Below, in pieces: positions 1 through 41,264 of a DNA stretch of 41,264 bases. The stretch is from assembly GCF_003205235.1 (NCBI RefSeq), contig NZ_QJSM01000012.1, positions 1 to 41,264 on the forward strand, written 5' to 3'. Both the position numbers and the translations under genes were made by a program. Numbering within the stretch: the first letter of the stretch is position 1; every line of letters begins with the position of its first letter. The DNA comes from Thermoplasma sp. Kam2015. GTDB lineage: Archaea > Thermoplasmatota > Thermoplasmata > Thermoplasmatales > Thermoplasmataceae. The notes below the pieces were generated by a model that saw only the letters and a program-made list of their open reading frames with translations, did no database searches and was not told where the DNA came from.

Positions 1-89
1 ATCCGTAATTCTAATAACTATTTATACAAATACTGTATTATATTATTAACTATGAAGGCAAATGAGGTATTAAATCTGCTACGAATATC

Positions 90-105
90 ATGAAAGACGC
101 TTCAT
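90..105. repeat. short inverted repeat upstream of tnpB
   Basis: Arms ATGAA (90-94) and TTCAT (101-105) enclose a 6-base loop, about 45 bp before the tnpB start. IS200/IS605-type elements end in subterminal hairpins rather than inverted repeats, so this could be the left-end structure. The stem is only 5 bp and no second copy of the element is available for comparison, so the element boundary is not established. The rest of 1-148 is AT-rich and shows no gene. Confidence 0.25.
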
Positions 106-148
106 GTATACGCCTCAACGGGGAAGAAAGGTTCAATGGAGATAGGCT

Positions 149-1393
149 ATGAGGATAATTCTAACTGAACAGATCTTCATCCGTGACAATGGTGTAATAT
201 CCAGAATGTGCCATGTATCAAAGAACCTATATAATCAGGTTAATTATATTCTAAGAAACCAGTTCTTCAATAAGGAAAAATTATCATCATATAAGGATCT
301 TGCAAAACAGTTTTCAAAACCATCAGGTATAGAGGAAAACAACAATTTCCAGAAACTGCCAGCACAGACGGCACAGTGGACAATAAGAAAGGTCAAGGAA
401 TCATGGAATTCGTTCTTCATGGCATTAAAAACATACAAAAAACATCCAGAACTATTCGATGGAATTCCGAAACCACCTAAATACAAGAATAAAGATGGAG
501 AATTTATATTAATATTCACAAACCAGCAGTGTTCTATTGATAATGGAATATTAAAATTCCCAAAGATCATGGATCTGGAGGTGAAGACAAGGTTAGATGA
601 TAATACAGATTTAAGGGAAGTGCGGATTATACCATTGGGCATCGGCTATAATGTGGAGATAGTATATTCTAAAGAGATATCAGACGTATCGGAGTTAAGC
701 CCTAAGAGAATACTGGGCATCGATATTGGTGTGAGGAACATCGTAACCATTGGAAACAACATATCCGAAAAGGGTATTGCTGTCAAGGGCGGTGTTCTGA
801 AATCAATAAACCAGTATTTCAATAAAGAGTTATCAAGATTAAAATCTATCAATGACAGGCAGAGGAAAAACAGAGAGGATACAAAAAGGATAAACAGGCT
901 GTATTTAACAAGGAACAGAAAAATAAAGGATATCATGCATAAACTATCAAAAGCAGTCATAGAATATGCCATGAATAATAAAATCGACACAATTGTAATA
1001 GGCCATAATAATGGATGGAAGCAGGATACCGATATTGGTAAGGAGAACAATCAGAACTTTGTGCAGATACCCTTTAATATGCTCATACAGCAGATTGAAT
1101 ACAAAGCAGAAGAGAAAGGGATCAATGTCATGATACAGGAGGAGAGCTATACAAGCATATGTTCGTTTCTTGATAACGAAAGCATAGAACACCACAACAC
1201 GTACATGGGAAAGAGAATAAAGAGGGGTGTATTCCAGTCTGCAAATGGAACATTAATACATGCTGACCTGCAGGCTTCTTACAATATGATAAAAAAGGCA
1301 GTCCCTGAAGCATTTGACGGGATAGAGGGTATTGGGTTGTACCCACGGAGTTTAAGCATCAAGGAGATGATAACTTCCAAAGGTGGATGTTAA
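149..1393 (+). CDS. tnpB: TnpB-family RNA-guided nuclease / IS605 OrfB protein, variant active site
   Basis: A 414-residue TnpB of an IS200/IS605-type element. TnpB proteins are RNA-guided RuvC nucleases, ancestral to Cas12, that help keep the element in the genome. The RuvC-I aspartate is in GIDIG (D192) and the RuvC-III aspartate in HADLQAS (D373). The usual RuvC-II glutamate is missing: the strand reads TIVIGHNNGWKQ, with G285 where E is expected. A conserved EESYTS (E331/E332) lies about 46 residues further on and could supply the acid. The CxxC...CxxC zinc ribbon has collapsed to a single C338. No tnpA transposase is nearby. The frame is intact with a natural stop, so this is not an obvious pseudogene. 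The start ATG follows a weak purine-rich GGAGATAGG stretch. Confidence 0.93.
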   Translation: MRIILTEQIFIRDNGVISRMCHVSKNLYNQVNYILRNQFFNKEKLSSYKDLAKQFSKPSGIEENNNFQKLPAQTAQWTIRKVKESWNSFFMALKTYKKHPELFDGIPKPPKYKNKDGEFILIFTNQQCSIDNGILKFPKIMDLEVKTRLDDNTDLREVRIIPLGIGYNVEIVYSKEISDVSELSPKRILGIDIGVRNIVTIGNNISEKGIAVKGGVLKSINQYFNKELSRLKSINDRQRKNREDTKRINRLYLTRNRKIKDIMHKLSKAVIEYAMNNKIDTIVIGHNNGWKQDTDIGKENNQNFVQIPFNMLIQQIEYKAEEKGINVMIQEESYTSICSFLDNESIEHHNTYMGKRIKRGVFQSANGTLIHADLQASYNMIKKAVPEAFDGIEGIGLYPRSLSIKEMITSKGGC

Positions 1394-1394
1394 C

Positions 1395-1412
1395 ATGGTT
1401 AACAGAAACCAT
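1395..1412. repeat. hairpin just after tnpB stop, possible right-end/guide-RNA structure
   Basis: ATGGTT (1395-1400) and AACCAT (1407-1412) form a 6-bp stem with a 6-base loop two bases after the tnpB stop codon. In TnpB systems the guide (omega) RNA overlaps the 3' end of tnpB and the right end of the element, so a hairpin here is expected. The exact end of the element cannot be fixed from one copy. The remaining sequence to 1548 shows no gene. Confidence 0.3.
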
Positions 1413-1548
1413 AACCTGATCCTTGCTGGCATAATTCCGTTGACCCCATCACCAAAGCTGTTCATACAAGTCCATTCTTCAGAACGCATGGTTTTTCCTT
1501 CGATTCTGAATCATCTTATCATGGATATGATTTAACATCACAATAAAG

Positions 1549-1557
1549 AAATTTATT
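1549..1557 (+). promoter_or_regulatory. TATA box for the dihydrolipoamide dehydrogenase-like gene
   Basis: AAATTTATT is centred about 25 bp before the ATG at 1578, the spacing expected for an archaeal TATA box feeding a leaderless mRNA. This supports starting the protein at 1578 rather than at the in-frame TTG at 1563. Confidence 0.5.
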
Positions 1558-1577
1558 CCCATTTGCGATATAGTATT

Positions 1578-2930
1578 ATGGAAGAATATGATGTCATAAC
1601 AATCGGAGCCGGAGGTGCCGCATATCCGGCTGCGTTCAGGTTGAAAAGATCAGGATACAGCGTTCTAATGATAGATAAGAAGGGGGTGATGTCAGGAAAC
1701 TGCCTGGCTGAGGGCTGTGTCCCCTCAAAAGCTGTTATAGAGACCGTCCATACAATGACGAAGATGAGGCATTTTGAGAATGTCTACATAGACTACGGAA
1801 AGATTGTGGATCACAAGGATGAAGTTCAGAATATACGTTATAAACAACATGATGAGGAACTGAAGGAAGCTGGATTGACAATAATTAAGGGCACTGCCAG
1901 GCTGATAGACGAAAATACGGTGGAGGTTAAAACAGACACCGGATCGACACGCTACAGGGCCAGATCTATCATAATAGCCTCCGGTTCCGACACGTTCGTG
2001 CCTAAGATACCCGGTTCCGATCTTGCATGGACCAGCGCGGATCTCTATAAGCTAAACGCGAAGATCCGGAAGCTGCCACGCAGCATTGCGATCATAGGCG
2101 GTGGATATATAGGAATGGAAACGGCATCGTTCATGTCTTTGATGGGGGTGAAGGTCACCGTTATAGAGATGCTGGAGAGAGTCTTCAGCAACATGGATAG
2201 ATCAATGGTGGACAAGTTGCTTCCATTGCTGCCTGAGATGAACATAAAGACATCCTCGCCTGTTCAATCTATAGAAAAACACGGCGACGTCTACAGGGTG
2301 AATTTTGGGCAGGCAGATGACATCAAATACGTCGACGTTGATGCCGTGTTGATGGCGGTGGGCAGGGTTCCAGTTTTTCCTGAGGGAATAGAAGATCTCG
2401 GCATAGAGCACGATCGGCATGGCATAAAGGTAAACATGGCAATGCAGACAAACATAAAGAATATATATGCCACCGGAGATGTGAACGGCATAACGCCGCT
2501 CTTCCATGCAGCAAAGCGTCAGTCCTTGGTTGCTGCAAACAACATAATGGCGAACAACGTTCCCACAGACTACTTTGATCCGCTCTCTGTTCCGTTCACA
2601 GTCTATACGATACCGCAGATGGCATACGTTGGTATCCTGCCTTCTCAGGCTGAAAAGATGGGTATAGAATATATGGAGGCAGATTACCAGATTGAGAAGG
2701 ATTCCATGGCGCAGATAAACAACGAGATGTACGGAGAGATCAGGATATTCACCGATAAGAGGATGAAGATAATCGGAGGATATGTCATCGGAAACGATGC
2801 AGGAAACGTGATAAACGAGATAGCGCTTGCCGTTTCAAAGGGCTTGAGCCTGAGAGATCTGGCTGAAATGGCCCATCAGCATCCAATGACCTTCGAAGGA
2901 CTTGATTCGGCCGCAAGGAAACTGTACTGA
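1578..2930 (+). CDS. dihydrolipoamide dehydrogenase-like FAD/NAD disulfide oxidoreductase
   Basis: A 450-residue class-I pyridine nucleotide-disulfide oxidoreductase. It has an N-terminal FAD Rossmann motif (TIGAGGAAYPAA), a redox-active disulfide in CLAEGC (CxxxxC, as in Lpd) followed by VPSK, an NAD-binding motif IIGGGYIG, the FAD-contact motif ATGDVNG, and a C-terminal dimerisation/catalytic HPMTFE equivalent to HPTxxE. The family transfers electrons between NAD(H), FAD and a disulfide substrate such as dihydrolipoamide. No E1, E2 or lipoyl-domain gene lies beside it, so its partner is unknown. Mercuric, glutathione or CoA-disulfide reductase-like activity is possible. Length and motifs are complete. 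The start at 1578 (MEEYDV) is preferred on TATA spacing. Confidence 0.85.
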   Translation: MEEYDVITIGAGGAAYPAAFRLKRSGYSVLMIDKKGVMSGNCLAEGCVPSKAVIETVHTMTKMRHFENVYIDYGKIVDHKDEVQNIRYKQHDEELKEAGLTIIKGTARLIDENTVEVKTDTGSTRYRARSIIIASGSDTFVPKIPGSDLAWTSADLYKLNAKIRKLPRSIAIIGGGYIGMETASFMSLMGVKVTVIEMLERVFSNMDRSMVDKLLPLLPEMNIKTSSPVQSIEKHGDVYRVNFGQADDIKYVDVDAVLMAVGRVPVFPEGIEDLGIEHDRHGIKVNMAMQTNIKNIYATGDVNGITPLFHAAKRQSLVAANNIMANNVPTDYFDPLSVPFTVYTIPQMAYVGILPSQAEKMGIEYMEADYQIEKDSMAQINNEMYGEIRIFTDKRMKIIGGYVIGNDAGNVINEIALAVSKGLSLRDLAEMAHQHPMTFEGLDSAARKLY

Positions 2931-3050
2931 CCATTGCGCGAAAGGATCAACATCAATACGGATCTAAAACAGGCTATGTGCAAGCAAAAATAGCATCTCA
3001 GGCATATAGCTATTCAGATCATCCATAACATTTGATGTATTTATTTGGTA

Positions 3051-3485
3051 TCATTTTTTCTGTTCGATATCCTCCATACGTATGCTGTTTCGGAACAGCG
3101 ATCCTCCAACTAAACCTCCAACTATGGAGAAGAGGGTAAAATCTATGGCTATTCTCCCCACAAGCGGCGATGCTGGCGAATTTATCTGCTGCACCGAATA
3201 GCTGATGAACGAATATATGAAGCTGTTTCCGGTTGAACTCTGGATGGCCTGCATCATGGATGTCGGCATGGCTATAGTCAACGTGATCATTATGAATACA
3301 GTTATGAGCGCTGATATGAGGGCTGCAAGTGCTCCCCTGCCGGATCCCTTAGACGCTATGCCGGCTATCATTCCAGATATGAACCATGAAACTGGGGTAA
3401 CTGTGACCATAGCTATGAGAAAGAGGATGCCTGCTGCCGTTCCAGCGGCGAGACTTCCGGTTCTCGCGAGTAGAGGCATAACCAT
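3051..3485 (-). CDS. small glycine-rich membrane protein, unknown function
   Basis: A 144-residue protein with about four hydrophobic segments. The first three are contiguous in the N-terminal half (GTAAGILFLIAMVTVTPV, SWFISGMIAGIA, AALISALITVFIMITLTIA) and the last is near the C-terminus (IAIDFTLFSIVGGLVGGSLF), followed by a charged tail. Small-xxx-small Gly/Ala patterns suggest tight helix packing. It resembles the many small archaeal four-helix membrane proteins of unassigned function. A TATA-like TATTAAGC at 3501-3508 lies about 26 bp before the third codon (ATG at 3479), so the true start may be 3479. The opposite-strand frame here is a shadow. Confidence 0.65.
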   Translation of the reverse strand: MVMPLLARTGSLAAGTAAGILFLIAMVTVTPVSWFISGMIAGIASKGSGRGALAALISALITVFIMITLTIAMPTSMMQAIQSSTGNSFIYSFISYSVQQINSPASPLVGRIAIDFTLFSIVGGLVGGSLFRNSIRMEDIEQKK

Positions 3486-3577
3486 TTAACGTTTGCCATG
3501 TATTAAGCATTATGGCGATGCATTGAGAAAGAAGAACAATACGTAGAAATATATTTATAACGGTTATATGATGCTGA

Positions 3578-4771
3578 ACAAGGTGCACAGCTACGGACGA
3601 TCGTAACATTTTCTTCATAAGATTCGGTATAGTCGTTGCAACGTTCTTTTCGCTGGCACTGTATGCCGGATCATTCACATTCATACTGAGAGAAGGTGCC
3701 ATACCGGCCTATTACCTCGGTGTGTTTTTTGCAGTTGCGGTTATATTTTATCTGATATTCAACTCGCTCTCCAGAGAATATGTGGAAAAGGCTGGAGATG
3801 CCATAACTGTTCCGCTATCTATATTGATGGTTGCTGTGGCTTTCATACTCGTTTACATCTCCCAGGCTATTCCTATACTATCCATTTCTGTGGTGCTCTT
3901 CGTCATATCGCTGACGATATTTTACAATTCCACAGTGAGAAACAGCGTCTCGGTTAGCGCTAATCAGAGGATATTCATGGGCGGAGCCGGGCTTGGCGGT
4001 TTCATCGGTTTGATAGCATCTGGAGTGTTTCCAGGCCAGATATCAGTTCTTGATTCCTATATGGCGATAATAATGCTGGCTGTAGGCCTGGTATCGGTTT
4101 TCATCTTCTTCAAGAGGCCCACCGGAAAATTCAGGACGGCGGATCTGCTCCATGTATTCATAAGGCCGTTCAACGCCATGGACAGGATAAACACGGTTGA
4201 GAAGAAGCTTCTGCTACTTGCGGTCTCGCTGGACGAGATATTCGTCTGGATATCCATAGGCGCATCTTTCCCGTTCATAATATCTGCAGGCCTTAACTCG
4301 CAAATGTCACGTTCCTCTGTCATGATAGCCGTTGCGGTTGCCATCATCATCGGCGCTCTCTTGATATATCTTTTTGAATCGTCAAACATACCGGCCTTAC
4401 CATTCTTCTATCCTGCGAAGGATCTTGTCCTCGTCGCAGGCCTGCTCCTCATAAGTTTCATGTCTCCGCCCGCGTTTGTTGCAGGCGTCATATTCCTATC
4501 GCTGCTTCCTACAGCATTCATCTGGTCTGGTCGTTTTATAAGCTCGCAGTTTCCAACATCCTTTGATTTCAGGCAGATAACTTCATTTTTCAGGAATCCG
4601 ATAATGGTCATATCGCCGCTCATGGGTTCGATACTTTGGGCCGTAAGCGGAAACCTGCTTTTCCTAGTTGCCATGAGTTTCGCAATACTCGCACTCGTCA
4701 TTGGGATCATAGTAATAACCAATCCCAGGGTATTCAAGGTCAGCGATACATACGAGACAGCGAATAATTGA
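3578..4771 (+). CDS. MFS-like multispanning transporter with disrupted or non-standard 5' end
   Basis: A membrane transporter of about 390 residues with roughly 11-12 hydrophobic segments and a charged central loop, compatible with the major facilitator superfamily. Substrate unknown. The first standard start codon in frame is GTG 3722, which would delete a clear first helix (FGIVVATFFSLALYAGSFTF) encoded from about 3620. The frame is open back to a TGA at 3575-3577 but holds no ATG, GTG or TTG. A promoter-like ATATTTATAA (3550-3559) precedes two ATGs (3568, 3571) in the +1-shifted frame, which read only 12 codons before TAA at 3604. Removing one base between 3571 and 3604 would join them. 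A frameshift (mutation or sequence error), recoding or a rare ATT start at 3608 are the options. The stop precedes the etfB start by 45 bp. Confidence 0.7.
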   Translation, partial: TRCTATDDRNIFFIRFGIVVATFFSLALYAGSFTFILREGAIPAYYLGVFFAVAVIFYLIFNSLSREYVEKAGDAITVPLSILMVAVAFILVYISQAIPILSISVVLFVISLTIFYNSTVRNSVSVSANQRIFMGGAGLGGFIGLIASGVFPGQISVLDSYMAIIMLAVGLVSVFIFFKRPTGKFRTADLLHVFIRPFNAMDRINTVEKKLLLLAVSLDEIFVWISIGASFPFIISAGLNSQMSRSSVMIAVAVAIIIGALLIYLFESSNIPALPFFYPAKDLVLVAGLLLISFMSPPAFVAGVIFLSLLPTAFIWSGRFISSQFPTSFDFRQITSFFRNPIMVISPLMGSILWAVSGNLLFLVAMSFAILALVIGIIVITNPRVFKVSDTYETANN

Positions 4772-4784
4772 GGATGATGGAAAA

Positions 4785-4794
4785 CGTATATACG
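4785..4794 (+). promoter_or_regulatory. TATA box for etfBA
   Basis: CGTATATACG, itself a perfect 10-bp palindrome, is centred 26 bp before the ATG at 4816. It supports a leaderless etfB mRNA starting at MVNVAVLIKQ rather than the upstream TTG at 4768, and places the etf promoter just after the transporter stop. Confidence 0.5.
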
Positions 4795-4815
4795 CTACGG
4801 AATCATATCAGAACG

Positions 4816-5553
4816 ATGGTAAACGTAGCTGTTCTAATTAAACAAATTATAGACATAGACCAGATGAAGACAGACAGCGAGGGAAAACCAATTCTTACAG
4901 GTGTCCCGTACAGACTGGAGAACCTCAGCAAGAACGCTATCGAAGCAGCTGTGAGGATCAAGGAAAAGCACGGCGGTAAGGTAACAGGCATAATCTTTGG
5001 AACGGAGGCTGGCACTTCGGCTATGAAGGAATCATATGCCATGGGTGTCGACGAAGGCATACTCATAACGGGATACAAAGGAAGCAATCCTCAGGTTACG
5101 GCAAAGGCCATTCTCACGTACCTGAAGCAGATCCAGGTTGATATGGTGATATTGGGTGATCAGTCTGCGGATTCCTACACCGGCATGCTCCCTGGCCTGA
5201 TATCTGCCGGTCTTGGGATACCGCTTCTTGGCAATGCAAATAGGATAGATATCGAAGGAAAGGTTGTGCGGATAACCCAGGTTGGCGAGACAGAAAATGT
5301 CGAGATGGAGGCCGAGATGCCGGTGGTAGTTTCGGTAACGCAGGAGATCAATGAGCCACGGCTTCCACCAGTGCTGCAGATAATGGCCGCTGGAAGGAAA
5401 CCGATACGTACAGAAAAGTTTGACGGTTCGTTCAGCAACGTTAGTGTTCTCTCCAATCTCGCTCCTAAGAGTGAGAGAAAGAAAAAAGTGTTCGAAAAGG
5501 TTGACGAGGGTGTTGCCGAGATAGTTAAAGTTCTTAAGGAGGAGGTTAGATGA
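4816..5553 (+). CDS. etfB: electron transfer flavoprotein beta subunit
   Basis: A 245-residue ETF beta (FixA) subunit, partner of the next gene. It starts with the typical VNVAVLIKQI strand, followed by the NAIEAAVRIKE helix, a nucleotide-binding region (VTGIIFGTEAG, DQSADSYTGMLPG) and the conserved VVSVTQEINEPRLP near residue 190. In bacteria and mitochondria ETF is an FAD/AMP heterodimer that takes electrons from acyl-CoA dehydrogenases and passes them to ETF:quinone oxidoreductase. It ends in a four-base ATGA overlap with etfA, indicating translational coupling. The likely electron donor in this window is the acyl-CoA dehydrogenase at 28059, and the acceptor would be the quinone made by the mqn genes at 9221-14092. 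No FixC/FixX-type gene is present here. Confidence 0.92.
   Translation: MVNVAVLIKQIIDIDQMKTDSEGKPILTGVPYRLENLSKNAIEAAVRIKEKHGGKVTGIIFGTEAGTSAMKESYAMGVDEGILITGYKGSNPQVTAKAILTYLKQIQVDMVILGDQSADSYTGMLPGLISAGLGIPLLGNANRIDIEGKVVRITQVGETENVEMEAEMPVVVSVTQEINEPRLPPVLQIMAAGRKPIRTEKFDGSFSNVSVLSNLAPKSERKKKVFEKVDEGVAEIVKVLKEEVR
5536..5545 (+). promoter_or_regulatory. strong ribosome binding site of etfA
   Basis: AAGGAGGAGG, inside the end of etfB and 4 bases before the etfA ATG, is a near-ideal Shine-Dalgarno sequence. It contrasts with the leaderless first genes of operons in this window: internal operon genes tend to carry such sites. Confidence 0.7.
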
Positions 5554-6431
5554 AATTTCTGACTCTTTCGGATGATATAAATTTCCTCAGACAGATAAAT
5601 ACGCTGATCTCAGGAAAGGGAGAGTTCGATTCGATTCTGATAGGCGAAGGCGATCCGAAGGGCCTGGGATCCGGCGTCCTCTTCAGAGTCAAAAAGGATA
5701 CGCCCTTTGACGCTATCTCCGAGGGCATACTGAAAATAAGCAAAAACTACGATTACTTGGTCATAGGTTCCACAGAGATCGGAAGAGAGATCGCCGGATA
5801 TCTTTCATTCAAGACAGGTTTCTACACTGCGACAGAGATATTCTATCTGGATATCAATGGAGAGAAGGTGCACACAAAGCGCTTCTTCTTCGGCGGCAAG
5901 ACGGTCATAGAGGAGGAAAGCGACGCCAGGATAATTACAGTGGCGCCAGGCGTTGTAGAAGCCAGGGATCTCGGTTCCACACCGCAGATGAAGGATCTCG
6001 ATGTGGCGCAGAGCAGGATCAGGATCACGAAATTCACCAGCAAGGCCGGCGGAAGCGTAAGGCTAGAGGATGCCAAGGTAATAGTTTCTGTGGGCAGGGG
6101 TATAGGAAGCAAGGAAAATATAGCCAAGGTGGAGCCGCTTGCCAAGGCCCTGAACGGAGAAATAGCTGGATCTCGCCCTGTTTGCATGGACTATGGCTGG
6201 CTCAGCGAGGACAGACAGGTGGGCCTATCTGGAAAGAAGGTCTCTCCAAAGGTGTACATAGCTCTTGGGATATCAGGTCAGATACAGCATATAGCGGGCA
6301 TGAGAAATTCGAAGACCGTGATAGCCATAAATAAAGATAAGAACGCACCCATCTTTCAGGAGTGCGATTACGGCATTGTAGGGGATATATTCACGGTGGT
6401 TCCAAAAATACTGGAACAGCTGAAGCAGTGA
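5550..6431 (+). CDS. etfA: electron transfer flavoprotein alpha subunit
   Basis: A 293-residue ETF alpha (FixB) subunit. The N-terminal domain is poorly conserved, as usual, with YLVIGSTEIGREIAGYLS matching the pseudo-nucleotide-binding domain. The C-terminal FAD-binding domain is clear: VSVGRGIGSKENI, GSRPVCMDYGW, GLSGKKVSPKVYIALGISGQIQHIAGM and TVIAINKDKNAPIFQECDYG. These are the hallmark ETF-alpha signatures. It is somewhat short compared with the usual 310-330 residues, from a compact N-terminal domain. It forms the FAD-carrying heterodimer with the preceding etfB, is translationally coupled to it and is the last gene of this operon; 107 bp separate it from the next promoter and gene. Confidence 0.93.
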   Translation: MKFLTLSDDINFLRQINTLISGKGEFDSILIGEGDPKGLGSGVLFRVKKDTPFDAISEGILKISKNYDYLVIGSTEIGREIAGYLSFKTGFYTATEIFYLDINGEKVHTKRFFFGGKTVIEEESDARIITVAPGVVEARDLGSTPQMKDLDVAQSRIRITKFTSKAGGSVRLEDAKVIVSVGRGIGSKENIAKVEPLAKALNGEIAGSRPVCMDYGWLSEDRQVGLSGKKVSPKVYIALGISGQIQHIAGMRNSKTVIAINKDKNAPIFQECDYGIVGDIFTVVPKILEQLKQ

Positions 6432-6506
6432 AACATCTTCGGAATGCAAATTTTTTGATCTATTTATTATCCCCCAATTTTTACAGTTCAATTACCTATC
6501 TGCCAA

Positions 6507-6518
6507 AATTTATATAAC
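6507..6518 (+). promoter_or_regulatory. TATA box of the glycosyltransferase gene
   Basis: AATTTATATAAC is centred about 26 bp before the ATG at 6539, an ideal archaeal promoter position for a leaderless transcript. The 6432-6506 stretch between etfA and this box is AT-rich with T-runs and no gene. Confidence 0.55.
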
Positions 6519-6538
6519 GTACATACGATCATCATCAA

Positions 6539-7918
6539 ATGCAAAACCTCAGGCAGGGCGCTTTTGAGATGGGGCTGACCTTCTGGCAGATACCTGTCAT
6601 ACTTGTTTTACTGATACCAGCTGGGTTCACCTTCATATCCGATTCTTCAAGCCCCATAACGTATGCGATCGAGATTCTGTGGATCATGGGCATGCCTATA
6701 ATAGCCATCGCGCTTGCCGGGGCATTCAAGAGCAGAAATGTGAGGCTTTCAGATTTCAGCGGGCATATAGACGAAACCGTGATATTCCAGATAGCCTCAA
6801 TAGCAAGATGGGATGTTGTGAATGCGCTGGAGAGAGTTGTAAATTCCATCCTGTCGTCCGCGCCGCGCAACCTGAGAAGCTGGCTCATAAATATAGTAAT
6901 AGAGGAGAATTCGGAGGCCAGATCCTATCTTGAAAAGAAGTATGCCGGAAACGAACGCATCAGAATAACTGTTGTTCCCAGAGAATACCGTACAAAAAAA
7001 GGCGCACTGGCAAAATCCAGGGCAAATCAGTATGCAATAGAGAATCTCAGGGCGCAGGGGCTCGTTTCCAAGAATATATGGATATACCATCTGGATGATG
7101 ATACCTCAATTGGGCCAGAGAGCGTCGCGGCGGTTGCAGAGCATATCATGAGGTATGGAGACAGATACTATCTGGCCCAGGGCATACTCTCATTTCCGCA
7201 CTTCCTGACGAGAAACTTCATAACGAAGTACGCCGACTCCATGAGGCCCACAGACGATCTGACTAGATTCTATTTCTTCACCAATGTTTTGAAGATGCCA
7301 CTGATAGGCCTGCATGGAGAGAACATGCTGGTGCGTTCAGATATTGAGGAGTCAGTGGGCTGGGATAACGGCAACAGGGCCATAGCGGACGACAGCTTCT
7401 TTGCCCTGAACTTCGCCTACCTATATCCGGGGAGATCTGCATTCATGCCAGCCATAACATATGGATCGTCGCCGGCAACGGTGAGAGACATGCTGAAGCA
7501 GAGGAAGCGCTGGTTCCTTAACGTTTCCAATCTAAGTTTTTACGGCGGAATACCCGTTAAATACAGGGCCTTCATGATATACAGCATCATATTCTGGATG
7601 GGCATGGTGGTGCAGAATATAGTCCCCGTGCTAATGATATTACATATGATGGGCATAATAGACATGGCGGTCATAAACCCAGAGGTGCTTTTCCTGTGGG
7701 CTTTCACGCTCTCCTTCTGGATATGGTTCTACATATCCGGCCTTCGTATCAATAGGGAGGTATCGGGCGTGTACAGGGAGAATATAATCGATTACGCCAT
7801 ACTGGTCTTTCTCTATATATTCGTGATATCGCCGCTGGAGATAATCGGAGGGATCCTTGGCTTCATAGGTTTTCTGCGGAACGAAAGATCATTTGAGGTC
7901 ATATCAAAGCCAATCTGA
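6539..7918 (+). CDS. family-2 membrane glycosyltransferase, Egghead/BRE-3-like
   Basis: A 459-residue processive-type GT2. Two N-terminal helices (residues about 13-33 and 42-62) anchor a cytosolic GT-A domain with the nucleotide-sugar/metal motif HLDDDTS (D186-D188), the acceptor-site acid ADDSFF (about residue 283) and the QRKRW product-binding motif (about 320). Four or so C-terminal helices follow. The layout GENMLVRSDIEE...ADDSFF resembles the eukaryotic Egghead/BRE-3 beta-mannosyltransferases that build glycolipids, so a lipid- or dolichol-linked mannosyl product is a fair guess. Thermoplasma has mannose-rich lipoglycan and glycoproteins. Its 3' end overlaps truD by 15 bp on the opposite strand. 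Donor and acceptor are inference. Confidence 0.82.
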   Translation: MQNLRQGAFEMGLTFWQIPVILVLLIPAGFTFISDSSSPITYAIEILWIMGMPIIAIALAGAFKSRNVRLSDFSGHIDETVIFQIASIARWDVVNALERVVNSILSSAPRNLRSWLINIVIEENSEARSYLEKKYAGNERIRITVVPREYRTKKGALAKSRANQYAIENLRAQGLVSKNIWIYHLDDDTSIGPESVAAVAEHIMRYGDRYYLAQGILSFPHFLTRNFITKYADSMRPTDDLTRFYFFTNVLKMPLIGLHGENMLVRSDIEESVGWDNGNRAIADDSFFALNFAYLYPGRSAFMPAITYGSSPATVRDMLKQRKRWFLNVSNLSFYGGIPVKYRAFMIYSIIFWMGMVVQNIVPVLMILHMMGIIDMAVINPEVLFLWAFTLSFWIWFYISGLRINREVSGVYRENIIDYAILVFLYIFVISPLEIIGGILGFIGFLRNERSFEVISKPI

Positions 7919-9130
7919 CGATACACTGCGATCCATCAGATCCCCGAATTCAGATATCAGCGTAGTTGCGTATATCCCTCTCCCAAGAATGAAATCCATG
8001 ACGTTGCCTGAGACTGAGAAATTTAAAGGCTTGGCGGAGACGATGCGTCTGTCACCCGTTGAGGAAAGGTGCGGATATTCCCTGTTTCTGAACATATCAG
8101 TTTCCACATGTTCCTCTTCCAGAATCCTTGCCTCTATCTCCCCGAACTCGCTTCTGTCAGGCCCGACCTCAGATCCAATTATTGGGATTGTTATTCTGAT
8201 CTTATCCGATCTGATGAGTTCGTTTATCCTGTTAACGTTGATCTCGTTAACCTCGATTGGCCTGGATTTATCTGGATTGAAATATGTGTCAACCGGGTAC
8301 GCGACATCCCCAGGTATAGCCGTATTGAGACCATATCTCTCTATCCTTGCACTCAGCATTTTGTTGAATAGATACGACTGATAGGCATGGACGAACATTA
8401 TTGCCAGATTCTTCGGAAGCGCGTCAAAAGCGCCTTCAAAGGTGTGGTGCTGTGCGTAGTATCCTATCAGCGATCTCTCGAATTTCAGAGTTCTGGGAAA
8501 CTCCTCAAGTGCAGAAGCATGGTCAAGGGTCTCTATGAACTTCCTCCTGTAGTCCTCTGTATCATAGCGTTCGTCATAGATATACAGGCGCACGGCGTCC
8601 TCATACTTCCCCATAACTATGAGGCGCCCAATGTCATGTGTGTTGCTGCGCCTGGATCCAAACCTCTGCTGACCAAAATAGTTTGGAAAGCCGCCCCTCT
8701 CCATCATAGCCGTATACTGATCCATGATCCAGCTATCATCAGGCCCTTGGAATCTTATTCTGAAATGGTTGGCAGTTAGATCGCCCAGCTTAAGATAGTG
8801 ATCGCTTCTGAAGGTTTCAAGCACCCTGAAGCCGTTGAAGGCCAGATCTGAAACGTCAACGGGCGCATTTATGCAGAAATACTGGATCTTCGTTGCCCTC
8901 TTGTCCTTCGTTCCAGCATATGATATCCTCTTTCTGCTTATTCTAAGCGCAGAGGCCATGGCTTCCACGACCTTATTTGTATCCCAGTCGATTACCTCTG
9001 CCTTTACTATCAGATAGCGTCCTCTCTCGTTTTTTGGGATCTCTGCGATCTCCTCGACGAAAAAGTCCTCCGGCTTCATCTTTATGCTTATCGGATGCCC
9101 GCCTCTCACTGAACGATCACCACTTAACAT
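7904..9130 (-). CDS. truD: tRNA pseudouridine(13) synthase TruD
   Basis: A 408-residue TruD-family pseudouridine synthase, which isomerises U13 in tRNA (in eukaryotes Pus7 acts more widely). The N-terminal KPEDFFVEEI is the usual opening, and the catalytic motif YAGTKDKRATKIQ carries the active-site Asp. NYFGQQRFG is the family's second hallmark. The insertion domain with conserved LxxxxS lies in the C-terminal half (FVHAYQSYLFNKMLSARI). Length is normal for archaea. It is convergent with the glycosyltransferase and shares its last 15 bp with it. It is probably monocistronic, with a TTTGCTTAAACG promoter-like stretch upstream. Confidence 0.95.
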   Translation of the reverse strand: MLSGDRSVRGGHPISIKMKPEDFFVEEIAEIPKNERGRYLIVKAEVIDWDTNKVVEAMASALRISRKRISYAGTKDKRATKIQYFCINAPVDVSDLAFNGFRVLETFRSDHYLKLGDLTANHFRIRFQGPDDSWIMDQYTAMMERGGFPNYFGQQRFGSRRSNTHDIGRLIVMGKYEDAVRLYIYDERYDTEDYRRKFIETLDHASALEEFPRTLKFERSLIGYYAQHHTFEGAFDALPKNLAIMFVHAYQSYLFNKMLSARIERYGLNTAIPGDVAYPVDTYFNPDKSRPIEVNEINVNRINELIRSDKIRITIPIIGSEVGPDRSEFGEIEARILEEEHVETDMFRNREYPHLSSTGDRRIVSAKPLNFSVSGNVMDFILGRGIYATTLISEFGDLMDRSVSSDWL

Positions 9131-9220
9131 ACGATCCTGCGTTTAAGCAAATTCGATCAGGTCAATTGAAACGAAAGGACAAAACAGCGTTCGTTTCAGG
9201 ATAACATATTGACATGGGCC

Positions 9221-10318
9221 TCAATAAACCTTCACCTGCCGGTACAGGTTATCCCTCTCCACAGGGACCATACCGAGATCCTTTATGCTCCTTATTATGA
9301 TCTCCTTATGCAGATTGCCCACGTTCTTGCCAGTTGCCGGTATCACGCGTTCATCATAGATTGTACCGCCCCAATCGTTTGACCCGTAGAGTATGGCAAG
9401 CTGTCCCATCTCCACACCGTTGGTGAGCCAGGAGCTCTGTATTATGGGAAGATGATAGTTGAGCACTATTCTTGAGATGGCAACATTCCTGATGACGTCC
9501 TCGGCCTGTGATCTATGATCGAGAACACCCTCCCTCTGCAGCTGAGTATTATCAGGTTCCATGTTCCATGCCGTGAAGGATAAGAAGCCATGGTACTTCT
9601 TCTGGAGATCCCTTATCGCTATGAGGTGATGAGCCTTGTTCACGCTCTTCTCTATATGACCATACACCATGGTTGCTGAGGTCCTGACTCCGATCCTGTG
9701 CGCAGTCTCCATGATCTCAAGCCACTGTTTGCCGCTTCCAGGGGGCCTTCCAAGGGCTACCCTGACGTCCTCATCCAGTATCTCGGCGCCTGCACCGGGT
9801 ATTGTCTCCAGGCCAGCCTCTCTCAAGATCGATATGGTATCCTCATAGCTCATCCGCGCCTTTCTGGAGATGAAATTTATCTCCGCAGTGGAGAGCCCGT
9901 TTATACCTACATCCGGGAACTCCTTCCTTATCCTTCTGAATACCTCAATATAATAATCAAGATCCAGATTGGGATTGACTCCGCCCTGTATGAGCACCTG
10001 GCGTATACCCAGTGGATAATACTTCCTGATCTCCTCTATAACCTGATCGGGCGTCATCGTGTACGCATCAGGCTCCTTGCCTGTTCTGTAAAAAGCACAG
10101 AATTTGCATCTAACATTGCACACGTTCGTATAGTTGAGTATTATGTTTGAAACGAATGAGACGCGGTTGCCGCTTATCCTTTCGGTTATCTTTCTTGCGA
10201 GCTTGCCAAGATCGTTCACGTCTGCTTCGTCATACATGAAAATGATATCATCTACATCCAGATCCTCGCCACTCTCCACTTTTCTCTCGATTGATGAAAT
10301 GTAATTGGATACTATCAC
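9221..10318 (-). CDS. mqnC: cyclic dehypoxanthinyl futalosine synthase (radical SAM), menaquinone pathway
   Basis: A 365-residue radical SAM enzyme of the MqnC type. It cyclises dehypoxanthine futalosine (DHFL) to cyclic DHFL in futalosine-pathway menaquinone synthesis. The [4Fe-4S] motif is CNVRCKFC (C67, C71, C74), followed by AFYR, GIRQVLIQGGVNP, IPGAGAEIL (the MqnC/E/CofH fingerprint) and SATMVYGHIE. The tail GGTIYDERVIPATGK matches MqnC better than CofH or MqnE. It starts with GTG at 10318, with a TTAATAAC box about 23 bp upstream. The paralogue mqnE (12237) and mqnA (13331) are on the other strand 2 kb away. The B12/radical-SAM gene lies immediately upstream on the same strand, 51 bp away. 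Confidence 0.9.
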   Translation of the reverse strand: MIVSNYISSIERKVESGEDLDVDDIIFMYDEADVNDLGKLARKITERISGNRVSFVSNIILNYTNVCNVRCKFCAFYRTGKEPDAYTMTPDQVIEEIRKYYPLGIRQVLIQGGVNPNLDLDYYIEVFRRIRKEFPDVGINGLSTAEINFISRKARMSYEDTISILREAGLETIPGAGAEILDEDVRVALGRPPGSGKQWLEIMETAHRIGVRTSATMVYGHIEKSVNKAHHLIAIRDLQKKYHGFLSFTAWNMEPDNTQLQREGVLDHRSQAEDVIRNVAISRIVLNYHLPIIQSSWLTNGVEMGQLAILYGSNDWGGTIYDERVIPATGKNVGNLHKEIIIRSIKDLGMVPVERDNLYRQVKVY

Positions 10319-10369
10319 GATACACTATTTTTCTATGGTTATTAACGTTTGCCTCTCATTTGCTGAACA

Positions 10370-12067
10370 TCATGAATTTTCCTCAGAACCGCGGATACGC
10401 ATACCCCCTATGACTTCCTCATAGGATCTGTAAAGCAGTATGAGAAGCGAGGTGAGAGTCGGCTTGTGCTTGTTGGACCACTCTATATCCTTGCTCATGT
10501 ATGCAAGATGTTTGTCTACCCTGTTGCTCTTGCAGTAGTTATTTCCATGCCTATAGTTCTGCACATTTCTTATTATGGTATCCCTTGTTTCGCGATCTAT
10601 GTCGCCTACATCGTATCTCAGCTGGGTCATCCTTATCTCAGCGTCATAGGTTGCGTTCACTATGTCCTCCCTGCTCATCCACTGAGTCTCATAATCAAGG
10701 AAATCATACCATGTCTTTCCGGTGTCAAGTATGTGGTATATTTCTGCCAGGCTTCTGGCGAGGACATTGAAGCCATAAAGATCGGACTTCTCGTACCAGA
10801 GTGATCCGGGATCAACAAATGGCGCTATGGGGGATATGAAGGTGCTAAGCTTCATTCTGGATCCCTTGAAGTCCTTCATCAGTTTACCAGCATATTCCAC
10901 CGTATCGATAACATTGCCGTAGTCCTGATGAGATAGCCCGATGGAAAAGTAAACATCAAATTTCTTTGATCCGTATTTTTCCGCCAGCCTCAGGGATCTC
11001 TCGAGATCCTCATTGCTGTATCCGCTCTTGTTCCAGTTTCTGATACTCTCATCTGAGGTTTCTGGAGAGATCTCCATGGAAAAATCGACCACGCTCCTGC
11101 TGATCGCCCTTGCATAATCCTCGTTGAAGGGCTTGAAGTACTCAGTGAGTATCGGTATGTCTATTCTGCGATCTCTCAAGCACGCAAAGAACCTTTCATA
11201 GTACTTGGGTCCGGCGAGCGCAAGATCTCCGACCACGAAGACAGGGGAGCCCAGTATCTCTTGGGACAGTTCTATCTCGTCCACAACCCTGCATGGATCC
11301 CTGAACTGGTAATTGATCGCAAAGTTATTCTTATATGAGAAGTTCGAACCTCCGCAGAAACCGCAGTTGAGCTGGCAACCCCTCTCTATGAGGGTGAAGC
11401 CTTCAGGGTTGCGCAGCCAGTCTGCATAGGGAAGATGACCCTTTATGTCGTGATATTTTATTGCGTTTTTAAGCAGAACCTCATAGTTGAAAAAGACGTT
11501 TTCAAGGCCTTTTCTGAAATCATATGGCCTCTCCTCCTTTATCATGCCGTTTTCCCTGTGAACAAGCCCGGGAACATCCGACAGCGATCCACCTTCGATC
11601 AGCGTTTCAGCCAGCTTATATATGCCATACTCCTGAAAATCGCCAGCCAGCACAAAATCCACGAACGGATAGTTCTTCATTATCTCCTTCCTGAAGTAGG
11701 TTGAAGAGTAGCCGCCGAATACAATGTATGAGTTCGGATGCAGGTTCTTCACGATCCTTGCCAGATTGAGCGCCCCATGTGCGTGTGGGAGCCAGTGAAG
11801 ATCTATGCCGTATATTGGCGCCTCAAGATCCCTGAGGTATGATACCGGATCAAACTTTTTGGACTGCACCATCCTGACGGCCACGTTTGCTATTCTTGCA
11901 TTGAAGCCATTCTGAACCAGATAATTAAGCATGCTCACAAAGCCAACAGGATACATCTCGAATACCGGGGTGGATGGGACAACGTCGCTGATAGGCCCTG
12001 GATCTATATCCCTCTTCCTGAAATCATATATAGATGGAGGGTGTATAAAAACAACATCAGCATTCAT
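10370..12067 (-). CDS. B12-binding/radical SAM protein, Ta0216-type family
   Basis: A 565-residue protein. Residues about 1-170 form a cobalamin-binding-like Rossmann domain (VVFIHPPSIYDF, YPVGFVSMLNYLVQNGF, YIVFGGYSSTYF). The classical DxHxxG is only partial: D89 and H91 without the Gly, as in many class-B enzymes. Residues about 225-470 form a radical SAM barrel with CQLNCGFC (C231, C235, C238). A family-specific 90-residue tail follows. I recognise it as the family named after T. acidophilum Ta0216; its reaction is not known to me. It sits between mqnC and mqnE. Class-B enzymes typically methylate unreactive carbons, so ring methylation of menaquinone, or a related thio-methyl chemistry, is a reasonable hypothesis. 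A GCTTAAATAC promoter box lies about 34 bp upstream. Confidence 0.85.
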   Translation of the reverse strand: MNADVVFIHPPSIYDFRKRDIDPGPISDVVPSTPVFEMYPVGFVSMLNYLVQNGFNARIANVAVRMVQSKKFDPVSYLRDLEAPIYGIDLHWLPHAHGALNLARIVKNLHPNSYIVFGGYSSTYFRKEIMKNYPFVDFVLAGDFQEYGIYKLAETLIEGGSLSDVPGLVHRENGMIKEERPYDFRKGLENVFFNYEVLLKNAIKYHDIKGHLPYADWLRNPEGFTLIERGCQLNCGFCGGSNFSYKNNFAINYQFRDPCRVVDEIELSQEILGSPVFVVGDLALAGPKYYERFFACLRDRRIDIPILTEYFKPFNEDYARAISRSVVDFSMEISPETSDESIRNWNKSGYSNEDLERSLRLAEKYGSKKFDVYFSIGLSHQDYGNVIDTVEYAGKLMKDFKGSRMKLSTFISPIAPFVDPGSLWYEKSDLYGFNVLARSLAEIYHILDTGKTWYDFLDYETQWMSREDIVNATYDAEIRMTQLRYDVGDIDRETRDTIIRNVQNYRHGNNYCKSNRVDKHLAYMSKDIEWSNKHKPTLTSLLILLYRSYEEVIGGMRIRGSEENS

Positions 12068-12207
12068 AGGGCACGCGAAGACATTTTTCTGCCGTATTTA
12101 AGCATTTGTCGATGCTAAGTGCGCAAAAATCTTAAATACGTCAAATAAAAAACCAGTTTGCATCTCACGCACCCCTTGATGAAGCTTTTCGCAATGCTGG
12201 CTCCAAG

Positions 12208-12217
12208 TTTAAATATC
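12208..12217 (+). promoter_or_regulatory. TATA box of the mqnE-mqnA operon
   Basis: TTTAAATATC is centred about 25 bp before the ATG at 12237. The 169-bp divergent region 12068-12236 also holds a CTTAAATACG box at about 12131 on the plus strand and a GCTTAAATAC on the minus strand serving the B12/radical-SAM gene. The two arms of the menaquinone cluster therefore share one control region. Confidence 0.55.
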
Positions 12218-12236
12218 AAATGACAATGAGTATAAA

Positions 12237-13334
12237 ATGATATCCTACGATGTTGAATACTGGGTCGAGAGGGCAAGATCCTCCCCCATAACCTTCAACG
12301 AGGCAATGGAACTGTCCGGCATGGATCTATTCGACCTGATGAAGATAGCCAATAGACTTACCGAAACAGACGTCGGTGAAACTGTCACCTACGCTGTTTC
12401 CTACAATATAAATTATACAAATTACTGTACGGCAAGCTGCCCAATCTGTGCCTTTTATGTGCCCTACAAAAACAAGAGATTTGGGAAGGGCTATGAGCTG
12501 AGCAAGGAAATGATAATGCATGAGGCATACGAGGCCAAGAAGAGGCAGGTTACGGAAATACATATAGTCGGCGGCTTTGATCCCGATCTTACGATCGAAT
12601 ACTATGAGGACATGTTCAGGACAATAAGATCAATAGTGCCGGATGTCACCATAAAGGCGTTTACCATACCGGAGATAGATTTCATAGCCAGAACGACAGG
12701 AAACAGTATAAAGGAAGCGGTCTCAAGATTTATGGAAGCCGGTATGAATGCGCATACCGGAGGCGGTGCCGAGATATTCGATCCGGAGATAAGGAAGATC
12801 GTATCTACGCCTGAAAAGATATCCGGAGATAAGTGGTTGGAGGACGCGAAGATAATCCATTCCATGGGGCTCAAGGGCAATTCAACGATGACATATGGCC
12901 ATGTCGAGGGATGGAATCACATCGTCGATCATATGATAAAGATAAGGGACAATCAGTTGGAGGTTCCGGGATTTCTATCATTCATTCCTTTGAAGTTCAG
13001 TCCTGAAAACACTGCTCTTCTCAGATCCGGAAGGGTGAAGGGGCCGGCACCGGTGGACAAGGATCTCAAGGTCATAGCACTTGCCAGGATCATCATGGGC
13101 GATGCCATAAGAAACATAAGCGTCTACTGGGTTGCTCTGGGAAAGCTTGTTGCGCAGATAGCCATAAACGGCGGAGGAAGTGATCTGGTCGGCACAGCGT
13201 ACAGTGAGAAGGTTTTTGGAGCGACGGACAGAAGAACACCCACAACAACGGAGGAGCTCAACCGCCTGATAAGGCAGGCTGGGAAGATACCGGCCATAAG
13301 GGATACTTTCTACAACATAATGGCGTACGCATGA
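12237..13334 (+). CDS. mqnE: aminofutalosine synthase (radical SAM), menaquinone pathway
   Basis: A 365-residue radical SAM enzyme. It adds the adenosyl radical of SAM to 3-[(1-carboxyvinyl)oxy]benzoate to make 6-amino-6-deoxyfutalosine. The cluster motif is CTASCPIC (C64, C68, C71) followed by AFY. Then come EIHIVGGFDPDLTIEYY, TGGGAEIFDPEIRKIVS, GLKGNSTMTYGHVE and FLSFIPLKFSPENT, all typical of MqnE rather than CofH or MqnC. A hallmark of the family is use of the intact radical for addition instead of hydrogen abstraction. It overlaps mqnA by four bases (ATGA), so the two consecutive first steps of the pathway are co-translated. Length is normal. Confidence 0.92.
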   Translation: MISYDVEYWVERARSSPITFNEAMELSGMDLFDLMKIANRLTETDVGETVTYAVSYNINYTNYCTASCPICAFYVPYKNKRFGKGYELSKEMIMHEAYEAKKRQVTEIHIVGGFDPDLTIEYYEDMFRTIRSIVPDVTIKAFTIPEIDFIARTTGNSIKEAVSRFMEAGMNAHTGGGAEIFDPEIRKIVSTPEKISGDKWLEDAKIIHSMGLKGNSTMTYGHVEGWNHIVDHMIKIRDNQLEVPGFLSFIPLKFSPENTALLRSGRVKGPAPVDKDLKVIALARIIMGDAIRNISVYWVALGKLVAQIAINGGGSDLVGTAYSEKVFGATDRRTPTTTEELNRLIRQAGKIPAIRDTFYNIMAYA

Positions 13335-14092
13335 TATCCATAATAGACTTCGCTCACAGCGATCCCCTTTACCTGGGGTTCGAAAACAAGGCCATCGTGG
13401 TGCGCAATAATCCATTCAAAAATCTTGATCTGGTGCTTTCCGGAGACGTTCAGATAGGCATGGTCTCCTTGGTCTCTTATCTGGAGAACGCCGAGAGTTT
13501 GCGCCTTCTGAAGACTGCAAATATACACTCACTGAACAAGACGATATCGACGATTCTGATATCGAGGGCGAACAGACTGAAGAAGGAGATCACAGTTGCC
13601 ATAACGTCCAATACCAGAACAACCGAACTCTATCTGGATCTCGTGCTGTCAAGGCTTGGAATAGATCATAAATTCGTGCATTCCGATCGGAAGGAAGCCG
13701 ACGATCTTTTATCTCTTGCCGAATATGCACTGCTGAATGGTGACGAAGCCCTGGCCGTATACAGAACAAGGATCAACATACTTATGGACGTGGGCAGTGC
13801 GTTCGCACGCATATTTCACATTTCTCCAGTTTACGCCGTGTCAGTTTCGAGGATCGAGGAAGATCCAGATACAGCAGCGCTGGATAGTGCAGTGGTGAGA
13901 TCCGCAGAATTCAAGAGGGAGTGTGCCAGATCCCTCGCCGATCGCCTGAAGATACCAGGTACCGTGGCGGAAGATTACTACAAAACGATACTATACGATT
14001 ACGATACCCATGTATCTGAAACAATAGAGTTCGTGAAAAAGGCCTATGAATCAAGGGCTAGGGATGGTCTATCATCTTCCATGTTCCGCTGA
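13331..14092 (+). CDS. mqnA: chorismate dehydratase MqnA
   Basis: A 253-residue MqnA/MqnD-fold (periplasmic-binding-like) protein. It fits MqnA, which converts chorismate to 3-[(1-carboxyvinyl)oxy]benzoate, the MqnE substrate. Features are the opening IDFAHSDPLY (like DYLNARPL in bacteria), the LDLVLSGDVQIGMVSLVSYL segment, a conserved TSNTRTTELYLDLVL motif (like S-x-TS), LLNGDEAL (the GDxAL motif) and DVGSAFARIFHISPVYAV (like DLGxxWxxxTGLPFVFA). The sequence is divergent. Its coupling to mqnE makes MqnA far likelier than MqnD. Neither mqnB nor mqnD is present in the window. Confidence 0.85.
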   Translation: MISIIDFAHSDPLYLGFENKAIVVRNNPFKNLDLVLSGDVQIGMVSLVSYLENAESLRLLKTANIHSLNKTISTILISRANRLKKEITVAITSNTRTTELYLDLVLSRLGIDHKFVHSDRKEADDLLSLAEYALLNGDEALAVYRTRINILMDVGSAFARIFHISPVYAVSVSRIEEDPDTAALDSAVVRSAEFKRECARSLADRLKIPGTVAEDYYKTILYDYDTHVSETIEFVKKAYESRARDGLSSSMFR

Positions 14093-14118
14093 CATTATCT
14101 GTCGTAGGATCAGGCAAC

Positions 14119-14128
14119 ATTTATTTAT
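14119..14128 (+). promoter_or_regulatory. TATA box of guaB
   Basis: ATTTATTTAT is centred about 25 bp before the ATG at 14149, arguing for that start over an upstream in-frame TTG at 14128, which would lie inside the promoter. Confidence 0.5.
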
Positions 14129-14148
14129 TGGTTTTTACTTCCTTTCGC

Positions 14149-15606
14149 ATGTATAGAGAAAAATTCACGAAGATAACGGAAGGATTCACTTTTGATGATG
14201 TTCTGCTTATGCCAATGCGCACATCCGTGGAGCCAAAGAATGTTGTTGTTTCATCCAGGATAAGCAGGCATATAAGCGTCAAGGTTCCGATAATAAGTTC
14301 TCCAATGGATACCGTGACTGAGGATGCTATGGCCATAGCCATGGCGAGATACGGTGCGATCGGCGTCATACATCGGAATCAGCCGAGAGAAAAGGAGGTG
14401 GAGATGATCAAGCGCGTGAAGCGCGAAGAGACCATCATAATAAGGGATGTCTATACCATAAGCCCGGAGACGCCAATCGAGGTTGCAAAGACGCTGATGG
14501 CAACGAGGAACATAGCCGGCCTGCCGGTTGTCAAGGACGACAAGCTTGTGGGCATCGTCACCAAGAGGGATCTTGAGTTCGTCAAAAAGGGATCATCTGT
14601 ATCGGACGTAATGGTAAGAGACGTGATAACCGCGCCAGAGAACGTTGACATAGAAGAGGCCATAGAGATACTGCATAAGAACAGGATAGAGAAGCTCCCT
14701 CTCGTTGACAGATCTGGGCGCCTCGTAGGGCTCATAACAGCGAAGGACATAATCACGAGGCAAAAGTTTCCCGACGCATCAAGGGACAGCGATGGACAGC
14801 TCATGGTTGGTGCCGCAGTTGGGCCCTTCGACATTGACAGGGCCATTGAGGTTGAAAAAGCCGGCGCTGATTTCATAGTGGTGGATACGGCGCATGCTGA
14901 CAATGAGAACGTGCTCTCCTCAATCCGCAACATGAAGAAGCAGATATCAGTGGATATAGTTGCAGGAAATATCGCCACGGCACAGGCGGCTGAGGATCTC
15001 ATAGCATGCGAAGTGGACGGGCTCAGGGTTGGCATTGGCCCCGGTTCCATATGCACGACTAGGATAGTCGCGGGAGTCGGAGTTCCACAGCTCACTGCAA
15101 TATCGGAGGTTGCAGAGGTGGCTAAGGAGAGCGGGATTCCTGTCATAGCAGATGGCGGCATACGATATTCTGGAGACATAGTCAAGGCCATAGCTGCCGG
15201 AGCGGACGCAGTCATGCTTGGATCCATGCTTGCAGGAACTGAGGAGAGCCCCGGCCAGGAGATGATAATAAACGGCAGGAAATACAAGGCGTATAGGGGA
15301 ATGGGGTCCATAGGTGCCTTAACAACAGGACTCTCAGACAGGTATAGCAAGCTCGGAAACGGTTTCATAGCTGAAGGTGTAGAGGGTGCGGTGCCTTACA
15401 GGGGCCGGGTGGATGAGGTGCTGTTCCAGCTTGTCGGGGGTCTGCGCACAGGTATGGGATACGTGGGTGCGGCAACGATCGAAGATCTGAAGAGAAACGG
15501 GAAGTTCGTGAGAATAACCAATAACGGTCTCAGGGAGAGCCATCCCCATGATATAAGGCTGATAAGCGAGCCGCCCAACTATCAGATCTCCAACATCAAT
15601 CCTTAA
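14149..15606 (+). CDS. guaB: inosine-5'-monophosphate dehydrogenase
   Basis: A 485-residue full-length IMPDH, which oxidises IMP to XMP with NAD+, the committed step to GMP. The N-terminus KITEGFTFDDVLLMP is canonical. Two CBS modules occupy roughly residues 90-205 (MATRNIAGLPVVKDDKLVGIVTKRDL and HKNRIEKLPLVDRSGRLVGLITAKD). The catalytic loop reads GPGSICTTR with its nucleophilic Cys, followed by IADGGIRYSGDIVKAIAAGADAVMLGSMLAGTEE and the flap YRGMGS. All key motifs are present. CBS modules of this family bind purine nucleotides and tune activity. It is monocistronic or joined with the following gene, 50 bp downstream. Confidence 0.96.
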   Translation: MYREKFTKITEGFTFDDVLLMPMRTSVEPKNVVVSSRISRHISVKVPIISSPMDTVTEDAMAIAMARYGAIGVIHRNQPREKEVEMIKRVKREETIIIRDVYTISPETPIEVAKTLMATRNIAGLPVVKDDKLVGIVTKRDLEFVKKGSSVSDVMVRDVITAPENVDIEEAIEILHKNRIEKLPLVDRSGRLVGLITAKDIITRQKFPDASRDSDGQLMVGAAVGPFDIDRAIEVEKAGADFIVVDTAHADNENVLSSIRNMKKQISVDIVAGNIATAQAAEDLIACEVDGLRVGIGPGSICTTRIVAGVGVPQLTAISEVAEVAKESGIPVIADGGIRYSGDIVKAIAAGADAVMLGSMLAGTEESPGQEMIINGRKYKAYRGMGSIGALTTGLSDRYSKLGNGFIAEGVEGAVPYRGRVDEVLFQLVGGLRTGMGYVGAATIEDLKRNGKFVRITNNGLRESHPHDIRLISEPPNYQISNINP

Positions 15607-15656
15607 TTACACCTTTTTGTTATCACCATATCTATTTTTCATGCGATCTGGTCTAT

Positions 15657-16841
15657 ATGATAATCAGAAACCGCTTCACGGATGAGATCGAGGATGCGTA
15701 TCTGGAGTCATGCATTCCGCAGATGAAACCAGATGTTATTGAATCTGCATCGGATTCTCTCAGATCCATGTCCGTGGATCAGATGTCTTCGTCTTTTGAC
15801 AGGGTACTGCAGTACTTGCGCGATAACGTCGGCGCCATACTTCCAAGGATAGCTTCTACAACAGGAAAGCCAGTAAAATATCTGAAATTGGAAATAGAAC
15901 GTTCGATCTCCGCTGCGAGAAGGATGTCGATAATTGCAGATCCAGCATTCTATGCACTGCCGTCATGTTCCGTGATCTATCCAGATTATCAGGATCCAAT
16001 CGCTTCTCTCATCATACCAGCCCTCTTCTTTCTTTCAAACCGTATACCTGTGGCGGTCATTCCTGATAGGTATGCGTTCATTGTTCCATATCTAGTTTAC
16101 AAAGCTTTTTCTGGTTCTGGCCTGCCGAATGGTTCTTTCAGCATATCCGATGGTGATCCTTCTGGTGACCTTCCGCGGGGCTGTCCTGTGGTCTGCTACT
16201 CTACGGACAGGAAGCCAGAGATGCGGGATAATTCAGGCAGTATCTACCTTGATCAAGGCGGCCAGGCCCTGGCCATAGTGTGGAAGGACGCGGATGTGGA
16301 CTTTGCCGCTCAGGATCTTGTAAACTCTATGATCGAAAGACACAGCGTATTTCTGAGAAAGATCATAGTGCATGAGGACATCTTCGAGTACTTCCTAAAC
16401 AGGATGAAGGAACTTCTCTCGTCTATAAAGGCGGGAGACCCCAGTGACGTGTGCACGCAGCTTGGCCCATGTGCCTCGGATCTGGATCTAGTAAGATCGC
16501 TCAACATCATGGCGGAAGCAAGGAGATCAAGATCGCTGATGTTCTCAAAAGGCCCGGAGGGCAATATCATAACACCTTCGCTGATAAACGGCGATATTAT
16601 CGATTTCGATGACATGATATACACCCCGGTTTACATCGTGCAAAGCGCCAATTCTATGGAGTATGCTCTTGCAGCTGCAGGGAAGATGGATCCAGTCAGT
16701 CTCGCACTTTACAGCTCAGATTCAATGCTGTTTCGCATGCTGATTCACAGAACAACATCAAGGTACATAGGTTTGAACCGGTACCCTGATATTTCATATA
16801 TCCCAAACGTTGCCTTCGCGAAACGCGATATATTCCTCTGA
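15657..16841 (+). CDS. divergent aldehyde dehydrogenase-superfamily protein lacking catalytic residues
   Basis: A 394-residue protein, about 80-100 residues shorter than normal ALDHs. The C-terminal half clearly keeps the ALDH architecture: WKDADVDFAAQDLVNSM (normally V..DADLDxA), RKIIVHEDIFEYFLNRMKELLSSIKAGDPSDVCTQLGPCAS (normally kVGdP.d..t.lGP). In place of the ELGGK motif with the general-base Glu it reads DQGGQ, and the GQxCxA segment with the catalytic Cys is replaced by ERHSVFLRK. It should therefore not work as a dehydrogenase. The N-terminal NAD-binding part is also degraded. The frame is intact and has a clean start, so it appears conserved for another role. It follows guaB by 50 bp. 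Non-catalytic function is inference. Confidence 0.7.
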   Translation: MIIRNRFTDEIEDAYLESCIPQMKPDVIESASDSLRSMSVDQMSSSFDRVLQYLRDNVGAILPRIASTTGKPVKYLKLEIERSISAARRMSIIADPAFYALPSCSVIYPDYQDPIASLIIPALFFLSNRIPVAVIPDRYAFIVPYLVYKAFSGSGLPNGSFSISDGDPSGDLPRGCPVVCYSTDRKPEMRDNSGSIYLDQGGQALAIVWKDADVDFAAQDLVNSMIERHSVFLRKIIVHEDIFEYFLNRMKELLSSIKAGDPSDVCTQLGPCASDLDLVRSLNIMAEARRSRSLMFSKGPEGNIITPSLINGDIIDFDDMIYTPVYIVQSANSMEYALAAAGKMDPVSLALYSSDSMLFRMLIHRTTSRYIGLNRYPDISYIPNVAFAKRDIFL

Positions 16842-17004
16842 TTTTTTGCCTTTCCGCATAGCATATCTATCTTTGCATGGCAAAAAAAAAGCATCATATA
16901 CATATATTAAGGATAATTAAATCTCAGCCTGAATATTAATCTATCATACCTAATTTTCGTCTGAAATCGCACAGGTTTTCGGGCTGTCATCATGGATCTT
17001 ATGA

Positions 17005-17024
17005 GATCGTTTTCATTAACGATC
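17005..17024. repeat. 7-bp hairpin downstream of the DMT transporter gene
   Basis: GATCGTT (17005-17011) and AACGATC (17018-17024) form a perfect stem with a 6-base loop, 21 bp beyond the transporter stop (minus strand). It may be a 3' structural element or termination region. The rest of 16842-17004 holds AT-rich sequence and an A-run (about 16883-16891), with no gene. Confidence 0.35.
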
Positions 17025-17044
17025 CAGATCTCGACAGTTCTTGT

Positions 17045-17902
17045 TCATCTGAGTCTGCCTGACATGTATATGCCGACGCTCATAATGGCGAATCCGATCA
17101 GCATCGTTCTGGAAATGCCCTCGTGCAGAATGATCAGGGACAGCACGACGCTTATCGCCGGCACTATGAAAAAGTAGGCGGATATGGCACTCACCCTGTA
17201 TTTTCTGTAGAGCGTAAGGAAGATGAAGTAAGCCACCGCGGTGCCGAGGGAGCCCATATATAGCATGATAAGGTTGAACTGAGGGTTCATCAGGTTTCTG
17301 TTTATTCCTCCGGTGATCAGTGCTATTACCAGAACGACCGGCATCGCGTACAGCAGCTGAAGCGTGTTCAGGCCGGCGGAATCGTATCCAGTCAGGAATT
17401 TCCTGTAGAAGACCGTTCCAAGAGCCCAGCTCAGAGCCGCGAGTATGAGCATGATGAGATCCAGATAGTCGGATACATCAACCGATCTGAAGAATATTAT
17501 CACCAGGCCAGCAAAGCCAAGTGCAATCCCAGTGGCTTTGCCCATTCCAAACCTGTCGTTAAGCAGGAAATAGGAAGCCGCAAGGGACATTATTGGATAG
17601 GAATATATTATTATAGAAGTGAGGGACGCGCTCACACCAGTTTCGCCGAAGAACCAGAGCGAAAAGAATGCGGTTATGTTAAGGTTGGCAAGCACGAAAA
17701 CCTTAAGGTGCTCTGCGAGCTTCTTGGGAAACTTTATCTGCCTGAAGAAAAGTGCAGATGAGAATGCCAGTGCGTATAGAACCCGCATGATCAGGATGGA
17801 TGAGGAAACGTCGTAGCTGTAGGCATATTTCACCATTATGTAGTTGAGGCCCCAGAAAAACGCCATTAAGAAAAACAGCGCAGGCTCTCCGTATTTCTGC
17901 AT
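17045..17902 (-). CDS. EamA/DMT-family transporter
   Basis: A 285-residue protein with ten hydrophobic helices arranged as two EamA repeats of five, typical of drug/metabolite transporters (RhaT/YdcZ-like). The first repeat opens with ALFFLMAFFWGLNYIMVKYA and contains the FYFxGxxxxSxx-like stretch FFLWFFGETGVSASLTSIIIYSYPIM. The second opens with LIMLILAALSWALGTVFYRKFL and ends in SVVLSLIILHEGIS and a GIYMSGRLR tail. Family members move amino acids, metabolites or drugs; the substrate here cannot be read from the sequence. A TATA-like AATATAATCG about 26 bp upstream supports the ATG at 17902. It is divergent from the PolD small-subunit gene. Confidence 0.85.
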   Translation of the reverse strand: MQKYGEPALFFLMAFFWGLNYIMVKYAYSYDVSSSILIMRVLYALAFSSALFFRQIKFPKKLAEHLKVFVLANLNITAFFSLWFFGETGVSASLTSIIIYSYPIMSLAASYFLLNDRFGMGKATGIALGFAGLVIIFFRSVDVSDYLDLIMLILAALSWALGTVFYRKFLTGYDSAGLNTLQLLYAMPVVLVIALITGGINRNLMNPQFNLIMLYMGSLGTAVAYFIFLTLYRKYRVSAISAYFFIVPAISVVLSLIILHEGISRTMLIGFAIMSVGIYMSGRLR

Positions 17903-17996
17903 CCCGTGGTGATTTCCAGGTCGATTATATTACTTTTGAATTCCATGGATAAAGATAATCCATTTATCCTCGAAATGGATGATCCGAAAGTAGAAG

Positions 17997-19388
17997 ATGT
18001 CGCAGCTGGATCGAACAAGTCTTATCCAGTACTTCAACAACAATGGTGTACTAATATCTCCGGAGGCGCTGGATAAGATCATAAAATACTCATCGAGTTC
18101 CCTCATAGAAGAGCTTATAAAAAATTCTGATGGTTATATTGATGAAAAGTACGTGGATCGTTATGTTTCCAGGCCCAAGATTAAGAACGATTATGAGGTA
18201 TACATACCTGATGTCCGTTTCAATGCTTCAATAGAGGATTTCAGGAAGATGTTCGTGAGCAAGTACGAGAAGTTGAGCAAGATCATAACTTCAAGCTCAT
18301 CAATGCGCGGTTCTGTTAGCATAAAGACCGCGAAGAGATCCCAGGGTGAAGTGAAGGTCGTCGGCATGGTATCCGAGGTCTCGATGACCAAGAACGGGCA
18401 CAAGCGCATAGTGATCGAGGACCTTGACGATTCGATCACGGCCATCGTGATGAAGGACAGGGGGCCGGTTAACGAGATAATCTTGGAGGACGAGGTGATC
18501 GGAATAATCGGCAGTGTGAGTCAGTCTTCAAAGGATCCTGTGATATTCGTCAATGAGATCATCCGGCCTGATATACCGTATAGAATAATCGATGAGGAAA
18601 AGCATGACCCGGTGTACGTAGCATCTATATCCGACATACACGTGGGGAGCAAGACATTCAGGAAGAGTCAATTTGAGGATATGGTCAGGTGGCTCTCTGG
18701 ATCAGATGATGATGCTTCAAAGGTAAAATACCTCATACTGAGTGGAGATGTGGTTGATGGGATAGGCGTGTATCCGGATCAGGAAAACGATCTGGAGATA
18801 CTGAACCCGCTGGAACAGTATGGAAGGTTGGCCGAATATCTTGTAGATATCCCTGAGGACATAAAGGTCTTCATAATGCCTGGAAACCATGATACGGTGA
18901 GGCTGTCAGAGCCACAGCCGGTGTTTCCTCCAAAGATACGTGATCTCTTCGAGCCCAATGTGGCGTTCCTGCCGAATCCATACAATCTGAAGCTGGAGGG
19001 CAAGAACGTTCTTGTTTACCATGGGATGTCTCTTAACGACATGATAGAGCTGATACCCGGCGCTAACTATGACAGCATAGGTAAGGCAATAGAGGCGATA
19101 CTTGTGAGGAGGCACCTGAGCCCAAAATACGGGGGAAATACGCCCATGATACCCTCCGCAGTTGATTATCACGTCATAGAGGAGGTTCCGGATATATTCA
19201 TAACAGGGCACATACATTCCCATTACATAGGCAACTATAAAGGAGTAAGATACGTCAATTCTTCAACATGGCAGTCTCAGACAGAGTACCAGAAGATGAT
19301 GAACTTCAACCCAAAACCTTCAAAGCTGACGCTATTCGATCTATATTCCAGATCGGTCATAATAAAGGATTTTGACAATGGGTCATAG
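17997..19388 (+). CDS. polB: DNA polymerase D small subunit (DP1), exonuclease subunit
   Basis: A 463-residue DP1 subunit of archaeal replicative polymerase D, which pairs with the large polymerase subunit DP2 encoded elsewhere. An OB-fold (about residues 105-195, VKVVGMVSEVSMTKNGHKRIVIED) precedes an Mre11-like calcineurin phosphoesterase domain. Its motifs are intact: SISDIHVGS, SGDVVDG, MPGNHD, VYHGMS and TGHIHSHY, so 3'-5' proofreading activity is expected. It is shorter than the Pyrococcus protein (about 610 residues), mainly by lacking a long N-terminal linker; the N-terminal helical domain is retained. Its last 6 bp overlap the convergent gene at 19383. An alternative short frame begins at 17945 but has no support. 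Confidence 0.95.
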   Translation: MSQLDRTSLIQYFNNNGVLISPEALDKIIKYSSSSLIEELIKNSDGYIDEKYVDRYVSRPKIKNDYEVYIPDVRFNASIEDFRKMFVSKYEKLSKIITSSSSMRGSVSIKTAKRSQGEVKVVGMVSEVSMTKNGHKRIVIEDLDDSITAIVMKDRGPVNEIILEDEVIGIIGSVSQSSKDPVIFVNEIIRPDIPYRIIDEEKHDPVYVASISDIHVGSKTFRKSQFEDMVRWLSGSDDDASKVKYLILSGDVVDGIGVYPDQENDLEILNPLEQYGRLAEYLVDIPEDIKVFIMPGNHDTVRLSEPQPVFPPKIRDLFEPNVAFLPNPYNLKLEGKNVLVYHGMSLNDMIELIPGANYDSIGKAIEAILVRRHLSPKYGGNTPMIPSAVDYHVIEEVPDIFITGHIHSHYIGNYKGVRYVNSSTWQSQTEYQKMMNFNPKPSKLTLFDLYSRSVIIKDFDNGS

Positions 19389-19724
19389 CGTCTTCTTTAT
19401 TATTGCGTCGATCTCATCCTTGAAAACCCGCACAAGATCTTCATACATCTCAGACTTAACGCCTTCCGGTGCACTTACAAGGCCTATCTTCGCTATTATC
19501 TTAGCCATGCTTATCATGGCATCGTACTGTTTTATGCGCGATTCCATGAACTCCTCTAATACATTTGCAAGTTCCTTCTTTATGCTCTCGTCCTCGTTCA
19601 TCTTCTTCTTTATATATTCCTTTATGAGATCCTTCACTATATCGCGAACAGCCTCGAGGTACAGATCCTCGGTCGGCATCGCCTTCATAAAATTCTTAAA
19701 ATATTTCTCAAGATCATCGTCCAT
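19383..19724 (-). CDS. small charged helical protein, unknown function
   Basis: A 113-residue, highly charged and predicted all-helical protein. It has alternating Lys/Glu stretches (KDLIKEYIKKKMNEDESIKKELANVLEEFMESRIKQYDAM) and an aliphatic MISMAKIIAKIGLV segment that is too short and amphipathic to be a membrane helix. I do not recognise the family. The start ATG lies about 26 bp after a CTTTATTCC TATA-like box, so the gene looks real. It shares its final 6 bp with the convergent DP1 gene and is followed upstream by the eL41 gene on the same strand, 40 bp away. It could bind nucleic acid or a partner, but nothing in the sequence shows this. Confidence 0.6.
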   Translation of the reverse strand: MDDDLEKYFKNFMKAMPTEDLYLEAVRDIVKDLIKEYIKKKMNEDESIKKELANVLEEFMESRIKQYDAMISMAKIIAKIGLVSAPEGVKSEMYEDLVRVFKDEIDAIIKKTL

Positions 19725-19764
19725 GGAAAAACATCATTAGATGGAATAAAGAATTTTTGTAGGA

Positions 19765-19833
19765 TCACATTCTATTTGCTCTTCTCTCTCTTTTGAGGCG
19801 CCTAATCCTCTTCTTTCTCCATTTCCATCTCAT
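19765..19833 (-). CDS. rpl41e: ribosomal protein eL41 (L41e), 22 residues
   Basis: A tiny gene below usual length cut-offs. The product, [22 protein letters not shown], aligns with the eukaryotic/archaeal L41e consensus (MRxKWRKKRxRRLKRxRR...). L41e is a single basic helix at the ribosomal subunit interface, normally 24-37 residues, so this is a short form. Twelve of 22 residues are Arg or Lys. A possible TATA box CATATATGG (about 19919-19927) lies some 90 bp upstream and would give a leader of about 65 bases, with purine-rich GGAAAG just before the ATG as a weak ribosome site. It is easily missed by gene callers. Confidence 0.85.
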
Positions 19834-20017
19834 CTTTCCGCGCTTTTTCCAGTCCCTTGAACTTCTCTTCAACCAAACACCTCTGATCGCTAAAGTGTGA
19901 CGTTGACCTGATTGAACCACCATATATGAAAGTTATTGCTGGTTGAAGGGATCGTTCGGCAGAACATTGAAGCCATCGCAGATGCTGAATATAAAAATAT
20001 TTTTCAGTTGGGGCGCC
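19834..20017 (-). other. inter-gene region with promoter elements and possible tiny RNA or ORF
   Basis: Between eL41 and the 59-residue gene, the minus strand carries two TATA-like boxes: one around 19989-20004 (AT-run ending TTTTTATATT) and one around 19919-19927. The first is placed about 25 bp before an ATG at 19976 that opens a 28-codon frame ending at 19890. Its composition (Trp, His, Asn-rich) does not look protein-like, so a short RNA or simply the leader of eL41 is as likely. No known RNA motif was recognised. Plus-strand frames here are shadows. Confidence 0.3.
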
Positions 20018-20197
20018 TCAGTCGGCGTTTCCGTGGCAGAAGTAACTCGATATGTACCTGTCGTATGCGGACATCTCTACTGCATACACCGAGGGTACTT
20101 TCGTGTATCTCTTTATGGCCTCCCTAACAACATCCTCAACGTCTCCCATAGCAGACAGTTCGCTATACAGCGCATCATCTATCTCTATCTTTGCCAT
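20018..20197 (-). CDS. 59-residue ribbon-helix-helix-like small protein
   Basis: A short gene encoding MAKIEIDDALYSELSAMGDV followed by EDVVREAIKRYTKVPSVYAV and a 19-residue tail (EMSAYDRYISSYFCHGNAD). The first 30 residues fit the ribbon-helix-helix pattern of CopG/antitoxin-type regulators: a beta strand (KIEIDD), the LYSEL helix and the VVREAIKRY helix. An AT-rich TATA element (20221-20231) lies about 28 bp before the ATG, which supports a leaderless real gene. No toxin gene is adjacent. The neighbour on the same strand is eL41. A DNA-binding role is inference from the pattern only. Confidence 0.65.
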   Translation of the reverse strand: MAKIEIDDALYSELSAMGDVEDVVREAIKRYTKVPSVYAVEMSAYDRYISSYFCHGNAD

Positions 20198-20220
20198 TGA
20201 TAATCATACTCTTGCATGCT

Positions 20221-20231
20221 ATTTATATTTT
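20221..20231 (-). promoter_or_regulatory. TATA box of the 59-residue gene
   Basis: Read on the minus strand as AAAATATAAAT, centred about 28 bp before the ATG at 20197, consistent with a leaderless transcript. The remaining 20232-20338 is AT-rich intergenic DNA holding the promoter of the downstream exporter; ATATTAATA (20304-20312) is 27-35 bp before its ATG. Confidence 0.55.
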
Positions 20232-20338
20232 GCTATATTGGACTTCGTCAAATGACGTATGAAATCACATTCTGCGTATCGTTTTCATCAATGAAATACC
20301 ACACATATTAATAATCGATATATATCAGGAATATTGAT

Positions 20339-21787
20339 ATGGCTCTGTCGCGGAGCGATGCCGTACTGATACCAGTTCTTGCAGGGGTGATGATGGGTGC
20401 GATCGACAGCACGATAGTCGTACTAGCGCTGCCCACCATATCAGATAGCCTCAGAGCGCCACTGTCAATCTCAATATGGATTATACTTGCATACCTACTG
20501 ACGGCTGCAGTCACAACAACACAGTTCGGGCGCCTAGGCGATATGAAGTCCAGAAAGACCATATTCAACAGCGGCATGCTGATCTTCACCGCCGGTTCTT
20601 TTCTCTGTGGCGTATCGCCCAATATAGAGTCGCTGATCGCATTCAGATTCGTGCAAGCGGCCGGAGGTTCAATGATGCAGGCCAACTCCGGATCCATAAT
20701 AGCGGACAGCTTTCCGCCAAATCTCAGGGGCCGTGCTTATGGTTATACTTCAGTGGGATGGAACTCAGGTGCGACGCTTGGTATAGTGCTGGGAGGAATA
20801 ATAACAACGCTCATTGGATGGCGATACATTTTCTACATAAACGTTCCAATCGGCCTGATATCGTTCTATTTCGCCGTGAAATACATAGGGCATGGTGAAA
20901 CGCGTACAACGCATCTGGATATTCCCGGCGTCGTAACACTTTCGGCTGCCCTAGTATCTTTATCTTATGCGGCGACGGACTTCACCTCGCACGGCTTAGA
21001 CGCGATCAACGAGGCCTTGCTGCTCTTCGGTTTCATCATGATAATCATATTCATATTCTTGGAAAGAACGAACAGCGACGCACTTCTCCCCGTGAGCATG
21101 TTTCAGAATAGGGTTTTCAATTTCTCCATATTGGCGGCTTTTCTCCAGAGTCTGGGATATCTTGCGGTCACATTCATAATAATCATGTATCTGCAGGGGC
21201 TTCGCGGTCTTTCCCCGTTAGACAGCTCGCTGCTTCTCGTACCGGGATATGTGCTGGGCGGTTTCACAGGTCCAGTATTCGGTAAGTTATCGGACAGGGT
21301 AGGCGCCAGGCTGCCGGCAACCTTGGGCATGATGCTGATGGCTGTCGCCATAGTCATGTACATGCAGCTAAGCCTCTCCACTCCCCTATATTACATAATA
21401 CCCATTTCGATAATATCCGGGTTAGGTTCATCCATGTTCTTCCCGGCAAATAACAGCGCCGTGATGGCCAGCTCTCCTGTCAGGACGTATGGCGGCGCCT
21501 CCGGCCTGCTCAGGACCATGGCCAACATCGGTATGCTGGGCTCTTTCGTGCTTGCCATAACCGTTTCCACGCTATCTATACCCAGATACATAGCATTTGA
21601 GGTATTCGCAGGGGTAGGGCATCTCGTGGGCGGTGTTTCTGCATCATTTCTGGACGGCATACATACGGCTCTTGCCGTATCACTCGGGATCATACTGGTA
21701 GGGGCCATTTTTTCCTTCATAAGGGGCAAGGAGGAGAGAAAGAGCGGTTCGGTGTCAATGCCACACAGCAGCAATGATCCAAAGTAA
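20339..21787 (+). CDS. MFS multidrug-type exporter, DHA2 (EmrB/QacA) family
   Basis: A 482-residue permease with about 14 transmembrane helices, the count typical of the DHA2 drug:proton antiporter family. Diagnostic features are the TM1 motif GAIDSTIVVLALPTI (LDxTVxNVALP-like, with the membrane-embedded Asp), motif A after TM2 (FGRLGDMKSRKTIF) and the TM5 motif C-like segment GWNSGATLGIVLGGIITTLIGWRYIFYINVPIG. Family members export drugs, bile acids or other hydrophobic compounds using the proton gradient. Thermoplasma lives at about pH 2, so proton antiport would be strongly driven. Substrate unknown. The gene is apparently monocistronic, and no regulator is adjacent. Confidence 0.88.
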   Translation: MALSRSDAVLIPVLAGVMMGAIDSTIVVLALPTISDSLRAPLSISIWIILAYLLTAAVTTTQFGRLGDMKSRKTIFNSGMLIFTAGSFLCGVSPNIESLIAFRFVQAAGGSMMQANSGSIIADSFPPNLRGRAYGYTSVGWNSGATLGIVLGGIITTLIGWRYIFYINVPIGLISFYFAVKYIGHGETRTTHLDIPGVVTLSAALVSLSYAATDFTSHGLDAINEALLLFGFIMIIIFIFLERTNSDALLPVSMFQNRVFNFSILAAFLQSLGYLAVTFIIIMYLQGLRGLSPLDSSLLLVPGYVLGGFTGPVFGKLSDRVGARLPATLGMMLMAVAIVMYMQLSLSTPLYYIIPISIISGLGSSMFFPANNSAVMASSPVRTYGGASGLLRTMANIGMLGSFVLAITVSTLSIPRYIAFEVFAGVGHLVGGVSASFLDGIHTALAVSLGIILVGAIFSFIRGKEERKSGSVSMPHSSNDPK

Positions 21788-21983
21788 ATCGCTCTGTTAT
21801 GAAACCTGCGGTTAAATGAGGCAGTGATGCACCTCAGCAGATCATTCATGATGTCAGATCAATACATTGCGAATCTGCGGTCATCTGCATGGTATATACT
21901 CCGAACACAGCATTTTCACGCGTTTCGCAGATACACGGTACAAGCTATGACAATCTCTATATATTCTCTAAAACTGACCATAC

Positions 21984-22901
21984 GTGCTTGAGAAAGTGAT
22001 AGAGGTCGATCATCTCCGGCAAACTTATGATGGCAGGAATTTTGTCGTGGATGACGTTTCATTCTATGTATCAAAGGGGGAGATATACGGCCTCCTTGGA
22101 AAAAACGGTGCGGGAAAGACCACGACGATCCGCACGATGACCACTATACTCCCAGTTCACTATGGAAAGGTCAGAATCCTCGGTATGGATGTTTCTGAGA
22201 ATGCCGAAAGGATAAGAAAACGCATAGGGGTTGTACTTCAGAACGAATCCTTCGATTTTGCAAGCGTCGAGAGAAATCTGAAGGTCTACGGTATGCTTTG
22301 GGATGTCCCAAGAGAGGTGCTGAAAGCAAGAATAGAGGAGGTGCTTGAGGTTTTTGACCTTTCCTCCCTGAGAAAGGTCAGGGCGATGGAGCTATCCGGG
22401 GGGCAGAAGAAGAGGCTTCAGGTGGCCAGGGAATTTCTCCACGACATGGATCTGCTCTTCCTGGATGAGCCCACCGTTGGTCTCGATCCTATAATGCGGC
22501 GGTCCGTGCTCAACTACATAAGGGATAAAGCAAGAAAGGGCCTGACCGTACTTTACACAACTCAGATCATGGAGGAGGCGGACTATCTGTGCGACAGGAT
22601 AGCTATAATGAACAATGGGAAGATAGTCGCTGAGGGTACAAGCTCCGATCTTAAAGCTAAATACGGAGATTTGAAGACGATACATGTCATAATCTCAGGG
22701 GAACTTGATTACGATAGCCTTAAGGTAAAATTTCCTGAAGACGTCGTGGTTGATAATGATGAGATAAGGATAGTTTCCAAGAACGTAGAGGATATACTTC
22801 CTGATCTCATAATCTATCTGAAGGCGAGAGGCATCAGGATAGATAGGATCAGTGTGGAGGAAAGTAGTCTGGACGACGTCTTTCTGAAGGTGGTGTCATG
22901 A
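21984..22901 (+). CDS. ABC exporter ATP-binding protein (DrrA-like)
   Basis: A 305-residue ATPase of the DrrA/NodI type: Walker A GKNGAGKTT, Q-loop GVVLQNES, signature LSGGQKKRLQVA, Walker B LLFLDEPTVGLDP and the H-loop position replaced by YTTQIMEEADYLCDR (Gln for the switch His, common in this subfamily where the motif reads TTHYMEEA or TTQYMEEA). A C-terminal extension of about 75 residues is typical. It starts with GTG at 21984, 22 bp after the centre of a CTATATATTCT TATA box at 21957-21967, thus leaderless. It overlaps the permease gene by four bases. Substrate unknown. The 21788-21956 stretch upstream shows no gene. Confidence 0.92.
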   Translation: MLEKVIEVDHLRQTYDGRNFVVDDVSFYVSKGEIYGLLGKNGAGKTTTIRTMTTILPVHYGKVRILGMDVSENAERIRKRIGVVLQNESFDFASVERNLKVYGMLWDVPREVLKARIEEVLEVFDLSSLRKVRAMELSGGQKKRLQVAREFLHDMDLLFLDEPTVGLDPIMRRSVLNYIRDKARKGLTVLYTTQIMEEADYLCDRIAIMNNGKIVAEGTSSDLKAKYGDLKTIHVIISGELDYDSLKVKFPEDVVVDNDEIRIVSKNVEDILPDLIIYLKARGIRIDRISVEESSLDDVFLKVVS

Positions 22902-23662
22902 TACCTCCATCTCTGCGGTTGACAGCAAGAAATCTCATAATAAATACGGATCCGGGTACGCTGCTGTTCCTGCTGGGGCTTCCATCATTCTACCTGATAG
23001 TTCTCGGACTTATGTTTCAAGCCCTGATACCCAACGTATTCTTTGAGGGCCATTCAATAAGTTATGCTCAATTCCTCTCACCGGGAGTTGTGGCCATGCA
23101 GCCCTTCATAGCAGGATCCATAGGTGGAAGCATGCTCTGGTCTGATCGCCGGTGGGGCATGTTTGAGCAGCTGCTGGTAGGCCCTTTCCACAGGATAGAC
23201 TACTTGTTGGGCATAATCTACGTATCCATGATATTCTCAGTTGGCGGAGCAATGCTGATGTTTCTTGTTTCATATCTGTTGACGGGGTTCGTCATCCATT
23301 ATTTGGTGAACATCATACTCATCATTCTGGTGCTGCTTGTATCATCAGTACTTTTCACATCCCTGTTTCTGGTGCTTTCGGTTTTCATACGCACCATACA
23401 GACCTATAACACGGTCACCATGTTTATCTTCTTCATACTTGATTTTGCCAGCTCTGCATTCTATCCTATCAACACCAGAACACCGATTGGCCTTCGCATA
23501 GTCTCATATGCGAATCCCCTGACATACATAGTTGATTCCGTGAGGGATATGATGTTCGCCAGCCTGAATAGATCCGATCTCATATACGTGATGATCGTTG
23601 TGGTGTTATCAGCACTGTTCTTCATCTTCGCGGCCCTGTCTTACAGGAAGGCAAAGATCTGA
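22898..23662 (+). CDS. ABC-2 type permease, partner of preceding ATPase
   Basis: A 254-residue integral membrane protein with six helices, the ABC-2/DrrB architecture: GTLLFLLGLPSFYLIVLGLMF, a second helix near VVAMQPFIAGSIGGS, then IIYVSMIFSVGGAMLMFLVSYLL, LVNIILIILVLLVSSVLFTSLFLVLSVF, the re-entrant FIFFILDFASSAFYPI and a C-terminal MIVVVLSALFFIFAALSY. The conserved loop SDRRWGMFEQLLVGP is the coupling segment of the family (R.rGt.e.l..tP). ATGA overlap with the ATPase gene shows they form one transporter, probably a homodimer of each. Likely efflux of lipid, drug or glycan material, but the substrate is not readable. Confidence 0.88.
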   Translation: MIPPSLRLTARNLIINTDPGTLLFLLGLPSFYLIVLGLMFQALIPNVFFEGHSISYAQFLSPGVVAMQPFIAGSIGGSMLWSDRRWGMFEQLLVGPFHRIDYLLGIIYVSMIFSVGGAMLMFLVSYLLTGFVIHYLVNIILIILVLLVSSVLFTSLFLVLSVFIRTIQTYNTVTMFIFFILDFASSAFYPINTRTPIGLRIVSYANPLTYIVDSVRDMMFASLNRSDLIYVMIVVVLSALFFIFAALSYRKAKI

Positions 23663-23729
23663 AAAGAGAAATATTTATCCGTATTTTTTCTCTATATAAT
23701 TGATGTAAGGTCAATACGGGCTTGATTGT

Positions 23730-24347
23730 ATGTTCAGAGATAGAACTGAAGCAGGGCGGATTCTGGCCGATCGGATAGCCAGGCCAGCAGGAAGGTGTAC
23801 GGTCACAGGCATAGCGCGTGGCGGTATAATAACTGCAAGGCCAGTGGCTGAAATACTGGGCTGTGAATTGACAACCATAATAGTCAAGAAGATCGGTCAC
23901 CCTGATGATCCAGAGTTCGCCATTGGTGCGGTGGCCGAAGGTATGGAGAGAAGGCCGTATCTTAACTCGTTTTCATCCGGCATCGATAGAGAAACTGTAC
24001 AGTATGCGGTCAGCAGGCTCATGGATGAAATTGGAGAGCTTCGCAGGACACTTGGATCTGCGAACTCCGTATTCAACGGAAGATGGGATAATGTAATAGT
24101 TGTGGATGACGGATCTGCAACCGGGACAACAGTAGTCGCAGCTGTCAGAAGTATTAAAATAAACGTCACGAAAAATGTGCTGGTCGCTGTGCCAGTCATC
24201 AGTGAAGATGCCTTCGATTTGATAAGATCGGAAGGTGTGGATATTGTATACGTTGATATGCCGTATGATTTTGAGGCCGTAAGTGAATTCTATTCGGATT
24301 TCAGAGAAGTCTCTGTGGATGATATACGATCCATGCTGTATGGATAG
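23730..24347 (+). CDS. phosphoribosyltransferase-family protein
   Basis: A 205-residue type-I PRTase fold. The PRPP-binding loop is NVIVVDDGSATGTTVVAA (about residues 120-137), and the N-terminal strand VTGIARGGIITARPVAEILGCELTTIIVKKIGHPDDPEFAIGAVAEG matches the group often annotated as putative phosphoribosyltransferase (sometimes fused to hydrolases in bacteria). The VPVISEDAFDLIRSEGVD...YVDMPYDFEAVSEFYSDF tail is typical of that group. Base specificity is unknown; it is not recognisably Hpt, Apt, PyrE or Upp. A CTATATAAT box at 23693-23701 lies about 32 bp upstream. It stands alone between the ABC operon and tRNA-Trp. Confidence 0.85.
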   Translation: MFRDRTEAGRILADRIARPAGRCTVTGIARGGIITARPVAEILGCELTTIIVKKIGHPDDPEFAIGAVAEGMERRPYLNSFSSGIDRETVQYAVSRLMDEIGELRRTLGSANSVFNGRWDNVIVVDDGSATGTTVVAAVRSIKINVTKNVLVAVPVISEDAFDLIRSEGVDIVYVDMPYDFEAVSEFYSDFREVSVDDIRSMLYG

Positions 24348-24491
24348 ACGAATATTGAAGATGAGAAAGAAGACATATTTTGATTCAGCTGCGAAATTGA
24401 TATATAGGATTCAAACATCACTTTTTGAGAAAATACCCTGCGGCATAATTCAGCGGAGGAACCGTTGACACCGCCGGAACATGGGCTACGG

Positions 24492-24631
24492 GGGGACATG
24501 GGGTAATGGCATCCTGACGGGCTCCAGTCAGGAGATGATTAGAAACAGGGTCATCTGATTTGATGATGAGTGACTGGAACTATGATCCAGGAAGAGACCC
24601 GTAGATCTGGGTTCAACTCCCAGTGTCCCCA
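24492..24631 (+). tRNA. tRNA-Trp (CCA) with a 69-base intron carrying box C/D guides
   Basis: Acceptor stem GGGGACA (24492-24498) pairs with TGTCCCC (24624-24630), with discriminator A24631 and no encoded CCA end. The T arm is CTGGG-TTCAACT-CCCAG. Anticodon stem ACGGG pairs with CCCGT (24598-24602) and the anticodon CCA is at 24524-24526. The intron 24528-24596 sits between positions 37 and 38, the canonical archaeal site. A bulge-helix-bulge can be drawn (central CTCC/GAAG with one C-A mismatch). The D arm has one unusual extra base. As in other archaea, the tRNA-Trp intron looks like a C/D sRNA. Splicing is expected by the archaeal endonuclease. Confidence 0.92.
24528..24596 (+). ncRNA. tRNA-Trp intron as box C/D methylation guide for C34 and position 39
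   Basis: Box C is ATGATTA (24535-24541, one mismatch), D' is CTGA (24555-24558), C' is ATGATGA (24563-24569, perfect), and D is ATGA (24582-24585, one mismatch). The 8-base guide 24571-24578 (TGACTGGA) is the exact complement of 24523-24530, and the fifth base before D (G24577) pairs with C34. The D' guide GGGTC (24548-24552) pairs with GACCC (24596-24600), and the fifth base before D' (G24550) pairs with C39. These are the two sites known from the Haloferax intron (Cm34, Um39). Confidence 0.82.
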
Positions 24632-24666
24632 TATTCTCATCTTTATGAATAATGTGAAAAAGATCA

Positions 24667-24700
24667 TCATCGAATCATTATGGCCATAAAGATTCGATGA
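24667..24700. repeat. 34-bp near-perfect palindrome between tRNA-Trp and the next gene
   Basis: TCATCGAATC (24667-24676) is the exact reverse complement of GATTCGATGA (24691-24700). Inside, after a single A-A mismatch, lies the perfect 12-bp palindrome TTATGGCCATAA (24678-24689). The locus is convergent: tRNA-Trp ends at 24631 on the plus strand and the 121-residue gene ends at 24746 on the minus strand. A bidirectional termination or processing structure, or a protein-binding site, are both possible. Confidence 0.8.
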
Positions 24701-24745
24701 AACATCATATATTATATTCTATCAAAAAATATCAGATGATTGAGT

Positions 24746-25111
24746 TTAACTCAAAGTTTTTATCAGGGATGCAATTTTTCCATCCTTATCGACATTGTTC
24801 AAAGCTTTGGTGAGATTCGAGGCATCTCTATTTTTCTGTTTTTCTGGAAGCTCCTTCTGCGCCTTCAATCTGGCCTCTATCACTTTCTTTGCTGTTGCAT
24901 CAGGTAGGCTCCTAACAAGGGTGAGGTTAGTTTCACATAGGCCTATATATTCAGCGTCTGTACCGACTTTGTCCACCTGCATGATCATATCCTTCATTGC
25001 TGAGGCAATCTCGTCTACGTTTTTCCCGAGCAGGCCGTTAAATATCTCAAGCATTGCTGCAGACTGATCCTTCTTGTTCATTTTCAATATTTTCTTTATA
25101 TCTATGTCCAT
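24746..25111 (-). CDS. 121-residue protein of unknown function
   Basis: A mostly helical, charged protein beginning MDIDIKKILKMNKKDQSAAM. It contains a Leu/Met-rich middle (EIFNGLLGKNVDEIASAMKDMIMQVDKVG) and a long Lys/Gln/Glu stretch (KKVIEARLKAQKELPEKQKNRDASNLTKALNNVDKDG) with coiled-coil character. I do not recognise the family; it may be restricted to Thermoplasmatales. The start at 25111 is chosen over the further-upstream TTG at 25126 because a TATA-like AACTATTTGA lies about 22-30 bp before it. A 12-bp palindrome just upstream (25144-25155) could be an operator. Confidence 0.6.
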   Translation of the reverse strand: MDIDIKKILKMNKKDQSAAMLEIFNGLLGKNVDEIASAMKDMIMQVDKVGTDAEYIGLCETNLTLVRSLPDATAKKVIEARLKAQKELPEKQKNRDASNLTKALNNVDKDGKIASLIKTLS

Positions 25112-25143
25112 AGTTAGATATCGCATTCAAATAGTTAATCTTT

Positions 25144-25155
25144 TCATCATGATGA
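25144..25155. promoter_or_regulatory. 12-bp palindrome upstream of the 121-residue gene
   Basis: TCATCATGATGA is a perfect palindrome immediately upstream of the TATA region of the minus-strand gene starting at 25111. It suits a dimeric regulator site. The rest of the 25112-25374 gap is very AT-rich. A 60-codon TTG-started frame on the plus strand there has no credible composition, and I see no other gene. Confidence 0.35.
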
Positions 25156-25374
25156 TAAAAAATCATATTTATGAATTAATCATATGAAATTATATACGTA
25201 TAGATGAGGATCATTGGTATTTCAGAAAATGTATGATATGTCTATAGTTCATTTATTAGATGAACATTTTACATCAGAACATGTTGAATATCAGAACATA
25301 ACCCTTCTTCAAACGCACTATGGATTTAAAAATCTTAAAAATAGAGAAAGATGTAAAATAGAAAATAAATTTTT

Positions 25375-25692
25375 TCAAAGCACCAGATACATGTAGCCTT
25401 CCTGTTTCCTCTTTATTATTTCCTTCAGGCTGGCCGGAACATATACCACTCCGGGCGCGAGTTCGTCCTTCTGTATATTTCTCGCTTCCATGGATGTACC
25501 GCAGGCAACCACAGAAACCTTCTTGTTCTCAAGAATAGGTTTTATCCTGTTCTTCTGGGTCACCGCCGCTATCCCTCCATTGAGATAGACAACTTCAACC
25601 AGCTCGGTCTCTGGCATCTCCGACAGATGGGTAGCTGCTGTTATGGACATCGGTATTTTTTCTTCAGAATCAACAGAAAGTATTATTTTCAT
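25375..25692 (-). CDS. DsrE-family protein
   Basis: A 105-residue DsrE/DsrF-like small alpha/beta protein. The pattern MKIILSVDS...AATHLSEMPETELVEVVYLNGGIAAV...ENKKVSVVACGTSMEARNIQKDELAPGVVYVPASLKEIIKRKQEGYMYLVL is typical: a central acid-stretch strand, the cysteine in VVACGTSM at the position that carries persulfide in sulfur-relay members, and the terminal KQxxGYxYL motif. Relatives shuttle sulfur or act in redox regulation, often as homohexamers. No sulfur-pathway partner gene lies adjacent, so the role is open. The start at 25692 is preferred, because the upstream extension to 25755 has no family match and would overlap the promoter (TTAATATT). Confidence 0.75.
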   Translation of the reverse strand: MKIILSVDSEEKIPMSITAATHLSEMPETELVEVVYLNGGIAAVTQKNRIKPILENKKVSVVACGTSMEARNIQKDELAPGVVYVPASLKEIIKRKQEGYMYLVL

Positions 25693-25876
25693 ATGTGAAC
25701 ATTGCGTTCTAATATTAACGTATCGTGCCGGTATGGTTATATGATTTTTTGTCATGACTTATACTTTTTGCTTGAAATATATTAATTTAATCTTTAATAT
25801 ATTCATTTATGACCGAGAAATCGCGAATTGTGAGAAACGATAAAATCATCAAGCCTTAGCTGGGTATTCTGTCTAC

Positions 25877-27730
25877 TCAGTCTAACGTCATTTTTCCCAG
25901 ATCTTCAATCTCCCTGATGACTTCGGTATCATCTGTATTGCTAATGTCGCCCATTGGAAGACCGCAAAACGCCGATCTTATTACACGGCGCATTATTTTT
26001 CCATTCCTGGTCTTCGGTATCTTCGAGATGCGGAATACATGGGAAGGTCTGAATGGCTTTCCCATTCCGTTTTCGACGGCCTCCTCTATTCTGCCGTTTA
26101 ACCCTGGATCCCCAACATAGAACACCGCTATGACCTCACCCTTGATCCTGTCAGGTATGGATACAACTGCACATTCCGTCACTCCATCAACACGCATAAC
26201 GAGATCTTCAACCTCGTTTGGGCCAACTCTCTTCCCGGCTATCTTTATTACATCATCCGATCTCCCGTACAGATAGAAGTATCCGTCCTCGTCCATCTCT
26301 CCGAAGTCGCCATGGAACCATATGCCCTTAAATCTTGACCAGTATGTTTCCAGATATTTCTCTCTGTTATTCCATAATCCACGCGTCATGGATGGACTTG
26401 GATATTTTGCAACCAGATATCCAACGGTGTTGTAAACCTCCTGTCCCTGCTCATTGAATATTGAAGCATTCATACCTAGACCCCTGTAGAGGCATTTCGG
26501 TTTCTGCGGCACCGCTGGATTTGAAGCCAGGAAGCATCCAATTATATCGGTGCCTCCAGATATGTTTGATATGGATGCCCTGCCACGTCCAAGCACATTG
26601 AAAAGATATACCCAAGATTCTTCATCCCAGGGCTCTCCAGTTGATCCGAATACACGAACAGTGTCAAAGGTTCTTCTCGTGCCTCTGTATTTTATCATCC
26701 GGACAACCGTCGGAGAAAGTCCAAGTATAGTAACCCTGTTTTTTTCTGCAATGTCGAACAGTCTATCTGGCTCAGGATAGTCGATCGCCCCATCATACAG
26801 AAGTATCGTTCCATGCAGGGCGTTTGTACCAATGAGCGCCCATGGCCCCATCATCCATCCTAGATCCGTGATCCAGTGAAGGACATCCTCCTCCTTAAGA
26901 TCCATGTAATATTTGACTTCCTTCGCAATATTGACCAGGGCACCTCCGTGCACATGCACCGTTCCTTTAGGCTTACCGGTCGTACCGGAGGTATAGAGCA
27001 TTATTGCTGGGTCTTCGCTCCCTGTCCTCTCGGTCTCCACATTTTTGCTCCCACTCACGGCATCCTCAAAGCGGTAAAATTTTCCAGAATCTCCGTCCAT
27101 AATTGTCTTTATGCTTATCTTCTCTGCAACTCCCGCCATGTCTATGGATTTGCCTTTCCTTTCGTAGGATCTTGACGTTATGAGCAGTTTTGCTCCAGAA
27201 TCCTCTATTCGCCCTCTTACTGCGCTGAGGCCGTATCCAGAGAACATAGGGACAGCAACCGCGCCTATGCGGAGTATAGAATAAAAGGCTATAGCACTGT
27301 TTGCATTGAATGGCATGTAGACCGCAACCCTGTCGCCCTTTCTTATGCCAAGATCAAGGAGTGTAGAGGCCAGTGAGGATACCTTTCTGTTAAGTTCAGA
27401 ATAGGATAATTTTGAGTTTTCTCCAGACTCAGCCTCGTATATTATAGCGGTCTTTCCTGATGAGGAATATCTTTCAACGGCATTAAACTCTATGTTTATC
27501 TCTCCTCCTGTGAACCATCTGGCCCATTCAACGCCATCAGAAAGATCGACTACGCGATCATATTTTCTGAAGAACTCAATGCCGAGATCGTCAATGGCCC
27601 TGGGCCAAAACCATTCCGGATCATTGTCTGCTCTCCTGTACAGATCTTTAACACTGATTCCAAGTGAATTCGCAAATCTCCCAAGGTTTGTGTTGGATAC
27701 GATCTCATCCGATGGCCTGTAATAAAACAT
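25877..27730 (-). CDS. AMP-forming acyl-CoA synthetase, acetyl-CoA-synthetase-like
   Basis: A 617-residue ANL-superfamily acyl-CoA synthetase. It has the ACS-type N-terminal extension, P-loop YTSGTTGKPKG, the A5-type motif GGTDIIG (ISNISGGTDIIG), adenylate-binding WFHGDFGEMDEDGYFYLYGRSDD, hinge GKRVGPNEVE and the catalytic A10 lysine in KIPKTRNGKIMRR. It activates a carboxylic acid to acyl-CoA with ATP. The sequence is closer to acetyl/propionyl than to long-chain enzymes, but specificity cannot be fixed from sequence alone. It lies in the same orientation as the isovaleryl-type acyl-CoA dehydrogenase upstream, separated by 328 bp, with its own TATA box (AAATATATTTATTC, about 30 bp before ATG). 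Confidence 0.9.
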   Translation of the reverse strand: MFYYRPSDEIVSNTNLGRFANSLGISVKDLYRRADNDPEWFWPRAIDDLGIEFFRKYDRVVDLSDGVEWARWFTGGEINIEFNAVERYSSSGKTAIIYEAESGENSKLSYSELNRKVSSLASTLLDLGIRKGDRVAVYMPFNANSAIAFYSILRIGAVAVPMFSGYGLSAVRGRIEDSGAKLLITSRSYERKGKSIDMAGVAEKISIKTIMDGDSGKFYRFEDAVSGSKNVETERTGSEDPAIMLYTSGTTGKPKGTVHVHGGALVNIAKEVKYYMDLKEEDVLHWITDLGWMMGPWALIGTNALHGTILLYDGAIDYPEPDRLFDIAEKNRVTILGLSPTVVRMIKYRGTRRTFDTVRVFGSTGEPWDEESWVYLFNVLGRGRASISNISGGTDIIGCFLASNPAVPQKPKCLYRGLGMNASIFNEQGQEVYNTVGYLVAKYPSPSMTRGLWNNREKYLETYWSRFKGIWFHGDFGEMDEDGYFYLYGRSDDVIKIAGKRVGPNEVEDLVMRVDGVTECAVVSIPDRIKGEVIAVFYVGDPGLNGRIEEAVENGMGKPFRPSHVFRISKIPKTRNGKIMRRVIRSAFCGLPMGDISNTDDTEVIREIEDLGKMTLD

Positions 27731-28058
27731 AGTTGTACCAATGAATAAATATATTTAATATTTTTTACATATTTTATCTTCAAGGTATTTGAGGCTGCTA
27801 CCTAGAAATTCAATTATGGTTCTCAAAAATTATTATCTATACGTCCCGTTCCCATTTCCAGATCAAACCAATATTCCTTCATCTCAGAATGGGCCGCGTT
27901 TCCTGATTCAAAACATATGGCTGATGTCCTCAGGACTCAGGCATCACACCAGAGGTATCAGTCCAGGCATAAATTCTGAAATGTCATTACGCACTTTATA
28001 TCTCTATAAGTATCTGAGCCTTCTTGCTATTTTTCTGTAAATTCTTATGGTTTTTCTA
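27731..28058 (-). other. 328-bp gap between acyl-CoA synthetase and acyl-CoA dehydrogenase
   Basis: It holds the synthetase promoter (AT-rich, about 27748-27770) and AT-rich leader DNA. In the middle (27925-27945) there is a nearly tandem 7-mer (CTCAGGA then CTCAGG). I see no gene: the 83-codon plus-strand frame starting at 27789 has no protein-like composition and no promoter. A structured RNA cannot be excluded, but no known riboswitch consensus fits. Confidence 0.5.
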
Positions 28059-29207
28059 TTATTCTATTCTTCGGCCTTCAGCGTACATTCTAGTCAGCGC
28101 CTTTGCTATTACGCGCTTTCTGATCTCCGTTGTGCCAGCGCCTATCTGGCCCAGTATTGCATCCCTCAACAGCATCTCGATCCCTGTATCCTTTATGTAG
28201 CCGTATCCACCGAATATCTGTATAGCTTCCCTTGCTATGTATTCTGCAGATTCAGATGCATACATTATTGCAGAAGCTGCATCAATAGGATCCATAATAT
28301 CATACTGGAGTTTTTCCAGAGCTTTGAATGCAAGCATCCGGCTTGCTTCGTACCTCACATACATATAGGATAATTTTTCCTGTATGAGTTCGAACTCATT
28401 GATGTGTAAACCGAACTGTTTCCTCTGCGACGCATAATTAACTGCCTCATCTATAGCGCGTCTCGCCAGGCCTATGAAAATGAACGATAGTATAACGCGT
28501 TCAGAGTTCAGGCCGGACATTATGATCCTTTTACCATCTCCCCTCTTACCAAGAATCCTTTTCTCTTCTATCCTTATCCTGTTGAACGACAGTTCACCTG
28601 TCGGTGATCCGCGCATGCCCATCTTTTCCAGTGATCTTCCCCTGCTGAACCCTTCATCAGCTGCAAGGACTATGACTGATGAATAGCCTTCTCCATCCCG
28701 GGAATGTACAAGAAATAGGTCGGCATATGGTGCATTGGTTATGAACATCTTGCTTCCTGAAAGATACAGCCCGCCATCCTTCTCTTCGATGTGTGTTGAC
28801 ATAGAGAGAGCGTCAGATCCAGATCCAGGTTCGGTAAGACATAGAGATCCTATGTATTCGCCGGAAGCGAGCATAGGAACAAAGGTCTCTCTTATGTATT
28901 CTGATCCATTTCTATATATATTGTCTAGACAGAGATTGCTGTGCGCACCATATGATAGTGCCAGCGAAGGAGAGGAATATCCAAGTTCATCCTCTATGAT
29001 CGCCTGTGCAATATACCCTGCACCGCTTCCTCCATATTCTGGTGGGATGGTTACACCGAGATAGCCCATCTTGCCCATAAGCTTGAACTTATCAACCGGA
29101 AAATAATCATCTCTATCTATCTTCATTCTGATGGGTTCAATCTCCCTCCTTACAAATTCCCTGACGGAAGATCTTATCATATCGGAGGCATCAGTAAATC
29201 CCTGCAT
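28059..29207 (-). CDS. acyl-CoA dehydrogenase, isovaleryl-CoA dehydrogenase type
   Basis: A 382-residue ACAD with the standard N-terminal helical, middle beta (CLTEPGSGSDALS, the FAD/substrate signature; MFITNAPYADLFLVHSRD) and C-terminal helical domains (QIFGGYGYIKDTGIEMLLRDA). The position of the usual catalytic Glu near the C-terminus reads IGAGTTEIR, with Ala in place of Glu, exactly as in isovaleryl-CoA dehydrogenase. There the base comes from an earlier helix, and a candidate Glu is seen here in GLNSERVILS. It would oxidise a branched acyl-CoA such as isovaleryl- or isobutyryl-CoA and reduce ETF. A TATATATAG element at 29231-29239 sits 26 bp before the second in-frame ATG (29207), so that start is preferred over 29222. 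Confidence 0.88.
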   Translation of the reverse strand: MQGFTDASDMIRSSVREFVRREIEPIRMKIDRDDYFPVDKFKLMGKMGYLGVTIPPEYGGSGAGYIAQAIIEDELGYSSPSLALSYGAHSNLCLDNIYRNGSEYIRETFVPMLASGEYIGSLCLTEPGSGSDALSMSTHIEEKDGGLYLSGSKMFITNAPYADLFLVHSRDGEGYSSVIVLAADEGFSRGRSLEKMGMRGSPTGELSFNRIRIEEKRILGKRGDGKRIIMSGLNSERVILSFIFIGLARRAIDEAVNYASQRKQFGLHINEFELIQEKLSYMYVRYEASRMLAFKALEKLQYDIMDPIDAASAIMYASESAEYIAREAIQIFGGYGYIKDTGIEMLLRDAILGQIGAGTTEIRKRVIAKALTRMYAEGRRIE

Positions 29208-29230
29208 TGATATATGTATCATATTCTAGC

Positions 29231-29239
29231 TATATATAG
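29231..29239 (-). promoter_or_regulatory. TATA box of the acyl-CoA dehydrogenase gene
   Basis: TATATATAG (minus strand CTATATATA) is centred at about 29235, 26-28 bp before the ATG at 29207 but only 13 bp before the ATG at 29222. This spacing decides the start. Confidence 0.5.
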
Positions 29240-29289
29240 TTTATTGAAAACTTATTGATTAATTGAAAATGTAATAAATTTATATAAAT

Positions 29290-29838
29290 TCATGCATTAC
29301 CAGTCAAATCAGCATATTTCTTTATGTCTTCTGGATAATTTATGCTTATGAAGAAACGTTCCTCCTCCTCACTTATGGGTACGCGTTCAATGTCTATCAG
29401 ACTCAGAAATCCTATCAGGCTTTCCCCTCCAGACTCTATATAAGCGTTCAGCGCGTCGTATATCGATTCAGTATATATGCCGAAGAGGGGTTCTATGAGT
29501 CCATCAGAGTGAACGGGAAATGTAGGTTTTCCGCTGTAAGACCTCAACACCTTGCTTACGATATCCTGTGTTATGAACGGCATATCTCCTGCAACCGCAA
29601 AGAATGTACCAAACCTGTCCAATGCGGTGAGAACTGAATCGGTTATGATCCCCTCCGTTGTATCCAGAACCACCTGGCAATCCTGACATCTCAGTGCTGG
29701 ATCCTTTGTGTATAGAATGACGTTACCCTGATCCTTTAACTTTGATGCAACCATATCTATGATGCGGCGGCCATTCAGCATTGCAGAATGCTTGCCTGGA
29801 AAGCGGACACTTTTCTTTGCAAAAATCACGAAGTCCAT
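29290..29838 (-). CDS. MobA-like molybdopterin guanylyltransferase / NTP transferase
   Basis: A 182-residue GT-A-fold nucleotidyltransferase. MobA-type features are the N-terminal glycine/basic loop VRFPGKHSAML (normally GxSxRFGxxK), VVLDTTEGIITDSVLTAL, the metal-binding FFAVAGDMPFI (DxP), VHSDGLIEPLFGIYTESI (pdG.PLfglY) and FISINYPEDIKKY (NiNtPeDl). MobA adds GMP to molybdopterin to make the dinucleotide cofactor of molybdo/tungsto-enzymes. The protein is somewhat short, and related CTP or GTP transferases remain possible. A TATA box GTTATTTATC lies 26 bp before the ATG at 29838. It is probably a single-gene unit downstream of a plus-strand RNA-like region. Confidence 0.8.
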   Translation of the reverse strand: MDFVIFAKKSVRFPGKHSAMLNGRRIIDMVASKLKDQGNVILYTKDPALRCQDCQVVLDTTEGIITDSVLTALDRFGTFFAVAGDMPFITQDIVSKVLRSYSGKPTFPVHSDGLIEPLFGIYTESIYDALNAYIESGGESLIGFLSLIDIERVPISEEEERFFISINYPEDIKKYADLTGNA

Positions 29839-29893
29839 GACAATGAATTGTCCGGATCAGATAAATAACTTTCTCATGCCTCTACTTTAGAGA

Positions 29894-29929
29894 GATGCTG
29901 ATGATAAACGTATTATGCTGAGTGGCATC
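29894..29929 (+). ncRNA. possible short box C/D-like RNA element
   Basis: A terminal stem GATGC (29894-29898) / GCATC (29925-29929) encloses box C-like TGATGA (29899-29904), a 13-base spacer and CTGA (29918-29921), the arrangement of a minimal K-turn C/D guide. Archaeal guides are usually about 50-60 bases with two box pairs, and no second pair is seen, so this is only a candidate. Confidence 0.25.
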
Positions 29930-29976
29930 CTAAGACAGATCTGTTAATGACGCCCATCTTTCCAGAAAAACGTCAT

Positions 29977-29986
29977 CTTTTTATGT
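29977..29986 (+). promoter_or_regulatory. TATA box of tRNA-Val
   Basis: CTTTTTATGT is centred about 26 bp before the first base of the tRNA at 30008, the expected archaeal geometry for transcription starting at or near the mature 5' end. Confidence 0.45.
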
Positions 29987-30007
29987 CCGATGCTATTCTC
30001 AATCTGC

Positions 30008-30080
30008 GGGCTCGTGGTCCAGTGGTTACGACGTCGCCCTTACAAGGCGGAGATCACCGGTTCGATCCCGGTCGGGCCCA
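30008..30080 (+). tRNA. tRNA-Val (TAC)
   Basis: A complete cloverleaf: acceptor GGGCTCG (30008-30014) with CGGGCCC (30073-30079), discriminator A30080, D arm GTCCAGTGGTTACGAC, anticodon stem TCGCC/GGCGG, anticodon TAC at 30041-30043 (valine), T arm ACCGG-TTCGATC-CCGGT. There is no intron and no encoded CCA. Immediately after it lies a short palindrome (30082-30096). Confidence 0.96.
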
Positions 30081-30081
30081 T

Positions 30082-30096
30082 ATCATAAATTATGAT
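30082..30096. repeat. 15-bp palindrome directly after tRNA-Val
   Basis: ATCATAA (30082-30088) and TTATGAT (30090-30096) are perfect inverted repeats around one base, two bases after the tRNA end. A termination/processing structure is possible. tRNA 3' ends are also common integration sites, but no integrase or second copy is in the window. Confidence 0.45.
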
Positions 30097-30163
30097 CACC
30101 GATAATCCATAAGGCGAAGTAAAATTTTTCATATACGATCGATATCACTCCTGCTGCAAGATT

Positions 30164-31570
30164 CTACAAGAGATTGTGGGAGAGTATCGAATTCTTAAGT
30201 CTATTCTGAGTGAATGGCAGAGCTATCAGCACTGATGCAAGACAGGCAAAGGTTATTGATGCGTAGATATAAAAACTAGGTATAAACACAGCAATTACTG
30301 CTACAGCTGTAAGCGGAGCAATAACGATACCGGTGACGAAGTTCCTTGCGGAATATCTGGATGAAGAGGGTATTTCACCTATATCTATTATCTGGTAAGG
30401 ATTCACAATACCGGCCAGATAGAAGCCCATCACCGTTACCGATGGTGAAATGAACAGAGTCATAATGGCTATTTTCATAAACATGATCTGACCATAGATA
30501 ACGAATAGAATTATGTTGGCCGCAACAAGAGGCAGAAGAATTAGCAAGGTGGATATTGCCTTTGCCATAGCCGTATGCCTGAAATATATGGCTGCCGGCA
30601 TTGACATAAGTGCCAGCCATATACGCTCAGACTGTATCCAGCCGATACCCCTTATGAGAGGATAGATCGATAGAGCGTAAATTACATAGTAAATCTCGAA
30701 GATCGATCTTGCTGTTGACGGAGTAAGCAGTATTCCTATGCCATATAATGTAGCTATTATGATGGAGATAACCAGCCCAATCCCGATGTTTATCCTGCCT
30801 GCATAGTTCTTCGAAACGGATCCGAGCCTCATGGTGGAAGATCCGCCCATCATTCTCAGATTGAATCTGTATATGGCACCTATGGGCGTGGTTCCAGCAA
30901 ATCTTATAGATTTCCTGACATTGGAAGATCCCGGCATAACTGACCTATAATAGTATGTTATTTTTGGAGGCCGTATTAAGTTATAGGAAAAGAAGGATGA
31001 TGCAAGAAGCACATCAATAACCGTTCCAGTTATGGGATAGCCAGTAAATGTTGAAATGGGAGAGAAAGGAAAACTCACGAATCCTGGGATCAGATACCAG
31101 ACAAGTATAACTCCTATGAGAATCAGTCTCTTTCTCAGATATATCTTTCTGAGCATGTTTGCAAACGATACGTTTGCCACCATTATAAGCCATAGATCGA
31201 TCGCTGATGGAATGATAAATGCTGGATATTCAAGCGAAGTGAGAAAATACATGAGGAAGAATGCATACATTGAGTTGATAACAATTGATGCAAGGAAGAA
31301 GTTGATCGCAAGGGTTCTAGCCGGGATCGGAGAAGTAAAGAGAAAGTCGAAGTCCGATTTTTTGAATATCGCTGCCGATCCGATCATCAATATGAATGAG
31401 ATGAAGGTTATTATACCAGCGAAAAAGGGAAATTCCGATCTGACTGGTCTGGCAAAATGAAAAGACAGCGCGAGCGTGAATACAGCTGAGATCAGGAATA
31501 TTCCTATTATAATGATGAAGCCTGAGGTTACCCTTGTACGCAGTATGAGAGAAAACAGGCTCTTTCTCAT
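30164..31570 (-). CDS. ABC exporter membrane subunit, large (unknown substrate)
   Basis: A 468-residue integral membrane protein with about 10-12 hydrophobic segments (for example FIIIGIFLISAVFTLALSFHF, FAGIITFISFILMIGSAAIF, LILIGVILVWYLIPGFVSFPF, INIGIGLVISIIIATLYGIGILL, AISTLLILLPLVAANIILFVIYG, FVTGIVIAPLTAVAVIAVFIPSFYIYASITFACLASVLIAL). The large double-module layout, coupled to an ABC ATPase, resembles exporter permeases of the ABC-2/YtrC or BcrB type. A GGAGGG ribosome site lies 4 bases before its start within the end of the ATPase gene, and the two genes overlap by four bases. Substrate is not readable from sequence. Confidence 0.8.
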   Translation of the reverse strand: MRKSLFSLILRTRVTSGFIIIIGIFLISAVFTLALSFHFARPVRSEFPFFAGIITFISFILMIGSAAIFKKSDFDFLFTSPIPARTLAINFFLASIVINSMYAFFLMYFLTSLEYPAFIIPSAIDLWLIMVANVSFANMLRKIYLRKRLILIGVILVWYLIPGFVSFPFSPISTFTGYPITGTVIDVLLASSFFSYNLIRPPKITYYYRSVMPGSSNVRKSIRFAGTTPIGAIYRFNLRMMGGSSTMRLGSVSKNYAGRINIGIGLVISIIIATLYGIGILLTPSTARSIFEIYYVIYALSIYPLIRGIGWIQSERIWLALMSMPAAIYFRHTAMAKAISTLLILLPLVAANIILFVIYGQIMFMKIAIMTLFISPSVTVMGFYLAGIVNPYQIIDIGEIPSSSRYSARNFVTGIVIAPLTAVAVIAVFIPSFYIYASITFACLASVLIALPFTQNRLKNSILSHNLL

Positions 31571-32277
31571 ATTCCCTCCATTATCCTGGATATCACACTC
31601 TCCACGGTCATCTCCTCGTCTCTGCTTATATTCTTTAGATCCTCAATGCTTCCTGACCATACGAGCTTGCCATTATTTATTATTATCACGTATTTCGTGA
31701 ATCTCTCTGCAATAGACATTATGTGGGTAGAAACGAGGAAAGTTGCGTTCATTCCGTTGAAATATTTGATGATTCTTTCCTGCGTCGGAATGTCCAGATA
31801 GTTCAGCGGTTCATCCAGCAGCATAATCTGTGGGTCATGAATTATTGCAAGTGCTATTGATAGCTTCTGCCTGTTGCCTCTTGAGAGTGTACCGACTCTG
31901 CTGTTCCTGTATTGATTGAGATCCATCATATTTAGCAAAAACTCAACCTTATCCTCAAGATCCTGCGTATTTCTCAATGCTCCTATGTACTCCAAGTTTT
32001 CCCTCACGCTTAGGGTCAGATACGGTGAAGCGTCCTCCGGCAGATATCCTATTATCCTCTTGGCTTCAATGGAATCTGGATCATAATTACCCACCTTCAC
32101 ATAGCCTGAATCCGGTTTTATAAGCCCCGCGAGTATCTTAAGTGTGGTGCTCTTTCCAGCCCCATTTGGGCCTATTAGCGCAACCCGTTCCTGGCATTCT
32201 ATCTGGAAACTCAGGCCGTCTAGCGCTTTCTTGGATCCGAAGTTCTTACGTACATCCTGGAATTCGATGCATCTCAT
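31567..32277 (-). CDS. ABC transporter ATP-binding protein
   Basis: A 236-residue ABC ATPase: Walker A GPNGAGKST, Q-loop GYLPEDASPYLTLSVREN, signature LSRGNRQKLSIA (a common variant of LSGGQ in ABC-2 exporters), Walker B IMLLDEPLNYLD and switch histidine region LVSTHIMSIAERF. It is the first gene of a two-gene operon with the large permease. A TATA-like ATTTTAAACT lies 26 bp before its ATG. The type resembles the exporters of lipids, bacitracin-like compounds or Na+ (NatA-like), but I cannot choose between them. Confidence 0.92.
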   Translation of the reverse strand: MRCIEFQDVRKNFGSKKALDGLSFQIECQERVALIGPNGAGKSTTLKILAGLIKPDSGYVKVGNYDPDSIEAKRIIGYLPEDASPYLTLSVRENLEYIGALRNTQDLEDKVEFLLNMMDLNQYRNSRVGTLSRGNRQKLSIALAIIHDPQIMLLDEPLNYLDIPTQERIIKYFNGMNATFLVSTHIMSIAERFTKYVIIINNGKLVWSGSIEDLKNISRDEEMTVESVISRIMEGI

Positions 32278-32432
32278 CTTATGCAGAATATGGCATAGTT
32301 TAAAATAATTTGCATAATGTTATCATCTGTTAAAGCAGCAATGACGCATCAGGCCCCTAAGGAATTTGTGTGCTAAGTCAAAGAAGATTTAAATAGCGTA
32401 TGAGTATATATTTATGCGTGCATCTTATGAGG

Positions 32433-32525
32433 ATGATATATTTTGCCACATTTGAATGGGCAATTTGCAGTATGATTCTCAAGGATATGATGCCACGCAC
32501 TAATAGATATAAGATGGAGGGATAG
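32433..32525 (+). CDS. possible 30-residue leader peptide
   Basis: A short ORF (MIYFATFEWAICSMILKDMM plus PRTNRYKMEG) ends one base before the next gene's ATG. A strong TATA-like ATATATTTAT (32405-32414) is placed so that transcription would begin at about the ORF start, leaderless. Its second ATG in frame (32433) suits the distance best; 32427 is the alternative. The following gene has a GGAGG site inside this ORF's end, so translation could be coupled. Whether it is a functional peptide or only a leader is unknown. Confidence 0.4.
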   Translation: MIYFATFEWAICSMILKDMMPRTNRYKMEG

Positions 32526-32526
32526 A

Positions 32527-32745
32527 ATGGCATTCAGATTTACAGCTAAATTCATAACTGGTATTGTGGCTGTTGTATTCATAATAGTTGGTGGATACCT
32601 CTTCGGGCTTGTAATAAAGTCTGTGATCTCAAGCATAAACAGAGGAGAGTTCGAATGGGGACTTGCCTTGCTCGTTATAGGTATAATAGCACTTGTTGTA
32701 ATAATACCAAAACCAAGGCTGAACGGCAGAAAGAAAGATCAATAA
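32527..32745 (+). CDS. small two-helix membrane protein
   Basis: A 72-residue protein with two transmembrane helices (FITGIVAVVFIIVGGYLFGLVI and GLALLVIGIIALVVIIP) joined by a short loop with the acidic GEFEW and ending in a basic tail (KPRLNGRKKDQ), hence probably both ends inside. GGAGG at 32516-32520 lies 6 bases before the ATG and supports the start. I know no function. It is convergent with the S66 peptidase gene, 9 bp apart. Similar tiny proteins often modulate larger membrane complexes, but that is inference. Confidence 0.7.
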   Translation: MAFRFTAKFITGIVAVVFIIVGGYLFGLVIKSVISSINRGEFEWGLALLVIGIIALVVIIPKPRLNGRKKDQ

Positions 32746-32754
32746 TGCAATTTC

Positions 32755-33681
32755 TCAGTCAACCACATTTTCCAAAAGTTCAACATATGGTTCTTCATAG
32801 GATATCCTTACCTTTGCGTTGAGCGGTATCAGCATCTGATCCTCGCCATGCCCGAATGGAAGGCCGTATATGGATACCTTTTTCAGCGAGTTCATGTACA
32901 TCTCTATGATATCCTCGACAAATGGCATCGGATCCTCTGGATCCACATAGCTTTTGAACTCACCGAATGCGAATCCATCGAACTTATCAAGTATGCCAGC
33001 CAGTTTCATGGTAAAGAGGTATCTGTCTATATCACCAGAAGTAACTCCGGTGTCTTCTGCGAAAAGGATCTTTCCCTGTGAATCTGGAAGGTAACCTGTA
33101 CCGATCAGAGAGGCGAAGACCGAGAGATTTGTACCAACGCTTAGTCCTTCCACCCTGCCCTGTATTATATACCTGACTATCCTCTCCACATTGGAGTTGA
33201 GATGCGTGGTCTCCCCCTTCAGTATGTCGATAAAGTCTTTGAAATTGGATTTAGAAAACTCATCTGGATCGGCTGCAGGCATCGGGCCGTGAAACGTTAT
33301 GAGTGAAGATCTTGTGTTTAGGGCCAGATGAAGCGCGGTTATATCGCTATATCCCACGAATATCTTCGGGTGTTCTCTTATAGCGTCATAGTCTATAAGC
33401 GGGAGTATATGTATGGATCCATAGCCGCCTCTGGCACAGAATATGGCCTTGACATGATCATCCAGAAATGCCTCCATGAGCTCGTCTCTCCTGCTTGTAT
33501 CTGGTGCTGCAAGCTGGTTCATCTGCATCAATTTTTTTATGTTTCTGCCTAGGGTCACCTTATACCCAGATTTCTTGAGCCTAGATATTGATCTGGAAAG
33601 GTTCTTCATATCAGGTGCACTTGCCGGTGCTATTATCCTTATCTCGTCCCCTTCCTTCAGTCTTGGTGGTTTTATCCTCAT
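32755..33681 (-). CDS. S66-family LD-carboxypeptidase-like serine peptidase
   Basis: A 308-residue member of the S66 family (LdcA/MccF). The catalytic triad motifs are visible: nucleophile Ser in VGYSDIT (after FCARGGYGS), Glu in ILFAEDTG and His in YGLPFGHG. In bacteria LdcA removes D-Ala from murein tetrapeptides and MccF cleaves microcin C. Thermoplasma has no cell wall, so the natural substrate is more likely a peptide or acylated nucleotide, perhaps from other microbes. It is translationally coupled to the M20 amidohydrolase gene (ATGA overlap, with an AAGGAGG ribosome site at 33689-33695), so both may act on the same class of substrate. Confidence 0.88.
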   Translation of the reverse strand: MRIKPPRLKEGDEIRIIAPASAPDMKNLSRSISRLKKSGYKVTLGRNIKKLMQMNQLAAPDTSRRDELMEAFLDDHVKAIFCARGGYGSIHILPLIDYDAIREHPKIFVGYSDITALHLALNTRSSLITFHGPMPAADPDEFSKSNFKDFIDILKGETTHLNSNVERIVRYIIQGRVEGLSVGTNLSVFASLIGTGYLPDSQGKILFAEDTGVTSGDIDRYLFTMKLAGILDKFDGFAFGEFKSYVDPEDPMPFVEDIIEMYMNSLKKVSIYGLPFGHGEDQMLIPLNAKVRISYEEPYVELLENVVD

Positions 33682-34826
33682 CTCAACGCCTCCTTGAATT
33701 CGTTCTTGACTCTCTTCAACAGATCGCGATCCATCAGGATCTTGCGTGTGGCCGCCACAGTGGCATCTATTGCCCTGAACAGAGCGTCAGCGGCCCTCTC
33801 TGGGTCAGCTGCCAGCCTGAACTCCTCCGTATGTGCCGGTATGGATGGCTGAACTATCTTCACGTCGATGTGGCCTGTGGGAATCACATGGCTTATGTTT
33901 GCCTCATCTGTGCTCCCCATGGCAGGCTCGCTTATCCTGTGGATATTCACTGGATTTATTCCGATGGATCTGAGTCCCTCCTCCAGCGTATTATCTATCG
34001 CTTCATTGCTGATATATTCATCGTAAACCGGAGTAAGATCTTTAATCCTGAGATCACAGCCGTGCATCCTGGCTATGCTCTCTATGGTTTCCTTTGCTCT
34101 CGTAGCCAGATCTTCCAGATAGCTGCGCTTAGAAGACCGCAGATCGATCTCCATCAGAGATCTGTCAGGTATAACGTTCGAAGCCTTTCCCCCTTCCTTT
34201 ATTATCATACCTATAACTGGTCTCTTCAGATCCGATATTGAGGATCTGAGGTTGTTGAGGGCGATATAGGTTTCAACGGCCGGTGCCAGTGCGTTTATTC
34301 CGAAATCCGGTCCGAGAAGGTGGGAGGCTTTCCCTATGAACTCAGCCTCTATTGTGAGATCGGCCAGAGACACGGAACCCACGGCCCATCTGTCGTCAGG
34401 ATGCATTCCTATGACAAAGTCTATGCCTCTGATCAAGCCCTTTTCAGCAAGAATCGCCTTGCTTCCGGCGTATGGGCCTATACCTTCCTCAGACGGTGTT
34501 CCGAAAACCGTTACCGACATTCCGAAGTCTTCACAAAGCGTGACGGCTGTTCCAAAGGCCCAAGCGGCTATCAGGTTATGCCCGCATGAGTGTCCGTTTG
34601 GAAGGGCGTCGTATTCCGCAAGCAATCCAACGGCATGGCCGCCCCTATCGCAGGTAGCCCTGAAGGCGGTCTCCATCCCCCCATAGGGCATCTCGACTGT
34701 GAAACCATGCTTGGAAAGATGTTCTGCAAGAAGCTTTGAACTTCTGTATTCCTGGCTTCCAAGCTCGGCATAATTATAGATCTTTCTGGAAACCTCGATT
34801 ACCTCGCTCTTTATCTCCTCTCTCAT
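33678..34826 (-). CDS. M20-family amidohydrolase/peptidase (ACY1L2-like)
   Basis: A 382-residue metallo-amidohydrolase of the M20D/ACY1L2-type. Metal-site motifs are AEYDALPNGHSCGHN (the GHxCGHN signature), PSEEGIGPYAGSKA (catalytic Glu-Glu) and GMHPDDRW. The dimerisation domain follows in the middle (residues about 170-290), and a final metal-ligand region SEPAMGSTDEANISHVIPTGHIDV is near residue 310. Relatives cleave amide bonds of N-acylated amino acids, aminobenzoyl-glutamate or dipeptides. It is the first gene of a two-gene unit with the S66 peptidase. A TATA-like TTTTAAGATAC lies 26 bp before the start. Confidence 0.88.
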   Translation of the reverse strand: MREEIKSEVIEVSRKIYNYAELGSQEYRSSKLLAEHLSKHGFTVEMPYGGMETAFRATCDRGGHAVGLLAEYDALPNGHSCGHNLIAAWAFGTAVTLCEDFGMSVTVFGTPSEEGIGPYAGSKAILAEKGLIRGIDFVIGMHPDDRWAVGSVSLADLTIEAEFIGKASHLLGPDFGINALAPAVETYIALNNLRSSISDLKRPVIGMIIKEGGKASNVIPDRSLMEIDLRSSKRSYLEDLATRAKETIESIARMHGCDLRIKDLTPVYDEYISNEAIDNTLEEGLRSIGINPVNIHRISEPAMGSTDEANISHVIPTGHIDVKIVQPSIPAHTEEFRLAADPERAADALFRAIDATVAATRKILMDRDLLKRVKNEFKEALR

Positions 34827-34970
34827 CTACCTGAAGTATAAATGCACGTATCTTAAAACTTTTCCATCTAGTCTTCTTCGCTCCCGGGCCTATGGTTTGA
34901 AGCCTCAATAAGCACGATCAATCTGTTACGCAGACGCTGTATCTCAAAATGTCGTAGAAAGTCTGGATCA

Positions 34971-34980
34971 CATTTATAGA
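34971..34980 (+). promoter_or_regulatory. TATA box of the AMMECR1-MEMO operon
   Basis: CATTTATAGA is centred 26 bp before the ATG at 35002, supporting a leaderless AMMECR1 transcript. The 34827-34970 stretch contains an ORF-like but start-less minus-strand frame, which is considered noise. Confidence 0.5.
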
Positions 34981-35001
34981 ATGATTTAGCATGATCTTAC
35001 T

Positions 35002-35607
35002 ATGTCCATGGCTGAAGTTGATATAGACCTTGATATAGGGACCAAGGCGGTGAAGCTTGCAAGATCCGCCGCTTCATCTTATCTTAGGGATGAGAAGCTC
35101 CCAGATCCTCCTGGTGACCCAATATTTCAGGAGAAGCACGGCGTGTTCACCACGATCAACACTTACCCTGACAACATGCTCAGAGGCTGTATAGGTTTCC
35201 CAGAACCCTACTATAACCTCGGCGAGGGTATAATCAGAAGCAGCATATATGCGGCAACTGAAGATCCACGCTTTGAACCGATGAAACCAGAGGAGTTAAA
35301 GCATGTAACCTTTGAGGTGTCCATACTCACGCAGCCGATTGAGATAACAGTCAACCCTGAGGATCGGCCTAAGGCTGTACATATAGGCAGGGATGGCCTG
35401 ATAGCAGTCTACAATGGCGCCAGCGGTTTGCTACTGCCTCAGGTGGCTACGGAATACAGAATGAACCCAGAGCAATTTCTGGAGGCTCTATGCGAGAAGG
35501 CAGGGCTCTGGGAAGGGTGCTGGAAATACAGGAAGGTGAAGATCAGCAAGTTCCAGGCCACGGTGTTCGGTGAAAAGGAGCCTGAGGGGGTGATAGAAAG
35601 ACGATGA
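35002..35607 (+). CDS. AMMECR1-domain protein
   Basis: A 201-residue protein that is essentially one AMMECR1 domain. The diagnostic LRGCIGF motif (MLRGCIGFPEP) is present, along with GVFTTINTYPDNMLRG, AATEDPRFEPMKPEEL, VSILTQPIEI, GRDGLIAVYNGASGLLLPQVA and FLEALCEKAGLWEGCWK. The biochemical activity is unknown; structures show a possible nucleic-acid or ligand groove around the conserved six-residue motif. It overlaps the MEMO gene by four bases. AMMECR1 and MEMO proteins are known to be linked or fused in prokaryotes, together with a radical SAM protein in the AmmeMemoRadiSam system. Confidence 0.94.
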   Translation: MSMAEVDIDLDIGTKAVKLARSAASSYLRDEKLPDPPGDPIFQEKHGVFTTINTYPDNMLRGCIGFPEPYYNLGEGIIRSSIYAATEDPRFEPMKPEELKHVTFEVSILTQPIEITVNPEDRPKAVHIGRDGLIAVYNGASGLLLPQVATEYRMNPEQFLEALCEKAGLWEGCWKYRKVKISKFQATVFGEKEPEGVIERR

Positions 35608-36379
35608 GGAGACAGCCGGCTGTTGCCGGTTACTTCTATCCTGAAAGGAGGGATGAACTCTATTCCCTGCTCTCTTCATTTTCCGTACCTGAGCAGCATA
35701 TTGCCGGCAATGTTATAGGTACGGTTGTACCTCATGCGGGAATAATATACTCAGGACGCACCGCTATGTTTTCCTACAGGTCTATCCAGAGATCTGATGT
35801 CAGGAACTTCGTGATAATAGGCCCCAACCACAGGCCGGTAACGCCCTATGCGTCCATCTATCCATCGGGAAGATGGACCACGCCACTGGGGGATGCTGTG
35901 ATAAACGAAAAGATGGCAGAGGCGATTTACAGAAACTCAAACTATATAGTCAAGGACGAGGAATCGCATGCCATGGAGCATTCGGTGGAGGTGCAGATAC
36001 CATTTCTGCAGTTTTTGTTCGGGGATAGTTTCACGTTCGTACCCATCATACTCGGTGATCAGGAGATCGAGGTCGTCAAAGATATAAGCGAGGCACTGCT
36101 GAAGCTTGAAGATCCTTTCATACTCATAGCCAGCTCAGATTTCACGCATTACGAAGAGGCCAGAAGGGTTGAGAAGAAGGATATGGATCTGATCTCGGCC
36201 ATACTTGCGCTTGATCTGGACAAATTCTATTCTGTGCTTCGATCGGAAGATGTAACCGCTTGCGGCTACGGTGCTATAGCCATACTCATGTCCTATACGA
36301 AGAGTAGGGGCGGGCATATGGTGTTCATGAACCATTCAAACTCAGGAGACGTGACAGGCGATCATTCTGAGGTCGTAGG

Positions 36380-39306
<2,927 letters not shown>

Positions 39307-39350
39307 TTAGAAAAATAATCAAATATAATAATTTTAATGACAATAGGTAA

Positions 39351-39377
39351 AATTAAATATATTTAATTGGATCAATT
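39351..39377 (+). promoter_or_regulatory. palindromic operator overlapping the permease TATA box
   Basis: The perfect 18-bp palindrome AATTAAATATATTTAATT (39351-39368) is centred at about 39359, 22 bp before the permease ATG, so it contains the TATA box. A second dyad, AATTG-GAT-CAATT (39365-39377), overlaps its right arm and reaches to 4 bp before the start. A repressor bound here would block TBP access. The rest of 39265-39350, between hutU and this site, is AT-rich intergenic DNA with the hutU promoter. Confidence 0.6.
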
Positions 39378-39380
39378 GTT

Positions 39381-40667
39381 ATGCCATCCGAGAGACTGAA
39401 ACCAAATCAGATAGGTCTGGCTCAGGCGATATTCCAGGGCGTATCGTACGTTGCTCCAGCCGCTGATGTGGCTATACTGCTGATAATCACAGCTGGTTTT
39501 GCACTTGGAAGCACGCCCTTAGCCGCTCTGTTTGCATGGGCAGTTTATTTTCTCTTTCTGAATGCAAATTATCAGTTCTCAAGATTTACCGGCGGCGCAT
39601 CTGGATACTATGGATACGTGGCAAAATCCATAGGGCCTAGGGCAGGCTTCATAACGGCCATGTGGTACGTCATGTTCCAATTTTTCTCCCTTGCTGCATT
39701 CGGTCTTCTGGGCTTCGCCACCTTTCTTTATTATGTTTCGCCGGATCTGACACACATTGCGTACATCTGGATACTGTTTGTCGCCATAGTTGCATTTTTC
39801 ACCTTCTATCTAGGTTACAGGGGGCTTAGGCCTTCACTGAATTATTCAATGTTTAGCGCTTCCATTGAAATTGGGTTTCTGGTTCTCATGGGTATAATAA
39901 TCGCTGTGAAGGCCGGGTCTGCCAACACGATCGAGGTGTTCACGCTGAAACCCTTAGACGGCAACTTCTCCCTCCTTTTTTTCGCAATGATATTTTCGAT
40001 TCCGCTTTTCGCAGGATCTGGAACCGTGATAACACTGGCCGAAGAAACAAGGGGTTCCCTGAAGACCATAAAGAGATCAATTTGGATCTCCATGATCGTG
40101 CTTCTCATTGCTCTGCTCGTACCAGCATACGCCCTAACCGTTGGATACGGGGTTTCGAATATGGCCTCATTTTCTGGGCTGAGCGATCCGGGAATCATAA
40201 TATTTGAGAAATACGGAGGAATTGCAGCCGGGATCATCCTGATAATACTCACGGTGAACAGCTATCTGAGTTCAAATGTGTCGCTGATGTCATCTGTTTC
40301 ACGTGTCATATATTCTCTTGGTAGAGATGGTGTTCTTCCGAAGTCCGTTACAAAGATACATCCTAGGTACAGCTCTCCCTACATCGCGGTATTGATGCTT
40401 GAAGTCGGGGGAATAATTGTGGCCATCATACCTTCGCTTGCGTACGGCCCATTTGAAGGTGCACTTATACTGTTTTCTATAAACATATTTGCACTGCTCT
40501 TCACGCACATACTTGTGAACGCCTCTCTGCCCATATACGTGCGTAAGAATGGCAAGAAGATGAATCCCATTACCCACATTCTCCTGCCTGTAATTTCGAT
40601 ATTGATCGGTGGAATCGTAATATATTACTCTGCGGTTGCATCCATCGCCCAGGGAAACCGTTCCTGA
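39381..40667 (+). CDS. APC-family amino-acid permease, probably 3' truncated
   Basis: A 428-residue transporter of the APC superfamily. The N-terminal helix is interrupted by GVSYVAPAADVA, as in APC family unwound TM1 (GxSxxxP/A pattern). The TM6 region PLFAGSGTVITLAEETRG holds the consensus G/E motif of APC proteins (FAGFE...EExxxP). I count about 11 helices; the last is HILLPVISILIGGIVIYYSAVA, followed by a short hydrophilic end, whereas the family has 12. The stop is 4 bp from the stop of the tnpB copy, so the final helix may have been lost by the insertion. Divergent from hutUI, so a histidine or related amino-acid uptake role is plausible. Confidence 0.83.
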   Translation: MPSERLKPNQIGLAQAIFQGVSYVAPAADVAILLIITAGFALGSTPLAALFAWAVYFLFLNANYQFSRFTGGASGYYGYVAKSIGPRAGFITAMWYVMFQFFSLAAFGLLGFATFLYYVSPDLTHIAYIWILFVAIVAFFTFYLGYRGLRPSLNYSMFSASIEIGFLVLMGIIIAVKAGSANTIEVFTLKPLDGNFSLLFFAMIFSIPLFAGSGTVITLAEETRGSLKTIKRSIWISMIVLLIALLVPAYALTVGYGVSNMASFSGLSDPGIIIFEKYGGIAAGIILIILTVNSYLSSNVSLMSSVSRVIYSLGRDGVLPKSVTKIHPRYSSPYIAVLMLEVGGIIVAIIPSLAYGPFEGALILFSINIFALLFTHILVNASLPIYVRKNGKKMNPITHILLPVISILIGGIVIYYSAVASIAQGNRS

Positions 40668-40671
40668 AATA

Positions 40672-41264
40672 CTATGCATTATTATGCATTTCTTTCTTGC
40701 AGTCATTGGCATCCTCAACAATTACTTGATCTGGATGGTACAAGTAATCATTCTTCATAGAATGCCAAGAGGAACTGCCACTCACGGTAAACGGGGTACC
40801 GCAGAGGTCTAATCCACGGATAGAAATGGATAACGATGATAATCTATTCCTATCGTAGGTTAAACCACAGCTATTGCATTTGGATGCTTTCCAGATTGGG
40901 TGCTCTAATTTTCCACCACATACAGGACATTCAGAAGAAGTCCCCTCTGGATGTATATACAATGTTTTATTATTTGATTTATAATCTATAAATCCCTGGA
41001 ATAATCTGTACGGCCATCTGTTAATATCTGTTCTGAATTTTTTTGATCTATTTGGATTGTTTTTAGATTTATCGTTGTTTTTATCTTTATTGTTCTTTTT
41101 CTTTCCATTCTCCTTTATATTTGTTAAATCCTCAAATACAAAGGTCTTATCATCATTGTCCTTTACTAGTTCAGTTGTTAGTTTCTGCAGTCTATCCCTT
41201 ATGACATTTCTCTGCCTGTGCTTTGCCTCCTTTAATTTTCTATCCCTTTTTGCAGGATTCCTGA
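40672..41264 (-). CDS. tnpB: second TnpB, N-terminus beyond the window edge
   Basis: The C-terminal 196 residues of a TnpB with canonical motifs; the frame stays open to the window edge, so the start lies outside. Its partial sequence contains RuvC-II (FVFEDL, with the catalytic Glu), a Lys/Asn-rich insert (NGKKKNNKDKNNDKSKNNPNRSK), the WPYRLFQGFIDYKS helix, an intact zinc ribbon (CPVCGG...CNSCG) and the RuvC-III Asp in LTYDRNRLSSLSI. It is clearly a different lineage from the tnpB at 149, which lacks both the RuvC-II Glu and the ribbon. A downstream hairpin (40674-40689) may mark the right end. Gene callers using only the internal TTG start would shorten it to 96 residues. Confidence 0.88.
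   Translation of the reverse strand, partial: RNPAKRDRKLKEAKHRQRNVIRDRLQKLTTELVKDNDDKTFVFEDLTNIKENGKKKNNKDKNNDKSKNNPNRSKKFRTDINRWPYRLFQGFIDYKSNNKTLYIHPEGTSSECPVCGGKLEHPIWKASKCNSCGLTYDRNRLSSLSISIRGLDLCGTPFTVSGSSSWHSMKNDYLYHPDQVIVEDANDCKKEMHNNA
40674..40689. repeat. ATGCAT hairpin at the end of the second tnpB
   Basis: Two ATGCAT copies (40674-40679 and 40684-40689), each self-complementary, surround a TATT loop and include the tnpB stop codon region. It may belong to the right-end or guide-RNA structure. The insertion boundary is probably within or just left of it, since the permease stop is at 40665-40667. Confidence 0.4.

Follow-up and report, generated by a model that had tools for sequence, protein, structure and literature searches.

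Does the position of a radical SAM gene within a menaquinone (mqn) gene cluster reveal what its product does? The question is raised by a gene in the window (the whole stretch of 41,264 nucleotides analysed here, from Thermoplasma sp. Kam2015), which an earlier note, made from the sequence alone, had located between mqnC and mqnE-mqnA and proposed as a maker of thermoplasmaquinone or methionaquinone. The location was confirmed, with a divergent gap on the mqnE-mqnA side (Table 1) and a spacing of 51 bp to mqnC. The divergent MqnC/MqnE-type protein reached 334.5 of the 428.1 bits required for MqnC and 311.2 of the 434.6 bits required for MqnE, so that its name mqnE rests on context; its gene overlaps mqnA by 4 bp. 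In the gap, TATA-like boxes lie at leaderless distance in both directions, TTTAAATA at 12208-12215 (+) for mqnE and gcttaaatac at 12094-12103 on the minus strand for the radical SAM gene. A possible weak box (TTAATAA) is located about 24 nt upstream of the GTG start of mqnC, which may thus have its own weak box, making co-transcription with the radical SAM gene only a candidate arrangement.

Table 1. Features of the radical SAM locus, in positions of the window
Feature	Positions	Strand	Evidence
TIGR04190-family cobalamin-binding radical SAM enzyme, 565 aa	10370..12067	-	810.3 bits vs cut-off 500
B12-binding domain, residues 33-143	11639..11971	-	Pfam PF02310, E 4.1e-10, over cut-off
Radical SAM domain, residues 229-392	10892..11383	-	Pfam PF04055, E 1.5e-11, over cut-off
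CxxxCxxC [4Fe-4S]/SAM motif, residues 231-238	11354..11377	-	invariant alignment columns
mqnC, downstream neighbour, same strand	9221..10318	-	TIGR03699, 437.0 bits, cut-off 428.1
MqnC/MqnE-type radical SAM protein, mqnE by context	12237..13334	+	below both curated cut-offs
mqnA	13331..14092	+	PF02621, 72.7 bits
Divergent control region, 169 bp, TATA-like box in each direction	12068..12236		consensus only

The predicted protein matched the NCBIfam family TIGR04190 ('B12_SAM_Ta0216') over residues 4-552, its nearest named relatives being those of Thermoplasma sp. KMA_Bin19 (98%) and FL (91%), in line with the assignment to Thermoplasma in the earlier note. Across the TIGR04190 alignment (23 relatives) the sole invariant cysteines were Cys231, Cys235 and Cys238. 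The AlphaFold2 model had a mean pLDDT of 86.3, and its top Foldseek matches in the PDB were all cobalamin radical SAM enzymes (TsrM, MgmA, TokK, OxsB, CysS); a PDB sequence search with the same protein gave no real match. Based on its domains, family and modelled fold, the gene product is assigned to the class-B (cobalamin) radical SAM enzymes, in agreement with the earlier note. No Pfam match was obtained in the protein for the methylthiotransferase domains UPF0004 and TRAM or for HemN_C; a B12-binding domain is present. The papers searched for TIGR04190 or Ta0216 contained chance string matches only.

To place the locus within its order, we searched 117 genomes for TIGR04190, MqnA/D and MqnC/E. 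The gene adjoins mqnC/E only in the five genomes of the window's genus, and a second Thermoplasma locus has a whole syntenic block in common with the window. In every other genus with comparable coordinates, Ferroplasma (F. acidarmanus Fer1) and Cuniculiplasma (C. divulgatum S5) among them, the gene lies far from mqn. Among the genomes of the order that are at least 85% complete, 37 carry the gene together with mqnC/E, 17 the gene only, 3 mqnC/E only and 16 neither, which leaves 17 of the 54 gene-positive genomes without mqnC/E. Correlated loss of the gene and mqn in the window's family gave p = 0.050 without correction for kinship, too weak to use.

A scan with one genome per species returned at least 564 relatives, and the 80 retained include members from Chloroflexota, Proteobacteria, Nitrospirae, Zixibacteria, deep Thermoplasmata, Hydrothermarchaeota and Methanomassiliicoccales. 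All ten members tested, nine of them from outside the searched families of the order, passed the TIGR04190 cut-off (603-693 bits). Within 35 distant carrier genomes, we found homologues of NuoD (Complex1_49kDa) in 31, of UbiA in 34 and of MqnA/D in 10, the other 25 lacking the latter, and MenD exceeded its cut-off in none of 47 carrier or comparison genomes; many of these genomes are incomplete MAGs, which weakens single absences but not the overall pattern. Outside the window's taxonomic family, members thus occur mainly in genomes without futalosine genes, the outcome that the earlier note had named as speaking against its own proposal. Adjacency to mqn was rejected as a family-wide signal, being confined to one genus and one syntenic block, and the position of the gene next to mqnC is an arrangement of this genus. 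The mqn linkage from which the earlier note had argued was not supported as a functional signal, nor did the gene co-occur with mqn genes across genomes as a futalosine-pathway component would, and because the linkage is limited to the genus, the thermoplasmaquinone/methionaquinone reading does not follow from the place of the gene.

Genes related to mqn were also seen in other settings. In a family of the order without MqnC/E (f2), an MqnD-like PF02621 gene and TIGR04190 are 1.2 kb apart (L038:1056-4855), and at three loci from genus g2 and family f2 (L063, L064, L072) mqnD-like genes occur together with genes of the isopentenyl phosphate kinase and IDI-2 types; both of these types are also found near TIGR04190 in the I-plasma family. 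PF02621 also has a second subfamily (E ~1e-46), found next to CN_hydrolase and Memo genes at three loci (L074, L075, L081). It is kept in four genomes that lost mqnC/E (G063, G064, G066, G095) and may serve another pathway. In the window's own genome, about 250 bp ahead of the mqnD-like gene, lies a gene for a radical SAM protein that carries DUF3463 (L062:8440-9465). A decayed TIGR04190 remnant with two stops (G103:C23:49822-50139) is present in a genome with complex I and without mqnC/E.

Among the neighbours of the gene, Pfam identified the complex I subunits NuoB, NuoC, NuoD, NuoH and NuoL/M. We traced this linkage with profiles built from the neighbour clusters, counting genes within 8 kb as linked. 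In deep Thermoplasmata the gene stands divergent and upstream of nuo operons (six loci: L119, L122, L131, L134, L136, L141), in Chloroflexota it lies within them (L137, L152, L153, L159), and in UBA381 (L145) and some Thermoplasmatales (L024, L035, L043) beside them. Mapped on the family tree, linkage to nuo shows about seven changes. For counts that are independent of the choice of loci, we sampled 119 genomes of the class of Chloroflexi isolate B1Sed10_194 (also the class of G144). The gene exceeded the cut-off in 16 of these, and 11 of the 16 carriers have it in or beside a nuo operon, with a chance expectation of about 2% estimated from genome and operon sizes; the genomes are related, and we give no p value. 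Two arrangements were observed in this class, nuoC-gene-nuoD or divergent from nuoA/nuoB, the former exemplified by a genome in which the gene overlaps nuoC by 4 bp (G203). A Pfam tally over 16 distant loci without nuo neighbours yielded mostly unrelated genes, and the gene was absent from several complex I-bearing Thermoplasmatales (G043, G063, G095, G102). The papers searched for cobalamin radical SAM enzymes with nuo operons contained nothing on the subject. One further genome, from a genus without mqn genes, carries two divergent TIGR04190 copies 13 kb apart (G089:C1:149785-151338 and 164288-165865), one of them directly after a nuo operon.

A second group of neighbours consists of prenyltransferase and related genes. 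In three of the five carriers of the B1Sed10_194 class without nuo linkage (G170, G236, G263), MenA-like UbiA genes stand beside the gene. In the I-plasma family a MenA-like gene and a UbiE methyltransferase gene adjoin it, with a second UbiA in some members, and in a Dehalococcoidia genome (L150) the neighbouring UbiA is the sole one found. At one locus (L139) the gene is flanked by two polyprenyl synthases, in a genome with an MqnA/D homologue and in which no NuoD was found. Within the 119 genomes, canonical MenA exceeded its cut-off in none of the 16 carriers vs 23 of the 103 others (p = 0.039, and p = 0.003 at a 200-bit limit, kinship ignored in both), and a divergent MenA-like protein was present in 13 of the 16 carriers. 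In view of this exclusion, we do not name the enzyme a menaquinone enzyme in general; combined with the scarcity of MqnA/D and MenD, it indicates that the carrier, if it is the substrate, is often not ordinary menaquinone. In one Chloroflexota genome (L183:7972-15686, G170), TIGR04190, a MenA-like gene, an AhbD/NirJ2-like radical SAM/SPASM gene, another MenA-like gene and a SAM hydrolase gene form a compact cluster, a candidate pathway to an unrecognised carrier.

Taken together, the complex I, MenA/UbiA, UbiE and mqn contexts make carrier tailoring the most economical reading. We tentatively favour a role in the respiratory chain, between complex I and the prenylated carrier that this complex reduces, where the enzyme would modify the carrier's head group. 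It probably acts on this lipid electron carrier (or on complex I itself), rather than as a member of the local quinone pathway. Methyl transfer is the commonest chemistry of class-B radical SAM enzymes, and the modification would most likely consist of a methyl group passed from SAM via cobalamin to an sp2 carbon, either with a 5'-deoxyadenosyl radical or by a polar, TsrM-like route. From the complex I and MenA/UbiA/UbiE contexts we therefore class TIGR04190 as a known but uncharacterised class-B family associated with complex I and with the prenylated electron carrier of this complex, a context not found in the literature searched. The quinone role proposed earlier thus holds in part: respiratory carrier metabolism is probable, given the nuo and MenA/UbiE neighbours in unrelated lineages, whereas thermoplasmaquinone or methionaquinone would be at most a candidate product. 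More speculatively, the family might mark an unrecognised prenylated carrier or step of its synthesis in genomes that combine complex I and a divergent MenA-like protein with no detectable Men or Mqn pathway for the head group, and the compact Chloroflexota cluster would then be a small pathway of this kind; we think this rather doubtful.

The main rival, which we consider possible but on the unlikely side, is that the target is complex I itself, one of whose protein subunits would be modified, for example through C-methylation close to the quinone site. The model for such an activity would be MgmA, which modifies methyl-coenzyme M reductase and ranked second among the proteins matched by structure (TM 0.72 on target). 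The location of the gene in nuo operons, with near-zero spacing in the nuoC-gene-nuoD order, or beside them in several lineages argues for it, as does the presence of complex I in nearly all distant carrier genomes. However, a subunit target leaves unexplained the MenA, UbiE, UbiA and polyprenyl synthase neighbours away from nuo, as well as the mqn neighbourhood. Moreover, among columns of NuoA/B/C/D/H/K invariant in up to 14 carriers, none was changed in at least three of six non-carriers, although a target residue may equally stay the same in genomes that lack the gene.

A special case of the carrier reading, with which its probability overlaps, is that in Thermoplasma the enzyme is the menaquinone C-methyltransferase making thermoplasmaquinone-7. 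The enzyme would then act on menaquinone-7 or its demethyl precursor, with thermoplasmaquinone-7 as a possible product. The gene adjoins mqnC and mqnE-mqnA and the enzyme class fits; furthermore, a search of five Thermoplasma genomes returned no radical SAM protein of the HemN_C type that MenK/MqnK represent, and therefore thermoplasmaquinone-7 stays a possible product in this genus. According to reviews that cite Shimada 2001 (PMC10821996, PMC6770870), T. acidophilum has comparable amounts of menaquinone-7, thermoplasmaquinone-7 and methionaquinone-7 when aerobic, and under anaerobic conditions thermoplasmaquinone makes up 97%. Such an anaerobic dominance would fit an oxygen-sensitive maker. 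On the other side stand the restriction of mqn linkage to the genus and the fact that, beyond the window's taxonomic family, most carrier genomes have no menaquinone genes. In addition, Cuniculiplasma divulgatum S5 (PMC5155288) carries both the gene (727.7 bits) and mqnC/E, and its main quinone is reported to be unmethylated MK-7:7 (PMC11349054), where 'main' allows for minor forms and growth conditions matter. On balance, this specific role appears unlikely.

Modification of archaeal tetraether or other isoprenoid lipids, as by the GDGT ring synthases GrsA/GrsB, is a reading to which we give little credence. It draws on the common superfamily with these synthases and on loci with isoprenoid genes of the isopentenyl phosphate kinase and IDI-2 types, but is weakened by full members in bacterial groups from which archaeal tetraethers are not expected (Chloroflexota, Proteobacteria, Nitrospirae), and by two other B12 radical SAM proteins encoded in the window's own genome, which are closer to lipid-type families such as HpnR/BchE. 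The weaker of the earlier proposals, that the enzyme adds the methylthio group in methionaquinone-7, is highly improbable: no maker of methionaquinone is known (PMC13386864) and ThnL, a cobalamin radical SAM enzyme, does form a C-S (thioether) bond (PMC13331322), but the window protein lacks a methylthiotransferase domain and has only the three radical-SAM cysteines invariant, Cuniculiplasma carries the gene with MK-7:7 described as its main quinone (PMC11349054), and methionaquinone is otherwise known from Aquificae (PMC13386864).

If a carrier is modified, quinones would be tailored here by a B12 radical SAM enzyme, a route distinct from that of the class-C enzymes MenK/MqnK, and the family would bring to light electron carriers in those uncultured archaea and Chloroflexota where complex I is present without a known quinone pathway. 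If complex I is modified, a respiratory complex would be subject to B12-dependent modification. In both cases, a 'function unknown' family of hundreds of genomes becomes a testable question, with cultured carriers at hand in Thermoplasma, Ferroplasma acidarmanus and Cuniculiplasma divulgatum.

Compared with known systems, the window protein is a full-length member of TIGR04190, with no sequence difference that would set it apart from this family, the function of which is uncharacterised. It lacks the UPF0004 and TRAM domains and the second cysteine cluster of the methylthiotransferases MiaB and RimO. The class-C C-8 methyltransferases MenK and MqnK have a HemN_C build and no B12 domain; the window protein has the B12 domain and no HemN_C, and the reaction possibly in common would be naphthoquinone ring methylation. 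Slr0320 of Synechocystis, linked to photosystem II, belongs to the same B12/radical SAM class, and quinone methylation was raised for it, without proof, by its authors (PMC8065906); its family, rSAM_slr0320 (NF045585), is separate and not among the NCBIfam matches of the window protein. Besides methyl transfer, ring contraction, ring formation and thioether formation are known among cobalamin radical SAM enzymes (PMC13331322). The structural matches TsrM, MgmA, TokK, OxsB and CysS share with the window protein the B12-binding domain plus radical SAM barrel, differ from it at 11-15% identity, and act on an amino acid, a protein residue or small metabolites.
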